Assembly (NCBI RefSeq): GCF_021390395.1
Contig: NZ_JAJUWT010000002.1
Span: 186,001-250,000, forward strand
From: Saccharothrix sp. S26
GTDB taxonomy: Bacteria; Actinomycetota; Actinomycetes; Mycobacteriales; Pseudonocardiaceae
Direction: 5' to 3'
Length of the DNA stretch: 64,000 nucleotides
How positions within the stretch are numbered: the first letter of the stretch is position 1; each line of letters opens with the position of its first letter. The translations under genes were made by a program, and so were the position numbers. This document shows, piece by piece, positions 1 through 64,000 of this stretch. Below the pieces are notes generated by a model. The model was not told the DNA's origin and did no database searches. It saw only the letters and a program-made list of their open reading frames with translations.

Positions 1-2
1 CG

Positions 3-284
3 CGCGCGATGGAGCTGATCGAGGAGCTGGAACCGACCCGCCGCGGCCTGTACGGCGGCGTCGTCGGCTACCTGGACTTCGCGGGCGACGCCGACACCGC
101 GATCGCCATCCGCACCGCCCTGGTGCGCGACGGCGTGGCGTACGTGCAGGCCGGTGGCGGCATCGTGGCCGACTCGGACCCGGTCGCCGAGGACAACGAG
201 TGCCTGAACAAGGCGGGCGCGGTGCTCTCGGCGGTCGCGACCGCGCAGACCATGGCCCCGGCGGTGGACCCGGCCCGTGTCTGA
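3..284 (+). CDS. trpE: Anthranilate synthase component I, C-terminal fragment
   Basis: This is the last 93 codons of anthranilate synthase component I, which makes anthranilate from chorismate as the first step of tryptophan synthesis. The gene is cut by the window edge, and the reading frame enters at base 3. The segment [17 protein letters not shown] followed by IAIRTALV and the region around [11 protein letters not shown] are the typical C-terminal chorismate-binding signature of TrpE. The stop overlaps the next gene by 8 bp, so the two are probably translationally coupled. An aminodeoxychorismate synthase is a weaker alternative, made unlikely by the trp genes that follow. Confidence 0.93.
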
Positions 285-756
285 CGAGTCGGCCGCCCGG
301 CGTCCACTGTGGATCGTGGTGGCGCTGCTGCTGCTCGGCGCGCTGGCGTTGTGGGGCGCTTCGGCGCTGTCCTGGGACGCTTCGGCGGACCGAAGCGGCG
401 GGGAGGTCGTGCCCGCGCTGACCCCGTTGGCGCTGCTCTTCCTGGCCGCCATCGCCGCCGTGGTGGCGTTGGGCGGCTGGGTGCGGCGGGTGCTGGGCGT
501 GGTCGTGCTGCTGGCGGGCGCGGCAACGGCGTTCCAAGGGGTGGACGCCGACGGGCCCGTGACGGGGCGCGGCCTCGTGCTGCTGGGCGCGGCCCTGGCG
601 GTCGCCGCGGGCGTACTGCTCGTCGTGCGCGGATCGGCCATGCCACGCCTGGGCGGCGGCTACCAGACGCCCGGCGCGGCCAAGCGGACCGCCGACCCGG
701 AGCGGGAGCTGTGGAACGCCCTGGAACGCGGCGACGATCCCACGGAGCGGGACTGA
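277..756 (+). CDS. Trp biosynthesis-associated membrane protein
   Basis: A 159-residue integral membrane protein whose GTG start overlaps the end of trpE. It has about four hydrophobic segments: near residues 10-30, 48-65, 70-87 and 95-115. It ends in a charged tail rich in Arg and Glu. Size, topology and position directly after trpE match the actinobacterial family annotated as Trp biosynthesis-associated membrane protein (Trp_oprn_chp). The biochemical role of that family is not known, and nothing in the sequence adds to it. Placement between trpE and trpC suggests co-transcription with the pathway. Confidence 0.85.
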
Positions 757-909
757 CCCCGCGCTGACGGCCCGCTGACGCGCCGACGCCGCACGTTTGC
801 GCACGTCGGCTCGCAAGGGCCCTGGTCAACTGCGGGAACGTGCCCACCCGGTGGCCGGACGCGGTTCGCGGCGGGGTTAGCATCCTCGTGGCGGGAAGGG
901 GAGCATGAC

Positions 910-969
910 GTGCGGGAGCTTGCGACTGAACCGGAAGGTCTGACGGAGTCGAGCGAGGTGCTCGGATGA
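910..969 (+). CDS. Possible 19-residue upstream ORF coupled to trpC
   Basis: A GTG at 910 follows a strong ribosome site (AAGGGGAG at 896-903, 6 bp spacing) and opens a frame of 19 codons that ends in TGA at 967-969. That stop overlaps the trpC ATG (966-968) in an ATGA junction, the usual sign of coupled translation. The predicted peptide is [19 protein letters not shown]. It has no Trp codon, so it is not a classical tryptophan attenuator peptide. An overlapping ATG at 905 in another frame would give only 12 residues. It could be a chance frame; the SD plus the ATGA overlap are the reasons to record it. Confidence 0.35.
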
Positions 970-1775
970 CCGTGCTGGAGTCGATCATCGAGGGCGTCCG
1001 CGAGGATCTCGCCGAGCGCGAGGCGGCACTGCCGTTCGACGTGCTCAGGGAGAAGGCGGCGAAGGTGCCGCCGCCGCAGGACGTGATGTCGATCCTGCGC
1101 TCGCCGGGCGTCGGCGTCATCGCCGAGGTGAAGCGGCGCAGCCCGTCCAAGGGGCAGCTGGCCGACATCCCCGAGCCCGCGGAGCTCGCCGTGCAGTACG
1201 AGCTGGGCGGCGCGCGGGCGATCAGCGTGCTGACCGAGCAACGCCGCTTCGGCGGGTCGCTCGAGGACTTCGACGCGGTGCGCGCGGCGGTGGGCGTGCC
1301 GCTGCTGCGCAAGGACTTCATCGTGAGCCCCTATCAGGTGCACGAGGCACGCCTGCACGGCGCGGACCTGGTGCTGCTGATCGTGGCGGCGCTGGAGCAG
1401 AACGCGCTGGTCTCCCTGCTCGACCGGGTGGAGTCGCTGGGCATGACGGCCCTGGTCGAGGTCCACACCGCCGAGGAGGCCGACCGCGCGTTGGAGGCGG
1501 GTGCGAGCGTCATCGGCGTGAACGCCCGCAACCTGCACACCCTGGAAGTGGACAAGGACGTGTTCGGGCGGATCGCGCCCGGCCTGCCCTTCGACACCAT
1601 CAAGATCGCCGAGTCCGGCGTGACCGGCCCGGGCGACCTGATGTCGTACGCGGGCGCGGGCGCCGACGCGGTGCTGGTCGGCGAGAGCCTGGTGACCAGC
1701 GGCGACCCCAAGGTCGCGGTGAACAAGCTGGTGACGGCGGGGTCGCACCCCGCGTGTCCCCGGCCCAGCCGGTAA
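966..1775 (+). CDS. trpC: Indole-3-glycerol phosphate synthase
   Basis: A 269-residue TIM-barrel enzyme that closes the ring of CdRP to give indole-3-glycerol phosphate. Family motifs are in order: [13 protein letters not shown] near residue 50, LRKDFI near 115 (catalytic Lys), LVEVHT near 164, GVNARNL near 182, and AESGV then VLVGESLV near the C-terminus. Length is normal for the monofunctional enzyme. The ATG at 966 overlaps the stop of a possible small upstream ORF. trpB follows after 21 bp, giving a trpC-trpB-trpA operon. Confidence 0.97.
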
Positions 1776-1796
1776 GACCCCGTAGGAGGAGAGCGC

Positions 1797-3020
1797 ATGG
1801 CGCGCGGCCAGTTGGCTCCGACACCCCACGACCCGGACGAGCGGGGCCACTTCGGGCCGTGGGGCGGCCGGTTCATGCCGGAAGCGCTCATCGCCGCGGT
1901 GGACGAGCTCGCCGCGTTCTACGAGAAGGCGCGGGTCGACCCCGAGTTCCTCGACGAGTTCGCCCGGCTGCTGCGCGACTTCGCCGGGCGGCCGTCGCTG
2001 CTCACGGAGGCCCCGAAGTTCGCCGCCCACGCGGGCGGCGCGCGGATCTTCCTCAAGCGCGAGGACCTCAACCACACCGGCTCGCACAAGATCAACAACG
2101 TGCTGGGCCAGGCGCTGCTGACCAAGCGCATGGGCAAGAAGCGGGTCATCGCCGAGACCGGTGCGGGCCAGCACGGCGTCGCCACCGCCACCGCCTGCGC
2201 GCTGATGGGCCTGGACTGCGTCGTCTACATGGGCGAGGTCGACACCGAGCGGCAGGCGCTCAACGTGGCCCGGATGCGGCTGCTCGGCGCGCGGGTCATC
2301 CCGGTCAAGACCGGTTCGCGCACGCTCAAGGACGCCATCAACGAGGCGCTGCGCGACTGGGTCGCCAACGTCGACGACACGCACTACCTGCTCGGCACCG
2401 CCGCCGGGCCGCACCCGTTCCCGGTGCTCGTGCGCGACTTCCACCGGATCATCGGCATCGAGGCGCGCGAGCAGATCCTGGACAAGGCGGGCCGGCTGCC
2501 CGACGTCGTCGCCGCGTGCGTGGGCGGCGGGTCCAACGCCATCGGCATCTTCCACGGCTTCATCGACGACCCGTCCGTGCGGCTGGTCGGCCTGGAGCCC
2601 GGCGGCGACGGCATCGACACCGCCCGGCACGGCGCCACGCTCACCGCGGGCACACCCGGGTCGCTGCACGGCGCCATGTCCTACGTGCTGCAGGACGAAG
2701 ACGGGCAGATCGCCGAGGCGCACTCCATCTCGGCCGGCCTGGACTACCCCGGCGTCGGCCCCGAGCACGCGTTCCTCAAGGACAGCGGACGGGCCGAGTA
2801 CCGGCCGGTGACCGACGCCCAGGCGATGGAGGCGTTCGCGCTGCTGTCGCGCGAGGAGGGCATCATCCCGGCGGTCGAGTCGGCGCACGCCCTGGCCGGC
2901 GCGCTGGTGCTGGGCCGCGAGCTCGGCCCGGAGGGGTTGATCCTGGTCAACCTGTCCGGGCGCGGCGACAAGGACATGGACACCGCGATCAAGTGGTTCG
3001 GGCTGGGGGTGGAGTCGTGA
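1797..3020 (+). CDS. trpB: Tryptophan synthase beta subunit
   Basis: A 407-residue PLP enzyme that joins indole and serine to make tryptophan. The start is supported by GGAGGAG just upstream. Visible family signatures are [10 protein letters not shown] near the N-terminus, the PLP lysine in HTGSHKINN near residue 98, ETGAGQHG near 120, and the phosphate-binding loop GGGSNA near 243. C-terminal LSGRGDKD is also typical of TrpB1. It works as a complex with TrpA, whose gene overlaps its stop by 4 bp (GTGA). Confidence 0.98.
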
Positions 3021-3802
3021 GCAGGCTTGATCCGGTTTTCTCGGCTTGTCGGGCGGAGTCGCGGGCGGCCCTGATCGGGTACCTGCCCGCCGGGTACCCC
3101 ACGGTCGAGGGCTCGAAGGACGTGCTGCGCACGATGGTGGCGTCCGGGTGCGACCTCGTGGAGGTCGGCTTGCCGTTCTCCGACCCGGTGATGGACGGCG
3201 TGACGATCCAGCGCGCGGCCGAGCAGGCGCTGCGCGGCGGGTTCCGGGTGCGCGACCTGTTCGGCGTGGTCGAGTCGGTGGCCGCGGCCGGTGGGCGCGC
3301 GGTCGTGATGACGTACTGGAACCCGGTGCTGGCCTACGGGGTGGACCGGTTCGCGCGCGACCTGGCGGCGGCCGGTGGGCTGGGCGTCATCACGCCCGAC
3401 CTGGTGCCGGACGAGGGCGCTTCGTGGATCGAGGCGACGGACGCCCACGACCTGGACCGGATCTTCCTGGTCGCCCCGTCGTCCACGGAGGAGCGGATCT
3501 CGCTGACGGCCCGCTCGTCGCGCGGCTTCCTGTACGCGACGTCCGTGATGGGTGTGACCGGTGCGCGCGACGTGGTGTCGTCGGCGGCTCCGGCGCTGGT
3601 CAAGCGGGTGCGTGAGCACACGGACATGCCGATCGGCGTCGGCCTGGGCGTGCGCAACGGCGCTCAGGCGGCGGAGCTGGCGGCGTTCGCGGACGGCGTC
3701 ATCGTGGGCTCGGCGTTCGTGTCCGCGGTGCAGGACGGGACGGTCGAAGCGCTGACGGTCGACTTGGCCAGCGGGGTGCGCCAAGCGGCAGCGTCCGTGT
3801 AG
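3017..3802 (+). CDS. trpA: Tryptophan synthase alpha subunit
   Basis: A 261-residue TIM-barrel protein that cleaves indole-3-glycerol phosphate and passes indole to TrpB. The GTG start overlaps the trpB stop in a GTGA junction. Key motifs are [11 protein letters not shown], then [14 protein letters not shown] with the catalytic Glu and Asp, [11 protein letters not shown], and GVTGARD followed by GLGVRNG near the phosphate site. The same frame is open far upstream through trpB, but the conserved N-terminus and the junction fix the start. It is the last gene of the trp group; 150 bp separate it from the next gene. Confidence 0.97.
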
Positions 3803-3952
3803 CACGCACGTTCGAGTGAACTAGTCCGTTCGGCGGTCTCAGCGCCTCGAAATTGTCGGTGTGCGTCGGCACCCTGGGCTCGTGATCAAGCTCATCCACG
3901 ACCCGACGTGCGACACTGGCGTGCGTCGGGCTGCCCCCGGAGGTGATGACGC

Positions 3953-4537
3953 ATGGCCCTGCCGGCGGAATACGGAACGACACTGGCCGACTACGAGTAC
4001 TCCCACCCCCTGCTGGCACACGACGGGCCCTGGACGCTGGACGAAGTCATGGCGCTCCCGGAGGACTCGTCGCAGCGGGTCGAACTCGTCGACGGGTCGC
4101 TGATCATGAGCCCGATCGGCAACCTCCGCCACCAGCGCTTGCTCTTCCGCATCGCCGCGGCTCTCGACGTCGCCTGCCCGCCGGGGTTGGAGGCCCTCCC
4201 GGGGCTCAACCTCGAGATTTCCGGCACTCGGATGCTCATTCCGGACTTCACCGTCAACGTGGCAGGTGAAGAGGGCTTGCTTCTCCCGGCAGCGCAACTG
4301 GTAGTGGCGGGTGAGGTGCTGTCACCCAGCAACCGGGTCAACGACCTGGTGCTGAAGCGGAAGCTCTACGCCGATGCCGGTATTCCGTTCTACCTGGTCG
4401 TGGATCCGGAAGGCGGCGAGGTCACCGCGACGATGTTCGAGTTGCGGGCAGGGGAGTACGTGGAGGCTGCACTCAGTGAGGGCGGCGTGCTGAAGCTGGA
4501 ACGACCCTTCCCGGTAACAATCGAGCTGTCGTCGTAG
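3953..4537 (+). CDS. Uma2 family endonuclease-like protein (DUF820)
   Basis: A 194-residue protein of the Uma2/DUF820 family, a PD-(D/E)XK-like nuclease fold that is common in actinomycetes and cyanobacteria and whose role is poorly known. The family pattern is complete: RVELVDGSLIMSP near residue 42, a histidine in RHQRLL near 60, IPDFTV near 97, VAGEVLSPSNRVND near 117, and KLYADAGIPFYLVVD near 135. These hold the acidic and Lys residues expected of the nuclease core. A related copy lies at 26654. The ATG has a GGAGG-like site upstream. No partner gene is apparent. Confidence 0.85.
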   Translation: MALPAEYGTTLADYEYSHPLLAHDGPWTLDEVMALPEDSSQRVELVDGSLIMSPIGNLRHQRLLFRIAAALDVACPPGLEALPGLNLEISGTRMLIPDFTVNVAGEEGLLLPAAQLVVAGEVLSPSNRVNDLVLKRKLYADAGIPFYLVVDPEGGEVTATMFELRAGEYVEAALSEGGVLKLERPFPVTIELSS

Positions 4538-4560
4538 GACGAACGGCCGCACCCACTACG

Positions 4561-5574
4561 GTGGTGGCCGTGGTGACGACTTACCTCGCGACGATCCCCA
4601 GCCCCGACCAGGGCGTGTGGCAACTGGGACCGATCCCGATCCGCGCCTACGCGCTGTGCATCATCCTCGGCATCATCCTGGCCATCTGGTGGGGTGAGCG
4701 CCGCTGGGTGGCGCGGGGCGGCCTGAAGGGCGAGGTCACCGACATCGCCGTCTTCGCGGTCCCGTTCGGCCTGGTCGGCGGGCGGCTCTACCACGTGGCG
4801 ACGGACTACCACAAGTACTTCGGGGAGGGCCGCAACCCGCTCGAAGCCCTGGCCATCTGGAACGGCGGCCTGGGCATCTGGGGTGCCATCGCGCTCGGTG
4901 GCGTGGGCGCGTGGATCGGGTGCCGGCGCAAGGGCATCCCGCTGCCCGCGATGGCGGACGCGCTCGCGCCCGGCATCGTCGCCGCGCAGGCCATCGGCCG
5001 CCTCGGCAACTACTTCAACCAGGAGCTCTACGGCGGTCCCACCACGCTGCCGTGGGGCCTGGAGATCTACGAGCGCGTCGACCCGGACACCGGCTTCAAG
5101 GACGACCTGGGCGGCGTGGCGCTGGACCACACCCCGATCGAGATCGTGCACCCGACGTTCCTCTACGAGCTGCTGTGGAACCTCGGCGTGGCGCTGCTCA
5201 TCGTGTGGGCCGACCGGAAGTTCCGGCTCGGCCACGGCCGCGTGTTCGCGCTGTACGTCGCGGGCTACACGGCCGGCCGGTTCTGGATCGAGCTCATGCG
5301 CACCGACCCGGCCACCGAGGTGTTCGGGCTGCGGATCAACGTCATCACCTCGGTCGTGGTGTTCCTCGGCGCGGTCGCCTACTTCCTGCTCGCCGCGAAG
5401 AGGGGCCCCCGCGAGGTCATCGTGCGCGAGGACCCGTCCGCCTCGACCGAGACGCCCGACTCCCCGCGCGCGAGCGGGGCCGAACCGGAGACCGACGCCG
5501 AGGGGACGACCGTCCCCGACACGAAGGCCGCGCCCGAGAAGCCCGCGGACACCGGCGACAAGCCGGACCAGTAG
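4561..5574 (+). CDS. lgt: Prolipoprotein diacylglyceryl transferase
   Basis: A 337-residue polytopic membrane enzyme that attaches diacylglycerol from phosphatidylglycerol to the lipobox cysteine of prolipoproteins. The Lgt signature GRLGNYFNQELYGGPT lies near residues 145-160, with GGRLYHV near 75, HPTFLYELLWN near 199 and the late GRFWIELMRTDP. Several hydrophobic segments cover residues 20 to 280. The last 55 residues form an acidic, Pro/Thr-rich tail that looks disordered, as is common in actinobacterial Lgt. Three closely spaced GTG codons (4561, 4564, 4570) make the exact start uncertain. Its substrates in this window would include the lipoproteins at 10076, 20594 and 55456. Confidence 0.95.
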   Translation: MVAVVTTYLATIPSPDQGVWQLGPIPIRAYALCIILGIILAIWWGERRWVARGGLKGEVTDIAVFAVPFGLVGGRLYHVATDYHKYFGEGRNPLEALAIWNGGLGIWGAIALGGVGAWIGCRRKGIPLPAMADALAPGIVAAQAIGRLGNYFNQELYGGPTTLPWGLEIYERVDPDTGFKDDLGGVALDHTPIEIVHPTFLYELLWNLGVALLIVWADRKFRLGHGRVFALYVAGYTAGRFWIELMRTDPATEVFGLRINVITSVVVFLGAVAYFLLAAKRGPREVIVREDPSASTETPDSPRASGAEPETDAEGTTVPDTKAAPEKPADTGDKPDQ

Positions 5575-5579
5575 GGGCC

Positions 5580-6245
5580 ATGCGCATCCTCGTCGTCGAA
5601 GATGACGACCGGGTGGCGCGTGGGCTGCTCATCGCGCTGCGGCACGCCGGCTACGAGGTCCACCGCGTGGGCACGGCCGCCGCGGCGCTGACCGCACCAC
5701 CGGCGGACGTCGTGCTGCTCGACCTGGGCCTGCCCGACGGCGACGGCCTCGACGTGCTGCGCGAACTCCGCCACCGCACCGGCACCGCGATCATCACCGT
5801 CACCGCCCGCGGCGAGGAGCGCGAACGCGTGCTCGGCCTGCGCCTCGGCGCGGACGACTACGTGGTCAAGCCGTTCGGCACCGCCGAGCTGCTGGCCCGC
5901 ATCGAAGCCGTGCTCCGCCGCACCCGCGCGGCCCGTGCCGCCGCACGCGAGCACGAGATCACGCTCGGCCCGCTCACCCTCGACCCGGCGGGCCGCGAAG
6001 CCAGGATCAACGGCGAACCGGTGCCGCTGACCCGCAAGGAGTTCGACCTGCTCGCCCTGCTGGTCGGCCGCGCGGGCACCGTCGTGAGCCGTGACCTGAT
6101 CGTGGACCAGGTGTGGCAGGCGCACTGGGAAGCACCGTCACGCACCCTGGACACCCACATCGCCGCGCTGCGCGGCAAGCTCGGCGACGCGGTGCGCATC
6201 GAGACGATCCGGGGTGTGGGCTACCGGGTGGCAGCCCACACCTGA
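5580..6245 (+). CDS. OmpR-family response regulator
   Basis: A 221-residue DNA-binding response regulator. The receiver domain starts with ILVVEDDDR, has the phosphoacceptor Asp48 in LLDLGLPDGDG, the conserved Thr in TVTARGEE and Lys in VVKPFG. The C-terminal half is an OmpR-type winged helix ending in the family signature TLDTHIAALRGKLG and IRGVGYRV. The ATG lies 5 bp after the lgt stop. Its probable kinase is at 6859, beyond a gene of opposite orientation. Its gene stop is only 7 bp from the stop of that convergent gene. Confidence 0.93.
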   Translation: MRILVVEDDDRVARGLLIALRHAGYEVHRVGTAAAALTAPPADVVLLDLGLPDGDGLDVLRELRHRTGTAIITVTARGEERERVLGLRLGADDYVVKPFGTAELLARIEAVLRRTRAARAAAREHEITLGPLTLDPAGREARINGEPVPLTRKEFDLLALLVGRAGTVVSRDLIVDQVWQAHWEAPSRTLDTHIAALRGKLGDAVRIETIRGVGYRVAAHT

Positions 6246-6252
6246 CCGCCGG

Positions 6253-6783
6253 TCACCACACGTGGGCGACGTCCACCACGACCCGGTTGCTCAGCGTGAA
6301 CACCCGGAACGGCAGCAGGGCCCGCACACCGAGCCCGACCGTCGTCTGCCCCTCGAACGACCCGGCCCACGCGACCTGCCGGAACGTCTGGTAGCCCGTG
6401 ACGTCGACCAGCTCCGCCGCGTTCGCGTAGGTGTAGGTCGGGTTGCCGTCCTGGTCGTAGGCCGGCGAGTGCACCGTGATCTGCAACTTCGCGCCGCCCC
6501 GCAACGGCACCGGCTTGCCCGACCCCTCGTGGGTCACCTCGGGCACGTACTGCACCGTGTAGCCGTCGTTGACGCCGGCGAAGTCGAACACCAGCCGGTC
6601 GTAGCACTCCTGCCGGCCCGCCCGGATGTTCGTCAGCAACCCGGCCGTGGTCTGGGACGCGTACTTCGCGCCCGAGCCCCAGTCGACCGGCGTGCAGGCG
6701 GACCGGGCGGCCGACGCCGTCACCGGTGCCACCACGGCGAACGCGGTCACCGCCGCGAGCAACACCGCAACCTTGCGTAGCAT
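6253..6783 (-). CDS. Secreted AMIN-like domain protein
   Basis: A 176-residue exported protein. Residues 1-25 form a signal peptide (MLRKVAVLLAAVTAFAVV, then APVTASA as the cleavage region). The mature part holds YDRLVFDFAGVNDGYTVQYV, GGAKLQITVHSPAY and a C-terminal VFTLSNRVVVDVAH. This is the pattern of the actinobacterial AMIN-like family, small beta-rich proteins thought to bind the cell wall. Two cysteines (in SACTP and QECYD) could form a disulfide. I chose the ATG at 6783 because AGGGGGA is suitably spaced for it; an ATG at 6789 is the alternative. It sits between the response regulator and histidine kinase genes on the other strand, which suggests a link to that system. Confidence 0.75.
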   Translation of the reverse strand: MLRKVAVLLAAVTAFAVVAPVTASAARSACTPVDWGSGAKYASQTTAGLLTNIRAGRQECYDRLVFDFAGVNDGYTVQYVPEVTHEGSGKPVPLRGGAKLQITVHSPAYDQDGNPTYTYANAAELVDVTGYQTFRQVAWAGSFEGQTTVGLGVRALLPFRVFTLSNRVVVDVAHVW

Positions 6784-6858
6784 GCTCATTCCCCCTTCCG
6801 CGGGCCGGAACAGCCCGCACCCACTATGACGCACGTCACTCCGGGAGGTTGCTTCCGC

Positions 6859-8214
6859 GTGCTGCGCCGCCTGCTGGTCCTCATCGTGCCGCTGTTGGTC
6901 GCCCTGGTCGCGGCCCTCGGCGTGCCGCTGGCGTTCGCGGTCGTGCAGCGGGAGAGCCAGGAGACCTACCTCGACCGGTTGGGTGACGCGAGCCGGTTCG
7001 CGTCGCTGGCGGAGAACGCCCTGGCCTCGGGCCGCCTGACCGCGTTGCGCGAGGAGCTGGTCCGTTACGACCAGCTCTACGGCATCTCGGCGGCCCTGGT
7101 CGGCACCGACGGCACGGTGCTGGAGTCGTCACGCACCCCGTTCCCGTTGACCGACGAGCACGTCGAGGTGGGCCTGCGGGCGGCGTTCGGCGGCTACCGG
7201 GGTGAGACCGACCAGTCGGTGTGGCCGTGGGAGGAGGTGAACCTCGTCGTGGTCGAGCCGGTGGGCCGCGACAGCGAGGTCGTGGCCGCCGTCGTGACGA
7301 TCTCCCCGACCGGCGGCCTGCGTTCGGCGATCCTGCGCCAGTGGGGCGTGCTGGCGTTGATCGGCCTGATCCCCATGCTGGGCGTGGTCGCGGTCGCGTG
7401 GCCGATGTCGCGCTGGGTCCTGCGCCCGGTCCGCACCCTGGACGAGGCCACCGCCGCCGTCGCGGGCGGCCGGCTCGACGCCCGCGCGGACGAGCTGGGC
7501 GGCCCCCCGGAACTGCGCCGGCTGGCCGCGAGCTTCAACGCGATGGTCGACGTCGTCGGCCGGGCCCTGCGCCGGCAACGCGCGTTCGTCGCCGACGCCT
7601 CCCACCAGCTGCGCAACCCCTTGGCCAGCCTGCGCCTCGCGGTCGACAACCTGGCACACCACGTCACCGACGACGAGGGCCGTGAGGCGCAGCGCATCGC
7701 CGTCGACGAGGCCGAGGAAATGGGCCGCGTCCTGGACGCCCTCCTGGCCGCCACGCGCCTCGACAGCGCATCCGCCGCCGAACCGGTCGACCTGGACGGC
7801 CTGCTCGCCACCCACGTCCCCGGCTGGCGCGCGTTGGCCGGCGACATGCGCCTGGAGGTCGACGTCCCACCGGGCCTGCGCGTCCTCGAACCACCGGGCG
7901 GCCTGGGCAGCGTGCTGGACGAACTGGTCGGCAACGCCATCCGCCTCTCCGGCGGCACCGCGGTGAAGATCTGGGCCACCCCCACCAACGACCACGTGGA
8001 ACTCCACGTGACCGACGACGGCACGGGCCTCTCGGCCGACGAACGCTCCGCCGCCCTGAGCCGCTTCTGGCGCGCACCCCGCCACCAGAACATCCCCGGC
8101 ACCGGCCTGGGCCTGGCCATCTGCGCCGAACTGATCGAATCGGCCGGCGGCCACCTGACCCTGCACCCAGCCGACCCCCACGGCCTGGACGCCACCATCC
8201 ACCTCCGCACCTGA
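6859..8214 (+). CDS. Sensor histidine kinase
   Basis: A 451-residue membrane kinase, probable partner of the regulator at 5580. It has a TM segment at residues 3-26, a short extracytoplasmic sensor with no recognisable domain, a second TM near 162-180, a HAMP linker, a HisKA box ASHQLRNP with His249, an N-box ELVGNAIRLS, a G1 box VTDDGTGLS and a G2 box GTGLGLAI. I prefer the GTG at 6859, preceded by GGAGG 10 bp upstream; an ATG at 6826 would add 11 residues and lacks a ribosome site. The layout (short sensor, REM-type pair) is typical of actinobacterial cell-envelope kinases, but the signal cannot be read from the sequence. Confidence 0.9.
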   Translation: MLRRLLVLIVPLLVALVAALGVPLAFAVVQRESQETYLDRLGDASRFASLAENALASGRLTALREELVRYDQLYGISAALVGTDGTVLESSRTPFPLTDEHVEVGLRAAFGGYRGETDQSVWPWEEVNLVVVEPVGRDSEVVAAVVTISPTGGLRSAILRQWGVLALIGLIPMLGVVAVAWPMSRWVLRPVRTLDEATAAVAGGRLDARADELGGPPELRRLAASFNAMVDVVGRALRRQRAFVADASHQLRNPLASLRLAVDNLAHHVTDDEGREAQRIAVDEAEEMGRVLDALLAATRLDSASAAEPVDLDGLLATHVPGWRALAGDMRLEVDVPPGLRVLEPPGGLGSVLDELVGNAIRLSGGTAVKIWATPTNDHVELHVTDDGTGLSADERSAALSRFWRAPRHQNIPGTGLGLAICAELIESAGGHLTLHPADPHGLDATIHLRT

Positions 8215-8221
8215 GCCACCC

Positions 8222-8285
8222 AGGCACTCAGGCACTCAGGCACTCAGGCACTCAGGCACTCAGGCACTCAGGCACTCAGGCACTC
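8222..8285 (+). repeat. Tandem repeat, 8 copies of AGGCACTC
   Basis: Eight perfect, uninterrupted copies of the 8-bp unit AGGCACTC begin 8 bp after the kinase stop. A length of 8 is not a multiple of 3, and the array lies outside genes. It looks like a simple-sequence tract made by replication slippage and may vary in copy number between strains. Confidence 0.97.
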
Positions 8286-8482
8286 AGCTTGAGCCTGCTC
8301 AAACGCCGACCACCAGCTCAACGCCCTGTCCGCGGCGGGCCGGGGTCCGTCGATCGTCGTGCGGGGTCGCGGCTCGTGCAGGCGACCAGCGGCGCATCCC
8401 CGAGCCGCCCGACCGCCTGCCTGAGCCCTCACCCCGCCCGGCCCACCCGCCCGACCCACCCGCGTATGCACCGCCCTCGCCA

Positions 8483-8714
8483 AGCCCAGCCGGTGCCGAG
8501 CCCAGTCGGTGCCGAGCCCAGTCGGTGCCGAGCCCAGTCGGTGCCGAGCCCAGTCGGTGCCGAGCCCAGTCGGTGCCCAGCCCAGTCGGTGACCCAGCCC
8601 AGTCGGTGACCCAGCCCAGTCGGTGACCCAGCCCAGTCGGTGACCCAGCCCAGTCGGTGACCCAGCCCAGTCGGTGACCCAGCCCAGTCGGTGACCCAGC
8701 CCAGTCGGTGACCC
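8483..8714 (+). repeat. Compound tandem repeat, 16-bp and 17-bp units
   Basis: Fourteen head-to-tail units share the 13-bp core AGCCCAGTCGGTG. The first six (8483-8578) are 16 bp long, ending in CCG or CCC, and the first has one core change. The next eight (8579-8714) are 17 bp long, ending in ACCC, and are identical. The array decays at 8715-8760 into CAACCGCTGCCC variants. Neither unit length keeps a coding frame, and the frames that run through it give low-complexity peptides, so it is non-coding. Confidence 0.95.
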
Positions 8715-9131
8715 AGCTCAGCCCAACCGCTGCCCAGCCCAACCGCTGCCCAGCCGCTGTGTGCGGTCGGCCGTGGGGCTGCTGGGTCGCGAGCGCCTGC
8801 GGTCCGCGCGGGGGCGGGTGCCTGTGGGTGCGCGTCGCGGGGCGCGGGGGCGTGTCGTGCGGTGTGGGGGTGGTGCGTGTGGGGCGGGGCGTGCGGTGTG
8901 TGGCTGGCGTTCGGGCGTTCGGGCGGTGTCGAGTCGGGCGGGTGCCTTGGCTGTCGGTTGCGCTTGGGGGTGGGCTGGTGCTGGCGCTGGCCGTGGGTGC
9001 CGCCTCCTTCTTTCCCGGCAACGTCAATGGTATGGGGAAAGTTTCGGGATTCTTGGGGTTTCGCACCTATGGGTGATCATCAGTGAGGCGGTGCAACCTG
9101 GGGGTGGCCGGGTGGCATTGGGTATGGCGGG
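8715..9131. other. Non-coding stretch, G-rich
   Basis: No credible gene is seen here. After the decayed repeats the + strand becomes strongly G-rich between about 8815 and 8960, with several runs of four or five G (for example GTGGGGG, GTGGGGCGGGGC). The region ends in a less GC-rich patch near 9005-9090. Long frames cross it on both strands, but their composition is unlike the neighbouring genes. Confidence 0.6.
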
Positions 9132-10076
9132 TCAGCGCTTGGTGGAGCGGAACCAGCGTTCTGCGCCCCGGTGCAGGGGGACTTGGCCCGTGGCGATGCC
9201 CGTTCGGACGTTGATCCGGCTGGCTTCCGGGTGGCCCGCGGCGATCCGGGATGACTGGGTGAACACCGTGCGGGTCACCACCTCTACCACGTCGGCGTCC
9301 AGGGAGGTCCTCGCCAGCAGCAGGTTCGGCACCGCGAACGTGTGGCACGGGCCCAAGTTGCCGTAGGTGGTGGCGGGGATGGTGGCCGGGACGTAGGGCC
9401 CCGGGTAGGCCTCGGCCAGTTTCTCGGCCTCGGCGGGCAGGTCGAGCAGGCGCAACGGGAACCGGCCCAGGTTGTCCGCGATGGCGGGCGTGGGGATGCC
9501 GGTCAGGGCCAGGAACGCGTCCAGCGAGCCGGCGATCAGCTCCTCGGCGGCGTCGGCGTGGGCCATCCGGCGCGCGTCCACCTCGATCCCCAGCAACGAC
9601 AGCAGCCTCGTCGCGGTGAACTCCGTGCCCGACTCCGACGGCCCGAACGACACCGGCCGCCCGGCCAGGTCGGACAACGTCCGCAACGGCGAGTTCGCGG
9701 GCACGGCGACCTGCATGAAGCTGTCGTAGAGCCGACCCACCGCGCTGATGCCGCCCGGATCCTCGGCGCTGAGCAACGCGCCGTCCACCAGAGGATCCAA
9801 AGAGGACAGTCCGAGGTGGACCTCCCCGGACCGCAGCAGCCGGACGTTCTCCACCGACGCGGCGGTCTGCCGCTCCACGACCCGGGTCGACGGCAGCTCG
9901 TCGGCCAGTGCCGCGGCCAGCGCGCCGCCGATCTCGCGGAACACCGCGCCGTCCGGCCCGGTCGCCAGGACGAGCTCGGCCAACTCGGGCGGGGTGGTGG
10001 ACGTGCAGCCGGCCACCCAGCCGGGCACGGCCGCGACCGCCGCGGCACGCAGCACCGAACGCCGGGACACCTGCAC
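9132..10076 (-). CDS. TAXI-family solute-binding lipoprotein
   Basis: A 314-residue extracytoplasmic binding protein of the TAXI branch of TRAP transporters. The N-terminus is a twin-arginine-like lipoprotein signal (SRRSVLRAA) with lipobox VAGC, lipid Cys at residue 24. Family features include LATGPDGAVFREIGGALA near residue 37, TAASVENVRLL, VSFGPSESGTEFTATRLL near 143 and ATIPATTYG near 238. TAXI proteins normally work with a DctM-type fused permease; none is adjacent. Instead the divergent neighbour is the dicarboxylate symporter gene dctA. It may serve a permease elsewhere, or act as a sensor. GTG at 10070 is an alternative start. Confidence 0.85.
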   Translation of the reverse strand: MQVSRRSVLRAAAVAAVPGWVAGCTSTTPPELAELVLATGPDGAVFREIGGALAAALADELPSTRVVERQTAASVENVRLLRSGEVHLGLSSLDPLVDGALLSAEDPGGISAVGRLYDSFMQVAVPANSPLRTLSDLAGRPVSFGPSESGTEFTATRLLSLLGIEVDARRMAHADAAEELIAGSLDAFLALTGIPTPAIADNLGRFPLRLLDLPAEAEKLAEAYPGPYVPATIPATTYGNLGPCHTFAVPNLLLARTSLDADVVEVVTRTVFTQSSRIAAGHPEASRINVRTGIATGQVPLHRGAERWFRSTKR

Positions 10077-10219
10077 GAACAGCAGCGTAACCCCACCCCT
10101 CCGGGTGAACGGGGTGTTACGTCAGAGGGATCTGAAGTTTCCGCCGCACGCCTTGTCGCGGCGGCGGGCTGTGCTCAGGATCACGAACCAACTCCCAACG
10201 GTCCCCCTTTGGAGGAGAC

Positions 10220-11590
10220 GTGGTCAGCGCGCAAACACGTGAGCGCAAACCGATCTACAAGCACCTCTACTTCTGGGTGTTGGTGTCGATCGTGCTGGGC
10301 GTGATCGTCGGGTACGCGTTCCCGGCCCAGGCCTCGGGCATGAAGTGGCTGGCCGACTTCTTCATCGCGCTGGTGAAGGTGGTCATCGCGCCGACGATCT
10401 TCTGCACGGTCGTGGTCGGCATCGCGGGCCTGGGCAACCTGGCCAAGGCGGGCGGCCTCGCGCTGCGGACCATCCTGTACTTCACCGCGATGACGACGGT
10501 CGCGCTGGCGATCGGCCTGATCGTGGTCAACCTGGTCCAGCCGGGCCACCACGGCGCGTCCATCCCGATCAACGACGGCGCGGCGGAGAAGACGCTCGCC
10601 GACGCCAAGACCGCCGAGACCGGCGTCACGGGCTTCATCCTCGGCCTGGTGCCGAAGTCGTTCCTGGGCGCGTTCACCGACGGCCAGTTGATCCAGGTGC
10701 TGGTGGTCGCGATCCTGGTCGCGGTGGCCGTGGCGGGCATGGGCAAGCGCGGCGAGAAGGTCGTGTCGGCGCTGGACACGACGGCCAAGGTGATGTTCGG
10801 CGTCATCAAGATCGTCATGTACGCGGCCCCGATCGGCGCGTTCGGCGGCATCGCCTACACGATCGGCAAGTTCGGCGGCTCGATCCTGGGCAAGCTGGCG
10901 TGGCTGATGGGCTCGTTCTACGCGACCTGCCTGCTGTTCGTGCTGGTGGTGCTGGGCGGGGTGGCGCTGTACGCCGGGTTCTCGATCTTCAAGTTCCTCC
11001 GCTACATCAAGGACGAGCTGCTGATCGTGCTGGGCACGTCGTCGTCGGAGACGGTGCTGCCGCGGATGCTGGTGAAGCTGGAGGCGGCGGGAGCGGACAA
11101 GTCGGTGGTCGGCCTGACCATCCCGACCGGCTACTCGTTCAACCTCGACGGCACGTGCATCTACCTGACCATGGGCGCGATCTTCATCGCCCAGGCGACC
11201 GGCACGGACGTCGGCCTGGGCACCCAGATCGGGCTGCTGCTGTTCATGCTGCTGGCCAGCAAGGGCGCGGCGGGCGTCACGGGCGCGGGCCTGGTCACGC
11301 TGGCGGCGTCGCTGAGCGCGTTCGAGGGCAACAGCGCCATCCCGGCGGTCGGCATCGCCCTGATCGTGGGCATCGACCGGTTCATGTCCGAGGCGCGGGC
11401 CATCACCAACGTCATCGGCAACGGCGTCGGCACCCTCGTGGTGGCACGGTGGCAGGGCCAGTTGGACCGCGAGCGGTTGCGCGAAGTGATGGACAACCCG
11501 TCTCAGATCGACGTGGACGCCCTCATGGAACGCCAGCACGGTGACGAGGTCGTCACGGAGCGTGAACCGGCGGCCGTCGGCACGCGCTGA
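10220..11590 (+). CDS. dctA: C4-dicarboxylate:cation symporter
   Basis: A 456-residue DAACS-family transporter that imports succinate, fumarate or malate with cations. Hallmarks are the serine-rich reentrant loop SSSETVLPRM near residue 274, PTGYSFNLDGTCIYL near 302, the second hairpin SKGAAGVTGAG near 350 and NVIGNGVGTLVVARW near 395. About eight TM helices cover residues 15-400 with a charged cytoplasmic tail. The GTG start follows GGAGG at 10211. Glutamate transporters share the fold, but the loop sequence fits DctA best. A strong hairpin at 11603 ends the unit. Confidence 0.92.
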   Translation: MVSAQTRERKPIYKHLYFWVLVSIVLGVIVGYAFPAQASGMKWLADFFIALVKVVIAPTIFCTVVVGIAGLGNLAKAGGLALRTILYFTAMTTVALAIGLIVVNLVQPGHHGASIPINDGAAEKTLADAKTAETGVTGFILGLVPKSFLGAFTDGQLIQVLVVAILVAVAVAGMGKRGEKVVSALDTTAKVMFGVIKIVMYAAPIGAFGGIAYTIGKFGGSILGKLAWLMGSFYATCLLFVLVVLGGVALYAGFSIFKFLRYIKDELLIVLGTSSSETVLPRMLVKLEAAGADKSVVGLTIPTGYSFNLDGTCIYLTMGAIFIAQATGTDVGLGTQIGLLLFMLLASKGAAGVTGAGLVTLAASLSAFEGNSAIPAVGIALIVGIDRFMSEARAITNVIGNGVGTLVVARWQGQLDRERLREVMDNPSQIDVDALMERQHGDEVVTEREPAAVGTR

Positions 11591-11602
11591 GGTCGGGCCG
11601 CA

Positions 11603-11634
11603 GAGCCCCTGTGCCGGTCGCGGCACGGGGGCTC
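11603..11634 (+). terminator. Terminator after dctA
   Basis: A 14-bp stem (GAGCCCCTGTGCCG against CGGCACGGGGGCTC) with one T-G pair and a GTCG tetraloop, 12 bp after the dctA stop. No T-run follows, as is usual in high-GC actinomycetes. Confidence 0.8.
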
Positions 11635-11942
11635 ACCTGCGGGTTCGTCCAGACTCCCGGTATGCCGGGCAGTGTCGGCCGGCTCTCACCAGCGCGCGCG
11701 GGGGGTCGTGCTCGGTTATGCTTAACAACGCGTAACAAGGCCGGCCGGGGTATCGCTCGGACCGGTCGAATCGTTACCAGTCGCCGACCGAGATCACCCG
11801 AAGGATGGTGTGGATCCGTTTCGCGACTGTTAAAGTCTCGTCAACACGCGGGCCATCGTCGTCCCGTGCCCAGCACCCGGATTCCAGGACCTGGACACGA
11901 GGACTCGTTCTTTCACCAAGGACGACGAAGGAGGTCTGCGCA
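11635..11942. other. Leader region of gltB
   Basis: About 310 bp without a gene. It holds the AT-richer patch near 11715-11740, a second one (TGTTAAAGT near 11828-11836) that could be a -10 region, and the gltB ribosome site AAGGAGG at 11928-11934. A frame open from 11805 into gltB is the result of an in-frame leader, not of an earlier start. Confidence 0.5.
11722..11736 (+). promoter_or_regulatory. Possible GlnR-type site upstream of gltB
   Basis: TTAAC at 11722-11726 and GTAAC at 11732-11736 are separated by 5 bp, with a further GTTAC at 11773. GlnR of actinomycetes binds paired GTnAC-type half sites near nitrogen genes such as gltBD, but usually with 6 bp between them. The match is partial and the regulator gene is not in the window. 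Confidence 0.3.
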
Positions 11943-14900
11943 GTGATCTTCTCCGCCATCCCGTCCCCGCAGGGGCTCTACGACCCCGCCGCGGAACGTG
12001 ACGCTTGCGGTGTGGCGATGGTCGCCGACATCAAGGGCCGGCGCTCGCACGACATCGTCGTCGACGCGCTCACCGCGCTGGCCAACCTGGAACACCGAGG
12101 TGCCGCGGGCGCCGAACCGACCAGCGGCGACGGCGCCGGGATCCTGCTGCAACTGCCCGACGCGTTCCTGCGCGACGTGCTGGACTTCGAGCTGCCGGAG
12201 GCGGGCGCGTACGCCGCGGGCATCGCGTTCCTGCCCGCCGACGCCGAGCACCGCGCGAAGGCGGTCGCGCTGGCCGAGCGCGTCGCCGCCGAGGAGGGCC
12301 TCGAGGTCCTGGGTTGGCGCGACGTGCCCACGGCGGCCGACCACGCGGGCGTGGGCCCGACCGCCCGGTCGGTGATGCCGCACTTCGCGATGCTGTTCGT
12401 CACGAGCGAGACGGGCCGGCGGGGCGTCGAGCTGGACCGCCTCACGTTCGCCTTGCGCAAGCGGGTCGAGCACGAGAGCGCGGCGGCCGACGTCGGCACG
12501 TACTTCCCGTCGTTGTCGTCGCGCACGATCGTCTACAAGGGGATGCTGACCACGGGCCAACTGCCCGCGTTCTTCCCCGACCTGCGCGACGAGCGGCTGG
12601 CGAGCGCGATCGCCCTGGTCCACTCCCGCTTCTCCACGAACACGTTCCCGTCGTGGCCGCTGGCGCACCCGTTCCGGTACGTCGCCCACAACGGTGAGAT
12701 CAACACCGTCCGGGGCAACCGGAACCGGATGCGGGCCCGCGAGGCGCTGCTGGCCTCCGACCTGATCCCGGGCGACCTGAGCAGGCTGTTCCCGATCTGC
12801 CACCCGGAGGGCTCGGACTCGGCGAGCTTCGACGAGGTGCTGGAGCTGCTGCACCTGGGCGGCCGGAGCCTGCCGCACGCGGTGCTGATGATGATCCCGG
12901 AGGCGTGGGAGAACCACACCTCGATGGACCCGAAGCGCCGCGCGTTCTACGAGTTCCACGCGAGCCTGATGGAGCCGTGGGACGGCCCGGCGTGCGTGAC
13001 GTTCACCGACGGTTCGCTGGTCGGCGCGGTGCTCGACCGCAACGGCCTGCGCCCGGCCCGTTGGTGGCAGACCGCCGACGGCCGCGTGGTGCTGGCCTCG
13101 GAGACCGGTGTGCTCGACGTGCCCGCCGACCAGGTCGTGGCGAAGGGCCGGTTGCAGCCGGGCCGCATGTTCCTGGTCGACACGGTCGAGGGTCGCCTGG
13201 TCGAGGACGACGAGGTCAAGTCGAAGCTGGCCGACGAGCTGCCCTACGACGAGTGGCTGCACGCGGGCCTGCTGGAGCTGGCCGACCTGGCCGACCGCGA
13301 GCACGTGGTGCAGAGCCACGAGTCCGTGGTGCGCCGCCAGCTCACGTTCGGCTACACCGAGGAGGAGCTCCGGATCCTGCTCGCCCCGATGTCCACCAAC
13401 GGCGCGGAGCCGCTGGGCTCGATGGGCACCGACACCCCGGTGGCGGCGCTCTCGCAGCGCTCCCGGCTGCTCTACGACTACTTCGTGCAGAACTTCGCCC
13501 AGGTCACGAACCCGCCGCTGGACGCGATCCGCGAGGAGATCGTCACCAGCGTGTCGCGGGTGATGGGCCCGGAGCAGAACCTGCTGGAGCCGGGCCCGGT
13601 CAGCTGCCGGCACATCAAGCTGACCTACCCGGTGATCGACAACGACGAGCTGGCCAAGCTCATCCACATCAACGACGACGGCGACCTGCCGGGATTCGCC
13701 TGCACCGTCCTATCCGGACTGTACGAAGTGGACGGCGGCGGCGCGGCGCTGGCCGCGGCGATCGAGCGGGTGCGCCGCGAGGCGTCCGAGGCGATCGCGA
13801 ACGGCGCGCGCACGCTCGTGCTGTCCGACCGCGACTCCGACCACCGGATGGCCCCCATCCCGTCGCTGCTGCTGGTCTCCGCGGTGCACCACCACCTGGT
13901 GCGCACCAAGGAGCGGCTGCGCGTGGCGCTGGTCGTGGAGTCCGGTGACGCCCGCGAGGTGCACCACATCGCCGCGCTGCTGAGCTACGGCGCGGCCGCG
14001 GTGAACCCGTACCTGGCGTTCGAGACGATCGAAGACATGATCAGCACCGGCGCGGTGACCGGCATCGAGCCGCGCAAGGCCGTGCGGAACTATGTGACGG
14101 CCCTGGTCAAGGGCACGCTGAAGATCATGTCGAAGATGGGCATCTCGACCGTCGGCGCGTACACGGCGGCACAGGTGTTCGAGGCCGTCGGCCTGTCGAA
14201 GGAGCTGCTGGACGAGTACTTCACCGGCACGGTGTCCAAGCTCGGCGGCGCGGACCTCGACGTGCTGGCCGAGGAGGTCGCGCAGCGCCACCGCCGCGCC
14301 CACCCGGACAACCCGACCGACCGGGCGCACCGCAGGCTGGAGGTGGGCGGCGAGTACGCCTACCGCCGCGAGGGCGAGCTGCACCTGTTCACGCCGGAGA
14401 CGGTGTTCCTGCTCCAGCACGCCACCAAGACCGGTCGGGAAGAGGTCTACCGGCGCTACACCGACGAGGTGGAGAAGCTGGCCCGCCAGGGCGGCCTGCT
14501 GCGCGGCCTGTTCTCGTTCCGCACCGAGGGCCGCACGCCCGTTCCGATCGACGAGGTCGAGCCGGTCTCCTCGATCGTCAAGCGGTTCAACACCGGCGCG
14601 ATGTCCTACGGGTCGATCTCCGCGGAGGCGCACGAGACGCTGGCCATCGCGATGAACCGGCTCGGCGGCCGGTCCAACAGCGGCGAGGGCGGCGAGGACC
14701 CCGAGCGCCTGTACGACCCGGAGCGGCGCAGCGCGGTCAAGCAGGTCGCGTCCGGCCGGTTCGGCGTCACCAGCGAGTACCTGGTCAACGCCAGCGACAT
14801 CCAGATCAAGATGGCGCAGGGCGCGAAGCCCGGCGAGGGCGGCCAACTGCCCGGCTACAAGGTGTACCCGTGGATCGCGCGGACCCGGCACTCCACGCCG

Positions 14901-16473
14901 GGCGTCGGCCTGATCTCGCCGCCGCCGCACCACGACATCTACTCGATCGAGGACCTGGCGCAGCTCATCCACGACCTGAAGAACGCCAACGAGCAGGCCC
15001 GCGTGCACGTGAAGCTGGTCAGCGAGGTCGGCGTCGGCACGGTCGCCGCGGGTGTGGCGAAGGCGCACGCGGACGTGGTGCTGATTTCCGGCCACGACGG
15101 CGGCACCGGCGCGTCGCCGCTGAACTCGCTCAAGCACGCGGGCACGCCGTGGGAGATCGGCCTGGCCGAGACCCAGCAGACGTTGCTGCTCAACGGGTTG
15201 CGCGACCGGATCACGGTGCAGGTCGACGGCGCGATGCGCACCGGCCGGGACGTGGTGGTCGCCGCGCTGCTGGGCGCGGAGGAGTTCGGCTTCGCGACCG
15301 CGCCGCTGATCGTCGAGGGCTGCATCATGATGCGCGTCTGCCACCTGGACACGTGCCCGGTCGGCATCGCCACGCAGAACCCCGAACTGCGCAAGCGCTT
15401 CACCGGCCAGGTCGACCACGTGGTCAACTTCTTCCACTTCGTCGCGCAGGAAGTCCGGGAACTGCTGGCCTCACTGGGTTTCCGCACGATCGACGAGGCC
15501 GTGGGCCACGCCGAGCTGCTCAAGACCGACGAGGCCGTCGAGCACTGGAAGGCGGCCGGGCTGGACCTGACGCCGGTGTTCGAGGTGCCCGAGACGCCTT
15601 ACCGCACGGCCAAGCGCAAGGTCCGCGAGCAGGACCACGGCCTGGCGCAGGCGCTGGACCGCACGCTGCTCCAACTCGCCGACGCGGCGCTCAACGACGC
15701 CCGCCCGGTGCGGCTGGAACTGCCGTTGCGCAACGTCAACCGCACCGTCGGCACGCTGCTCGGCGCGGAGGTCACCCGCCGGTTCGGCGGCGACGGGCTG
15801 CCCGACGACACGATCCACGTGACGTTCACCGGTTCGGCGGGCCAGTCGCTGGGCGCGTTCATCCCGCGCGGCGTCACGCTGGAGATGATCGGCGACGCCA
15901 ACGACTACGTCGGCAAGGGCCTGTCCGGCGGCCGGATCATCGTGCGGCCGCACCCGGACGCGCCGTTCGCCGCCGAGCAGCAGGTCATCGCGGGCAACGT
16001 GATCGGCTACGGCGCCACGTCCGGCGAGATCTTCCTGCGCGGACGGGTCGGCGAGCGGTTCTGCGTGCGCAACTCGGGCGCGCTGGCCGTGGCCGAGGGC
16101 GTGGGCGACCACGCGTTCGAGTACATGACCGGCGGCCGGGCCGTGGTGCTCGGGCCGACCGGCCGCAACCTGGCCGCGGGCATGTCCGGCGGCATCGCGT
16201 ACGTGCTGGAACTCGACCCGGCCGCGGTCAACACCGCGATGGTCGAGCTCCAGCGGCCCGGCGCGGAGGACCTGCGCTGGCTGCGCGAGGTGGTGGAGCG
16301 CCACCACCAGCTCACCGGTTCGGCGGTGGCCGCGTCGCTGCTCGGCGACTGGCCCCGGCGTTCCGCGTCGTTCACCAAGGTCATGCCCGGTGACTACCAG
16401 CGCGTGCTCGAAGCGATGAGGCTCGCCCGCGCGGAGGGCAGGGACGTCGACCAGGCGATCATGGAGGCATCCC

Positions 16474-16481
<8 letters not shown>
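11943..16481 (+). CDS. gltB: Glutamate synthase large subunit
   Basis: A 1512-residue enzyme that transfers the glutamine amide to 2-oxoglutarate to make glutamate. The GTG at 11943 is fixed by AAGGAGG 8 bp upstream and gives a 21-residue propeptide before the N-terminal nucleophile Cys22 (RDACGV), as in other GltB. The order is glutamine amidotransferase domain to about residue 420, central domain, FMN-binding synthase barrel with GGTGASPL near 1055, then the [3Fe-4S] cysteines Cys1127, Cys1133, Cys1138, and the C-terminal glycine-rich GXGXG beta-helix ([15 protein letters not shown]). Length is normal. gltD overlaps its end by 8 bp. Confidence 0.98.
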
Positions 16482-17979
<1,498 letters not shown>

Positions 17980-18010
17980 CCCCCTCGGACCGCCGTTTCG
18001 CTGGATACCC

Positions 18011-18040
18011 GGCCGCCCCGACAACGACGTCGGGGCGGCC
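18011..18040. terminator. Terminator between gltD and the convergent small gene
   Basis: A perfect 12-bp stem (GGCCGCCCCGAC with GTCGGGGCGGCC) and a 6-nt loop, followed on the + strand by CTTTCACTT. It lies between the stops of two convergent genes and probably acts in both directions. Confidence 0.9.
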
Positions 18041-18043
18041 CTT

Positions 18044-18241
18044 TCACTTGTCCCGGACCTGGGCCAGGGCCTCGCCGACCTTGGCGGCGAGCTTCTCCAG
18101 CCCGCGCTCGCTGAGGATCAGGTCGAGACCGCCGTCGTGGACGCCGCCCAGCCGGAACTGGATCTCCTGCCCCACCACGTCGAAGTCGATGTGGCAGTCA
18201 CCCTCGACCGCCACCCACGAGTCCACCTTGATGCCGCTCAT
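18044..18241 (-). CDS. Small conserved hypothetical protein
   Basis: A 65-residue acidic protein of unknown function. I chose the ATG at 18241 because GGGAGAGG lies 3-10 bp upstream; the frame extends upstream to 18277 without a ribosome site. The sequence reads as a short beta-rich part (VDSWVAVEGDCHIDFDVVGQEI) followed by an amphipathic helix (SERGLEKLAAKVGEALAQV). No signal peptide, membrane segment or metal motif is seen. It is divergent from the XRE regulator at 18346, with a palindrome between them. Confidence 0.65.
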   Translation of the reverse strand: MSGIKVDSWVAVEGDCHIDFDVVGQEIQFRLGGVHDGGLDLILSERGLEKLAAKVGEALAQVRDK

Positions 18242-18260
18242 CCACCTCTCCCGTCTTTGG

Positions 18261-18277
18261 ATGCGATCCAATCGCAT
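18261..18277. promoter_or_regulatory. Palindromic operator candidate between divergent genes
   Basis: ATGCGAT-CCA-ATCGCAT is a perfect 7-3-7 inverted repeat that overlaps a -10-like CATAAT (18275-18280) reading towards the XRE gene. Its place between the small gene at 18241 and the XRE regulator at 18346 suits an autoregulatory operator. Confidence 0.45.
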
Positions 18278-18345
18278 AATCGGAGTTTGCGCAGTCGCTC
18301 GATCGGGTGACCAGTGGCCCGGTGGCGCGGCGGTAGGCTCGCCGC

Positions 18346-19206
18346 ATGGCGAGGATCACGCCGACGGCGAAGAAGTTGTTGCTGGGCAAGGAGATCGCGT
18401 TCCTGCGGGAACGCGCGGGCCTCTCCCAGGCGCAGGCGGCCGCGCTCATCGAGAAGAGCCAGAGCCGCATGGCGGACATGGAGGCGGGGCAGTCCAGCAT
18501 CACGCCGGGCGACCTGATCCTGTTGCTCAAGGGCCTCGGCGTCACCGATGAGGCGCACGTCGAAGCGTTGTTGGAGTTGCGCCGGAACAACCACCAGCGC
18601 GGCAAGTGGACCGGTGTGCGGAGCATGTACGCCGAGCAGTTCCGCACCATGATCGACCTGGAGGAGAACTGCGACCTCATCCGCACGGTCGAGACCGAGG
18701 TGCCGCCGGGGCTGTTGCAGTGCGAGTCCTTCATCAGGGCGCTGTACGCGCTCAGCGATGACGACCGGGACATGGACGCGCGGGTCCAAGCCCGGCTGGC
18801 CCGGCAGGAGATCTTCCACAAGCCCAACCCGCCGCAGGTGGCGTTCGTGATCTCGGAGTCGTCGCTGCGCCGCCAGTTCGGGTCGCCTGACGTCATGCGC
18901 GAGCAGATCAACTACATGATCAAGCTCTCGAAGCTGCCCAACGTCAGCCTCCAGGTCATGCCGTTCAAGACACGGGTGCAGAGCGGCTGGATCGGCGACC
19001 GGTTCGTGCTGCTCCGCATCCCGTCGCCCGGTGTGGCGGGACCGCTGGAGTTCGCCTACACCGAGAACGAAGCCGAGCTGCGCTATCTCGACGACAAGCA
19101 GGTCGTGGGCCGATTGGAGCGGGTGTGGGCCCGCTTGACCGGTGCTGCGCTGAGCTTCGAGGAGACGAGGAGGTTCCTGCGTAAAGTTGCTGCCGACTAC
19201 AGCTAG
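18346..19206 (+). CDS. XRE-family regulator with DUF5753 domain
   Basis: A 286-residue DNA-binding protein. Residues 12-70 form a helix-turn-helix (LRERAGLSQAQAAALIEKSQSRMADMEAG, read in two parts as recognition and supporting helices). The remainder is the DUF5753 domain, with QFRTMIDLEE, the conserved VPGLLQ-like segment VPPGLLQCESFI near residue 121, and FVISESSLRR and LQVMPF further on. Such regulators are abundant in Streptomyces and relatives and typically precede a DUF397 gene, as here (19216, 9 bp on). They are linked to development and antibiotic control in some species; the ligand is unknown. A second pair is at 40245. Confidence 0.92.
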   Translation: MARITPTAKKLLLGKEIAFLRERAGLSQAQAAALIEKSQSRMADMEAGQSSITPGDLILLLKGLGVTDEAHVEALLELRRNNHQRGKWTGVRSMYAEQFRTMIDLEENCDLIRTVETEVPPGLLQCESFIRALYALSDDDRDMDARVQARLARQEIFHKPNPPQVAFVISESSLRRQFGSPDVMREQINYMIKLSKLPNVSLQVMPFKTRVQSGWIGDRFVLLRIPSPGVAGPLEFAYTENEAELRYLDDKQVVGRLERVWARLTGAALSFEETRRFLRKVAADYS

Positions 19207-19215
19207 GAGGCAGCA

Positions 19216-19383
19216 GTGTTCCGCAGGTCGAGCTACAGCACCGAGAGTGGCAACAACTGTGTCGAGGTGTGGCGGACGACGGAGTCGGTGGCGGTGCGGG
19301 ACAGCAAGGTTCCGGAAGGTGGCGTGGTGCGGGTGAGCCCGGCGGCGTTCGACCACTTGTTGAAGGCGTTGGGCCGGGCCTGA
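19216..19383 (+). CDS. DUF397 domain protein
   Basis: A 55-residue protein that begins at GTG 19216 with AGGAGG 5 bp upstream, 9 bp after the XRE gene. It has the DUF397 pattern: FRRSSYSTESGNNCVEV, then VAVRDSKVPEGG, then a C-terminal VSPAAFDHLLKAL. DUF397 proteins act together with the neighbouring XRE/DUF5753 regulator and probably bind it. The small size is normal for the family. Confidence 0.9.
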   Translation: MFRRSSYSTESGNNCVEVWRTTESVAVRDSKVPEGGVVRVSPAAFDHLLKALGRA

Positions 19384-19545
19384 TATTCGTCGCCGCGCGG
19401 CCACGGGTGGGCATCGGGCGGTGTCCGGTGGGCCGTTGTGACCAGCTGAGCCGGCGAGTGGCCGAAGTTTTACCTTTTCTGTATCGATCCGAGTTCCCGG
19501 ACGACTCAAGCGGGCGAGAACTGTTTCCGCTTGAAGGGATTCCGG

Positions 19546-20511
19546 GTGATTATCCAAAGAACTTCGACACGGGTTGGAATTGTGCTCGCGAGCGTTGTGC
19601 TGGCGACCGCCGGCGTGGTGTCAGCGGCGTCCGCGAGCACGCCGAAAGGCGTGGAGCTGGGCTCCAGCGACACCGGGTCGGAGGTGACGGCGGCCCGGTC
19701 CACCGGGTTGCGCGGCGTCTCGGCCTACGAGGGCACGGGCGTCCCGGCCGACGTGACCGCGTACGGCGCGCAGCGCGTGCCCGCCGGCCACAAGATCCGG
19801 GGCTACTCCTCGCCGACCGGCGACGACCTCGGCGTGCAGTCGATCATCGGCGCGGACAACCGGGTGCGGGTCGACCCGACCACCAGCTTCCCGGCCAGCG
19901 CCACCGTGCTGATCACGCGGACCGTCGGCGGCGTCGAATCGCTGCACTGCACCGGCTGGATGTTCGGCGCGAGCCTCGTGCTGACCGCCGGGCACTGCGT
20001 CTACAACCAGAGCAGCGGCTGGTACACCGGCCAGCTCAAGTTCTACCCGGGCGCGAACGGGACCACCTACCCGTACGGCTCCTGCACCGCGGCGACCCTG
20101 CGGTCCAACACCGGCTGGACCACCGACGGCAACCCCGACGCCGACTACGGCGGCGCGACCCTGAACTGCTCGGTCGGCAACACCACCGGCTGGTACGGCG
20201 CGTACTGGACCACGGCGTCGCTGACCGGCACGTCCACGACGGTCCAGGGCTACCCCGGCGACAAGGCCCAGCAGCAGTGGACCCACTCCGACCAGGTCCG
20301 GGAGACCGCGTCGCTGCGCCTGTACTACGACAACGACACCGTGGGCGGCAACAGCGGCAGCTCCGTGCACACCGTGCGGGCCTCCGGGTCGACGGGTTGC
20401 TCCGGCCGGTGCTCGCTGGCGTTCCACGCCTACGGCGTCGGCTCCAACGGCCACAACAGCGGGCCGCGCATCACCGAGAGCCGGTTCAACCTGGTCGTCG
20501 GCTGGCGCTGA
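19546..20511 (+). CDS. Secreted trypsin-like serine protease
   Basis: A 321-residue exported protease of the S1/V8-like group. A signal peptide covers about residues 1-30 (VGIVLASVVLATAGVV ending in SAASA), followed by a roughly 70-residue pro-region. The catalytic triad is visible: His in LTAGHCVY near residue 150, Asp in DADYGG near 198 and Ser in GGNSGSS near 268. Four cysteines near HCTGW, GHC, GSC and LNC could form disulfides, plus two in TGCSGRC. I prefer GTG 19546, with GAAGGGA 7 bp upstream, over TTG 19531. Glutamyl endopeptidase specificity is possible but not shown. Confidence 0.87.
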   Translation: MIIQRTSTRVGIVLASVVLATAGVVSAASASTPKGVELGSSDTGSEVTAARSTGLRGVSAYEGTGVPADVTAYGAQRVPAGHKIRGYSSPTGDDLGVQSIIGADNRVRVDPTTSFPASATVLITRTVGGVESLHCTGWMFGASLVLTAGHCVYNQSSGWYTGQLKFYPGANGTTYPYGSCTAATLRSNTGWTTDGNPDADYGGATLNCSVGNTTGWYGAYWTTASLTGTSTTVQGYPGDKAQQQWTHSDQVRETASLRLYYDNDTVGGNSGSSVHTVRASGSTGCSGRCSLAFHAYGVGSNGHNSGPRITESRFNLVVGWR

Positions 20512-20593
20512 CCCGATCCGGTGAGGTTCGCCGGCGTGCGGCAACCGGGAACGCCGCCCGTTCCGTCCCAGCGGTGACCGAGAGGAGCGGATC

Positions 20594-20959
20594 GTGAGAC
20601 GCGCACACCTCGCGCTGCTGATCGGCGTGCTGGCGCTCGGGGCGTGCGGCGGGGAGGCCCCGTCGTCCGACGCCGACGCCCCACCGCCCACCACCGCCCG
20701 GGCCACCGTCACCGGCGTGGTCACCGACTCCGCCGGCTGGCCGGTGGACGGCGCGCTCGTGCAGCCGAGGTCGCTGGACGCGCCGCCCCGCCCGGTGCCG
20801 GAGCTGGCGGTCCTGTCCGGCCCGGACGGCCGCTACGAGTGGCACTTGACCCCGGGCCGCTACGAGTTCACCGCGACCAGGGACGACCGCACCGGCCCAC
20901 CGGCCGAGGCGACCACCGAGGCGGGCCGGACCGACCACCTCGACCTGCGCCTGCCCTGA
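20594..20959 (+). CDS. Small lipoprotein with carboxypeptidase-regulatory-like fold
   Basis: A 121-residue lipoprotein. The signal ends in the lipobox LGAC with lipid Cys18, followed by a short Ser/Asp/Pro-rich linker. The body, from ATVTGVVTDSAGWPVDGALV through SGPDGRYEWHLTPGRYEFTAT, is a single CarboxypepD_reg-like beta-sandwich of the kind found in secreted binding modules. The GTG follows GAGAGGAG. It could assist the protease 82 bp upstream, but no function is known. Confidence 0.75.
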   Translation: MRRAHLALLIGVLALGACGGEAPSSDADAPPPTTARATVTGVVTDSAGWPVDGALVQPRSLDAPPRPVPELAVLSGPDGRYEWHLTPGRYEFTATRDDRTGPPAEATTEAGRTDHLDLRLP

Positions 20960-20981
20960 CGCCTGCCCGCTGGAACACCCC

Positions 20982-21015
20982 GCCGCCCCGACCCGCTGAT
21001 CCGGGCCGGGGCGGC
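20982..21015. terminator. Bidirectional terminator hairpin
   Basis: GCCGCCCCG and CGGGGCGGC form a perfect 9-bp stem with a 16-nt loop, placed between the stop of the lipoprotein gene and the stop of the convergent helicase-associated gene. Confidence 0.7.
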
Positions 21016-21092
21016 TCGCCGTCACGCGGACGCGCGAAGGGTCCGGCCACGGCCCGCCGGACCGGGAAGCCGGGATGCCGTGCCCTGGCGCG

Positions 21093-23048
21093 TCAGACCC
21101 CGGTCACCGCGCGCACCGACCGGATCCGGCTGACCGGGAACTCGCGGCGCTCGCCGCGCGGGGCGCAGTTGGCCTTGAGGTTGCCCGCCGCGTGGTCCAC
21201 GGGCGTGATCACGTGCTTCACCGTGGTGCGCGGGCCGTTCGCCACCGCGATCTCCACCGACGTGCGGCTCACCAACGCCTCCGCCAGCAGCACGACCTCC
21301 GAATCGCGCAGCACCAGCGACTGGTCCCGCAGCAGGCGTGCCGTGCCGATCCGCTGCGACTCCGCGCGCGGCAGCACGAACTTCGGTCTCGGCCGCTCCA
21401 CCAGCGCCGCCGCCAGCCCCGCCAGCTCCTGCTCGGTCAACGGCGTCCGCGACCCGGCGGCCGACCCGCGGACCGGCGGCGGCTCCACGCGCCGCCGCGG
21501 CACCCGTCCCACCACCGCCGTGCCGTCCGCCGACGACGTCGTCGGCGCGTACCCGGCCGCCCGCAGCAGCGCCACGGTCGCGTCGGCCGGCTTCACCGAC
21601 GCCAGCACCGTCGGTCCCAACGGCTGCAACGACAGCTGCGCCAACAGCGGGTGCGCGGCCATCTCCGCCACCAGCGCCGGGTCCTCCGCCCGCACGCAGC
21701 ACGCCACCGGCGTCACGGTGATCCGGCCGTGCTGCCGCGCCACCTCCCGCACCAGGTGCGCCAACGTCGGCGGCACGCCGTGCTCGCTCACCGACGCCAA
21801 CCGGGCCAGCAACGCGTCCGGCTCGTGGCCCGCGTCCAACGCCCGCCGCACGCTCGCGCCGCTGAACCGCCACCCGCCCGCCGCGGCGTCCGCCGCCAGG
21901 TCCAGCACGGCGCTCAGCTCCCGTGACGGCAGCCCGGCCACCACGGCGGTCAGGTCCGGCCGCAGGTGAGCCGTCGTCGCGGCGGGCGGCACGAACCGGC
22001 TCGCCACCTCGGCGACCTCCGCCACCCCGCCCGCCAGGACCGCGCGGCCCAACGCGGTCGCCGCGCCCAGCGCCACCAACCCCACCGACTCGGCCTCCAC
22101 CAGCGCCGCCTCGGTCGCCGCGCGCCCGTGCGCGGCCGGCCGGGCCCACACCAGCTCCGCCACCACCTCGTGCCGGTGCTCGTACGCCTCGTCCTCGGCC
22201 AACCGCGCGTACCGCTCCAGCAGGCCGTGCCTGGTCCGCTCGCCGGCGTCCGCCGAGGACGCCTCCGCCGACACCGGCCGCTGCCTGCCCGGCTCCCACG
22301 ACATCCGCGGCCACGCCGACGCCACCGCGGCCAGCCGGTCCGCGGGCGAGGAGGCGCGCCACGCGTCCGAGCGGACCGTCGGCACGAGCCTGCCCTCGTC
22401 CACCGCGAGCAACCGCGCCTCCACGGCCAGCCCCACCCACAGCCGGGTCCGGTTCTCGTCCGCCCTCAGCACGCCCGCGATCCGACGCAGCTCCCGCAAC
22501 CCCACACCGCCCCGGCACGCCACCACGTCGACGTCGCACAGGTCGACCAGGCGCGTGACGCCGTCCACAGTGGACGTCGCGGGCGTGATGGCGGCCCGGT
22601 CGGCGAAACCCCGGTCCTGCGGCGCGCGGCGCGGCGGGCGGGGCGCGGGCGTGATGCGGCGCGGCGGGTCGTCGGCCAGGGGGCGCAGGCCCGGCGCGGT
22701 GACCAGGCGGCCCTCCGCCGGCCACACCAGCGCCCTGGCGCGCAACTGGGCCAACACCCGCCTCAGCTCGGCCCGCGACGACTTGCCCTGGCAGCGCAAC
22801 CGCGCGGCCAGGACGTCCACTGCGGCCTCGTCGCCCAGCCGCACCACCGCGTCCAGCACGTCCCGGCAAGCCTGGTCGAGCCCGTCGACCGCCGCGCGCA
22901 ACGACGCCGTCGAGGTCAGCTCGTCCGCCAGCTCCCGCAGCGAACGGGGCCGGCGGCCGGCGGCGTCCTCGCGCAGCGCCAAGATGTCCCGGATCTGCCC
23001 CGCGTCGAGCTCGCGCAGCCATCCGGCCAGCGCCGATTTCCTACCCAC
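21093..23048 (-). CDS. Helicase-associated domain protein
   Basis: A 651-residue protein of an actinobacterial family annotated as helicase C-terminal or helicase-associated (Helicase_C_3) protein, usually found with an XPB-type helicase. It has no Walker motifs of its own. The N-terminal 110 residues are helical (LAGWLRELDAGQIRDILALRED, in two parts), and RSLRELADELTS fits a winged-helix repeat. The segment RITVTPVACCVRAEDPALVAEMAAHPLLAQLSLQPL (split here) near residue 470 is the conserved C-terminal domain. It probably binds DNA or a helicase partner. It is divergent from the DUF2461 gene. Confidence 0.75.
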   Translation of the reverse strand: MGRKSALAGWLRELDAGQIRDILALREDAAGRRPRSLRELADELTSTASLRAAVDGLDQACRDVLDAVVRLGDEAAVDVLAARLRCQGKSSRAELRRVLAQLRARALVWPAEGRLVTAPGLRPLADDPPRRITPAPRPPRRAPQDRGFADRAAITPATSTVDGVTRLVDLCDVDVVACRGGVGLRELRRIAGVLRADENRTRLWVGLAVEARLLAVDEGRLVPTVRSDAWRASSPADRLAAVASAWPRMSWEPGRQRPVSAEASSADAGERTRHGLLERYARLAEDEAYEHRHEVVAELVWARPAAHGRAATEAALVEAESVGLVALGAATALGRAVLAGGVAEVAEVASRFVPPAATTAHLRPDLTAVVAGLPSRELSAVLDLAADAAAGGWRFSGASVRRALDAGHEPDALLARLASVSEHGVPPTLAHLVREVARQHGRITVTPVACCVRAEDPALVAEMAAHPLLAQLSLQPLGPTVLASVKPADATVALLRAAGYAPTTSSADGTAVVGRVPRRRVEPPPVRGSAAGSRTPLTEQELAGLAAALVERPRPKFVLPRAESQRIGTARLLRDQSLVLRDSEVVLLAEALVSRTSVEIAVANGPRTTVKHVITPVDHAAGNLKANCAPRGERREFPVSRIRSVRAVTGV

Positions 23049-23117
23049 CCGGCCGATTATGCACAGAACGTGACGGCTCGGTCATGCGTTGCGATAGAGC
23101 GTTCGAATGAGCCACGA

Positions 23118-23798
23118 ATGGAGGAACGTAAGCTGTCCCCCGTGGAATTCACCGGCTTCGGCGAACACGCCATCGACTTCTACGACGGACTCGTCGCGGA
23201 CAACTCCAAGGCGTACTGGGACGACAACAAGCACGTCTACCAGCGTGATGTGCGCGAGCCCATGGAGGCGTTGCTGGCCGCGCTGGAGCCCGAGTTCGGC
23301 AAGGGAAAGGTCTTTCGGCCCTATCGGGACGTGCGGTTCAGCAAGGACAAGACCCCCTACAAAAACCACTGCGGCGGCGTGGTCGAACTCGGCCGCGGCG
23401 GCGGCGCGCACTACGTGCAGATCGGCACCGAGGGCGTGTTCGTGGCGGGCGGGTCGTTCGCCATGGCGTCCGACCAGCTCGCCCGCTACCGCGAGTCGGT
23501 CGCCGACGACGTGCGGGGACGTGCGCTGGAGAAGGTGCTCGCGAAGCTCGCCAAGGCGGGCTGGGAGCTGCGCGGCGACAAGCTCAAGCGCGCGCCCCGC
23601 GGCCTCGACCCCGACCACCCCCGCATCGAGCTGCTCAAGCACAAGCGCGTGTACGTGGCCAAGGTGTGGCCGCCCGACGACGTGCTGCACGAGCCCGGCT
23701 GCCTCGACCGCGTCCGCGACGCCTGGCGACAGGTCACGCCCCTGGTCGACTGGTGCGCCGACCACATCGGCCTGACCGAGGTCGGCTTCCGCCGCTGA
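23118..23798 (+). CDS. DUF2461 family protein
   Basis: A 226-residue cytoplasmic protein of the DUF2461/TIGR02453 family, of unknown function. The family pattern is clear: FTGFGEHAIDFYDGL near the N-terminus, FRPYRDVRFSKDKTPYK near residue 70, then GAHYVQIGTEGVFVAGG and the late LLKHKRVYVAKVW. The start is uncertain: ATG 23118 or GTG 23142, neither with a well-spaced ribosome site, so leaderless translation is possible. It is followed after 24 bp by the convergent VanZ-like gene. Confidence 0.85.
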   Translation: MEERKLSPVEFTGFGEHAIDFYDGLVADNSKAYWDDNKHVYQRDVREPMEALLAALEPEFGKGKVFRPYRDVRFSKDKTPYKNHCGGVVELGRGGGAHYVQIGTEGVFVAGGSFAMASDQLARYRESVADDVRGRALEKVLAKLAKAGWELRGDKLKRAPRGLDPDHPRIELLKHKRVYVAKVWPPDDVLHEPGCLDRVRDAWRQVTPLVDWCADHIGLTEVGFRR

Positions 23799-23822
23799 CC
23801 GGTCGGCGGGAACCCGAACCCG

Positions 23823-24167
23823 TCACACCCGGTGGGCCGTCCCGCGGCTCCGCCAGTGCACGACGAGGTAGGCGACCGCGACGCCGGCCACGTCCACGAG
23901 GGCGTCCAGGACGTCTCCGCTGCGGTTCAGCACGGTGATGAGCCACTGCAACACTTCCGAGACCGCGGCGTAACCCAACAGGACGATCGCCAGTGGTCCG
24001 GACGGCAGCCGCGCGTACGTCCCGGTGGCCATGAGCAGGGCGAACAGCAGGAAGTGCACCACCTTGTCGGTGCCCGGAGGGGCCGTGGGCACACCTGAAG
24101 CCGGGGTGAACAGCACGATGACGCTGAGCGACGCCGCGACCACGAACGGAAGGATTCTGGAGCCCAC
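23823..24167 (-). CDS. VanZ-family membrane protein
   Basis: A 114-residue membrane protein with four hydrophobic segments. The family signature is DKVVHFLLFALLMATG near residue 31, with a later EVLQWLI and DALVDVAGVAVAYLV. VanZ relatives are known from teicoplanin resistance and from general envelope stress, but a role is not predictable here. The GTG at 24167 gives the expected N-terminus; the frame runs further upstream without family similarity. It is divergent from pyk. Confidence 0.75.
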   Translation of the reverse strand: MGSRILPFVVAASLSVIVLFTPASGVPTAPPGTDKVVHFLLFALLMATGTYARLPSGPLAIVLLGYAAVSEVLQWLITVLNRSGDVLDALVDVAGVAVAYLVVHWRSRGTAHRV

Positions 24168-24249
24168 GGGACAGATTCTGCCTGTTTCGAGGAGATTACT
24201 TCCCGGTACATCCTGATCGGTCCAGTGACAGGGACTACTCTGACTAGAC

Positions 24250-25674
24250 GTGAGTCGACGCGCGAAGATCGTCTGTACGATGGGTCCTGCCACCGCGACC
24301 GAGGACAAGGTCAACGAGCTGGTGGCGGCCGGTATGGACGTTGCCCGGATGAACTTCAGCCACGGCAGCCATGCCGACCACAAGCAGGTCTACGACCTCG
24401 TCCGCAACGCGGCCGAAGCGTCGGGCCGCGCGGTCGGCATTCTGGCCGACCTCCAGGGACCGAAGATCCGGCTCGGCCGGTTCGCCCACGGCCCCGTCGA
24501 GTGGCGCACCGGCGACGTCGTGCGGGTGACCGTCGAGGACGTCGAGGGCACCCACGACCGGGTCTCCACCACCTACAAGCAGCTGGCGCAGGACGCCAAG
24601 GCGGGCGACCGGCTGCTGGTGGACGACGGCAAGGTGGGCCTGACCGTCATCGAGGTCGACGGCCCCGACGTGGTCTGCGAGGTCACCGAGGGCGGCCCCG
24701 TCAGCAACAACAAGGGTCTCTCGCTGCCCGGCATGGACGTGTCCGTGCCCGCGCTGTCCGAGAAGGACATCGAGGACCTCGAGTTCGCCCTCAACCTCGG
24801 CGTGGACTTCATCGCGCTGTCGTTCGTGCGCTCGCCCGCGGACATCGACCTGGTCCACCAGGTCATGGACCGCGTCGGCCACGGCCGCAAGCCGGTGATC
24901 GCCAAGATCGAGAAGCCCGAGGCGGTCGACAACCTCGAAGCGATCGTGCTCGCCTTCGACGGCGTCATGGTCGCCCGCGGCGACCTGGGCGTCGAGCTGC
25001 CCCTGGAGCACGTGCCGCTGGTGCAGAAGCGGGCCATCCAGATCGCCCGCGAGAACGCCAAGCCGGTGATCGTGGCCACCCAGATGCTCGACTCGATGAT
25101 CACGAACTCCCGGCCGACCCGCGCCGAGACCTCGGACGTCGCCAACGCGGTGCTCGACGGCGCGGACGCGCTGATGCTGTCCGGCGAGACGTCGGTCGGC
25201 CGCTACGCCATCGAGTCGGTCAAGACCATGAGCCGCATCATCGTGGCCGTCGAGACCGAGTCCACCGTGGTCCCGCCGCTGACGCACGTCCCGCGCACCA
25301 AGCGCGGCGTGATCTCCTACGCGGCGCGTGACATCGGTGAGCGGCTGAACGCGAAGGCGCTCGTCGCGTTCACCCAGTCCGGTGACACCGTGCGCCGGTT
25401 GGCCCGCCTGCACACCCCGCTGCCGCTGCTGGCGTTCACGCCGGAGCCCAGCGTGCGCAGTCAGCTTTCTCTCACCTGGGGCACCGAGACGTTCCTGGTG
25501 CCTAAGGTGGACTCGACGGACGAGATGGTCCGCCAGGTGGACCTGTCGATGATCGACATCGGCCGGTACCAGCCCGGCGACCTCGTCGTGGTCGTGGCGG
25601 GCTCGCCGCCTGGCACGATCGGCTCGACGAACCTCATCCGGGTGCACCGCCTGGGGGAGGACGACCACGCTTAG
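24250..25674 (+). CDS. pyk: Pyruvate kinase
   Basis: A 474-residue glycolytic enzyme that makes pyruvate and ATP from phosphoenolpyruvate and ADP. Family motifs include CTMGPAT and ARMNFSHG at the N-terminus, the catalytic Lys in IAKIEKPEA near residue 220, the metal-binding VARGDLGVE near 246 and ATQMLDSMI near 278. The C-terminal domain (RRLARLHTPLPLLAFTP) is present and complete. The GTG start gives the typical MSRRAKIVCT opening. The thioesterase gene follows 8 bp later. Confidence 0.97.
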   Translation: MSRRAKIVCTMGPATATEDKVNELVAAGMDVARMNFSHGSHADHKQVYDLVRNAAEASGRAVGILADLQGPKIRLGRFAHGPVEWRTGDVVRVTVEDVEGTHDRVSTTYKQLAQDAKAGDRLLVDDGKVGLTVIEVDGPDVVCEVTEGGPVSNNKGLSLPGMDVSVPALSEKDIEDLEFALNLGVDFIALSFVRSPADIDLVHQVMDRVGHGRKPVIAKIEKPEAVDNLEAIVLAFDGVMVARGDLGVELPLEHVPLVQKRAIQIARENAKPVIVATQMLDSMITNSRPTRAETSDVANAVLDGADALMLSGETSVGRYAIESVKTMSRIIVAVETESTVVPPLTHVPRTKRGVISYAARDIGERLNAKALVAFTQSGDTVRRLARLHTPLPLLAFTPEPSVRSQLSLTWGTETFLVPKVDSTDEMVRQVDLSMIDIGRYQPGDLVVVVAGSPPGTIGSTNLIRVHRLGEDDHA

Positions 25675-25682
25675 GAGATGAA

Positions 25683-26606
25683 GTGACCGAGGCTGCCCGT
25701 GCCGCGGCAACCGCCGAGTTCTCGGACGTTCCGCTGGACGCCGACGGCGTGCCCCACGGGCAGCCCGTGCTCGACCGCCTCGTCGCGCTGCTCGACCTGG
25801 AGCGCATCGAGGAGAACATCTTCCGCGGCGTGTCACCCGCCGAGTCGCCCGTGCGGGTGTTCGGCGGGCAGGTCGCAGGCCAGGCCCTGGTGGCCGCCGG
25901 GCGGACCGTGCCGCCCGAGCGCCGGGTGCACTCGCTGCACTCGTACTTCATCCGCGGCGGCGACCCGACCGTGCCGATCGTCTACGAGGTCGACCGCATC
26001 CGGGACGGCCGCTCGTTCACCACCCGCCGCGTCGTCGCCGTGCAGCACGGCAAGGCGATCTTCGCGTTGTCCGCGTCGTTCCAGCTCGACGAGCCGGGCC
26101 TGGACCACCAGGAACCGATGCCGTCCGTGCCGCCGCCGGACTCGCTGCCGACCTACGCCGAGTCGGCGGCCGGGTACCTGGAGAAGGTGGGCATGGCCCG
26201 CCTGCCGCGGCCGATCGACATCCGTTACGTCACCGAGCCGCCGTGGCGGGCCCGCGAGGACGGTCCGGGCGAGGCGCGCAGCCAGGTGTGGATGAGGGCG
26301 GACGGCAAGCTGCCGGACGACGACCTGCTGCACGTGTGCGTGCTGGCTTACGCGTCGGACATGACGTTGCTCGACTCGGTCCTGGTGCGCCACGGCGTCT
26401 ACTGGGGGACCGACAAGGTCCTGGGTGCGAGCCTGGACCACGCCATGTGGTTCCACCGCCGGTTCCGGGCCGACGAGTGGTTCCTCTACGACTGCGCCTC
26501 ACCGTCCGCTTCGGGCGCGCGCGGCCTGGCCACGGGCCGTTTCTACAGCCACGACGGCCACCTGGTGGCTACCGTGGTGCAGGAGGGCCTGCTCCGGGTT
26601 CTGTAG
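25683..26606 (+). CDS. tesB: Acyl-CoA thioesterase II
   Basis: A 307-residue double-hotdog thioesterase that hydrolyses acyl-CoA to free acid and CoA. N-terminal features are RGVSPAESPVRVFGGQVAGQAL (read in two parts), with LHSYFIRGGDPTVPI near residue 83. The active-site Asp is likely in LDHAMWFHR near 257, with the Thr/Gln pair in LATGRF and TVVQEG near the C-terminus. It is in operon with pyk, GGAGATGAA preceding the GTG start. Confidence 0.93.
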   Translation: MTEAARAAATAEFSDVPLDADGVPHGQPVLDRLVALLDLERIEENIFRGVSPAESPVRVFGGQVAGQALVAAGRTVPPERRVHSLHSYFIRGGDPTVPIVYEVDRIRDGRSFTTRRVVAVQHGKAIFALSASFQLDEPGLDHQEPMPSVPPPDSLPTYAESAAGYLEKVGMARLPRPIDIRYVTEPPWRAREDGPGEARSQVWMRADGKLPDDDLLHVCVLAYASDMTLLDSVLVRHGVYWGTDKVLGASLDHAMWFHRRFRADEWFLYDCASPSASGARGLATGRFYSHDGHLVATVVQEGLLRVL

Positions 26607-26653
26607 TCGACCGGCTACGCTATGCAGTCAATAGAGCAAGAGAGGTGGCCGCG

Positions 26654-27214
26654 ATGAGCACCATGCCCTGGCCTGACCACTTGTTCACGCTTGAGGAGTG
26701 GGACGCGCTTCCGGAGGACAAGTCGCGCCACTTCGAGCTGGTCGAAGGAGTTTTGCTGGTGGCCCCCAGGCCGGCACCGAAGCACCAAGTGGCGATGGCG
26801 AACCTCCGAAGCTGCCTGAAAGAGCAATTGCCTGCGGGCGTGGTGGCGGTCCAGGACGTCGATGTCGTGATAGACCCCGGGCCTCCGCTCTCACTGCGCG
26901 CTCCAGATGTCGTAGTGGTGCGGGCCGAGCGCTACTGGGAGCACCCGAGTCGGTTCGACCCCGACGACCTGCACTTGGCGGTGGAGATCGTGTCGCCGGG
27001 AACGGGCCGCACAGACCGCGTCTTCAAGCCGATCGAGTACGCCAAGGTCGGTATCCCGCACTACTGGGTGGTCGAACTGGACGAGCCGGTCACGCTCATC
27101 GCGTTCAGCCTCGTCGCCGGCAGGTACAAGCAAATCGCACACGGCACGGGGAAGGTCGAGGTTCCCGAGCCTTTCCCGGTCACCGTCGACCTCGACGAGC
27201 TGATCAACCCCTGA
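26654..27214 (+). CDS. Uma2 family endonuclease-like protein (DUF820)
   Basis: A 186-residue Uma2/DUF820 protein, same family as the gene at 3953 but a different sequence. Motifs in order are FELVEGVLLVAPRPAPKHQ near residue 28, LRAPDVVVV near 79, AVEIVSPGTGRTDR near 107 and EYAKVGIPHYWVVE near 126, with acidic and Lys residues in the nuclease pattern. The ATG at 26654 has GAGGTGG upstream. Its last 11 bp overlap the end of the convergent decarboxylase gene. Confidence 0.85.
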   Translation: MSTMPWPDHLFTLEEWDALPEDKSRHFELVEGVLLVAPRPAPKHQVAMANLRSCLKEQLPAGVVAVQDVDVVIDPGPPLSLRAPDVVVVRAERYWEHPSRFDPDDLHLAVEIVSPGTGRTDRVFKPIEYAKVGIPHYWVVELDEPVTLIAFSLVAGRYKQIAHGTGKVEVPEPFPVTVDLDELINP

Positions 27215-28589
27215 GCCGCAGGGCGTCCCACAGCGCCCGCACGTGGTGTTCCTTGGTCGCCTCCGCGCCGATCGCCACGCGGACCGCGAACCGGCCGTCG
27301 ACCACGGTGTGGGTGATGAACGCGTTGCCGGAGGCGTTGACGCGGTCCATCGCGGCACGGGTGGCGTCGTCGCCGGAGCGGTGGGCGATGGTCACCAGGG
27401 ACAGCGAGCGCGGCACGACGAGCTCCCAGTCGTCGGATGCCTCGACCCACGATTCGAGCAGGGTCGCCAGCTCCACGTGGCCACGCACGTGGGCGCGGAT
27501 GCCCTCCAGGCCGTACCAGCGCAGCACCGACCACAGCTTCAGCGCCCGGAAACGGCGGCCCAGGGGGATCTGCCAGTCGCGGTAGTCCACGACCGCGCCC
27601 GAGTCGGTGGCCGTGTTGCGCAGGTACTCCGGCAGGATCGTCAGGGCGTCGACCAGGACGTCCGGGTGAGCCGTCCAGAACAGGGACAGGTCGAACGCGG
27701 TCAGCATCCACTTGTGGGCGTTCGCGGTGAACGAGTCGGCCCGGTCCACGCCGTCGAACAGGTGGCGGAACTCCGGGCACAGCGCCGCCGGGCCGGCCCA
27801 CGCCGCGTCCACGTGCAGCCAGATCCCGTGCTCGGCGCACAGCTCGGCGATCTCCCGCACCGGGTCCACCGCGCCCGTGCCCGTGGTGCCGACGGTCGCG
27901 CACACCAGCACCGGCCGCCGGCCCACGGCCACGTCGGACCGCAGGCGCGACGCCAGGTCGTCCACCCGCATGGCCAGCCGCGAGTCCACGGCGACCGCCC
28001 GCACGGCCTGCTCGCCGAGCCCCGCCATCCGGGCGGCCCGCTCCAGCGACGAGTGCGTCTGCGACGACACGTACACCGTCTCGGTCCCGTCCACCCCGGA
28101 CTGCCGCCACTTCCCGCCCGACGCCCGGTGCAGGGCGGCGAGCACCGCGACCAGCGCCGCCGACGACGCGGTGTCCTGGATGACGCCCCCGCCCACGAAC
28201 GACGGCGGCAGGCCGAACGCGCCCACCAGCTCGTCCATCAGGTGCTGCTCGACCTCGGTCGCGGCGGGCGAGGTGGACCACAACATGCCCTGCACGCCCA
28301 GGCCCGCCGACAGCAGGTCGCCGAGCACCGACGGCAGCGAGGCGTTGGCCGGGAAGTACGCGAAGAAGCCGGGGTGCTGCCAGTGGGTCGTGCCCGGCAG
28401 CACGACCCGGTCCAGGTCCGCGAGCAGCCCGTCGAAACCCTCGCCGCGCTCCGGCAGACCGGCCAACCGGCCCCGCACCCACCCCGGCTCGACCGACGAC
28501 CTGACGGGGAAGCCCTCGACGCGCGAGCGGTAGTCGGCGATCCAGTCGACGACCTCGTGACCGATCCGGCGGAACTCCTCGGGATCCAT
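27204..28589 (-). CDS. PLP-dependent aromatic amino acid decarboxylase family
   Basis: A 461-residue group II decarboxylase like aromatic L-amino acid or tyrosine/tryptophan decarboxylases. Key features are HPGFFAYFPANAS near residue 75, CATVGTTGTGAVDP near 230, HVDAAWAG near 257 and the PLP lysine in ANAHKWML near 288. A C-terminal RVAIGAEATKEHHV matches the family. The ATG at 28589 gives the normal opening MDPEEFRRIGHEVVDWI. The substrate cannot be read; L-Trp, Tyr, Phe or DOPA are all possible. The Lrp gene lies just upstream in the same direction. Confidence 0.9.
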   Translation of the reverse strand: MDPEEFRRIGHEVVDWIADYRSRVEGFPVRSSVEPGWVRGRLAGLPERGEGFDGLLADLDRVVLPGTTHWQHPGFFAYFPANASLPSVLGDLLSAGLGVQGMLWSTSPAATEVEQHLMDELVGAFGLPPSFVGGGVIQDTASSAALVAVLAALHRASGGKWRQSGVDGTETVYVSSQTHSSLERAARMAGLGEQAVRAVAVDSRLAMRVDDLASRLRSDVAVGRRPVLVCATVGTTGTGAVDPVREIAELCAEHGIWLHVDAAWAGPAALCPEFRHLFDGVDRADSFTANAHKWMLTAFDLSLFWTAHPDVLVDALTILPEYLRNTATDSGAVVDYRDWQIPLGRRFRALKLWSVLRWYGLEGIRAHVRGHVELATLLESWVEASDDWELVVPRSLSLVTIAHRSGDDATRAAMDRVNASGNAFITHTVVDGRFAVRVAIGAEATKEHHVRALWDALRLRG

Positions 28590-28599
28590 GGCCGGCAAT

Positions 28600-29106
28600 C
28601 TATACGCGCCGCCTGCGGTGGGTCGGGCGCTGGTCGTCCGGCGGCGTCAGGGCCCGGGTCTCGACCCGCTCCAGCACCACCGAGCTGGTCAGGTTCCGCA
28701 CCTCCGCGCGCGAGGCGATCTTGTCCATCAGGAACGCCTGCAGGTGCGTGCTGTCGGCCACCGCGATGTGCACCAGGAAGTCGGCCTGCCCGCTGACGTG
28801 GAACAGCGACCGCGTCTCCGGCTGCGCCATCACGAACCGCCGGAACGCCGCCACCACCGGCCGGGTGTGCGGCCGCACGTTGACCGACACCACGGCCTCC
28901 AGCGGCAGGCCCGTGGTCCGCGGGTCGACCACGGCGTGGAAGCCGGTGATCACGCCCAGCTCGCGCAGCCGGCGCACCCGGTGCAGGCACGTCGACGGCG
29001 CGATGCCGACCAGCTCGGCCAGGCTCCGGTTCGGCAGCGTCGCGTCGTTCTGCAACGCCTCCAGGATCAGCCAGTCGACCGAATCCAGTTCGGCTGTCTC
29101 GCTCAC
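28600..29106 (-). CDS. Lrp/AsnC-family regulator
   Basis: A 168-residue transcription factor. The N-terminal helix-turn-helix runs from VDWLILEALQNDATLPNRSL (in part) to GIAPSTCLHRVRRLRELGVI. The C-terminal effector domain has GLPLEAVVSVNVRPHTRP and HVSGQADFLVHIAV, the typical RAM-domain pattern for amino acid binding. Its stop lies 10 bp before the decarboxylase start, so the two are probably one operon. It is divergent from a LysE exporter, and most likely controls that gene in response to an amino acid. Confidence 0.92.
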   Translation of the reverse strand: MSETAELDSVDWLILEALQNDATLPNRSLAELVGIAPSTCLHRVRRLRELGVITGFHAVVDPRTTGLPLEAVVSVNVRPHTRPVVAAFRRFVMAQPETRSLFHVSGQADFLVHIAVADSTHLQAFLMDKIASRAEVRNLTSSVVLERVETRALTPPDDQRPTHRRRRV

Positions 29107-29165
29107 AACCGAACACTGTAACCGTCAGGTGGAATACACCCGAACGCGTGACGCAGGATGCGGCC

Positions 29166-29768
29166 GTGCACATCGCTTGGACCTCCTTCCTGCTCGCCCT
29201 GGTCGTGATCACCGTCGTGCCCGGCCCGGACTTCGTGCTGATCACCGGCAACGCCGTGCGCGGCGTGCGCTACGGCGCGCTCACCGCGGCCGGGGTGGTG
29301 ACCGGGCTGCTCGTGCACGCCCTGCTGGCCACGGTGGGGCTGTCCGCGCTGGTCGCCGCGGCCCCGGCGGCGTTGCTGGCGGTCAAGGCGGTCGGCGCCC
29401 TGTACCTGGCGTACCTGGGCGTCACCACGCTGCGCGCGGCCCGGCGCGGCGGGCCGATCAGGCGGGCGCCGAAGTCGGACCGGTCGCTGTTCCTGCGCGG
29501 CGTGCTGTGCGACCTGCTCAACCCGAAGGTGATGCTGACGTTCCTGAGCCTGGTGCCGCAGGCCATGGACCCGGCCTCGCCGCCGCTGCCGCAGGCCGCG
29601 CTGCTGTCGGCGGTCGCCGTCGGCGTGTTCGCCTGCTTCTGGGCGGTCGTCGTGCCGCTGGCCGGGCGGCTGTCGGCGCTGCTGGCCCGGCCGAAGGTGC
29701 GGCCGGTGTTCGAGCGGTTGTGCGGCACGGCGCTGATCGGCATGGCGGCCACGGTGCTCGCCGCCTGA
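29166..29768 (+). CDS. LysE-family amino acid exporter
   Basis: A 200-residue membrane exporter with about six TM helices. The N-terminus has the LysE/RhtB pattern FLLALVVITVVPGPDFVLITG, with PGPD near residue 20, and LFLRGVLCDLLNPKVMLTFL near 116. I chose GTG 29166 because AGGA lies 7 bp upstream; GTG 29148 would add six residues and has no site. The substrate is likely an amino acid or related amine. Divergence from an Lrp-type regulator is the classic LysE arrangement. Confidence 0.87.
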   Translation: MHIAWTSFLLALVVITVVPGPDFVLITGNAVRGVRYGALTAAGVVTGLLVHALLATVGLSALVAAAPAALLAVKAVGALYLAYLGVTTLRAARRGGPIRRAPKSDRSLFLRGVLCDLLNPKVMLTFLSLVPQAMDPASPPLPQAALLSAVAVGVFACFWAVVVPLAGRLSALLARPKVRPVFERLCGTALIGMAATVLAA

Positions 29769-29837
29769 TTCTCGTTATCGTGGCGCGTCCGACGAGTCTC
29801 CGGTGAGGTAAGCCCGAACTCGGCCGAGAGGAACGGT

Positions 29838-31610
29838 ATGCGCACACCAGGGGACGCGGCGGCGGTGACGGCCGCGCAGCGGGGCGAGCCCGGCGCGCTG
29901 GACGCGCTCGTGGCCGCCTACCTGCCGTTGGTCTACAACGTGGTGGGGCACGCGCTGGCGGGCCACCCGGACACCGACGACGTGGTGCAGGAGACCATGC
30001 TCCGCGCGCTGAACGGCCTGTCGAAGCTGCGCGAGCCCGAGGCGTTCCGGTCGTGGCTGCTGGCCATCGCGATGAACCAGGTGCGCGACCACCACCGGAC
30101 CAGGCCGCCGCTGGCCGACGCCGAACCGGCCGACCTGCCCGACCCGGGCGCGGACTTCGCCGACCTGGCCATCACCCGGCTCCAGCTCACCGGCCAGCGC
30201 CGGGAGGTCCTGTCGGCCACCCGGTGGATCGGTGACGACGAGCGCGAGCTGCTGTCGCTGTGGTGGCTGGAGCAGGTCGGCCGGATCACCCGCGCCGAGC
30301 TGGCCGAGGCGTTGGACCTCACGCCGCAGCACGCGGCCGTGCGGGTGCAGCGGATGAAGGCCCAGCTCGACGGGGCACGGGTGGTCGTCCGGGTGCTCGC
30401 CGGGCCGCGCTGCGGCGCGCTGGCCGAGGTGGTCGCCGACTGGGACGGGCGGCCCAGCGCGTTGTGGCGCAAGCGGATCGTGCGGCACGCGCGGGAGTGC
30501 GCCCGGTGCGCCCGCGGTTTCGACGACCTCGCGGCGGTGGACGGCCTGCTGGCCCGCATCCCGCTCGTGCCGCTGCCCGCCGGGTTCGACCTGGCCGCGC
30601 AACCCGTGGTCGCGGTGGTGAAGAAGGGCTTCTGGGCGAACGCCGCCACCAAGCCGTTGATCGCGGCGGCGGCCGTGGCGGCGGTGGCGGGCGCGGTCGT
30701 GCTGCTGCCCGTCGAACGGACTCCGACGCCCACGCCGATGGCCGCCCCGGTCGCCGTCACGACCACGCGGATGCCCTCGACCGTCCCGCCCACGACGACA
30801 ACAACGACCACCACCACCACAACCACGACAACCACCACCACGACGACAGCAGCACCCGTCGAACCCGCGCCGGTCGCCAAGTCGGTGAAGAAGGGCGTCA
30901 GCACCTGGCACTTCGACGGCGTCACGGCCGCGTTGGCCGACGTCGGCGCGGGCTGGTTCTACAACTGGGCCCCGACCAGGGAGAACGTGCAGCCGCCACC
31001 CGGCGTGGAGTACGTGCCGATGATCTGGGGAGCCAAGGCGGTGACCCCGGCGAACCTCCAGGCGGTCCGCGGGCAGGGCACCACCCTGCTCGGCTTCAAC
31101 GAGCCGGACCTCGCCGAGCAGTCGAACATGACCGTGGAACAGGCGCTGGACCTGTGGCCGCAGCTCCAGGCGACCGGGATGCGCCTGGGCAGCCCGGCCG
31201 TCGCGCACAGCGGTGACAAGGCGGGCGGTTGGCTCGACCGGTTCCTGGCGGGCGCGCGCGACCGTGGGCTGCGGGTCGACTTCATCACCCTGCACTGGTA
31301 CGGCTCGGACTTCGGCCCGGCCGCCGTGGGGCACCTGAAGAGCTACTTGGACGCCGTGCACGCCCGGTACGGCCTGCCGATCTGGCTCACCGAGTACTCG
31401 CTGATGGACTTCTCCGGCGGCGCGGTGCGGTACCCGGACGCGCGGCAGTTGGCCGACTTCGCCGGCGCGTCCTCACGGATGCTCGAAAACCTGCCCTACC
31501 TGGAGCGCTACGCGTGGTTCGCGCTCCCCGCCGACAAGCCGGGCACGGGGCTGTACGTGCCCGGGGGGACGCCCAACCGGGCCGGCGAGGCCTATCGCGC
31601 CACCGGTTAG
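29838..31610 (+). CDS. ECF sigma factor fused to zinc anti-sigma motif, TM helix and GH domain
   Basis: A 590-residue multidomain protein. Residues 20-87 match sigma region 2 (DDVVQETMLRALNG; AFRSWLLAIAMNQVRDHHR), and 134-178 fit region 4 (LTPQHAAVRVQRMK). Next is H217-R-E-C221-A-R-C224, the HX3CX2C pattern of zinc anti-sigma domains, then a TM helix at about 271-291, a linker with 19 consecutive Thr at 319-337, and a C-terminal domain at 351-590 like the Asl1/GH128 beta-glucanases, with GFNEPD (Glu422) and WLTEYS (Glu519). It would put a sigma factor inside the cell and a glucan-active or glucan-binding domain outside on one chain. ECF proteins with membrane-spanning extensions are known in actinobacteria. 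The ATG follows GAGAGG. Confidence 0.85.
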   Translation: MRTPGDAAAVTAAQRGEPGALDALVAAYLPLVYNVVGHALAGHPDTDDVVQETMLRALNGLSKLREPEAFRSWLLAIAMNQVRDHHRTRPPLADAEPADLPDPGADFADLAITRLQLTGQRREVLSATRWIGDDERELLSLWWLEQVGRITRAELAEALDLTPQHAAVRVQRMKAQLDGARVVVRVLAGPRCGALAEVVADWDGRPSALWRKRIVRHARECARCARGFDDLAAVDGLLARIPLVPLPAGFDLAAQPVVAVVKKGFWANAATKPLIAAAAVAAVAGAVVLLPVERTPTPTPMAAPVAVTTTRMPSTVPPTTTTTTTTTTTTTTTTTTTAAPVEPAPVAKSVKKGVSTWHFDGVTAALADVGAGWFYNWAPTRENVQPPPGVEYVPMIWGAKAVTPANLQAVRGQGTTLLGFNEPDLAEQSNMTVEQALDLWPQLQATGMRLGSPAVAHSGDKAGGWLDRFLAGARDRGLRVDFITLHWYGSDFGPAAVGHLKSYLDAVHARYGLPIWLTEYSLMDFSGGAVRYPDARQLADFAGASSRMLENLPYLERYAWFALPADKPGTGLYVPGGTPNRAGEAYRATG

Positions 31611-31612
31611 GC

Positions 31613-31693
31613 GAGCGCCCGACGCCGGTCGTGCGGCGTCGGGCGCTCCGCGGTGCCGGCCCGCCGCCGGTCGAGCGGCGGCGGGCCGGGCAC
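31613..31693. terminator. Double hairpin terminator between convergent genes
   Basis: Two adjacent hairpins. The first is a perfect 14-bp stem (GAGCGCCCGACGCC at 31613-31626 with its complement at 31635-31648, 8-nt loop). The second pairs 31653-31668 with 31677-31693 with one bulged G. They lie between the sigma-GH stop and the GH30 stop and likely end both transcripts. Confidence 0.85.
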
Positions 31694-31704
31694 GGCGAGG
31701 GCGA

Positions 31705-33585
31705 TCAGGCGATGGTCCACTTCTGGTTCGCGCCGCCCGTGCACGTCCAGATCTGCAACCGGGTGCCGTCGGCGCTGGTGTTGCCCGTGACGTCCACGCA
31801 CTTGCCGGTCGCCGGGTTCACCAGGTCGCGGCCCGACGTGTAGGTCCACTGCTGGTTCGCGCCGCCCGCGCAGCTCCACAGCTGCAACTGCGCGCCGTCG
31901 GCCGTGCCGCGGTCCTTGATGTCCAGGCACTTGCCGAGCGCGCGCAACGTGCCGTCACCGGGCCGCGACCACTGCTGCGCCGCCGTGCCGTTGCACGAGT
32001 ACAGCTGCACGGCCGCGCCGTCCGCGTTGCTCCCACCCGCCACGTCGACGCACTTCCCGGCCAGGCCGGTGATCGCGCCGCCGCTGCCGCCGGGGTTGCC
32101 GGAACCGGGCGTGCCCTGCCAGGTGAACGTCGCCGACGTGCGGGCGGGCAGGGCGTAGGTGAACGACTGGTTGCCCCAGTTCACCCGGATCGACTGGGCC
32201 GATGTGCCGCCGTTGTGCGCGATCAGGGCCTTGGAGCCGTCCGGGTTGCGGTAGGCGACGTTCTGCACCGCGCCGTTGGCGGTCGAGTCGATCCGGTACG
32301 CGCCCGGCTTGACGAACTTCGTCAGGTGCCCGGTCGTGTAGTACTCGATCGTGTAGTCGACCTGGCCGGCCCGCGAGCCGCCCTCCTGCACGGTGATCAG
32401 ACCGGTGCACGTGCCGCAGCCGCCGTTGTGGGGCCCCATGTCCTGGTTGAGCGCCAGGCTCCACTTCACCAGGCTGGAGCTCCAGTTGCGGGCGTAGTTG
32501 ACGATGTCGGCCATGTCCTCGTTGTGCTGGTTGGCGATCCACGTGCCGCCGGAGTGCTCGGTGCTGAACTGCTTCACGGCCGGGTACTGGTCGCGCACCT
32601 GCGTGCCGACTGCGGGGTCACCGAAGTAGCCGTGCCACGCGATGCCGCCGAACAGCGGGTCGTTGCGCACGCCCGCGTCGCCCAGCACGCCGGAGCCGAA
32701 GTTGGCGTAGTCGCCGTAGTTCCAGTCGTGCACCAGCACCTTGGTGGTGATGCCCGCCGCGCGGAACGCCGGGTAGAGGTTGTTCTTGGTGAACTCGACC
32801 AGGCCCGCCGGGTTCCAGCTCATGCCGGGGTAGTTCATCGCGGTCGGGTTGGACGCCTGGCAGCAGTTCGGCTCGTTCTGCACGGACACGTAGTCGACCG
32901 GGATGCCCGCGGCCTGGTAGCTCTGCACGTACTTCACGAAGTACTGCGCGTACATCGGCGCGTACTCCCACTTGAGCCAGCCCATCTGGTCCATGCGGCC
33001 GTTGTCCTTCATCCAGCCCGGCGCGCTCCACGGCACGCCCTTGACCCGGAGCTGCGGGTTGAGCTGCTTGGCCTGCTGGGTCAGCAGCCGCACGTTCGTG
33101 TCGTAGCCGTTCGCGCCCCAGTCGTTGAGGTCGCAGCACGTGTCGTCGAGCGAGACGTGGCCGGGCCGGGACAGGTCGGACGCGCCGATCGGGTTGCGCA
33201 CGAACGACAGGCCGATGCCGTCGACCGGGTGGAACAGCTTGCGCATGACCGCGTCCCGGGTGGCGGCCGAGACCGGACCGCCGCGCAGCAGGTAGGCGGT
33301 GGTGTCGGTGATCGACGCGCCGCCGCCCTCGAACTGCTGGTAGGTCGTGCCCTCGTTGACGGTGATGGTGTGGGTCGCGCTGCCGCCGTTGGAGCTGAAC
33401 GCGATCGACGGCTGCTGCTGGAGGCCGCGGGTGACCGTGCGGCCGCCGCTGTCGGAGGTGGTGGTCAGGTAGACGTTCACGGTCTCGCCCGCGGCGGCGG
33501 CCGGCTGCGAGGCGGCGAGGGCGGCGGCGAACGTGATCAACGTTATGCCGGCGCTGGCGAAAGCCCGACGGTGGGAAGAGGGCAC
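31705..33585 (-). CDS. Secreted GH30-family glycosidase with ricin-type lectin domain
   Basis: A 626-residue exported enzyme. A signal peptide covers about residues 1-31 (TFAAALAASQPAAAA). The catalytic TIM barrel and side domain have YQQFEGGGASITDT near residue 81, VSVQNEPN with acid/base Glu237, and FSTEHSGG with nucleophile Glu342, the GH30 pattern. A beta-sandwich follows to about 490. Residues 500-626 form a CBM13/ricin lectin with three repeats, each ending in QQW or QKW. Members act on beta-1,6-linked glucan or galactan, glucosylceramide or xylan; the exact substrate is open. The GTG start has AAGGAG well spaced. It may be controlled by the LacI protein encoded upstream. Confidence 0.9.
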   Translation of the reverse strand: MPSSHRRAFASAGITLITFAAALAASQPAAAAGETVNVYLTTTSDSGGRTVTRGLQQQPSIAFSSNGGSATHTITVNEGTTYQQFEGGGASITDTTAYLLRGGPVSAATRDAVMRKLFHPVDGIGLSFVRNPIGASDLSRPGHVSLDDTCCDLNDWGANGYDTNVRLLTQQAKQLNPQLRVKGVPWSAPGWMKDNGRMDQMGWLKWEYAPMYAQYFVKYVQSYQAAGIPVDYVSVQNEPNCCQASNPTAMNYPGMSWNPAGLVEFTKNNLYPAFRAAGITTKVLVHDWNYGDYANFGSGVLGDAGVRNDPLFGGIAWHGYFGDPAVGTQVRDQYPAVKQFSTEHSGGTWIANQHNEDMADIVNYARNWSSSLVKWSLALNQDMGPHNGGCGTCTGLITVQEGGSRAGQVDYTIEYYTTGHLTKFVKPGAYRIDSTANGAVQNVAYRNPDGSKALIAHNGGTSAQSIRVNWGNQSFTYALPARTSATFTWQGTPGSGNPGGSGGAITGLAGKCVDVAGGSNADGAAVQLYSCNGTAAQQWSRPGDGTLRALGKCLDIKDRGTADGAQLQLWSCAGGANQQWTYTSGRDLVNPATGKCVDVTGNTSADGTRLQIWTCTGGANQKWTIA

Positions 33586-33636
33586 CCCGGACTCCTTTCA
33601 CGACGTTGTGGGCAGGGGTCGGCAGTCTGAAACAAA

Positions 33637-33654
33637 GTGGAACATTTGTGGAAC
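33637..33654 (+). promoter_or_regulatory. Operator candidate upstream of the GH30 gene
   Basis: GTGGAAC occurs at 33637-33643 and again at 33648-33654, an 11-bp offset of about one helical turn. The same arrangement, GTGAAAC plus GTGGAAC with 11 bp offset, is found upstream of the neighbouring lacI-type gene. Shared sites suggest one regulator for both promoters. Confidence 0.5.
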
Positions 33655-33753
33655 TTGTCCGCAGGTGAAGGAAACAATGGGCGCCGAACCCGTGTCAAGG
33701 TCGTGCATTCAGACCGGGAAATACCGTGAAAAGGGAGGTGGAACGCGGGTGCG

Positions 33754-34761
33754 TCAAACGCGCGGCGCGGGCCCTGTGGACGCCCTGACCACCAGTTCCG
33801 TGGCCAGCTCCACGTGCAGCGCTTCCAACTCGTGCCGGTCCAACAACCGCATCAGCAGCGTCACGGCCATCCGGCCCATCTCCTGCAACGGCTGCCGCAC
33901 GGTGGTCAGCTCCGGCCACGTGGCCCGGCTGAGGTCGAGGTCGTCGAAACCGGCGATCGACACCTGGTCCGGCACGTCCAGCCCCAGCTCGCGGGCCGCG
34001 CGCAACGCGCCGACGGCCATCTTGTCGTTGAACGCGGCCAGCGCCGTCGGCCGGTCCGCCAGGCCCAGCAGGTCGCGGGCGACCAGGTAGCCGTTGGCCT
34101 CGGTCGGCTCGTCCACGTGCCGCAGCAGCTCCGCCGACGGCAGCACGCCCACGTCGGACAACGCCGCCGCGTACCCGGCGAGCCTGCCGTCGGCCGCCAG
34201 CCAGTCGCGCGGGCCGCCGATGATCCCGATCCGCCGGTGGCCCAGCTCCACCAGGTGCGCCATCAGCCGCCGCGCGCCCGCGAAGTGCGCCGCCGACACC
34301 GACGCCACGTCGCGCGGCAGCTCCGTGCGCGGGTCGACCACCACGAACGGGAACCGGCGGTCGCGCAGCCGGACCAGCTCCTCGGCCGGCTCCGGCGGCA
34401 GGATCAGGACCGCGCCGCCCACGTCCGACCGGCCCGCCAGGCCCGACAGCACCGGCTCGCGCTGCGCCGACACGCCCGCGCTGAGCACGACCTGCCTGCC
34501 GTGCCGGGCCAGCGTCTCGGCGACGCTGGAGACGATCAGCCCGAAGTAGTCGGTGAGCAGGTACGGGCAGCGCACGCAGACCGGGCCCGCCGGCTTCGCG
34601 CCCCGCGTCCGCGGCGCCTCGCCGCCCAACCCCGCCACGGCCTCGAGCACCAGCTCGCGGGTGTGCGCGGCGACGTTGGCCTGGCCGTTGAGCACCCGCG
34701 ACACCGTCGCGATGGACAGCCCGGTGGCCCGTGCCACGTCCCGCACCGTCGCCCTGGCCAT
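33754..34761 (-). CDS. LacI-family regulator
   Basis: A 335-residue repressor-type protein. The headpiece is residues 1-50 (TVRDVARATGLSIATVSRVLNG). The periplasmic-binding-like core follows from about residue 60, with GGAVLILPP, FVVVDPRTE, GHRRIGIIGGP and TALAAFNDKMAVGAL. These are the family's sugar-binding landmarks. It lies 168 bp upstream of the GH30 gene in the same direction and probably controls it and itself through GTGRAAC repeats. The sugar ligand is unknown. Confidence 0.92.
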   Translation of the reverse strand: MARATVRDVARATGLSIATVSRVLNGQANVAAHTRELVLEAVAGLGGEAPRTRGAKPAGPVCVRCPYLLTDYFGLIVSSVAETLARHGRQVVLSAGVSAQREPVLSGLAGRSDVGGAVLILPPEPAEELVRLRDRRFPFVVVDPRTELPRDVASVSAAHFAGARRLMAHLVELGHRRIGIIGGPRDWLAADGRLAGYAAALSDVGVLPSAELLRHVDEPTEANGYLVARDLLGLADRPTALAAFNDKMAVGALRAARELGLDVPDQVSIAGFDDLDLSRATWPELTTVRQPLQEMGRMAVTLLMRLLDRHELEALHVELATELVVRASTGPAPRV

Positions 34762-34771
34762 CCACGCCCCC

Positions 34772-34789
34772 GTTCCACGACTGTTTCAC
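34772..34789 (-). promoter_or_regulatory. Operator candidate upstream of the lacI-type gene
   Basis: Read on the minus strand, GTGAAAC (34789-34783) is followed by GTGGAAC (34778-34772), 11 bp apart start to start, only 10 bp before the ATG. It repeats the spacing of the site upstream of GH30 and would suit autoregulation. Confidence 0.45.
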
Positions 34790-34882
34790 GATGTTACAGG
34801 AGTGATCGACGCCGCAGCGCGCAACGGTGCCCAGGGGTTCGGGACACGTGCGTTCGCGCGCGGAATTGGGCACGCTGTGCAG

Positions 34883-36322
34883 ATGACCACCTCCGAGGCA
34901 CCCGCGCGGATCGCCGTCACCGGGCTCGCCGTCATGGGCAGCAACCTGGCGCGCAACCTCGCCCGGCACGGCTACCGCGTCGCCGTGCACAACCGCAGCC
35001 ACGCCCGCACCAAAGCGCTGATCGCCGACCACGGCCACGAGGGCGACTTCGTGCCCGCCGAGACGCTGGAAGAGCTCGTCGCGAGCCTCCAGACGCCCCG
35101 CCAGATCATCATCATGGTCAAGGCGGGCGCGCCCACCGACGCCGTCATCGACGAGCTGGTGCCCCTGCTGGAGCCCGGCGACATGGTGATCGACGGCGGC
35201 AACGCCCACTACGCCGACACCCGCCGCCGCGAGGCCGCCCTGAAGGAGGCCGGGCTGCACTTCGTCGGCACGGGCATCTCCGGCGGCGAGGAGGGCGCGC
35301 TCAACGGCCCCTCGATCATGCCGGGCGGGTCGAAGGAGTCCTACCAGCACCTCGGGCCCGTGCTGGAGGACATCGCGGCCAAGGTCGACGGCGTGCCGTG
35401 CTGCGTGCACGTCGGGCCGGACGGGGCCGGGCACTTCGTGAAGATGGTGCACAACGGCATCGAGTACGCCGACATGCAGCTCATCGCCGAGGCCTACGAC
35501 CTGCTGCACCGCGTCGGCGGCCTGGCCCCCGCCGAGGTCGCCGAGGTCTTCCGCGGCTGGAACAGCGGCGACCTGGAGTCCTACCTGGTCGAGATCACCG
35601 CCGAGGTGCTCGGCCACGTCGACGCCGAGACCGGGTCCGCGCTGGTCGACGTGATCGCCGACGAGGCCGAGCAGAAGGGCACCGGCCGCTGGACCGTGCA
35701 GGAGGCGCTGGAGCTGGGCGTGCCGGTGACCGGCATCGCCGAGGCCGTCTTCGCCCGGTCGCTGTCGGGCCGGGCGGGCCAGCGGCAGGCGGTGCGGTCG
35801 GCGTTCGGGCCCGCCGAGGTCGCCGCCGACGCGACCGACTCGCTGGTCGAGGACGTGCGGCAGGCGCTGTACGCGTCGAAGGTCGTGGCGTACGCGCAGG
35901 GCTTCGACCAGATGCGCGCGGCGAGCGCCGAGTACGGCTGGGACCTCGACCTGGGCGCGATGGCCACGATCTGGCGCGGCGGCTGCATCATCCGGGCCCG
36001 GTTCCTCGACCGCATCCGCGAGGCCTACGACAAGGAGCCGGAGCTGGCGTCGCTGCTCGTGGACGACTACTTCCGCGACGCGGTGAAGTCGGCCGAGGAG
36101 GCGTGGCGGCGGGTCGTGGTGAAGGCGGTGACCGCGGGCGTGCCCGTGCCCGGCTTCGTCTCCGCGCTGGCGTACTACGACGGGCTGCGGTCCGAGCGCC
36201 TGCCCGCGTCGCTCATCCAGGGCCTGCGCGACTTCTTCGGCGCGCACACCTACCGCCGCACCGACCGCGAGGGCAGCTTCCACACCCTCTGGTCGGGTGA
36301 CAGGTCTCAAGTGGACGCCTGA
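34883..36322 (+). CDS. gnd: 6-phosphogluconate dehydrogenase (decarboxylating)
   Basis: A 479-residue pentose phosphate pathway enzyme that makes ribulose 5-phosphate, CO2 and NADPH. The nucleotide-binding site is GLAVMGSNLARNLARHGY near residue 12. The active site has GGNAHYADTRRR near 108, GISGGEEGALNGPSIMPGGS near 131 and the catalytic Lys in FVKMVHNGIEYADMQ near 187. The length is that of the long, homodimeric NADP-type. I chose ATG 34883; the open frame upstream overlaps the lacI gene and is not part of the protein. Confidence 0.96.
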   Translation: MTTSEAPARIAVTGLAVMGSNLARNLARHGYRVAVHNRSHARTKALIADHGHEGDFVPAETLEELVASLQTPRQIIIMVKAGAPTDAVIDELVPLLEPGDMVIDGGNAHYADTRRREAALKEAGLHFVGTGISGGEEGALNGPSIMPGGSKESYQHLGPVLEDIAAKVDGVPCCVHVGPDGAGHFVKMVHNGIEYADMQLIAEAYDLLHRVGGLAPAEVAEVFRGWNSGDLESYLVEITAEVLGHVDAETGSALVDVIADEAEQKGTGRWTVQEALELGVPVTGIAEAVFARSLSGRAGQRQAVRSAFGPAEVAADATDSLVEDVRQALYASKVVAYAQGFDQMRAASAEYGWDLDLGAMATIWRGGCIIRARFLDRIREAYDKEPELASLLVDDYFRDAVKSAEEAWRRVVVKAVTAGVPVPGFVSALAYYDGLRSERLPASLIQGLRDFFGAHTYRRTDREGSFHTLWSGDRSQVDA

Positions 36323-36346
36323 CCCACCCGGCCCGATCATGGCCGG

Positions 36347-36964
36347 GTGCGTGAGCATTTCCGCCGCCACCCCGTCACGGCCGGCTACCTGTCGGCCGTG
36401 GCGGGGCTCGCGCTGCTGATGCGGTTCGTGTTCGCCGACGGCATGTCGGCGCAGGTGCGCCGGTCGCTGAGCACCAACGCGGCCAACCTCGCCGACCACC
36501 CGGTCAACGCCTTGCTGGGCAGCGCGTTCGTGCTCGACCCCGACGGCGACGGGCTGGTCGCCACCGGGCTCGCCGTGGTCGCCGCGGTGGTCTGCCTCGG
36601 CGCGCTGGAACGCGAGGTCGGCCCGTGGCGGGCGGTCGCGGTCGTCCTCTTGGGACACGTCGGCGCGGTGCTCTTGACGGCTCTCGTCATCTCTTCGGGT
36701 GTCTACCCGACCGACCTGACCGACGTGGTCGACGTCGGCGCCGGCTACGTGGCGTTCACCGCGGCCGGCGCCATCACCGTGTTGAGCCCGGTGGTGCTGC
36801 GCGTGCCGTGGCTGGCGCTGCTCGTCGCGTACCCGCTGGCGACCGCCGAGTGGCACGGCGCGGTGCCCGAGTTCGCCGCGCTCGGCCACGTCGCGGCCGT
36901 CCTCATCGGACTGTGCGGCGGCACCTTCGCGGTCGCCCGCGCCTACGCGGCCGTCGGGCGGTAA
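36347..36964 (+). CDS. Rhomboid-like membrane protein
   Basis: A 205-residue polytopic membrane protein with six hydrophobic segments. The arrangement (HPVTAGYLSAVAGLAL, then LLGSAFV, then LEREVG preceding a helix, GAGYVAFTAAGA, then GHVAAVLIG) resembles rhomboid-like proteins of actinobacteria. The intact Ser-His dyad of active rhomboid proteases is not clear: GAGYVAF replaces GxSG. It may therefore be a pseudoprotease. GTG start, 24 bp after gnd. Confidence 0.65.
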   Translation: MREHFRRHPVTAGYLSAVAGLALLMRFVFADGMSAQVRRSLSTNAANLADHPVNALLGSAFVLDPDGDGLVATGLAVVAAVVCLGALEREVGPWRAVAVVLLGHVGAVLLTALVISSGVYPTDLTDVVDVGAGYVAFTAAGAITVLSPVVLRVPWLALLVAYPLATAEWHGAVPEFAALGHVAAVLIGLCGGTFAVARAYAAVGR

Positions 36965-37078
36965 CTCCGTCACCAGGGGTGACGACCCCGTTCGTGATCA
37001 ACACGACCGGGTGGAACCGCTGTCAGAGCGCCCCCTTCCTCCGTCATCATGGTGGGGACGCGACCTGTGCGACGCGGG
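36965..37078. other. Intergenic, no feature recognised
   Basis: This is the first part of a 312-bp gap before the sulP-type gene. I see no promoter, hairpin or gene in it. A frame of 64 residues starts at 37011, but only its last 27 codons have a ribosome site (see 37122). Confidence 0.5.
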
Positions 37079-37110
37079 CTGTGCCGACACGTTCTCCCTG
37101 TGCCGACACG
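37079..37110 (+). repeat. 13-bp direct repeat upstream of the SulP-CA gene
   Basis: CTGTGCCGACACG occurs perfectly at 37079-37091 and 37098-37110, 19 bp apart, with a degenerate third copy near 37065. Direct repeats close to two turns apart upstream of a transporter are often regulator sites; no regulator is known for this one. Confidence 0.6.
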
Positions 37111-37121
37111 GAGGTGCCACC

Positions 37122-37205
37122 GTGGCGAACCCTCACCACCGCGCCGGGGCCGAGTTCCGACTCGCCTTCTGGCCGCGCCTGCTGCCGCCCTTAGCGCGTC
37201 ACTAG
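37122..37205 (+). CDS. Possible 27-residue leader peptide
   Basis: GTG at 37122 has an ideal ribosome site (GGAGG at 37110-37114, 7 bp spacing) and encodes VANPHHRAGAEFRLAF plus WPRLLPPLARH before a TAG. A hairpin lies 20 bp after its stop and the transporter gene starts 32 bp later. Position and spacing suit a regulatory leader peptide, but the sequence resembles no leader I know, and it could be a chance frame. Confidence 0.35.
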   Translation: MANPHHRAGAEFRLAFWPRLLPPLARH

Positions 37206-37225
37206 GCCCCCCTCCTCGAACGACA

Positions 37226-37244
37226 CCCCGCGCACCGCGCGGGG
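37226..37244 (+). promoter_or_regulatory. Hairpin in the SulP-CA leader
   Basis: A perfect 8-bp stem CCCCGCGC-ACC-GCGCGGGG with a 3-nt loop, between the possible leader peptide and the transporter's GGAAGGA ribosome site. It could act as an attenuator or protect the message. Confidence 0.5.
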
Positions 37245-37276
37245 CGATACCCCCTTGCCCGAAGGAAGGACCGAGC

Positions 37277-39481
37277 ATGAACCGCCCGCGCCCCACCAAG
37301 TCCCACGCAGGCGAGCACACCACGGCAGGACCCCCGGGCGGCCTCGCCACCGTGCTGCGGCACGACCTGCCCGCGTCGGTGGTGGTGTTCCTGGTCGCCG
37401 TGCCGCTCTCGCTCGGCGTGGCCGCCGCGACCGGAGCGCCGCTGATGGCCGGGCTGATCTCCGGCGTGGTCGGCGGCATCGTGGCCGGCTCCCTGTCCGG
37501 CGCGCCGTTGCAGATCAGCGGCGCCGCCACCGGCCTGGTGGTGATCACCGCCGGGCTCGTCGCCGAGTACGGCTGGCCCGCCACGGCGGCCATCACGCTC
37601 GCCGCGGGCGCGCTGCAACTGCTGTTCGGCCTGGCCAAGCTCGGCCGGATGGCGTTGTCCCTCTCACCGGCCGTGGTGCACGGGATGCTGGCGGGCATCG
37701 GCCTGAGCATCGCGGTCGGGCAGCTGTCGGTGGTGCTCGGCGGCACGGCGGCCACCTCGGTGCTGGACAACCTCGCCAAGGTGGCCACGACGGAGGTGCG
37801 GTGGTCGGCCGTCCTGGTCGGCGCGCTGGCGATCGCCGCGCTGCTGCTGTGGCCGCTGGTGCCGCGCGCCGGCGTCGTGCCCGCGCCGCTGGTGGCCGTG
37901 CTGGTCGCGACGCTCGCGACGAGCGGGCTCGACGTGGCCCGGGTGCACCTGCCCGGCGAGGTGCTCAGCCAGGTCGTGCTGCCGGAGCTGCCGTCGGGCA
38001 GCTTCGGCGGGATCGCGTTCGCCGTGCTCACCGTGGCCGTGGTGGCCAGCATGGAGTCGTTGCTGTCCGCGGTCGCGGTCGACAAGCTGCACACCGGGCC
38101 GCGCGCGGACCTCGACCGGGAGCTGATCGCGCAGGGCACCGCCAACGTCGTCACGGGCGCGCTGGGCGGGCTGCCGATCGCGGGTGGCATCGCCCGCGGC
38201 TCGACCAACGTGGCCGCGGGCGCGCGCACCCGCGCGTCGACCGTGCTGCACGGCGTGTGGATCGCGTTGTTCGTGATCGCGCTGGGCTCGGTGCTGGAGC
38301 TGATCCCGCTGGCCGCGCTGGCCGGTGTGCTGCTGGTGGTGGGCGTGCGGCTGGTGAGCGTGCGCCGGATGCGCGCGTTGTGGCGGCACGGCGAGTTCTC
38401 CGCCTACGCGGTCACCCTGGCGGGCGTGGTGGTGCTGGGCCTGGTGGAAGGCGTGCTGCTCGGTGTCGCGGCGGCGGCGCTGCGGTCGTTGCACCGGCTG
38501 ACCCGGGCCTCGGTGCGCGTCGAGCAGGAGCCCGACGGCTGGCGCGTGGTGATCCGCGGCTCGCTGGTGTTCTTCGGTGCCGGGCGGCTGGTGCGCGGGC
38601 TGCGCGCCATCCCGCTGGGGCAGCGCGTGGTGCTGGAGCTGCACATCGACTTCCTCGACCACGGCGCGTACGAGGCGATCGACGACTGGCGCGCCGGCTA
38701 CGAGCGGCTGGGCGGCCACGTCGAGGTGGACGAGGTGCACGACACGTGGTTCAGCAAGGCGCGCAAGGGCATCCCCGCGCTGCGCAAGACGCCGCTGTCG
38801 CCGTTGCCGAGGTGGTTCGCGCCGTGGTCGCACTGGCAGCGCAACCGCACCGTCACCGTGCCCCGGCCGCGCGCGGACGTCGACCCGATGATGCGCGGCA
38901 TGCGCGAGTTCGAGCGCTCCACCGCGCCGTTGGTCCGCCCGTTCCTGGCCGAGCTGGCCGCGCGGGGCCAACGCCCCCGGCAGCTGTTCATCACGTGCGC
39001 CGACTCGCGCGTGGTGCCGAACCTGATCACCACGAGCGGGCCGGGCGACCTGTTCTGCGTGCGCAACATCGGCAACCTCGTGCCGTTGGACGGCGACGAC
39101 TCGGTGGGCGCGGCGATCGAGTACGCGGTGGAGGTGCTGGCGGTCGAGACGATCGCGGTGTGCGGCCACTCGGACTGCGGCGCGATGAAGGCGGTGGTGA
39201 ACGGCTCCACCCGGCCGGGCACGCAACTGCACACGTGGCTGAAGGCGGTCGAGCCGAGCCTGATCCGGTTCCACGCGGGCGAGTCGGACCTGCCGGTGGT
39301 GGAGCGCCTGTCGGTGGCCAACGTCGCCCAGCAACTGGACAACCTGATGGCCTACCGCAGCGTGCGCGAGGCCGTCACCACCGGCTCCCTGCGCCTGGTC
39401 GGCATGTACTTCGACATCTCCGCCGCCCGCGTCTACCTGGTCGACCCGGACCACGACGGCCTCCACCCAGTCTGCGCCTAA
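37277..39481 (+). CDS. SulP anion transporter fused to beta-carbonic anhydrase
   Basis: A 734-residue fusion. Residues 25-400 form the SulP transporter with about 10-12 TM helices and the motif PLSLGVAAATGAPLMAGL near 45. About 410-500 resemble the STAS-type cytoplasmic domain (LVFFGAGRLVRGL, HIDFLDHGAYEAI). Residues 545-734 are a beta-carbonic anhydrase with Zn ligands Cys574 and Asp576 in CADSR and His631 and Cys634 in CGHSDC. The fusion suggests coupled bicarbonate transport and hydration of CO2, as proposed for similar actinobacterial proteins. ATG 37277 follows GGAAGGA. The sequence resembles a stand-alone enzyme and transporter, and nothing is truncated. Confidence 0.92.
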   Translation: MNRPRPTKSHAGEHTTAGPPGGLATVLRHDLPASVVVFLVAVPLSLGVAAATGAPLMAGLISGVVGGIVAGSLSGAPLQISGAATGLVVITAGLVAEYGWPATAAITLAAGALQLLFGLAKLGRMALSLSPAVVHGMLAGIGLSIAVGQLSVVLGGTAATSVLDNLAKVATTEVRWSAVLVGALAIAALLLWPLVPRAGVVPAPLVAVLVATLATSGLDVARVHLPGEVLSQVVLPELPSGSFGGIAFAVLTVAVVASMESLLSAVAVDKLHTGPRADLDRELIAQGTANVVTGALGGLPIAGGIARGSTNVAAGARTRASTVLHGVWIALFVIALGSVLELIPLAALAGVLLVVGVRLVSVRRMRALWRHGEFSAYAVTLAGVVVLGLVEGVLLGVAAAALRSLHRLTRASVRVEQEPDGWRVVIRGSLVFFGAGRLVRGLRAIPLGQRVVLELHIDFLDHGAYEAIDDWRAGYERLGGHVEVDEVHDTWFSKARKGIPALRKTPLSPLPRWFAPWSHWQRNRTVTVPRPRADVDPMMRGMREFERSTAPLVRPFLAELAARGQRPRQLFITCADSRVVPNLITTSGPGDLFCVRNIGNLVPLDGDDSVGAAIEYAVEVLAVETIAVCGHSDCGAMKAVVNGSTRPGTQLHTWLKAVEPSLIRFHAGESDLPVVERLSVANVAQQLDNLMAYRSVREAVTTGSLRLVGMYFDISAARVYLVDPDHDGLHPVCA

Positions 39482-39579
39482 CCCCCCGCCACCCCCTCCT
39501 CGCCCCACCCCTGCTCGCCCACCCTCGCCTGGACCCCCTCCGCGAGGTCGCCCGCGACGCCGGAGGCGGCGCAATTCAA

Positions 39580-39620
39580 CACGGGGTGGTCGGCCCCCTC
39601 ACCGGACCGACCACCCCGTG
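39580..39620. terminator. Bidirectional terminator hairpin
   Basis: CACGGGGTGGTCGG and its exact complement CCGACCACCCCGTG form a 14-bp stem with a 13-nt loop between two convergent genes, the SulP-CA gene and the gene ending at 39755. Confidence 0.88.
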
Positions 39621-39754
39621 CCGAGCCTCGACACCGAGCCGGTCCCGGTCGGGGGCGCGGGGTCGGTTCGGGTGCGGGCTCGGGTGGGGTCGGGCGGCGC
39701 TGGTGGGGCTCGATGGCGGGGGAGGCGCGTCGCCCGACCGGGGCTGGGTTGGGG

Positions 39755-40078
39755 CTAGCCGACGCTGCGCAGGTGCTTGCGGTGGTTGCCGGACGGTTCG
39801 TCGCCGCCGACGGTCAGCGCGAGCTGCGCGCCGAGGTAGGCCCGGCACGGCGAGGGCAGGCGGCGGCTCCAGCGGCGGGTGCGGCAGGTGGGGCAGCGGC
39901 CGTGCTCGTCGGGGGTGTGCTCGTCGAGCAGGGCCTTGACCGCGGTCACCACCCTGGGCAGTTCGCAGCGGGCCAGTTCGACCGCCGTCTCGTCGTCGCC
40001 GGTCGACGCGAGGCGGACCAGCGTGGCCAGGTGTTCTCGGAGGGACCGGTCGAGCTGGCTGAAGACGGTGGTGGACAC
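39755..40078 (-). CDS. Conserved hypothetical protein with CxxC motif
   Basis: A 107-residue protein of unknown function. The first 60 residues are helical (FSQLDRSLREHLATLVRLAS; ELARCELPRVVTAVKALLDEH). They are followed by GRCPTCRTRRW, a single CxxC that could be half of a zinc ribbon, and a basic C-terminal part. No signal or membrane segment is seen. The GTG start has AAGGAG 8 bp upstream. It is divergent from the XRE regulator at 40245. I do not recognise a family with confidence. Confidence 0.65.
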   Translation of the reverse strand: MSTTVFSQLDRSLREHLATLVRLASTGDDETAVELARCELPRVVTAVKALLDEHTPDEHGRCPTCRTRRWSRRLPSPCRAYLGAQLALTVGGDEPSGNHRKHLRSVG

Positions 40079-40138
40079 CTTCAGCGCTCCTTCCCTGGGG
40101 CGGTGTGCTCATCGCAGCCTGTTACCGCGACCGGCCGT

Positions 40139-40151
40139 CTGCAAGTTGCAG
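40139..40151. promoter_or_regulatory. Palindromic operator candidate upstream of the second XRE gene
   Basis: CTGCAA-G-TTGCAG is a perfect 6-1-6 inverted repeat in the 166-bp spacer between divergent genes, with TTGCAG possibly serving as part of a -35 region. It is a plausible autoregulatory site for the XRE protein at 40245. Confidence 0.4.
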
Positions 40152-40244
40152 TACACGAATGGATGACGTCACTTTGCTCCGTCGGCGCACGCCCACAGAC
40201 TGGTCTGCGGCCCCCGGGTCGGGGTCTCGACGAAAGGTGTCCGC

Positions 40245-41093
40245 ATGCCACGGGGCAGCAGCCCGACGCTGCGCAAGCGAAGGCTGGTCAGCGAGCTGCG
40301 CAGGCTGCGCGAGGCGGCCGACCTCACCATCGAGGACGTCGCCGGGCGGCTGGAGTGCTCGGCGTCCAAGATCAGCCGCATCGAGACCGGCCGGGTCGGC
40401 GTCACGCCGCGCGACGTCCGCGACATGCTCTCGGCCTACGGCGCGGACCGGGCCACGCTGGACGAGCTGGTGCAGTTGGCGCGGGACGCGCGGCGGCGGG
40501 CGTGGTGGGACGAGTTCGGCGACATCGCGCCCGGCCGTTACGTCGGCTTCGAGGCCGATGCCGAGCGGGTGCGCACCTACCAGGGTCTGATGGTGCCCGG
40601 CCTGCTCCAGTCCGAGGCGTACACCAGGGCGTTGATCGGGGCCGTGCTGCCGGACGCCGCGCCGGCCGAGGTCGACCGCCGGGTGGAGCTGCGCAAGGCA
40701 CGCCAGGCGCTGCTGGTCGAGGACGACCCGCTGAGCCTGCACGCGGTCGTCGACGAAGCAGCCTTGCGGAGGCTGGTGGGCGGCCGGGAGGTGATGGTCG
40801 AGCAGCTGAGGCGACTCGACGAAGTCGGAAAACTCCCGAACATCACCCTCCAGGTGGTCCCTTTCGAGGCGGGCGGTCACGCTGCGATGGACGGCCCGTT
40901 CGTCATCCTGTCGTTTCCCGAGCAGTCGGATCCGGCCGTGGTATACATCGAAAGCCCGAAGGGCGACGTTTATTGGGAACAGCCCTCCGACGTCGCCAGG
41001 TATTCCGACATGTTCGCTCGGCTCAGCGCCGAATCGCTCGACCCGGCCGCCTCGTCCGCGCTGATCGGGCGGGTGGCGCGCGAGCTCGCCTGA
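40245..41093 (+). CDS. XRE-family regulator with DUF5753 domain
   Basis: A 282-residue relative of the protein at 18346. Residues 15-75 hold the helix-turn-helix (LREAADLTIEDVAGRLECSA and KISRIETGRVGVTPRDV). The DUF5753 part has VRTYQGLMVPGLLQSEAYTR near residue 110, HAVVDEAALRRLVGG near 166, NITLQVVPFEAGGH near 201 and VVYIESPKGDVYWEQ. A DUF397 gene follows after 17 bp. Pairs of this kind are common in filamentous actinomycetes and are linked to development and secondary metabolism. The ATG at 40245 has GAAAGG upstream. Confidence 0.92.
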   Translation: MPRGSSPTLRKRRLVSELRRLREAADLTIEDVAGRLECSASKISRIETGRVGVTPRDVRDMLSAYGADRATLDELVQLARDARRRAWWDEFGDIAPGRYVGFEADAERVRTYQGLMVPGLLQSEAYTRALIGAVLPDAAPAEVDRRVELRKARQALLVEDDPLSLHAVVDEAALRRLVGGREVMVEQLRRLDEVGKLPNITLQVVPFEAGGHAAMDGPFVILSFPEQSDPAVVYIESPKGDVYWEQPSDVARYSDMFARLSAESLDPAASSALIGRVARELA

Positions 41094-41110
41094 ATCCGAG
41101 GTGAACTGCC

Positions 41111-41302
41111 ATGCAACGCCAGTGGCGCAAGAGCACGCGGTCGTCCGCGGGTGGTCCGGAGTGCGTGGAAATCGCGCTCGACCCGAACAGGGCGGGCGTG
41201 CGTGATTCGAAGAACCGAACCGGCGGCGAGTTGAACTTCGGTGTCACGCAGTGGTCCCGTTTCGTGGGCACGGCGAAGGGCGGCGCATTCGACCGCCGCT
41301 GA
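41111..41302 (+). CDS. DUF397 domain protein
   Basis: A 63-residue protein with the DUF397 pattern WRKSTRSSAGGPECVEIAL, then VRDSKNRTGGEL, and a final FGVTQWSRFVGTAKGG. It pairs with the XRE regulator immediately upstream. The ATG has GAGGTG 7 bp upstream. It differs from the 55-residue copy at 19216, so the two loci are paralogous systems and not a recent duplication. Confidence 0.92.
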   Translation: MQRQWRKSTRSSAGGPECVEIALDPNRAGVRDSKNRTGGELNFGVTQWSRFVGTAKGGAFDRR

Positions 41303-41481
41303 GCCGGCGTCCGTTCACCTCGGGGCTGTGCCGCGAGGCCCTGACTTTCGACCACCTGCCCGTACGACCATGGTCTGGTGACCGGTCAGCCCTCGGTCCG
41401 ATGCGCCCCCTGGCGTGGTTGCGGTGGACTTCCCCTTAGCCTGCACTCCGGTGCTCGTCATGATCCACAGGGGGATGAACC

Positions 41482-42132
41482 ATGGCCTTGCTGACCGACG
41501 CCCTGGAAGGGCTCGCCGGTCTGCCGCAGCCCGCCGTGCTCGCGGTGACGGGCGCGCTGACGTTGGCGGAGTGCACGCTGGGCGTGGGCTTCATCGCGCC
41601 GGGGGAGAGCGCGCTGCTGCTGGCCGCCACGACGGTCACCAGCGTGCCGCGGTTCCTGGTGATGTGGCTGGTGGTGTCGGTGTGCGCGGTGGCGGGCGAC
41701 AGTATCGGCTACTTCCTGGGCCGCCGGTACGGCGACCGGCTGCGCGACAGCAAGGTGGTGCGCAAGCTCGGCCAGGAGCACTGGGACAAAGCGGGCGCGT
41801 TGTTGCGCAAGCGGGGCGCGTGGGCGGTGTTCTTCGCCCGGTTCATGCCCGTGGTGCGGACCCTGGTGCCCGCGTCGGCGGGCGCGTCGAAGCTGGAGTA
41901 CCGCCGGTTCCTGCCCGCGTCGATCGCGGGCGCGGTGAGCTGGTCGGCGCTGCACATCGGCATCGGCTCGGCCGCCGGCGCGTCGGCGAAGTACATCGAG
42001 TCGGTCTTCAACGGCGCGATGTGGGCCCTGATGGCCATCGCCGCCGTCGTCGCCGTCGTCCTCACCCTGCGCCGCCGCCGCAAGACCGCCAAGCCCACGG
42101 CCGAGCCGCGCGAGCTGGAAGAGGTCGCCTGA
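41482..42132 (+). CDS. DedA-family membrane protein
   Basis: A 216-residue inner membrane protein of the DedA/SNARE-associated family. Landmarks are the acidic ECTLGVGFIAPGESALLLA near residue 32, GDSIGYFLGRRYG near 72 and the conserved FFARFMPVVRTLVPASAG near 115. Family members transport lipid carriers such as undecaprenyl phosphate across the membrane or maintain envelope function; which applies here is not shown. The C-terminal 20 residues are charged. A hairpin at 42147 follows. Confidence 0.87.
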   Translation: MALLTDALEGLAGLPQPAVLAVTGALTLAECTLGVGFIAPGESALLLAATTVTSVPRFLVMWLVVSVCAVAGDSIGYFLGRRYGDRLRDSKVVRKLGQEHWDKAGALLRKRGAWAVFFARFMPVVRTLVPASAGASKLEYRRFLPASIAGAVSWSALHIGIGSAAGASAKYIESVFNGAMWALMAIAAVVAVVLTLRRRRKTAKPTAEPRELEEVA

Positions 42133-42146
42133 CCCCGGACGTAGTC

Positions 42147-42190
42147 GAAGGGGCCGCGTCCGGGGGTTCGGTCCCGGTCGCGGCCCCTTC
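42147..42190 (+). terminator. Terminator after the DedA gene
   Basis: GAAGGGGCCGCG and CGCGGCCCCTTC form a perfect 12-bp stem with a 20-nt loop, 14 bp after the stop. Confidence 0.75.
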
Positions 42191-42257
42191 CACTGGGGGG
42201 AGGGCAATGGAGCTGGGCCGTCCCCTACCGGACGACCCGTCTCCGGGTGGAGAAGGG

Positions 42258-42324
42258 GACGAGGGCGGGCCGGCGTTCCGCCGCCGCGGGCTGGATGCCC
42301 CTTGCACGCCGGCCTGCCCTCGTC
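42258..42324. repeat. Long imperfect inverted repeat upstream of the SARP gene
   Basis: The 18-bp arms at 42258-42275 and 42307-42324 (GACGAGGGCGGGCCGGCG and its complement with one mismatch) flank a 31-nt loop. The element lies about 180 bp before the SARP start and 70 bp after the DedA terminator. It may be a second terminator or a leader structure. The rest of the spacer to 42504 shows nothing recognisable. Confidence 0.6.
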
Positions 42325-42504
42325 GTTCAGGGAGAGCAGCGGATGTTCCGCTGTCTGGTCCAACCTCGCTCACCGGGGTTCGCCCTGTGTGGTTGATCGG
42401 ACACGCTTAGCGTAAGAATGCGGCTACAGGACGACTGGAGCCGGACTGAAGTGATCTCCTAGGCTCGGTCTGGGGTTCTCAACGTCTCTACGAAGGATCG
42501 GTCG

Positions 42505-45360
42505 GTGGCAGACGGCGACGGCGAGCGCTTGCGGTTCGAGGTGCTCGGCCTGCTCCGGGCGGTGCGCGGCGGCGGTGAGGTCGACCTCGGCGCCGCCAAG
42601 CAGCGTGCCGTGCTGGCGGTGCTGCTGCTGGCCCGCAACACGCCGGTCAGCCGCGACCAGATCATCGGGGCCGTGTGGGGCGACAACACGCCCACCAGCG
42701 CGGTCAACCTGGTGCAGACCTACGTGGCCGGGCTGCGGCGTGCGCTGGAGCCCAGCCGGGCCCGTCGCGCGCCGGCCGAGCTGCTGACCTCCGTCGGCGA
42801 CGGCTACCTGCTGCGCGTCGACCCGCAGCAGGTCGACCTGGACGAGTTCGAGCGCGGCGTGGCGGAGGCGGCCCGGCTGCGCGGGTCCGGCGACCTGATC
42901 TCGGCCGCCACCGCGCTGGACGAGGCGCTGGGCCTGTGGCGCGGCGAGCCGCTGGGCGGTGTCGCGGGCCTGTTCGCCGAGGTCGAGCGCGGTCGGCTGG
43001 TCGAACGCAGGCTCGCCGTGCTGGAGGAGCGGGCCGAGCTGCTGCTGCTGATCGGCCGGGGCGCGGAGCTGGTGCCGTCCCTGACCACGCTGGTCGGCGA
43101 GCACCCGTTGCGGGAACGGGGGCACGGCCTGCTGATGCGCGCGCTGTGCCAGGCGGGCCGGCAGGCCGAGGCGCTGGCCGTCTACCGCGAGGCGCGCCGG
43201 GTGCTGGTGGAGGAGCTGGGCGTCGAGCCGGGCCCGGAGCTGCGCAAGCTCCAGCAGGCCGTGCTGGCGGGGGAGAACCCGGAGCCGGACCGCCCGACCC
43301 GGCCGATGGCGCTGCGCCCGGCCGGCGAGTCACCGCCCGCCATCACGCCCGCCCAGCTGCCGCGCGCCTCGGCGTCCCTGATCGGCCGCGACGACGAGCT
43401 CAAGCGCCTGGACGGCCTGCTGGCCTCCTACCCGGAGGGCGGGCTGGTCCTCGTCGTCACGGGCCCCGCGGGCGTCGGCAAGACCGCGCTGGCCCTGCAC
43501 TGGGCGCAACGCGTGCGCGAGGACTTCCCGGACGGCCAGCTCTACGTCGACCTGCACGGCTACGACCCGAACCAGGAGCCGTTGGGCGCGGGCGAGGTGC
43601 TGAGCCGGTTCCTGCGCACGCTGGGCGTGCCGTCGCCGGACATCCCGGTGACGGTGGAGGAGCGGTCGGCGCTGTTCCGCACGCTCATCGCGGACCGGCG
43701 GATGGTGGTGATGCTGGACAACGCGCGCGGCTCGACCGAGCTGCTGCCGCTGCTGCCCGGACCGCCGTCGTGCGTGCTGGTGACGTCCCGCCGGCGGTTG
43801 GTCGGGCTGGTCGCGCACGCCGAGGCGCGGCTGGTCGAGCTGGACATGCTGGACCCGGACGCGTCGGTGGCGGTGGTCAGCCGGGTCGCCGGCCGTGACG
43901 CCACGGAGGCCGCCGCGCTGCGCAGGCTGGCCGTGCTGTGCGACGGGCTGCCGCTGGCGCTGCGGATCGCCGCGGCCCGGTTGGCGGTCGCGCCGACGTT
44001 GCGGGTGGCCGAACTCGTCGCCGAGCTGGACGACGAGCACGGCCGGCTGGCCGCCCTGGGCCTGGAGGACGAGGACTCCACGGTGCGGGCGGCGCTGGAC
44101 GCGTCACGCCGGGCCCTGCCACCGCTGCCGGCGCGGCTGCTGGCGCTGCTGGGCCTGCACCCCGGCCCGGACGTGACGGCGTTCGTGGCCGCCGCGATGG
44201 CGCAGGCGCGGGTCGGCGACGCGCAGCGCGCGCTGGACGCGTTGACGGCGGCGAACCTGCTGTCGGTCAACGAGCCCGGCCGGTACGGGGCGCACGACCT
44301 GGTGCGCGTCTACATGCGCACGCTGGCCGCCGAGCTGCCCACGCCGGAGCGGCACGAGGCGACCGGCCGGATGCTCGACTACTACCTGCACTGCGCGGAC
44401 CTGGCCGACGGCCGGCTGCCGGTGACGCGCGGCAGCAGCGTGCGGGTCGCGCCCGAGCACGTGCCGGCGGAGGTGCCGAAGCTGACCGGGTCGGCCGAGG
44501 CGATCGCGTGGCTGGACGCCGAGCAGGGCAACATCATCGCCGCCGCCGAGCTGGCCGCCGCACCCGGTTCGGACCCGAAGTGGCTGGTGCACGCCTGGCA
44601 GTTGCCGTACACGCTGTCGCGGTTCCTGTGGCTGCGGGCGGACCGCACGACGTGGTTGCGCACGACGGAGGCCGCGCTGGAGGCGGCCACGAGGTTGGGC
44701 GACCCGGAGGCCAGGTTCGTGATGCTGTTCAACCTCGGCATCGCGCTGGCCCAGTTCCAGCGGATGGACGAGTCGCTGGCCCGCCACCGCGAGGCATTGG
44801 AGGTGGCGCGGGCGTCCGGTGACGTGAACGCGCAGGCCAGGGCCCTGACCACGGTCGCGGACATGTTGCAGTTCCTGGGTCGGGTGGACGAGTCGGAGGC
44901 GTCCTACCGGGAGGCGCTGGAGGTGAGCCGGGCGGCCGGGTCGCGGTGGGCCGAGGCCAACGCCCACCACAACCTCGGGCTGCTGCACCTGGCGTCGCGC
45001 CGCTACGACGAGGCCGAGACGTGGCTGCGGGCGGCGGTGACGATGTACCGGGAGGTCGGCGAGCAGTGCGGTGAGTCGACCTGCCACACGGACCTCGCGA
45101 CGGTGCTGCTGGAGTCGGGCGAGGGCGCGCAGGCCGTCACGTCGGCGCGCACGGCGTTGTCGGTCGCGTCGGCCGCGGCCAGCCCGTACCACCAGGCGAT
45201 GGCGCACGACCGGCTGGCCACGGTGTTCGACCGGCAGGGCCTGCCCGGCGCGGTCGCGCACTGGCAGCGGGCGCTGGCGCTGTTCACCGAGCTGGGCGCG
45301 CCGGAGGCCGACCAGGTGCGGGGCCGGCTGGCCCGCGCCCGCGCCACCACGGCGGTCTGA
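42505..45360 (+). CDS. SARP/AfsR-type regulator with NB-ARC and TPR domains
   Basis: A 951-residue regulator. Residues 8-100 are an OmpR-like winged helix with the BTAD domain after it (to about 255), the SARP architecture that activates antibiotic pathways in Streptomyces. An NB-ARC ATPase follows with Walker A GPAGVGKTALAL near residue 318 and MVVMLDNARGSTELL as Walker B near 398. The C-terminal third is TPR-like repeats (ARFVMLFNLGIALAQFQRMDESLARH, in two parts). AfsR of Streptomyces has this design. No biosynthetic cluster is seen nearby, so its targets may be elsewhere. GTG start with a weak ribosome site. Confidence 0.9.
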   Translation: MADGDGERLRFEVLGLLRAVRGGGEVDLGAAKQRAVLAVLLLARNTPVSRDQIIGAVWGDNTPTSAVNLVQTYVAGLRRALEPSRARRAPAELLTSVGDGYLLRVDPQQVDLDEFERGVAEAARLRGSGDLISAATALDEALGLWRGEPLGGVAGLFAEVERGRLVERRLAVLEERAELLLLIGRGAELVPSLTTLVGEHPLRERGHGLLMRALCQAGRQAEALAVYREARRVLVEELGVEPGPELRKLQQAVLAGENPEPDRPTRPMALRPAGESPPAITPAQLPRASASLIGRDDELKRLDGLLASYPEGGLVLVVTGPAGVGKTALALHWAQRVREDFPDGQLYVDLHGYDPNQEPLGAGEVLSRFLRTLGVPSPDIPVTVEERSALFRTLIADRRMVVMLDNARGSTELLPLLPGPPSCVLVTSRRRLVGLVAHAEARLVELDMLDPDASVAVVSRVAGRDATEAAALRRLAVLCDGLPLALRIAAARLAVAPTLRVAELVAELDDEHGRLAALGLEDEDSTVRAALDASRRALPPLPARLLALLGLHPGPDVTAFVAAAMAQARVGDAQRALDALTAANLLSVNEPGRYGAHDLVRVYMRTLAAELPTPERHEATGRMLDYYLHCADLADGRLPVTRGSSVRVAPEHVPAEVPKLTGSAEAIAWLDAEQGNIIAAAELAAAPGSDPKWLVHAWQLPYTLSRFLWLRADRTTWLRTTEAALEAATRLGDPEARFVMLFNLGIALAQFQRMDESLARHREALEVARASGDVNAQARALTTVADMLQFLGRVDESEASYREALEVSRAAGSRWAEANAHHNLGLLHLASRRYDEAETWLRAAVTMYREVGEQCGESTCHTDLATVLLESGEGAQAVTSARTALSVASAAASPYHQAMAHDRLATVFDRQGLPGAVAHWQRALALFTELGAPEADQVRGRLARARATTAV

Positions 45361-45372
45361 CGAACCCCCACG

Positions 45373-45409
45373 TGGTCTGGACCTATTGACAGAGAGGTCT
45401 AGACCTATT
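45373..45409 (+). promoter_or_regulatory. Two DasR-like operator sites
   Basis: TGGTCTGGACCTATT at 45373-45387 and AGGTCTAGACCTATT at 45395-45409 are near-identical, 22 bp apart. Each has the palindromic core GGTCTRGACC of the dre element bound by DasR, the GntR regulator of chitin and N-acetylglucosamine use in actinomycetes. The pair of direct repeats is the classic arrangement in Streptomyces chitinase promoters. The chitinase gene starts 55 bp downstream. Confidence 0.85.
45386..45391 (+). promoter_or_regulatory. -35 box of the chitinase promoter
   Basis: TTGACA is a perfect -35 hexamer positioned between the two DasR-like sites, and the second site overlaps the expected spacer. The -10 would be near 45409-45414, where only TTACGG is seen, so the promoter is incomplete by consensus. 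Confidence 0.55.
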
Positions 45410-45463
45410 TACGGTTCGGGAGCTGCGTCGTGGCCGCCGCCTCGTGCAGGAGGTGTGCCGGTC

Positions 45464-47800
45464 TTGCCCAGGAGAACCAGGTTGTCGCCGCTCGTGGCGT
45501 TGCTCGCCGCGGTGGCCGGACTCGTCGTCGCCGTCGTGTCCCCGTCGTCGCCCAGCGCCGCCGCCGCGGGGGAGGAGTGCCGTCCCGACGGCCTCTACCA
45601 GACCCCCGGCGTCGCCGTGCCGTACTGCTCCGTCTACGACACCGAAGGCCGCGAATCGCTGGGGAGCGACCACTCCCGCCGCGTCATCGGCTACTTCACC
45701 AGTTGGCGCACCGGCCGCAACGGCGCGCCCGCCTACCTCGCGTCCGACATCCCGTGGTCCAAGGTCACCCACCTCAACTACGCGTTCGCGCACATCGACG
45801 CGCAGAACCGCGTGTCCGCGGGGCCCGACGGCCCGGACAACGCCTCCACCGGCATGACGTGGCCGGGCGTCGAGCTCGACCCGTCCCTGCCGTACAAGGG
45901 GCACTTCAACCTGCTCAACAAGTACAAGAAGCAGTACCCGAACGTGAAGACGCTGATCTCGGTCGGCGGCTGGGCGGAGACGGGCGGCTTCTTCAACGCC
46001 GACGGCACGCGCAACGCCTCCGGCGGCTTCTACAAGCTCGGCGCCCAGCCACAGGCCACTGTGGACGCCTTCGCCGACTCCGCCGTGGACTTCATCCGCA
46101 AGTACGGCTTCAACGGCGTGGACATCGACTACGAGTACGCCACGTCGAACAACCACGCCGGCAACCCGGACGACTTCTGGATCTCCAACGCCAACCGGGG
46201 CACGCTCTGGGCCGGCTACGAGAAGATCATGAAGGCGCTGCGGGAGAAGCTGGACCGCGCCTCGGCGCAGGACGGCAAGCACTACCTGCTCACCGCCGCC
46301 GTGCCCGCCTCGGGCTGGCTGCTGCGCGGGCAGGAGGCCTACCAGGTCACCCGCTACCTCGACTACCTCAACGTGATGAGCTACGACCTGCACGGCTCGT
46401 GGAACCACTTCGTCGGCCCGAACGCCGCGCTCTACGACGACGGCAAGGACGGCGAGCTGGCCGCCGGCGGCGTCTACACCGCGCCGCAGTACGAGGGCAT
46501 GGGCTACCTGAACACCGACTGGGCCTACCACTACTACCGCGGCGCGATGCAGGCCGGCCGGATCAACATCGGCGTGCCGTTCTACAGCCGCGGCTGGCAG
46601 GGCGTCACCGGCGGCACGAACGGCCTGTGGGGCCGGGCCGCGCTGCCCGACCAGACGAAGTGCCCGCCCGGCACGGGCTCCAGCGTCGGCTCCACCACGC
46701 CGTGCGGCAACGGCGCGGTCGGCATCGACAACCTGTGGCACGACTCCACCGCTGGTGGCGCCGAGGTGCCGTCGGGCGTGAACCCCATGTGGCACGCCAA
46801 GAACCTGGAGAACGAGATCACGCCGGACTACCTGGCCCAGCACGGCCTGGACCCGGCCAACGACCCGACCGACCGGATCTCCGGCTCCTACAACCGCTTC
46901 TACGACAGCACCCTCGCCTCGCCGTGGCTGTGGAACGCCGAGAAGAAGGTGTTCCTGTCCACCGAGGACGAGCAGTCCATCGCCGCCAAGGCGAAGTACG
47001 TGGTGGACAAGGGCATCGGCGGCATCATGATCTGGGAGCTGGCGGGCGACTACCGGTTCGACAGCGCCAAGGGCCAGTACACGGTCGGCGACACCCTGCT
47101 CACCAAGATCAACGAGGGGTTGCGCGGCGCGGCCCCGTACGGCGCGCGCAAGGCCGCCGGCGCCACGCCGAGCCAGGTGCTCAACGTCAGCGCCACCGTG
47201 TCCGGGTTCGCGCTCGGTGACAACAACTACCCGATCACGCCGAAGCTGAAGATCACCAACAACTCGACCACCACCCTCCCGGGCGGCACGAAGATCGAGT
47301 TCGACTACGGCACCAGCGCGCCCGACAGCATGGCCGACCAGTCCGGCTTCGGGTTGCGGGTCACCGCCAAGGGCCACTCCGGCAGCAACGTCGGCGGGCT
47401 CAAGGGCGACTTCCAGCACGTCGAGCTGACGTTGCCGACCTGGCAGTCGCTCGCGCCCGGCGCGTCGGTGGACGTCGCGCTGAGCTACCAACTGCCCATC
47501 GCGTCACCGTCGAACTTCAAGCTCACCTTCGGCGGCCAGTCCTACGCCATCGCCTCCGACCACCCGCGCGGTGGCGGCGGCCCGGACCCGACCAGCACGA
47601 CCAGCACGACCACCACCACGACCACGACGACCAACCAGCCCAGCTGCACCGTGCCCGCGTGGGACCGCGCCAAGGTCTACAACGGCGGCAACGAGGTCTC
47701 GCACCGGGGCAAGCGCTGGCAGGCGAAGTGGTGGACGCAGGGCGACGAGCCGGGCACGACCGGCGAGTGGGGCGTCTGGCGCGACCTCGGCGCCTGCTGA
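45464..47800 (+). CDS. Secreted GH18 chitinase
   Basis: A 778-residue multidomain chitinase that cleaves chitin. A signal peptide covers about residues 1-32 (LSPLVALLAAVAGLVV). The GH18 barrel begins at RVIGYFTSW near 70, has ISVGGWAETGG near 166 and the catalytic motif GVDIDYEYA with Glu near 224, and ends near 560. A beta-rich domain covers 565-705, a Thr linker follows, and a C-terminal CBM5/12 (VPAWDRAKVYNGGNEV, ending WRDLGAC) binds chitin. The start is uncertain: TTG 45464 has AGGAGG 10 bp upstream, and GTG 45455 and TTG 45482 are alternatives. Control by the dre sites upstream is likely. Confidence 0.92.
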   Translation: MPRRTRLSPLVALLAAVAGLVVAVVSPSSPSAAAAGEECRPDGLYQTPGVAVPYCSVYDTEGRESLGSDHSRRVIGYFTSWRTGRNGAPAYLASDIPWSKVTHLNYAFAHIDAQNRVSAGPDGPDNASTGMTWPGVELDPSLPYKGHFNLLNKYKKQYPNVKTLISVGGWAETGGFFNADGTRNASGGFYKLGAQPQATVDAFADSAVDFIRKYGFNGVDIDYEYATSNNHAGNPDDFWISNANRGTLWAGYEKIMKALREKLDRASAQDGKHYLLTAAVPASGWLLRGQEAYQVTRYLDYLNVMSYDLHGSWNHFVGPNAALYDDGKDGELAAGGVYTAPQYEGMGYLNTDWAYHYYRGAMQAGRINIGVPFYSRGWQGVTGGTNGLWGRAALPDQTKCPPGTGSSVGSTTPCGNGAVGIDNLWHDSTAGGAEVPSGVNPMWHAKNLENEITPDYLAQHGLDPANDPTDRISGSYNRFYDSTLASPWLWNAEKKVFLSTEDEQSIAAKAKYVVDKGIGGIMIWELAGDYRFDSAKGQYTVGDTLLTKINEGLRGAAPYGARKAAGATPSQVLNVSATVSGFALGDNNYPITPKLKITNNSTTTLPGGTKIEFDYGTSAPDSMADQSGFGLRVTAKGHSGSNVGGLKGDFQHVELTLPTWQSLAPGASVDVALSYQLPIASPSNFKLTFGGQSYAIASDHPRGGGGPDPTSTTSTTTTTTTTTNQPSCTVPAWDRAKVYNGGNEVSHRGKRWQAKWWTQGDEPGTTGEWGVWRDLGAC

Positions 47801-47836
47801 GGGCTCCTGACGTGCCCTGACGTGCGCCTGAGGCAT

Positions 47837-47879
47837 CCCTTACCCGCCGTCTGCCACCCCTTACGGCGGCGGGTAAGGG
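47837..47879 (+). terminator. Terminator after the chitinase gene
   Basis: CCCTTACCCGCCG at 47837-47849 and its exact complement at 47867-47879 form a 13-bp stem with a 17-nt loop, 36 bp after the stop. Confidence 0.8.
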
Positions 47880-47981
47880 GACCAACCCGGCAACCCACGT
47901 GAACACCCGATGCCCGTGCCCCCACCTCAGGACGACTCTTCGTGTCACCAGAGAGAAGCAGGACGACACGAGGAGCAGGTC

Positions 47982-48170
47982 ATGGAGTGGACGCCCGAGT
48001 CCCTGAAGGCCGAGATCGGCTACCGGCAGGCCGCGCTGCGCGAGGACGCGGCGCACTACCGGGTCAGCCGGCGGACGAGCCCGGTGAAGCGGTCCTGGTG
48101 GCGGCGGCTGGGCCACGGGTCCGGCCCGGAGGCGCCCGATACCGGGAATGGCCACCGCGACGCCGCCTGA
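47982..48170 (+). CDS. Small basic hypothetical protein
   Basis: A 62-residue protein starting at ATG 47982, with AGGAG 6 bp upstream. The first half is helical (WTPESLKAEIGYRQAALRED), the second is basic with WWRRLGHG and a Gly/Asp-rich end. No motif is recognised. It lies 11 bp before the LuxR gene and is probably in operon with it. It could be a small accessory of that regulator, but this is only by position. Confidence 0.6.
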   Translation: MEWTPESLKAEIGYRQAALREDAAHYRVSRRTSPVKRSWWRRLGHGSGPEAPDTGNGHRDAA

Positions 48171-48181
48171 GGTGTGACAAC

Positions 48182-51175
48182 ATGCCTGGTGTGGCACGCC
48201 TTGGTTCCGGAATCCCCTTGGTGGCGCGTAGCCGGGAGATGACCAGGCTGCGCACCGCCCTGGACGAGGCCGCGCGCGGGCAGGCGGGTGCGATCCTGCT
48301 GGCCGGCGACGCGGGCGTGGGCAAGACCAGGCTGGTGGACGAGCTGGCCGCCACGGCGGGTGACGCGCTCGTGCTCACCGGCCGCTGCCTGGACGTCGGC
48401 GAGACCGGCCTGCCGTACCTGCCCTTCACCGAGGCGTTGGGGCAGGTGCGGCAGGCCGGTCTGCTCGACGTCGCGGCCCGGCCCGCGCTGGGCCTGCTGC
48501 TGCCGGAGCTCGCGCTGCCCACCGGCCTGGACGGCAGCACGTCGGTCTCCGGCCTGCCGTCGCACCTGGTCGGCCGCCGTCCCGAGCAGGACCTCGGCCA
48601 GCTCCAGCTGTTCGACGCCGTGCACGGCCTGCTCGGCGAGCTGGCCGAGTCCCGGCCCGTGCTGCTGGTGCTGGAGGACCTGCACTGGGCCGACGCCTCC
48701 ACCCGCTACCTGCTGTCCTTCCTGCTCTCACGGCTGCGGTCGCAGCGGTTGCTGGTGGTGGGCACCTACCGGTCCGACGACCTGCACCGCAGCCACCCGC
48801 TGCGTCCCCTGCTCAACGAACTGGTGCGGCTGCCCGCCGTGCGGCGGCTCGACCTGACCCCGTTGAGCGCGATCGACGCGCGCTCGTTCGTCGCCGCGCT
48901 GGCCGACGACCTGTCCGACGAGCTGGTCCTGGAGGTCGCCGAGCGCTCCGACGGCAACCCGTTCTTCGCCGAGGAGCTGATCGCGGTCGCCGCCTGCGGT
49001 GACCGCGAGGTGCCCTGGACGCTCGCCGAGGTGCTGCTGGCCCGCATCGAACGCCTCTCCCCGGACGCCCAGCGCGTGGTGCGGGTCGCGTCGGTCGGCG
49101 GCCGGTCCGTGCGCCACGACCTGCTGCGCGCCGTGGCCGGCATGGACGACGTGGTGCTCGACGCGGCGCTGCGCGAGGCCGTGCAGCACCACGTGCTGCT
49201 GGTCGACGGCGCGGAGGTCTACACGTTCCGGCACGCGTTGCTGCGCGAGACCGTCTACAACGACCTCCTGCCCGGTGAGCGCGTACGGCTGCACTCCGCG
49301 TACGCGGACCGGCTGGACTCCTCCGACGACCGGGGCGCCGCCGCCGCGCTGGCCCACCACAGCCTGGAGTCGCACGACCTGGCCCGTGCGCTGCGCGCTT
49401 CGGTCGAGGCCGGGCAGGAGGCGCGGGCCGCGGGCGCGCCCGCCGAGTCGTTGCGGCACCTGGAGCAGGCGCTGAAGCTGTGGCACGCCGTGCCCGCCGA
49501 GCAGCGCCCGCCGGGTTCGACCGAGTTGTCGTTGTTGCGCAGCGCGTCGTGGGCGGCGGGCACGGCGGGCCAGCCCGAGCGGGCCATCGCGTTCGCCCGC
49601 ACCGGCACCACCGTCGTGGACGGGTCCGACCCCGAGCAGGCCGCCGAGATGTGGCGGCGCTTCGCCCAGGCGTTGCAGGTGATCGACGGCACCGACGACG
49701 AGAAGTACCACGCGGTGGAGGAGGCGTGGCGGCTGGTCCGGGACCGGCCCGCGAGCCCGGCCCGCGCGTGGGTGCTGGCGGTGTGGGCGGCGGCGCTGCG
49801 GCACGACCGCAAGTACGTCGAGGCGCGCGAACGGGCCGAGATGGCCGTGGCGGACGGTCGTGCGGCGGGCGCGGAGTCGGCCGTGGCCGACGCGTTGACC
49901 ACGTTGGGCCTGCTGGACGAGCCAGACGGGCAGGTATCGCGGGCGCGCGAGCACCTGACGGCGGCCGTGGCGTGCGCGATGGAGGTCGACGCGGTCAGCA
50001 CCGAGCTGCGGGCCCGGTATTTCCTCGGCCTGCACCACTACGACCTCGGTGAGCTGGACGAGGCCGGGCGGGTGTTCGACGAGGGCGTGGCGCGGGCCAA
50101 GGCGACCGGCCTGACGTGGAGCTCGTTCGGGCTGGAGCTGCGCATCCTCCAGGTGCTGACCAAGTACTACCGCGGCGAGTGGGACAGCGCGGCGACCGCC
50201 GCCGAACCGCCCGGCCTGCGCGTGTCGAGCACGGTGTCGGCGCGGCTCGCGGCGGCGGGCACGCACGTGGCGGTCAGCCGCGGCGAGTTCGACCAGGCCG
50301 AGCGGATGATCCGGGAGCTGCGCGCGGACTGGCACCGCGACCTGCAGATCGCGTTGATCACCGGTGGCACGGGCGCGGAGCTGGCGTTGTGGCGCGGGCA
50401 GCCCGAGCTGGCCGTGGAGCGGGTCGCGGACGCCATCAGCTGGTCGCGCAAGGAGGGGGAGTGGCTGCTGGCCGGCATCCGGCTGGCCGCCCTCGGCGTG
50501 GCCGGGCACGGGGAGATCGCGGCCCGGGCGCGGCGGCGCAAGGACCGGGCGGCCGAGGAGCACGCCGTGCGGGCGGGTCGGGAGCTGGGCGACTACGCGC
50601 GCACCACGGCCGAGCTGGGCCTGCCGCGTTCGGGTTCATTGGGGCCCGAGGGGCGGGCGTGGCTGCTGCGGGTGGCGGCGGAGGAGTCGAGGCTGACCGG
50701 GCCGGGTGATCCGCAGCTGTGGCGGGGCGTGGTGGACGCGTTCGGCTTCGGGTCGGTGTTCGAGCAGGCCGTGAGCCGGTGGCGGCTGGCCGAGGCGCTG
50801 CTGGGCGCGGACCGGCGCGAGGAGGCGGCGGCGGAGCTGCGGCTGGCCAGCGCGGTGGCCGACGAGCTGGGCGCGGCGCCGTTGCGCGAGGCGCTCGACC
50901 TGGTGGCGCGGCGGGCCAGGGTGGCGTTGCGCGACGTGGGGCCGCGTGACCGGGTGGACCCGTTCACGCCGCGGGAGCGGTCGGTGCTGGAGCTGGTCGC
51001 GCTGGGCCGCACCAACCGGCAGGTCGGCGAGGAGCTGTACATCTCGGAGAAGACCGTCAGCGTGCACCTGAGCCGGATCATGTCGAAGCTGGGCGCGAGC
51101 CGCCGTGCCGAGGCCGTCGCCAACGCCTTCGACCGCGGCCTGCTCGACCTGCCCTCCCAACCCGACCCCGCGTGA
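48182..51175 (+). CDS. Large LuxR-family ATPase regulator (LAL type)
   Basis: A 997-residue regulator of the LAL group (large ATP-binding LuxR). An N-terminal AAA ATPase has Walker A LLAGDAGVGKTRLV near residue 35 and Walker B VLLVLEDLHWAD near 160. A long TPR-like helical middle follows. The C-terminus carries the LuxR HTH: FTPRERSVLELVALGRTNRQ and GEELYISEKTVSVHLS. MalT and pathway activators in actinomycete clusters share this design. ATG 48182 follows GAGG at 48169-48172. Targets are unknown; the chitinase is upstream but oriented the same way. Confidence 0.93.
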   Translation: MPGVARLGSGIPLVARSREMTRLRTALDEAARGQAGAILLAGDAGVGKTRLVDELAATAGDALVLTGRCLDVGETGLPYLPFTEALGQVRQAGLLDVAARPALGLLLPELALPTGLDGSTSVSGLPSHLVGRRPEQDLGQLQLFDAVHGLLGELAESRPVLLVLEDLHWADASTRYLLSFLLSRLRSQRLLVVGTYRSDDLHRSHPLRPLLNELVRLPAVRRLDLTPLSAIDARSFVAALADDLSDELVLEVAERSDGNPFFAEELIAVAACGDREVPWTLAEVLLARIERLSPDAQRVVRVASVGGRSVRHDLLRAVAGMDDVVLDAALREAVQHHVLLVDGAEVYTFRHALLRETVYNDLLPGERVRLHSAYADRLDSSDDRGAAAALAHHSLESHDLARALRASVEAGQEARAAGAPAESLRHLEQALKLWHAVPAEQRPPGSTELSLLRSASWAAGTAGQPERAIAFARTGTTVVDGSDPEQAAEMWRRFAQALQVIDGTDDEKYHAVEEAWRLVRDRPASPARAWVLAVWAAALRHDRKYVEARERAEMAVADGRAAGAESAVADALTTLGLLDEPDGQVSRAREHLTAAVACAMEVDAVSTELRARYFLGLHHYDLGELDEAGRVFDEGVARAKATGLTWSSFGLELRILQVLTKYYRGEWDSAATAAEPPGLRVSSTVSARLAAAGTHVAVSRGEFDQAERMIRELRADWHRDLQIALITGGTGAELALWRGQPELAVERVADAISWSRKEGEWLLAGIRLAALGVAGHGEIAARARRRKDRAAEEHAVRAGRELGDYARTTAELGLPRSGSLGPEGRAWLLRVAAEESRLTGPGDPQLWRGVVDAFGFGSVFEQAVSRWRLAEALLGADRREEAAAELRLASAVADELGAAPLREALDLVARRARVALRDVGPRDRVDPFTPRERSVLELVALGRTNRQVGEELYISEKTVSVHLSRIMSKLGASRRAEAVANAFDRGLLDLPSQPDPA

Positions 51176-51416
51176 GTCCAACCTCCAGAACGCGAGTGTC
51201 CTACGTTCAGAACGCGCGTGTCCTACGTTCAGAACGCGCGTGTCCTACGTTCGCGTCGCGTGAGTCCTACGTTCAGGATCCCCGAGTTCAACGCTCGGAA
51301 CGGTCCGGCCCGGTCGTGAGCGTTGAATTCGGGTGTTCTGAACGTAGGACTCTCGCGTTCTGAACGTAGGACACTCGCGTTCCGAATGTAGGACACTCGC
51401 GATCTGAACGTAGGAC
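51176..51416. repeat. 22-bp repeat arrays forming a 241-bp giant palindrome
   Basis: Starting right after the LuxR stop, five 22-bp units (51176-51285), most beginning GTCCTACGTTC, are followed by a centre with CCGAGTTCAACGCTC (51282-51296) and its near-complement GAGCGTTGAATTCGG (51318-51332). Four inverted units ending in GAACGTAGGAC (at 51350, 51372, 51394, 51416) follow at exact 22-bp spacing. The element could fold into a long cruciform or hairpin. A partial copy is at 54878. It is non-coding: both unit patterns include the palindrome CGTTCWGAACG. The rest of the spacer to 51553 has no other feature. Confidence 0.93.
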
Positions 51417-51553
51417 TCGCGGGGGTCAGACCGGGGGACTAGGGGGCGTCATCCCGTCGGTTGACGTCCGGTTCCGCCGCCGAGGTGACGACCGCCGACG
51501 CGCCTGCCCCATAGCTTTCTCGACGTCCGCGAGAGTCGAGGAATTGAGGGAGC

Positions 51554-52306
51554 ATGTCCGCACTGGTGTCCGACGTCGGGACCCGCACCGCTGTAGCCGC
51601 CGCGAACCTGGTGAAGGTGTACGGCAAGGGCGACACCGCCGTGCGGGCGCTCGACGGAGTCAGCGTCGAGTTCGCGGCGGGCAGGTTCACCGCCATCATG
51701 GGCCCCTCCGGCTCCGGCAAGTCCACGCTGATGCACTGCCTGGCCGGCCTCGACAACGTCGACGGCGGCAGCGTGAACATCGGCGGCACCGAGATCACCT
51801 CGCTGGGTGACAAGGAGCTGACCCGGCTGCGCCGCGACCGGGTCGGGTTCGTCTTCCAGGCGTTCAACCTGCTGCCCACGCTCACCGCCGAGGCCAACAT
51901 CCTGCTCGGCCTCGAACTGGCCGGCCGCAAGCCCGACCGCGAGTGGTTCGACACCATCGTGGACGTGCTCGGCCTGCGCGACCGGCTCAAGCACAAGCCG
52001 ACCGAGCTGTCCGGCGGCCAGCAGCAGCGCGTGGCCTGCGCCCGCGCCCTGGTCGCCCGGCCCGACGTGGTGTTCGCCGACGAGCCCACCGGCAACCTCG
52101 ACTCGCGCTCCGGCGCGGAGGTGCTCGACTTCCTGCGCATGTCCGTGCGCAAGCTCGGCCAGACCGTGATCATGGTGACGCACGACCCGGTCGCCGCCTC
52201 CTACGCCGACCGCGTGGTGCTCATGGCCGACGGCCACCTCGCCGGCGAGATCGACAACCCGACCGCCGACTCGGTGCTGTCCGCGCTCAAGCACCTGGGG
52301 GCGTGA
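51554..52306 (+). CDS. ABC transporter ATP-binding protein (MacB/LolD type)
   Basis: A 250-residue ATPase of a type that energises MacB/FtsX-like exporters. It has Walker A MGPSGSGKST near residue 50, Q-loop VFQAFNLLPT, signature LSGGQQQRVACARAL near 153, Walker B VVFADEPTGNLDS near 174 and the H-loop MVTHDP. The permease gene starts 4 bp after its stop. Substrate is unknown; peptide, lipid or antibiotic efflux are family roles. Confidence 0.95.
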   Translation: MSALVSDVGTRTAVAAANLVKVYGKGDTAVRALDGVSVEFAAGRFTAIMGPSGSGKSTLMHCLAGLDNVDGGSVNIGGTEITSLGDKELTRLRRDRVGFVFQAFNLLPTLTAEANILLGLELAGRKPDREWFDTIVDVLGLRDRLKHKPTELSGGQQQRVACARALVARPDVVFADEPTGNLDSRSGAEVLDFLRMSVRKLGQTVIMVTHDPVAASYADRVVLMADGHLAGEIDNPTADSVLSALKHLGA

Positions 52307-52310
52307 CCTG

Positions 52311-54827
52311 ATGCTGCGCACGATCATCGCGGGCCTCAAGGCCCGCACCGCGCGGCTCGTGCTGTCCTCGGTGGCCATCGCCCTCGGCGTCGCCTTCGTG
52401 ACCGGCACGCTGGTGCTCGGCGACGCCATGACCGCGAGCCTGCGCGACGAGTTCGCCAAGGGCGCGCGCAACGTCGACGTCTCCGTCACCGTGTCCGGCG
52501 AATCGTCCTCACCGGACGAGATCCCCGGCATCACCCCGGAGACGCTGGCGAAGATCCGGCAGGCGCCGGGCGTGGCGGCCGCCGACCCGCGCGACTTCCA
52601 GACCGTGCCGCTGGTCGCGGCCAACGGCAAGGCCAAGTCCGCGTGGGCCGTCCCGCTGGCGAGCAACGAGAAGCTCAACGAGTTCGACCTCGTCGACGGG
52701 CGTTACCCCACCAAGGACGACGAGATCGCCGTCGACAAGCGCACCGCGTCCACCTCCAAGCTGACGATCGGCCAACCGGTCGTGCTGCTGGGCGAGGGGG
52801 ACCAGCGGCACACGTACACGCTGGTCGGCACCTACCAGCAGGGCACGAACCAGGTGTCGCTGTCCGGCTACGACCACGTCGGGCTGACCGCGGCGGCGTT
52901 CCAGGCGCTGGAACCGGAACGGCCGCCGTACCAGGTGGTGGCGACGGCGGCGGCCGGGTTCACCCAGCAGCAGGTCGTGGACAACGTCCGCAAGGCCATC
53001 GGGGACAGCGGCTTCAAGATCCAGAGCGGTGAGGAGCTGACCCGGGAGACCCTCGAACGGGTCGAGCAGCAGTCCGGCGAGTTCACCACGGTGCTGCTGG
53101 CGTTCGCGATCATCGCGCTCGTCGTGGCGGCCATGGTCATCTACAACACGTTCACCATCCTGGTCGCCCAGCGCACCCGCGAGCTGGCGCTGATGCGGTG
53201 CGTCGGCGCGAGCCGGGCCCAGGTGTTCCGGGGCGTGCTGGCCGAGGCGCTGGTGATGGGCCTGGCCGCGTCGGTGATCGGCCTGTTCGGCGGCATCGGG
53301 GTGTCCGCGCTGCTGCAACGCGTGATCTTCTCGTTCGGCGAGGGCGGCGGCACCGTGCTGCTGCCCGTGACGGCGACGACGGTGGCCGCGTCGTTCGCGG
53401 TCGGCACGCTGGTGACCGTGCTCGCCGCGGTGCTGCCCGCCCGCAAGGCGACCCGGGTCGCGCCGGTGGCCGCGCTGCGCAGCCAGCCCGACAGCGGCGA
53501 GGAGGTCTCCCGGACCAGCGTGGTGCGCGTGCTGACCGCCGTGCTGTTCGGCGTGATCGGTGTCGGCGGGATCGTGTTCGGCATGGGCATCGAGGACGAG
53601 GACGCGGCGATGTTCGTCAGCGGCGCGGGCACGATGGCGCTGCTGGCCGCGGTGCTCGTGCTCGGTCCGCTGCTGGTGGGCCCGGTCAACCGGGTGCTCG
53701 GCGCGCTGCCGCGGGCGGTGCTGGGCGTGCCCGCCAAGCTGGCGTCGGCCAACGCCGGCCGCAACCCCAAGCGCACCGCCGCGACCACGGCGGCGCTGAT
53801 GATCGGCGTGACGATCGTGTCGCTGGTGACCGTGGTCGCCAACAGCGCCAAGGAGACCGCCAACGCCGAGATCGACCAGCGGATGCCCGCCGACTACACC
53901 GTGACGTCCGCCGTCTACGGCCGGCCGCTGCCCAAGGAGCTGGCCGAGCAGTTGGCCGACGTGCCGGAGGTGGACCGGGTCGCGCCGACCACTGTCGTGT
54001 ACGGGGAGCGCGAGTACTTCACCGGCGTGCCGCGTGACGCGATCGGCACCCTGTTCCGGCCCACGGTGACCAGCGGGTCGCTCGACGACCTCGGTGACGG
54101 GACGGTGGCGGTGAACGCCCAGTACGCCAAGCGGCAGGGTGTCGCGGTCGGCCAGGTGGTGACGGTGAAACCGGGCCAGGGGCAGGCGCAGGAGCTGAAG
54201 GTCGTCGCGATCGTCGAGGGGCAGCGGCTGTCCGACGGGATCATGACGATGGAGACGTCGTCGCGGTTCCCGCAGGCGGCCGAGGGGTACGAGAGCATCC
54301 TGGTCAAGCTCAAGGACGGCGTGGCCAACGGGCGTGCGGCGGTGGAGAAGGTCACCGACCCGTCCCCGTTGGCGGTGGTGGACAGCGCGGCGGAGACCAA
54401 GGAGCAGCTCAACCAGCAGCTCAACCAGGTGCTCGGGTTCATCTGGGCGTTGATCGGGTTGGCCGTGGTGATCGCGTTGTTCGGCATCGCCAACACGTTG
54501 ACGTTGTCGGTGCTGGAGCGGACGCGGGAGTCGGCGCTGCTGCGGGCGCTGGGGCTGACGAAGGGCCAGTTGCGGTTGATGCTGGTGGTCGAGTCGGTGC
54601 TGATGGCGCTGATGGGTGCGGCGATCGGGTTGCTGCTCGGCATCGGGTTCGGGTGGGTGATCACGGAGGCGTTGTCCAACGACACGATCTCGGTGGACCT
54701 GGTGGTGCCGTTCGGGCAGATCGGCGTGATGTTGGCGGGTGCTGTCGTGGCCGCGATCCTGGCCGCCGCGCTGCCGGCGCGGCGTGCCGCTCGGACCTCG
54801 GTCGTCGCGGGGATGGCCGAGGCGTGA
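52311..54827 (+). CDS. FtsX/MacB-type ABC permease
   Basis: An 838-residue permease with the tandem FtsX design: TM1 near residues 15-35, a large extracytoplasmic domain of about 220 residues, three TM helices near 265-390, a central pair near 410-470, a second extracytoplasmic part near 500-680, and three final TM helices near 700-825. The two FtsX halves each have ELALMRCVGASRAQ or ESALLRALGLTKGQ loops. Partner of the ATPase upstream; both form one operon. A UUCG-type hairpin ends it. Confidence 0.93.
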   Translation: MLRTIIAGLKARTARLVLSSVAIALGVAFVTGTLVLGDAMTASLRDEFAKGARNVDVSVTVSGESSSPDEIPGITPETLAKIRQAPGVAAADPRDFQTVPLVAANGKAKSAWAVPLASNEKLNEFDLVDGRYPTKDDEIAVDKRTASTSKLTIGQPVVLLGEGDQRHTYTLVGTYQQGTNQVSLSGYDHVGLTAAAFQALEPERPPYQVVATAAAGFTQQQVVDNVRKAIGDSGFKIQSGEELTRETLERVEQQSGEFTTVLLAFAIIALVVAAMVIYNTFTILVAQRTRELALMRCVGASRAQVFRGVLAEALVMGLAASVIGLFGGIGVSALLQRVIFSFGEGGGTVLLPVTATTVAASFAVGTLVTVLAAVLPARKATRVAPVAALRSQPDSGEEVSRTSVVRVLTAVLFGVIGVGGIVFGMGIEDEDAAMFVSGAGTMALLAAVLVLGPLLVGPVNRVLGALPRAVLGVPAKLASANAGRNPKRTAATTAALMIGVTIVSLVTVVANSAKETANAEIDQRMPADYTVTSAVYGRPLPKELAEQLADVPEVDRVAPTTVVYGEREYFTGVPRDAIGTLFRPTVTSGSLDDLGDGTVAVNAQYAKRQGVAVGQVVTVKPGQGQAQELKVVAIVEGQRLSDGIMTMETSSRFPQAAEGYESILVKLKDGVANGRAAVEKVTDPSPLAVVDSAAETKEQLNQQLNQVLGFIWALIGLAVVIALFGIANTLTLSVLERTRESALLRALGLTKGQLRLMLVVESVLMALMGAAIGLLLGIGFGWVITEALSNDTISVDLVVPFGQIGVMLAGAVVAAILAAALPARRAARTSVVAGMAEA

Positions 54828-54831
54828 AAGA

Positions 54832-54868
54832 GGCGGTCCGCTCCTCTTCGGGGGAGGGGCGGACCGCC
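54832..54868 (+). terminator. Terminator after the ABC permease
   Basis: GGCGGTCCG (54832-54840) pairs with CGGACCGCC (54860-54868), with CTCC and GGAG extending the stem around a TCTTCGGG loop. It begins 4 bp after the stop. Confidence 0.87.
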
Positions 54869-54877
54869 GGAGCGTGA

Positions 54878-54978
54878 GTCCTACGTTCGCGTCGGGTGAG
54901 TCCTACGTTCAGAACGCGTGTGTCCTACGTTCGGAACGCGAGAGTCCTACGTTCAGGACCCCCGAGTTGAACGCTCGG
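54878..54978 (+). repeat. Second copy of the 22-bp repeat element (left arm only)
   Basis: Four 22-bp units at 54878, 54900, 54922 and 54944, each starting GTCCTACGTTC, end in CCGAGTTGAACGCTCGG, a 5-7-5 hairpin. This matches the left half of the element at 51176; the inverted right arm is absent. It again lies directly after a gene and its terminator. Confidence 0.92.
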
Positions 54979-54996
54979 GTGTGGGGGCGAGGGCCA

Positions 54997-55048
54997 AGTC
55001 CGGGGGTGCAGTCCGGGGGTGCAGTCCGGGGGTGCAGTCCGGGGGTGC
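54997..55048 (+). repeat. Tandem repeat, 4 copies of AGTCCGGGGGTGC
   Basis: Four perfect 13-bp copies, each with a run of five G, so four G-runs occur in 52 bp. The period is not a multiple of 3. G-quadruplex formation is possible. Confidence 0.95.
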
Positions 55049-55070
55049 AAGGCCGGGGGAGAGTCCGGCT

Positions 55071-55136
55071 CGATTTGACATGGGGCCCGTACGGGCACTC
55101 CAGGCAGGCCAAAGCACCCGAACCCATGTCAAATCG
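55071..55136. repeat. Inverted repeat with nested palindrome
   Basis: CGATTTGACATGGG (55071-55084) and its exact complement (55123-55136) flank 38 bp that include the perfect palindrome GCCCGTACGGGC (55085-55096). Arms extend to 18 bp with one mismatch. It may be a remnant of a small mobile element, a terminator or an operator. Confidence 0.75.
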
Positions 55137-55234
55137 GGCCTCGGAGGTGGGTGGCGGGTCCGTTGTGGGTGGGTTACAGATTTTCTTGCGAGCGCGCGTC
55201 ACGTCTGGGCTGTAGTTGCCTCTAACAGGGTGTT

Positions 55235-55263
55235 GGGTGGCCCGAGCGAGGGCCGGGCCACCC
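55235..55263. terminator. Hairpin in the spacer before the cellobiose cluster
   Basis: GGGTGGCCCG and CGGGCCACCC form a perfect 10-bp stem with a 9-nt loop. It is far from any upstream stop and has no T-run, so its role is uncertain. The rest of the spacer (55137-55399) has no gene; a degenerate AGCGCT site is at 55321-55334. Confidence 0.45.
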
Positions 55264-55399
55264 GGCCTTGATGGGCTGCCGGCGGGTTCACGCAACGTCA
55301 TGTGTGGTCACTGCGGGGCACAAGAGCGCTTCAGAATGTTGCGGAACGGTGTCGACCGGTACTTGGCGGGTTGACGTCGGGGACCGGGACTCGCGACCG

Positions 55400-55413
55400 T
55401 GAGAGCGCTCTCA
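55400..55413. promoter_or_regulatory. CebR-type operator before cebE
   Basis: TGAGAGCGCTCTCA is a perfect 14-bp palindrome, close to the CebR consensus TGGGAGCGCTCCCA of Streptomyces. It lies 43 bp before the cebE start. CebR would repress the operon until cellobiose binds. Confidence 0.85.
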
Positions 55414-55455
55414 TGGCGTCGGGTTCCCGCCCGGCGAGCGCGTCGAGGAGGACGG

Positions 55456-56727
55456 ATGAGCAGGACTCTGGTCGGTTGGACGGCGTCGATCACCGCGCTG
55501 GCGCTGGTGGCCGCGTGCGGTGGTGGGGGAGGTGACGCGGGGGACGGCAAGGTCAAGCTGTCGATCGGGGTCTTCTCCGACTTCGGTTACACCAACCTGA
55601 TCAAGGAGTACCAGGCGGCGCACCCGGGCATCGAGATCGAGCAGCGCACGGTCAAGATGGAGCAGCACCACACGCAGCTCGCCACGCAGCTCGCGGGTGG
55701 TCGGGGTGCGGCCGACATCGTGGCGATCGAGGAAGGCAACATCACGCAGTTCCGCCAGTCCAAGGACAAGTTCGTCAACCTCGCGGACTACGGCGCCAAG
55801 GAGCTGCAGGGCCAGTGGGCGGCCTGGAAGTGGAACCAGGGCACCACCGACGGCGGGAACTTCGTGCTCGGCCTCGGCACCGACATGGGCAGCCTCGCGC
55901 TGTGCTACCGGCGTGACCTGTTCGAGGCGGCGGGCCTGCCGACCGACCGCGAGGAGGTCGGCAAGCTGTGGCCCACCTGGGAGGACTACCTCGAGGTCGC
56001 GGACGCGTTCAGCGGGAAGGTGCCGGACAAGAAGTTCGTCGACACCGCGCAGAACGTCTACAAGGCGATCCTCGACCAGACCGAGGAAGGCTACTTCGCC
56101 AAGGCCGACGACTCCTTCATCGGCGACAAGAACGACAAGGTGAAGCAGGCGTTCACGTTGGCCGCGAGCCTCGGCGAGAAGAAGCAGACCGGTGCGCTGG
56201 CCCCGTTCAGCCAGGACTGGAACGTCGCGCTCAAGCAGGCGTCCTTCGCCACCACGACCTGCCCGGCGTGGGCGCTCGCGCTGATCAAGGCCGGTGCCGG
56301 GGACGAGGCGACGGGCAAGTGGGACGTGGCCGCCGCGCCCGGTGGCGGCGGCAACTGGGGCGGGTCGTTCCTGGCCGTGCCCAAGCAGACCAAGCACCCG
56401 AAGGAAGCCTACGAGCTGGCCAAGTGGCTGACCGCGCCCGAGCAGCAGAAGCGGATTTTCAAGGAGACCGGCAACCTGCCCAGCGAGCCCGCCGCGTACC
56501 AGGACCCCGAGGTCACCGCGACGACCAACGAGTACTTCAACTCCGCGCCGGTCGGCCAGATCTTCGGTGACTCCGCAGAAAGCCTCAAGCCCACCTACCG
56601 CGGCACGAAGGACTCCAAGGTGACCCCGGTGTTCAACAACGCCCTGTCGCGCGTGGAGACCGGCAAGCAGTCCACTTCGGACGCGTTCGACCAGGCCGTC
56701 CGCGAAGCGCGGGACGCCGCCAAGTGA
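55456..56727 (+). CDS. cebE: Cellobiose ABC transporter binding lipoprotein
   Basis: A 423-residue lipoprotein that captures cello-oligosaccharides for import. The lipobox is LVAAC with Cys21, followed by a Gly-rich spacer. The solute-binding fold has LSIGVFSDFGYTNLIKEYQ near residue 35, HHTQLATQLAGGRGAADIVAI (in part) near 75 and GGNWGGSFLAVPKQTKHP near 297, matching CebE. I chose ATG 55456 with AGGAGG 4 bp upstream. Context (CebR operator, two permeases, beta-glucosidase) supports the assignment. An ATPase (MsiK in Streptomyces) would be encoded elsewhere. Confidence 0.9.
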   Translation: MSRTLVGWTASITALALVAACGGGGGDAGDGKVKLSIGVFSDFGYTNLIKEYQAAHPGIEIEQRTVKMEQHHTQLATQLAGGRGAADIVAIEEGNITQFRQSKDKFVNLADYGAKELQGQWAAWKWNQGTTDGGNFVLGLGTDMGSLALCYRRDLFEAAGLPTDREEVGKLWPTWEDYLEVADAFSGKVPDKKFVDTAQNVYKAILDQTEEGYFAKADDSFIGDKNDKVKQAFTLAASLGEKKQTGALAPFSQDWNVALKQASFATTTCPAWALALIKAGAGDEATGKWDVAAAPGGGGNWGGSFLAVPKQTKHPKEAYELAKWLTAPEQQKRIFKETGNLPSEPAAYQDPEVTATTNEYFNSAPVGQIFGDSAESLKPTYRGTKDSKVTPVFNNALSRVETGKQSTSDAFDQAVREARDAAK

Positions 56728-57707
56728 CGGTCGCACCGCACCGGGCGACGGCGGGGCGCGGCACGGAGCCCGTCCCGCCGTCGGCGCAACGCCTGTCGTG
56801 GCGGGACAAGCTCGGCCGGCTGGACACGAAGTACACGCCGTACCTCATCATCGCGCCGTTCTTCGTGGTCTTCGGGATCTTCGGCCTCTACCCGCTGCTG
56901 TACACCGCTTGGGTCTCGCTGCACGAGTGGCAGCTCATCGAGGGCGACCAGGGCTTCACCGGCCTGGCCAACTACGCCGAGCTGCTGTCCGACGAGAACT
57001 TCTGGAACGCGCTGGGCAACACCGTCAGCCTGTTCCTGCTCTCCACGGTCCCGCAGCTGTTCGCCGCGCTCGGCCTGGCCGCCCTGCTCGACCGCGGCCT
57101 GCGCGGCCGGGCGTTCTGGCGGGCGGGCGTGCTGCTGCCCAACGTGATCTCGGTGGCGGCGGTGGCGCTGGTGTTCGCGCAGTTGTTCGGCCGCGACTTC
57201 GGCATCGTCAACGCCGTGCTGGGCCTCGTCGGCGTCGACCCGGTGGACTGGCGCGCCGAGACGTGGGCGTCGCACCTGGCGATCAGCTCGATGGTGATGT
57301 GGCGCTGGACCGGCTACAACGCGCTGATCTACCTGGCCGCGATGCAGTCGGTGCCCAAGGACATGTACGAGTCGGCGATGCTGGACGGCGCGTCGCGGTG
57401 GCGGGTGTTCTGGTCGATCACGGTGCCGAGCATCCGGCCGACGATCCTGTTCACCGTCATCGTGTCGACCATCGGCGGCATGCAGCTGTTCGTGGAACCG
57501 CAGCTGTTCGACCCGGGCGGCACGGCCACCGGCACCGGCGGTGACGACCGGCAGTTCCAGACCCTGGTGATGTACCTGTACGAGAAGGGCTTCCGGTTGT
57601 TCGACGCGGGCTACTCCGCGGCCATCGCGTGGGTGTTGTTCCTGGTGATCCTGGTGGTCGCGGTCGTGAACTTCGCGGTGGCGCGGCGCATCGCGGCGAA
57701 GGGATGA
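56724..57707 (+). CDS. cebF: Cellobiose ABC transporter permease
   Basis: A 327-residue permease with six TM helices. N-terminal [20 protein letters not shown] is typical of sugar ABC permeases. The EAA-type loop is near [20 protein letters not shown], around residue 212, which contacts the ATPase. GTG overlaps the cebE stop by 4 bp and the next gene overlaps this one by 4 bp (ATGA), so the operon is tightly coupled. Confidence 0.9.
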
Positions 57708-58546
57708 GGCCGGTGGGCACGAAGCGCCTCACGAGGTCGGGGCCGATCGCGTACGCGCTGCTGGTGGTGATCCTGCTCGCGTCGGTGTTCCCGCTGTACT
57801 ACTCGTTCCTCATCGCCAGCAAGGACAACTCGGCGCTGGGCGACGCGGTGCCGTCCCTGGTGCCGGGCGGGAACCTGTTCGACAACCTGACCAGGGTGTT
57901 CGACACCGTCGACTTCTGGCTCGCGATGCAGAACTCGCTCGTGGTCGCGGGCACGGTGGCGATCAGCAACGTCGTGCTGGGCACGCTGGCCGGGTTCGCG
58001 TTCGCCCGGCTGCGCTTCCGCGGCGGCGACGCGTTGTTCCTGGTCGTGGTCGGCACGTCGATGGTGCCCACGCAGCTCGGCGTGATCCCGCTCTACATGC
58101 TGATGTCGGACCTGGACTGGTACGGCACGTTGCAGGCGGTGATCGTGCCCGCGCTGATCGGCGCGTTCTCGGTGTTCTGGATGCGGCAGGCGTGCGAGGA
58201 GTCGGTGCCGCACGAGCTGGTCGAGGCCGCCCGGGTGGACGGCTGCTCGGTGCTCAAGACGTTCTGGCACGTGGCGTTCCCGGCGGTGCGGCCGCAGGCG
58301 GCCGTGATGGGCATGTTCACGTTCATGACCGCGTGGAACGACTTCTTCTGGCCGCTGATCGTGCTGGACCCCAACGACAGCCCCACGGTCCAGGTGGCAT
58401 TGTCGACGTTGGCAAGCGGTTACTACACCGACTACTCGCTCATGCTGTCCGGCGCGTCGCTCGCGGTGCTGCCGGTGGTGGCGATCTTCGTGCTGCTGGC
58501 GCGGCAGATCGTCGGCGGGATCATGCAGGGCGCTGTGAAGGGGTGA
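57704..58546 (+). CDS. cebG: Cellobiose ABC transporter permease
   Basis: A 280-residue permease, second of the pair. It has TM segments from residue 15 and the EAA loop [20 protein letters not shown] near residue 175. ATG 57704 overlaps the cebF stop (ATGA). The GH1 gene begins 8 bp after the stop. Confidence 0.9.
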
Positions 58547-58554
58547 ACTGGCAG

Positions 58555-59973
58555 ATGACGACAACCGACCCGGGCACCGAGGTCGGGCGGGACCTGCTGC
58601 GCTTCCCACCGGGTTTCCGGTGGGGTGCCGCGACGGCGTCCTTCCAGATCGAGGGGGCGACCGGGGTCGACGGCCGCGGACCGTCCATTTGGGACACGTT
58701 CGCGGCCAGGCCGGGCGCGGTGCTCGGCGGCGACACCGGCGAGCCGGCGTGCGACCACTACCACCGCTACCCCGCCGACGTGGCGCTGATGGCGGAGCTG
58801 GGGCTGGGCGCGTACCGGTTCTCGCTGGCGTGGCCGCGCATCCAGCCGCTCGGCGCGGGCCGGGTGGAACCCCGGGGGCTGGCGTTCTACGACCGGCTGG
58901 TGGACGAGCTGCTGGCCCGGGAGATCGAGCCGGTGGTCACGCTGTACCACTGGGACCTGCCGCAGGCGCTGGAGGACGTCGGCGGTTGGCGCAACCGCGA
59001 CACCGCCTACCGGTTCGCCGAGTACGCGGCGCTCGCGCACGAGCACCTGGGTGACCGGGTGCGGCAGTGGACCACGTTGAACGAGCCGTGGTGCTCGGCG
59101 TTCCTCGGGTACGCCAACGGCATCCACGCGCCCGGCGTGGTCGACCCGAAGGGGTCGCTGGAAGCCGCGCACCACCTCCTGCTCGGCCACGGCCTGGCCG
59201 TGCAGGTGATGCGGGACCAGGCGCCGGACGACCACGAGCTGTCCATCGTGCTGAACTTCTGCGCGTTGACGGTGGACGACGACTCGCAGTTGGACGCGGC
59301 ACGCAAGGTCGACGGATTGCAGAACCGCCTGTTCCTCGACCCGCTGGGCGGCCGCGGCTACCCGCGGGACGTCGTCGAGGACACGGCGTGGCTGGGCGAC
59401 TGGACGGCCGCGGTGCACGACGGCGACCTGGACGTGATCGCCGCGCCGATCGACTGGATGGGCGTGAACTACTACAGCCCGACCCGCGTCGCCCCGGCGG
59501 CCGACCCGCTCGCGGTCGGCGACGGGCCGTTCCCGGGCCTGCGGGGCGTGGACTTCCTGCCGCCGCGCGGCGAGGTGACCGGCTTCGGCTGGGAGGTCGA
59601 CGCGAGCGGCCTCACCGCGCTGCTGACCCGGTTGCGGCGCGACGTCGGCCTGCCGCTGGTGATCACGGAGAACGGCTCGGCGTGGCCGGACGTGGTCGAG
59701 GACGGCCAGGTGGTGGACGAGGCGCGCACCCGGTACCTGGTCGACCACCTGCGCGCGGTGCACGAGGCCATCGCGGCGGGCGTGGACGTGCGCGGCTACT
59801 TCGCGTGGTCGCTGCTGGACAACTTCGAGTGGGCCGCGGGGTACAGCCAGCGGTTCGGCATCGTGCACGTGGACTACGACACCCAGGTGCGCACGGTGAA
59901 GCGGAGCGGCAGGACGTTGGCCGAGGTGATCGGGGCCAACGCCGTCCCGGCCACCGGCTACGACCTGCCGTGA
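58555..59973 (+). CDS. bglC: GH1 beta-glucosidase
   Basis: A 472-residue cytoplasmic enzyme that splits imported cellobiose to glucose. GH1 hallmarks are [15 protein letters not shown] at the N-terminus, acid/base Glu177 in TLNEPW, and nucleophile Glu372 in VITENGS. It lacks a signal peptide, fitting intracellular use after CebEFG import. In Streptomyces the same order cebE-cebF-cebG-bglC is known. The ATG follows GGTGAACTGGCAG, a weak ribosome site, and coupling to cebG may help. Confidence 0.93.
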
Positions 59974-59983
59974 CCGGTCGGTC

Positions 59984-60012
59984 GGGGGCCGCATGTCGCC
60001 GCGGCGGCCCCC
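59984..60012. terminator. Bidirectional terminator between bglC and cebR
   Basis: GGGGGCCGC and GCGGCCCCC form a perfect 9-bp stem with an 11-nt loop between convergent stops. Confidence 0.75.
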
Positions 60013-60031
60013 GCCCGGCAACCGGCGCGGG

Positions 60032-61063
60032 CTACGCGGACTCGCGCCGGACCAGCACCGTCGGCAGCACCTCGCGCCGAGCCCGGATCGTCTCGCCGCG
60101 CAGCAGCCGCAGCAGGTGGGTCACCATGTGGCGGACCTGGGCGCTGGTGTCCTGCCGCACGCTGGTCAACGACGGCATGGTGTGCGGCGCGATCATCGGG
60201 TGGTCGTCGAACCCGACGATGGCCACGTCCTGCGGCACCCGCCTGCCCGCCTCGTGCAACGCGTCCAGCACGCCCGCCGCCATGTGGTCGGACGCCACGA
60301 ACGCCGCGTCGAGGTCAGGCACCCGCTCCAGCAGCGCCCGCATGGCCCGCTTGCCGCCCTCGCGGGAGAAGCCGCCGTCCTCGGTCATCAACGCCGTGGT
60401 CTCGTCGTCCGCGCCGACCGCCGTGCGCCAGCCGGCCAGCCGGTCCATCGCCGAGTGCTCGTCCAGCGGGCCGGTCACCGACACGATCCTCTTGCGCCCC
60501 AACGAGATCAGGTGCTCGGTGGCCAGCAGGCCGCCGCCCTCGTTGTCGTGGTCCACGGTGTGCAGGCCGCGCAGCGAGCCCCACGGCCGGCCCGCGTACA
60601 CCACCGGCAGCGGCAGCTTGCGCGCCACGGTCGGCAACTGGTCGCCCTTGTGCGGCGCGAACAGCAGCGCGCCGTCCACGTGCCCGCCCGCCAGGAACCG
60701 CTCGGCCCGCGCCTGGTCCTGCGTCGAGTGCACCAGCATCAGCACCATCTGCACGTCGGCGTCGGCCAGCGACCGCGCCGCCGAGCGGATCAGCCACGCG
60801 AAGTGCGGGTCGTCGAAGATCTTGGGCTCGGGTTCGGAGAACACCACGGCCACCGCGCCCGAACGCCGGGTCACCAGCGCCCGCGCCGCCTGGTTGGGCT
60901 GGTAGCCCAGCTCCATCACCGCCGCCGTGACCGCCTCGTGCGCCTCCGGGCTCACCCTGGGCGACGCGTTGAGCACCCGTGACGCCGTCGCACGGGAAAC
61001 GCCGGCCTTGGCCGCCACGTCCTCCAGCGTGGGCCGCGCGCCTGAGTGCGATTGAACCGACAC
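60032..61063 (-). CDS. cebR: CebR-type LacI repressor
   Basis: A 343-residue repressor. The headpiece TLEDVAAKAGVSRATASRVL lies near residue 12. The core has RSGAVAVVFSEPEPKIFDDPHFA (in part), DGALLFAPH, YAGRP and IVGFDDHPM. GTG 61063 is preferred, with GGAG 8 bp upstream; GTG 61072 and 61069 are alternatives. A palindrome like its presumed operator lies upstream at 61121. In Streptomyces cebR is upstream of cebE and divergent, but here it is downstream and convergent. Confidence 0.88.
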   Translation of the reverse strand: MSVQSHSGARPTLEDVAAKAGVSRATASRVLNASPRVSPEAHEAVTAAVMELGYQPNQAARALVTRRSGAVAVVFSEPEPKIFDDPHFAWLIRSAARSLADADVQMVLMLVHSTQDQARAERFLAGGHVDGALLFAPHKGDQLPTVARKLPLPVVYAGRPWGSLRGLHTVDHDNEGGGLLATEHLISLGRKRIVSVTGPLDEHSAMDRLAGWRTAVGADDETTALMTEDGGFSREGGKRAMRALLERVPDLDAAFVASDHMAAGVLDALHEAGRRVPQDVAIVGFDDHPMIAPHTMPSLTSVRQDTSAQVRHMVTHLLRLLRGETIRARREVLPTVLVRRESA

Positions 61064-61100
61064 GAGCACCACTCCTCGACGATCGCCCTACGGGCCCAGC

Positions 61101-62198
61101 TTAGCCCGAGGCGACCTGCCGGGAAGCGCTCTCAGAACGACCCGGATCGGTGACGCGCGGACCGCTCGCGGTGATCGACACCCGCAGCAGCCCGTCCTCG
61201 CGGCGCACCGAGGTCGGCAGCCCGGCCCGGGCCGCGGTGCGGACGAGGCCGGTCTCGCCGGGCAGGCACCAGCCGACCAGCTCCCGGCGGCCGCCCGCCC
61301 GTGCCACGCCGGCCAGCGCGCCGAGCAGCGCGGTGCCCACCCCGCGACCCTGCCAGCCGTCCTCCACCAGCAACGACACCTCCGCGCCCGCCGGCGTGGA
61401 CATCGGGATGAGCTGGCCCATGGCCACCACCCGGTCCGCGCACTGGGCCACCACGGTGGTGCCGCGCGGCGGGCTGAGCAGCCGGTGCAGCCACCGCCGG
61501 GGCACGGTCCGCATGCCCGCGTGGTAGCGGTTGAACAGGGTGCCCATCGAGCAGCGGGAGTGCAGGTCGGCGATCGCCTCCTCGTCGCCCGCGCGGCCGG
61601 GCCGCAGCACCAGCGCCATGCCGTCGTCGGTGAGCAGCGCGGTCGGCCGGGGATCCGCCTCGCCCCGGGCGGCGAGCAGGTCGATCAACGCCTGCCCGCG
61701 GGTCAGCTCCACCTGGGTGAACGGCGACCAGCCGCGACGCGCCCGGTAGAGCTGCGTCGCCTGCGGCGTCGCCCGGAAGTCGACCACCCGCGCCTGGTCC
61801 GCCGAGGTCGGTGAGGCGGCGTCGGCGGGGACGACGGTGACCGAGTCGGCGCCCGTGACGACGCGCAGGGCCTCGCCGATCGCGTCGGGGTCGTGCGAGG
61901 CCAGGGCGGCGGCGCGCAACGCCGCCGTGGGCGCGTCGACGAGGTCCCGCAGGTCGGCGGCGGTGATGCCGACGCACCGGCCGCCCTCGGCGCGCACCGC
62001 GGCCACCAGGTCGGCGGGCAGCAGGCCGGGCGCGGCCTGGACCACGAGCTCGTCGAGGACGCCGCCGGGCACCGGGATCACCGACAGGGCCAGGACGTTG
62101 CAGTCCTGGTCGGCCAGCCGGATGGTCACCCGAGCCAGCGCGCCCGGGCTGTCGTCCAGCTCCACGCGCAGTCGCCAGGTCTTCGGTGTGGTGTCCAT
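61101..62198 (-). CDS. ACT domain-GNAT acetyltransferase fusion
   Basis: A 365-residue protein. Residues 8-80 form an ACT domain (RLRVELDDSPGALARVTIRL; LDELVVQAAPGLLPADLV) that often binds amino acids. Residues 205-350 form a GNAT domain with LRPGRAGDEEAIADLHSRCS near 205 and the acetyl-CoA loop of GWQGRGVGTALLGAL near 285. The pairing suggests an amino-acid-controlled acetyltransferase; the target protein or substrate is unknown. I chose ATG 62198. It is 37 bp upstream of cebR on the same strand. Confidence 0.85.
   Translation of the reverse strand: MDTTPKTWRLRVELDDSPGALARVTIRLADQDCNVLALSVIPVPGGVLDELVVQAAPGLLPADLVAAVRAEGGRCVGITAADLRDLVDAPTAALRAAALASHDPDAIGEALRVVTGADSVTVVPADAASPTSADQARVVDFRATPQATQLYRARRGWSPFTQVELTRGQALIDLLAARGEADPRPTALLTDDGMALVLRPGRAGDEEAIADLHSRCSMGTLFNRYHAGMRTVPRRWLHRLLSPPRGTTVVAQCADRVVAMGQLIPMSTPAGAEVSLLVEDGWQGRGVGTALLGALAGVARAGGRRELVGWCLPGETGLVRTAARAGLPTSVRREDGLLRVSITASGPRVTDPGRSESASRQVASG
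61121..61134. promoter_or_regulatory. Degenerate CebR-type site upstream of cebR
   Basis: Read on the minus strand, TGAGAGCGCTTCCC matches 11 of 14 positions of the operator at 55400 and keeps the core GAGCGCT. It lies 57 bp before the cebR start and inside the end of the GNAT gene. Autoregulation is likely if it works. Confidence 0.5.
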
Positions 62199-62275
62199 GC
62201 GACCAGGCTGCGGCCCGCACGTTGCGGTGGGGGGACGCGGGCGTTTCGGCGACGTGAGCGTTGGCCCGTCCGCGC

Positions 62276-62659
62276 TCAGTCCCGGCAGTGCGGCGGCGGC
62301 AGCGGGTTGAGCGGGCTGCACGGCCACTCGGTGTTCTTCACCGCGGTGGTCGTGGTGGTCGTCGGCGGGGCCTCGGTCGGCGTCTGCGGCGGTGGTGGCG
62401 GCGCCGGCGGCGGGGTCGTCGTCGTGGTGGTGGGCCGGACCGCGGTCGTCGAGGTCCGCGGCGACGACACCGCGTCGGCGGTGACCGAGCTCGGCGGCGT
62501 GGTGGAGCTGCTGGTCGCCGGCCTGCCGGTGATCCAGGTCGACGCCGGGGTCTCGGCCTGCTGCTCGTCGTTCACCCCGTCGATGTACACCCCGATGAGG
62601 ACACCGATCAGCGCCGACGCCGCCACGGCCAAGCCGCACGTGGCCCACAGCACCCGCAC
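62276..62659 (-). CDS. Membrane protein with Thr/Pro-rich extracellular part
   Basis: A 127-residue protein with one TM helix near residues 5-27 (WATCGLAVAASALIGVLIG). The rest is outside: a Ser/Thr region, runs of Thr and Pro (TTTTTTPPPAPPPPP), then a short Cys-containing C-terminus (WPCSPLNPLPPPHC). I prefer GTG 62659 since AGGAGG lies 8 bp upstream; GTG 62683 is the longer option. Such proteins are probably wall-spanning, but no function is known. Confidence 0.6.
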   Translation of the reverse strand: MRVLWATCGLAVAASALIGVLIGVYIDGVNDEQQAETPASTWITGRPATSSSTTPPSSVTADAVSSPRTSTTAVRPTTTTTTPPPAPPPPPQTPTEAPPTTTTTTAVKNTEWPCSPLNPLPPPHCRD

Positions 62660-62732
62660 AGCAAGCCTCCTAACAGAACGCACTTGTGGCGCAACGGTGA
62701 GCGGCTGAACAGTACCGCCCGTCGGGGCGGTC

Positions 62733-63833
62733 TCAGTCGACCCAGTGCACCTCTGCCGGGCCGGGCAGCCGGTCCACCTCGCTGAGCACGGCTTTCCGTG
62801 CCGCAGCGGACAACGAGCGGAACGGCTCCACGGTGACGCTCAGCCGACCGCCCTTGCGCTCCTGCGACCAGACCCCGGCCAGCATTCCGTTCACCATGAG
62901 TACCGGGGACAGCCATCCCTGCGGTCGATACACCTTTTCGGGTATCCCACCATCGAGAAGGTGGGTGGCGTGGCGTGTCGCCGCCACGACGTACTGGTCG
63001 AACGCCGGCAGCAGGCGCACGGTCTTCACCGGCTCCGCCTCGCGCAAGCTCTCCACGTCCTCCGCGCGTGCCCAGTGGGGCACGCCCTCGACGTCCAGCG
63101 GCACGATCCGCTCGCCCAGCGCCTTGAACACGCGCCCGCCGTCGGCCGGGCTCACGCCCCACCAGCGGGCGAAGTCCTCCCTGGTCGCGGGCCCCTGCTG
63201 GGCCAGGAACCGCAGCGCGATCGCCTCGACCGCGCCCTCGACGGCCGCCGGGTCGACCCCCAGCCACGTGCGCGGGCTGGTGAACCGGACGAACTGCCCC
63301 TCACCGGGCCCGAACAACAACCTGCCCTGGAACGACGCGGGCTTGAGGTAGGCGCCCCAGCTCTCCCGCAGCTTCTCGCCGAGGTGCGGCGACGTGCGCG
63401 CGGCGACCTCGTCGGCCAGCTCGGCACGGGTCAGCACGCGGTCGTGCAACGCCTCGCCCACCGCGTCGACCAGCGCTGTCAGCTCGTCGGCGGTGAGGTG
63501 GAAGTTCCGCAGCCACACCGGCTTGAGGTAGTGCCGGTAGGTGGCGAACCCGGCCTGCCAGAGCGGGTACTCGGCGGCGGGCAGCAGGTGCAGCGTGCCG
63601 CGCATCGACCACGTCTTGACCAGCGTGCGGTCGGTCCACAGGGCCTGGTCGACGGCATCGTCGGCGAGCCCGTCGACGCGGGCGCGCAAGGTCGCCTCGG
63701 CCGAGGACATCAGCTGGGCGTGCAGCCCGCACAGCCGCGACACCACGGTGAACGCCTCGTCGGCGGGCCGCCGCTCGTCCAGGGCGTGCCGGCGGGTGCG
63801 CCAGGCCGCCACCTGCCGCCAGGTCACGCTCAC
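62733..63833 (-). CDS. Winged helix DNA-binding domain protein (HTH_42)
   Basis: A 366-residue protein of the AlkZ-like/HTH_42 family, whose characterised members are DNA glycosylases for crosslinks. Features are WRQVAAWRTRRHALDERRP near the N-terminus, LCGLHAQLMSSAEATLRAR near 34, TWSMRGTLHLLPAAEYPLW near 75, and FDQYVVAATRHATHLLD near 285. The AlkZ catalytic QxQ pattern is not obvious (HAQLMSS is the nearest). The GTG overlaps the upstream gene's stop by 3 bp. Confidence 0.85.
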   Translation of the reverse strand: MSVTWRQVAAWRTRRHALDERRPADEAFTVVSRLCGLHAQLMSSAEATLRARVDGLADDAVDQALWTDRTLVKTWSMRGTLHLLPAAEYPLWQAGFATYRHYLKPVWLRNFHLTADELTALVDAVGEALHDRVLTRAELADEVAARTSPHLGEKLRESWGAYLKPASFQGRLLFGPGEGQFVRFTSPRTWLGVDPAAVEGAVEAIALRFLAQQGPATREDFARWWGVSPADGGRVFKALGERIVPLDVEGVPHWARAEDVESLREAEPVKTVRLLPAFDQYVVAATRHATHLLDGGIPEKVYRPQGWLSPVLMVNGMLAGVWSQERKGGRLSVTVEPFRSLSAAARKAVLSEVDRLPGPAEVHWVD

Positions 63834-64000
63834 CGGTGCTCCTCCCTCGCCCGCACGGCCGCGAGCCTGCGTTCCAACACCGCCGTGCCGAGCACTCGCG
63901 CCAGCACCAGACCCGCGCCGGAGAGCCCGGCGACGAGCACCGCGCCGGTCATGTGCCAGGTGGGTGCGTCACCCGAACAGGTGAACACGTCCGTGAACTT
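63830..64000 (-). CDS. C-terminal end of a membrane protein (cut by window)
   Basis: The last 56 codons of a gene that continues past the window edge. The part seen is KFTDVFTCSGDAPTWHM, then a TM helix TGAVLVAGLSGAGLVLA, then the basic cytoplasmic end ERRLAAVRAREEHR. It is too short to name. Its TGA overlaps the GTG of the winged-helix gene (GTGA), so the two are coupled. Confidence 0.75.
   Translation of the reverse strand, partial: KFTDVFTCSGDAPTWHMTGAVLVAGLSGAGLVLARVLGTAVLERRLAAVRAREEHR

Follow-up and report, generated by a model that had tools for sequence, protein, structure and literature searches.

The window, a stretch of 64,000 nucleotides from Saccharothrix sp. S26, carries a gene in which an ECF-type sigma factor and a glycoside hydrolase are encoded on one chain. 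The ORF runs unbroken from its ATG at 29838 to the stop codon at 31608-31610 on the forward strand (Table 1). Besides the Pfam match to region 2, the NCBIfam model sigma70-ECF (TIGR02937) covers residues 20-177 (E 1.4e-19), and the top phmmer match of the fused protein is RpoE (1or7), aligned across residues 6-178. Pfam sigma-4 gave no match in the fused protein, and only AsnC/MarR-type helix-turn-helix matches appeared there, below the cut-offs. The predicted structure has region 4 helices at residues 119-130, 133-146, 152-158, and 163-188. With region 2 and a region 4 helix-turn-helix both found, the protein is predicted to be an ECF sigma factor.

A preliminary description of this gene listed sigma regions 2 and 4, an HX3CX2C motif, one transmembrane (TM) helix, 19 consecutive threonines, and a GH128-like domain with Glu422 and Glu519, and all of these were found again. 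The motif consists of H217, C221, and C224. A single hydrophobic segment is present, with its top-hydropathy 19-residue window at 274-292 and lysines 262, 263, and 272 on its N-terminal side. The threonine run counts exactly 19 residues, encoded by mixed ACN codons, and the length of the stalk around it differs among aligned orthologues. The domain search that had been proposed returned Sigma70_r2 and, over residues 370-585, Glyco_hydro_cc (PF11790, E 5.2e-46). The full-length model has a mean pLDDT of 79.3 and a pTM of 0.47, with residues 244-343 below 50.

Table 1. Features of the fused sigma gene, its upstream region, and its neighbor, with their positions in the window.
Feature	Position	Strand	Basis or remark
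Promoter-like element GTTATC-N16-GTCTCC (putative -35/-10)	29774..29801	+	36 nt ahead of start codon
Fused sigma / zinc anti-sigma-like / TM / GH128 gene	29838..31610	+	590 aa; orthologues known
Sigma-70 region 2, residues 24-89	29907..30104	+	PF04542, E 1.3e-14
Sigma region 4 with helix-turn-helix, residues ~119-188	30192..30401	+	TIGR02937 and predicted model
Zinc anti-sigma-like segment, residues ~186-248 (C192, H217, C221, C224)	30393..30581	+	Invariant residues
Single membrane helix, residues about 273-291	30654..30710	+	Hydropathy
19-Thr run (residues 319-337) inside Thr/Pro stalk	30792..30848	+	Sequence reading
Outer GH128 subgroup I domain, residues 349-590	30882..31607	+	PF11790; AmGH128_I structure match
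Catalytic E422	31101-31103	+	Alignment to AmGH128_I mutants
Catalytic E519	31392-31394	+	Alignment to AmGH128_I mutants
GH30 + ricin-lectin gene	31705..33585	-	Not counted as part of the system; no element upstream, synteny confined to part of Saccharothrix

The GH128 part of this model is close to the structure of AmGH128_I (target TM-score 0.97-0.98, 61-62% identity), and its fold and both catalytic glutamates place it in GH128 subgroup I. The glutamates replaced in the mutant structures 6uat (E102A), 6uas (E199A), and 6ufl (E199Q) are the counterparts of E422 and E519. In an alignment of 29 fused GH128 domains (repeats L075, L076, and L155-L157 left out), both are kept in every row, among 72 invariant positions, of which just three differ in the majority of eight stand-alone or crystal sequences. 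This conservation favors a working active site over a dead, lectin-like relic, and the outer domain is apparently a competent endo-β-1,3-glucanase. Binding-only relatives do exist, as PDB titles call GH128 subgroup VII proteins oligosaccharide-binding; the fused domain belongs to subgroup I. A stand-alone, secreted-looking GH128 is also encoded in seven same-genus genomes; none was found in the window's own genome.

Between the sigma part and the membrane lies a segment with four invariant residues (C192, H217, C221, and C224), present in every row of two alignments (A1, 17 rows; A4, 38 rows). The first of them, C192, lies 25 positions N-terminal of H217 and was absent from the preliminary description. 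The zinc anti-sigma (ZAS) consensus has a Cys or His about 25 residues ahead of H-X3-C-X2-C. The observed pattern fits this consensus, and zinc binding is predicted from it. The zf-HC2 family (PF13490) gave no match in the fused protein in a Pfam search up to E 1. A model of residues 1-251 (pLDDT 87.3, pTM 0.80) found its best structural matches in CnrH-CnrY, SigW-RsiW, and RpoE-NepR, with target TM-scores of 0.69-0.77; polymerase-bound ECF sigma factors, among the matches listed, reached 0.30-0.41, with an rmsd of 22-29 Å. AlgU-MucA, RpoE-RseA, SigK, and BldN-RsbN, which are also anti-sigma-bound, scored only 0.45-0.50. The model is thus consistent with a self-inhibited sigma part, an agreement short of proof.

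The full chain was found in 14 of 25 Saccharothrix genomes, the window's own included, and each of the 13 other chains reads as one ORF. An assembly error joining two genes, which had been named as a possible artifact, is ruled out by these chains and by occurrences in six other named genera. The survey of the architecture that had been suggested extends beyond the genus. Searching named genomes with the sigma/zinc part gave at least 559 confirmed places, the best 80 of which were analyzed; motif tests assigned 13 of these 80 a GH128 head, 58 a CAP-like tail, and one an AbfB head, and eight were unreadable because of a contig end or frame loss. The 13 GH128-head loci among the best 80 come from Saccharothrix, Umezawaea, Lentzea, Micromonospora, Dactylosporangium, Actinoplanes, Spirilliplanes, and a strain labelled Nocardia sp. 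In a separate family survey, the sigma part was matched at E 1e-40 or better in 8 of 60 genomes. Median pairwise dN/dS was 0.235 for the GH128 domain, 0.257 for the sigma part, 0.338 for the zinc segment, and 0.534 for the linker, membrane helix, and stalk (91 pairs per region, minus one for the zinc segment). The proposed layout of a cytoplasmic sigma factor joined to an outer GH128 domain via a zinc anti-sigma-like segment and one membrane helix is supported.

The same sigma/zinc/TM part is found with GH128, Lcl_C, beta-helix, CAP, or AbfB heads, or with heads that have no Pfam match. The Lcl_C head belongs to L009, a paralogue encoded by the window's own genome, and the CAP head was confirmed by Pfam for L084 and L298; the Pfam scan gave no head match for the sigma genes L301 and L247. 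On a quick sigma-part tree, built without bootstraps from 62 sigma parts (every second CAP row kept; 16 duplicate, cut, or unclear loci left out), five changes account for the six head types, the minimum for that number. One branch (support 89, not starred) separates the CAP heads from the others, and the GH128 head needs two changes. Since heads cluster on the tree, their exchanges appear to have been few and ancient.

The upstream regions of the family have in common GTTATC-N16/17-RTCTCC, and the only exact match in the window is the one ahead of the fused gene. A looser form, GTTAT-N17..20-TCTCC, was matched no more than 250 bases ahead of the gene in 90 of 106 distinct family members, many of which are close relatives and not independent (repeats L075 and L076 uncounted), with a spacing of 18 in 83 genes and of 19 in seven; elsewhere in the same loci, it was matched twice in 2.5 million positions. 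Distances from the element to family genes are approximate, as many start codons were set from the profile match. The 16 genes without it include five beta-helix-head genes (L060-L064), the Lcl_C-head gene L009, the AbfB-head gene L147, and the GH128-head gene L161, where GTTATC is kept and the second box is not; the remaining misses are L109, L111, L128, L134, L135, L144, L149, and L162. The element goes with fused sigma genes in several genera and under GH128, CAP, and Pfam-less heads alike, and six same-genus genomes without a family match (G001, G003, G007, G012, G021, and G024) have one strict site in total. We infer from this distribution that the fused sigma factor reads GTTATC-N16/17-RTCTCC.

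The element is also found ahead of other genes. Strict sites were present in all 60 sampled genomes of Actinoplanes, the genus of Actinoplanes utahensis, with a summed tally of 159 sites versus four matches of a reversed-pattern control, which does not preserve dinucleotides and understates the coding background. The first listed sites of 30 Actinoplanes genomes precede sigma-GH128 genes (11), GH16 genes (8), DUF1996 genes (3), a GH64 gene (1), or other and unassigned sequences (7). Two of those seven look like chance sites, inside unrelated ORFs or at their margins (L340, exonuclease-like, and L361). Two of the eight GH16 proteins (L351, by BLAST only, and L353, by Pfam) are of a second type with F5/8 C domains, for which the site is farther off (165 nt ahead of the ATG in L353). 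In a second set of 40 sites, picked by spacer class among the sites listed and overlapping the first set, those whose spacer is of the GTTCCGGAAC or degenerate class precede a GH16 gene in 20 of 20 cases, 67-75 nt ahead of the start. The rest of this set precede sigma-GH128 genes (11), genes for a BTAD/SARP-type regulator (6, Pfam-checked for L386), or DUF1996 genes (3, Pfam-checked for L403). The closest solved proteins to the A. utahensis GH16 protein are named glucanase or β-1,3-glucanase, so that in Actinoplanes, the element is carried by β-1,3-glucanase genes of two GH families, GH16 and GH64. A search for a shared -35/-10 motif upstream of GH30 and other polysaccharide genes had been proposed; such a motif was found for these Actinoplanes genes and not for GH30, as discussed below.

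Beyond Actinoplanes, a DUF1996 gene lies behind a strict site in four of six Lentzea-type genomes with the GH128 head (L253, checked by Pfam, L290, L292, and L293), and a further Lentzea site (L291) has no gene assignment; taken with the Actinoplanes sites, this places the element at DUF1996 genes of two families. The CAP-head set, comprising 17 Streptomyces, Kitasatospora, and Streptantibioticus genomes, has 22 strict sites beyond the reference sigma gene. They precede genes for secreted CAP proteins (3, found by Pfam at L244, L295, and L300), further family sigma genes (3), and other secreted or lipoprotein-like products (10, called mostly by reading the N-terminus, two with starts 175 and 237 nt away); six are unassigned. 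At L247, a further CAP gene diverges from the sigma gene, behind the near-match GTTATG. In two Saccharothrix genomes with Pfam-less heads (L254 and L255), the element precedes the gene for an alginate-lyase-like Tat lipoprotein (a call for which Pfam is barely above the cut-off in L254). A relative of this protein is behind the element in a CAP-head Streptomyces (L303), a site at odds with strict matching between head and target. A strict scan of 20 genomes together gave 33 sites versus one control match, and the three genomes without a strict site have GTTATT at their own sigma genes.

The window's own genome has three exact sites, one at the sigma gene and two (C3 and C11) inside ORFs, which were rejected as promoters for that reason. 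Allowing one mismatch adds 11 sites, nine of them inside ORFs; of the other two, one has no downstream ORF that was found and one lies 64 nt ahead of a 238-aa ORF. This makes 14 sites, mostly in ORFs, versus one for the control. Since the only non-coding exact element is at the sigma gene, self-activation alone is supported for this strain, and a glucanase regulon there would be an extrapolation from relatives, unless its promoters have drifted. The Saccharothrix DUF1996 orthologue was considered as a target and rejected: its upstream region is different and without the element, and the close orthologues have GAGAGCGCTCTC-type palindromes. Close DUF1996 orthologues occur in 11 of 14 genomes of the genus with the sigma gene and in 2 of 11 without it (Fisher p 0.004), a co-occurrence left unused given the relatedness of the genomes and the different promoter.

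The computed architecture, the conserved ligands and catalytic pair, and the conservation of the element and its position before the genes named above lead to a reading that we consider probable, namely that the sigma factor, inhibited by its own chain and held at the membrane, detects β-1,3-glucan through the tethered glucanase, is freed, and activates its own gene as well as, in relatives, genes for glucan breakdown. Sigma regions 2 and 4 would be kept inactive in the cytoplasm by the zinc anti-sigma-like segment, and the membrane helix and flexible Thr/Pro stalk would hold the GH128 domain outside the cell. There, β-1,3-glucan (from fungal walls, callose, or of the curdlan type) would alter the outer domain or the stalk. 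That the glucan is the ligand of the outer domain is inferred; as the preliminary description had supposed, β-glucan is a likely cue, because the same element precedes the Actinoplanes GH16 and GH64 β-1,3-glucanase genes. The sigma part would then be freed, most likely via cuts at and in the membrane, a release modeled on those published for ECF52/53 and SCO4117. The freed sigma factor would act on its own promoter, in a positive feedback, and, in relatives, on genes for secreted GH16 and GH64 β-1,3-glucanases and a secreted DUF1996 protein.

Other readings give the outer domain a different role. The chain might mainly anchor a β-1,3-glucanase at the surface, with a sigma part that only sustains its own expression and no sensing of glucan. 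The catalytic pair conserved in all fused domains would suit such an enzyme, as would a strain whose non-coding exact element is only at the sigma gene; we nevertheless hold this to be unlikely, as the element in Actinoplanes also lies ahead of genes for secreted β-1,3-glucanases at other genomic positions and the same chassis bears non-glucanase heads (CAP, beta-helix, Lcl_C, and AbfB). Alternatively, the head could watch the cell's own envelope or stress, making the link to β-glucan secondary. This is unlikely, as β-1,3-glucanases from two GH families are among the candidate targets that go with the GH128 head, although 58 of the best 80 loci end CAP-like by motif, the element in CAP-head genomes precedes genes for secreted CAP and other secreted products not evidently linked to glucan, and SCO4117, a fused ECF sigma factor, affects development and antibiotics according to the sections of its description available to us (PMC5826349).

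Two further possibilities concern the element and the neighboring gene. If the element belonged to another sigma factor or activator, the genes behind it would merely be co-regulated with the fused sigma gene, and the different putative motif given for the ECF52 sigma factor SCO4117 in the available part of PMC5826349 would be in keeping with this. The element, however, tracks fused sigma genes across genera and head types and is nearly absent (the one strict site mentioned above) from the six same-genus genomes without a family match, which makes another regulator quite unlikely. Control of the neighboring GH30 gene, a natural candidate target in the preliminary description, is very improbable, even though this gene is present in the stretch retrieved for 10 of 13 orthologous loci in Saccharothrix: it has no upstream element at up to two mismatches, it was found within ~6 kb on each side in none of 11 other-genus GH128-head loci, and a LacI-type regulator gene adjoins it. 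GH30 was rejected as a target on the missing element and the unkept synteny. Two loci with other heads (L009 and L060) match the GH30 query only in its ricin-lectin part (residues 511-624).

The favored reading, that of a tethered glucanase sensing glucan for its sigma factor, may be a case of a wider plug-in family, which we put forward tentatively and at somewhat less than even chances. The tethered outer head would be related to, or functionally equivalent to, the secreted proteins under its sigma factor's control, in a 'taster' design where a β-1,3-glucanase head goes with β-1,3-glucanases and a CAP head with CAP proteins. Heads would have been swapped rarely and anciently on one chassis, the GH128, CAP, and Pfam-less-head branches would share one promoter code, and cleavage of the glucan by GH128 may be part of the signal. 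The match between head and predicted targets is strong for GH128 and suggestive for CAP. If the glucan-sensing reading is right, the window's protein would be a one-protein glucan sensor, relevant to the detection of fungi by soil actinobacteria, and its modular design could be reusable with other heads. An element with a candidate regulon that acts on the head's own polymer makes the question of sensing and control directly testable.

Fused ECF sigma factors with membrane extensions are known, and the preliminary description rightly placed the novelty in the specifics (PMC8999054, PMC5826349, and PMC10766802, as far as their available parts go). In the accessible text of PMC8999054 and PMC10766802, groups ECF48, ECF52, and ECF53 have fused zinc anti-sigma and TM parts and are expected to act through proteolysis, and some ECF52/53 members have predicted, unvalidated glycosyl hydrolase catalytic domains. 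Like these groups in their available descriptions, the window's protein has an ECF sigma factor, a zinc anti-sigma part, a membrane passage, and an outer region on one chain, and its architecture is of the ECF52/53 type (sigma, ZAS-like segment, one or two TM helices, and outer region). By comparison of descriptions only, what is accessible of the published accounts of ECF52 and ECF53 contains neither the promoter element nor a β-1,3-glucanase regulon nor this variety of heads. The literature search, which stopped short of the primary ECF survey and reclassification papers, gave nothing on a GH128-sigma fusion or its promoter. The one-chain layout is already published (ECF52/ECF53); what is new is the promoter element and the candidate regulon.

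SCO4117 of Streptomyces coelicolor, an ECF52 member, is the best understood actinobacterial fused membrane sigma factor in the portion of the literature covered. In the available sections of PMC5826349, release by a protease is proposed, the authors describe their putative promoter motif as theoretical, and a signal is not given. According to the same sections, it resembles the window's protein in its sigma part, zinc finger, TM segment, low-complexity stalk, and carbohydrate-related outer domain. SCO4117 has pfam13490 and a carbohydrate-binding module as there described, whereas neither of these two ECF52 features is among the Pfam matches of the window's protein, which has GH128 with an intact catalytic pair; the putative motif given in those sections also differs from GTTATC-N16/17-RTCTCC. 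A zf-HC2-bearing fused sigma factor in the window's own genome (L007) is just 28% identical to the window's protein. The outer domain shares its catalytic glutamates and 61-62% of its residues with AmGH128_I of Amycolatopsis mediterranei (PDB 6uaq). The crystal construct of the latter is GH128 alone, whereas the window's GH128 is attached to a membrane-held sigma factor as its outer portion.

In the SigI/RsgI systems, sigma and anti-sigma factors are separate proteins, the sigma factor is of a different type, and RsgI carries outer domains. The likeness lies in the principle, as the accessible part of PMC10766802 describes, for Clostridium thermocellum, a membrane anti-sigma factor that senses a polysaccharide and a sigma factor that activates the matching glycanase genes. 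The window's system, unlike separate sigma and RsgI genes, has its parts on one chain.

In Actinoplanes, the GH16 promoters of loci L366-L384 often carry the palindrome GTTCCGGAAC in the spacer that separates their two boxes, and this palindrome looks like the operator of a second regulator, overlying the sigma promoter of these genes. Elsewhere in this genus (L386-L391), a BTAD/SARP-type AAA regulator gene has the same promoter element 34-35 nt before its start, with a nearly constant spacer across the loci, and the encoded protein is possibly a downstream regulator within the same circuit. In the Saccharothrix loci L306-L318, GAGAGCGCTCTC-type palindromes are found upstream of the DUF1996 genes, most of which contain an extra N-terminal part; one exact copy is present in the window, at a large distance from the sigma-GH128 gene.

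The sigma genes of L057, L058, and L059 retain the promoter element and encode an outer head of about 200 residues, a type for which Pfam gave no match (L057 scanned); in two genomes of this set, the element also precedes an alginate-lyase-like gene. In another family member sigma region 2 is missing, but the part resembling region 4, the zinc part, and the CAP head are all present; this is perhaps a decayed copy.

Coordinates of individual features
Feature	Location	Position
Member without sigma region 2	L066 (genome G023)	5304-6464
GAGAGCGCTCTC-type palindrome, exact copy	window	55401-55412
Paralogue with Lcl_C outer head	L009 (own genome, contig C6)	4179-6110

The Lcl_C-headed paralogue has the sigma/zinc/TM/Thr chassis in common with the sigma-GH128 protein (49% identity across the shared part), and its gene is devoid of the promoter element. 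A further fused sigma of the S26 genome (L007, contig C34) contains zf-HC2, has an outer part that matches nothing in Pfam, and is closer to the description of SCO4117.
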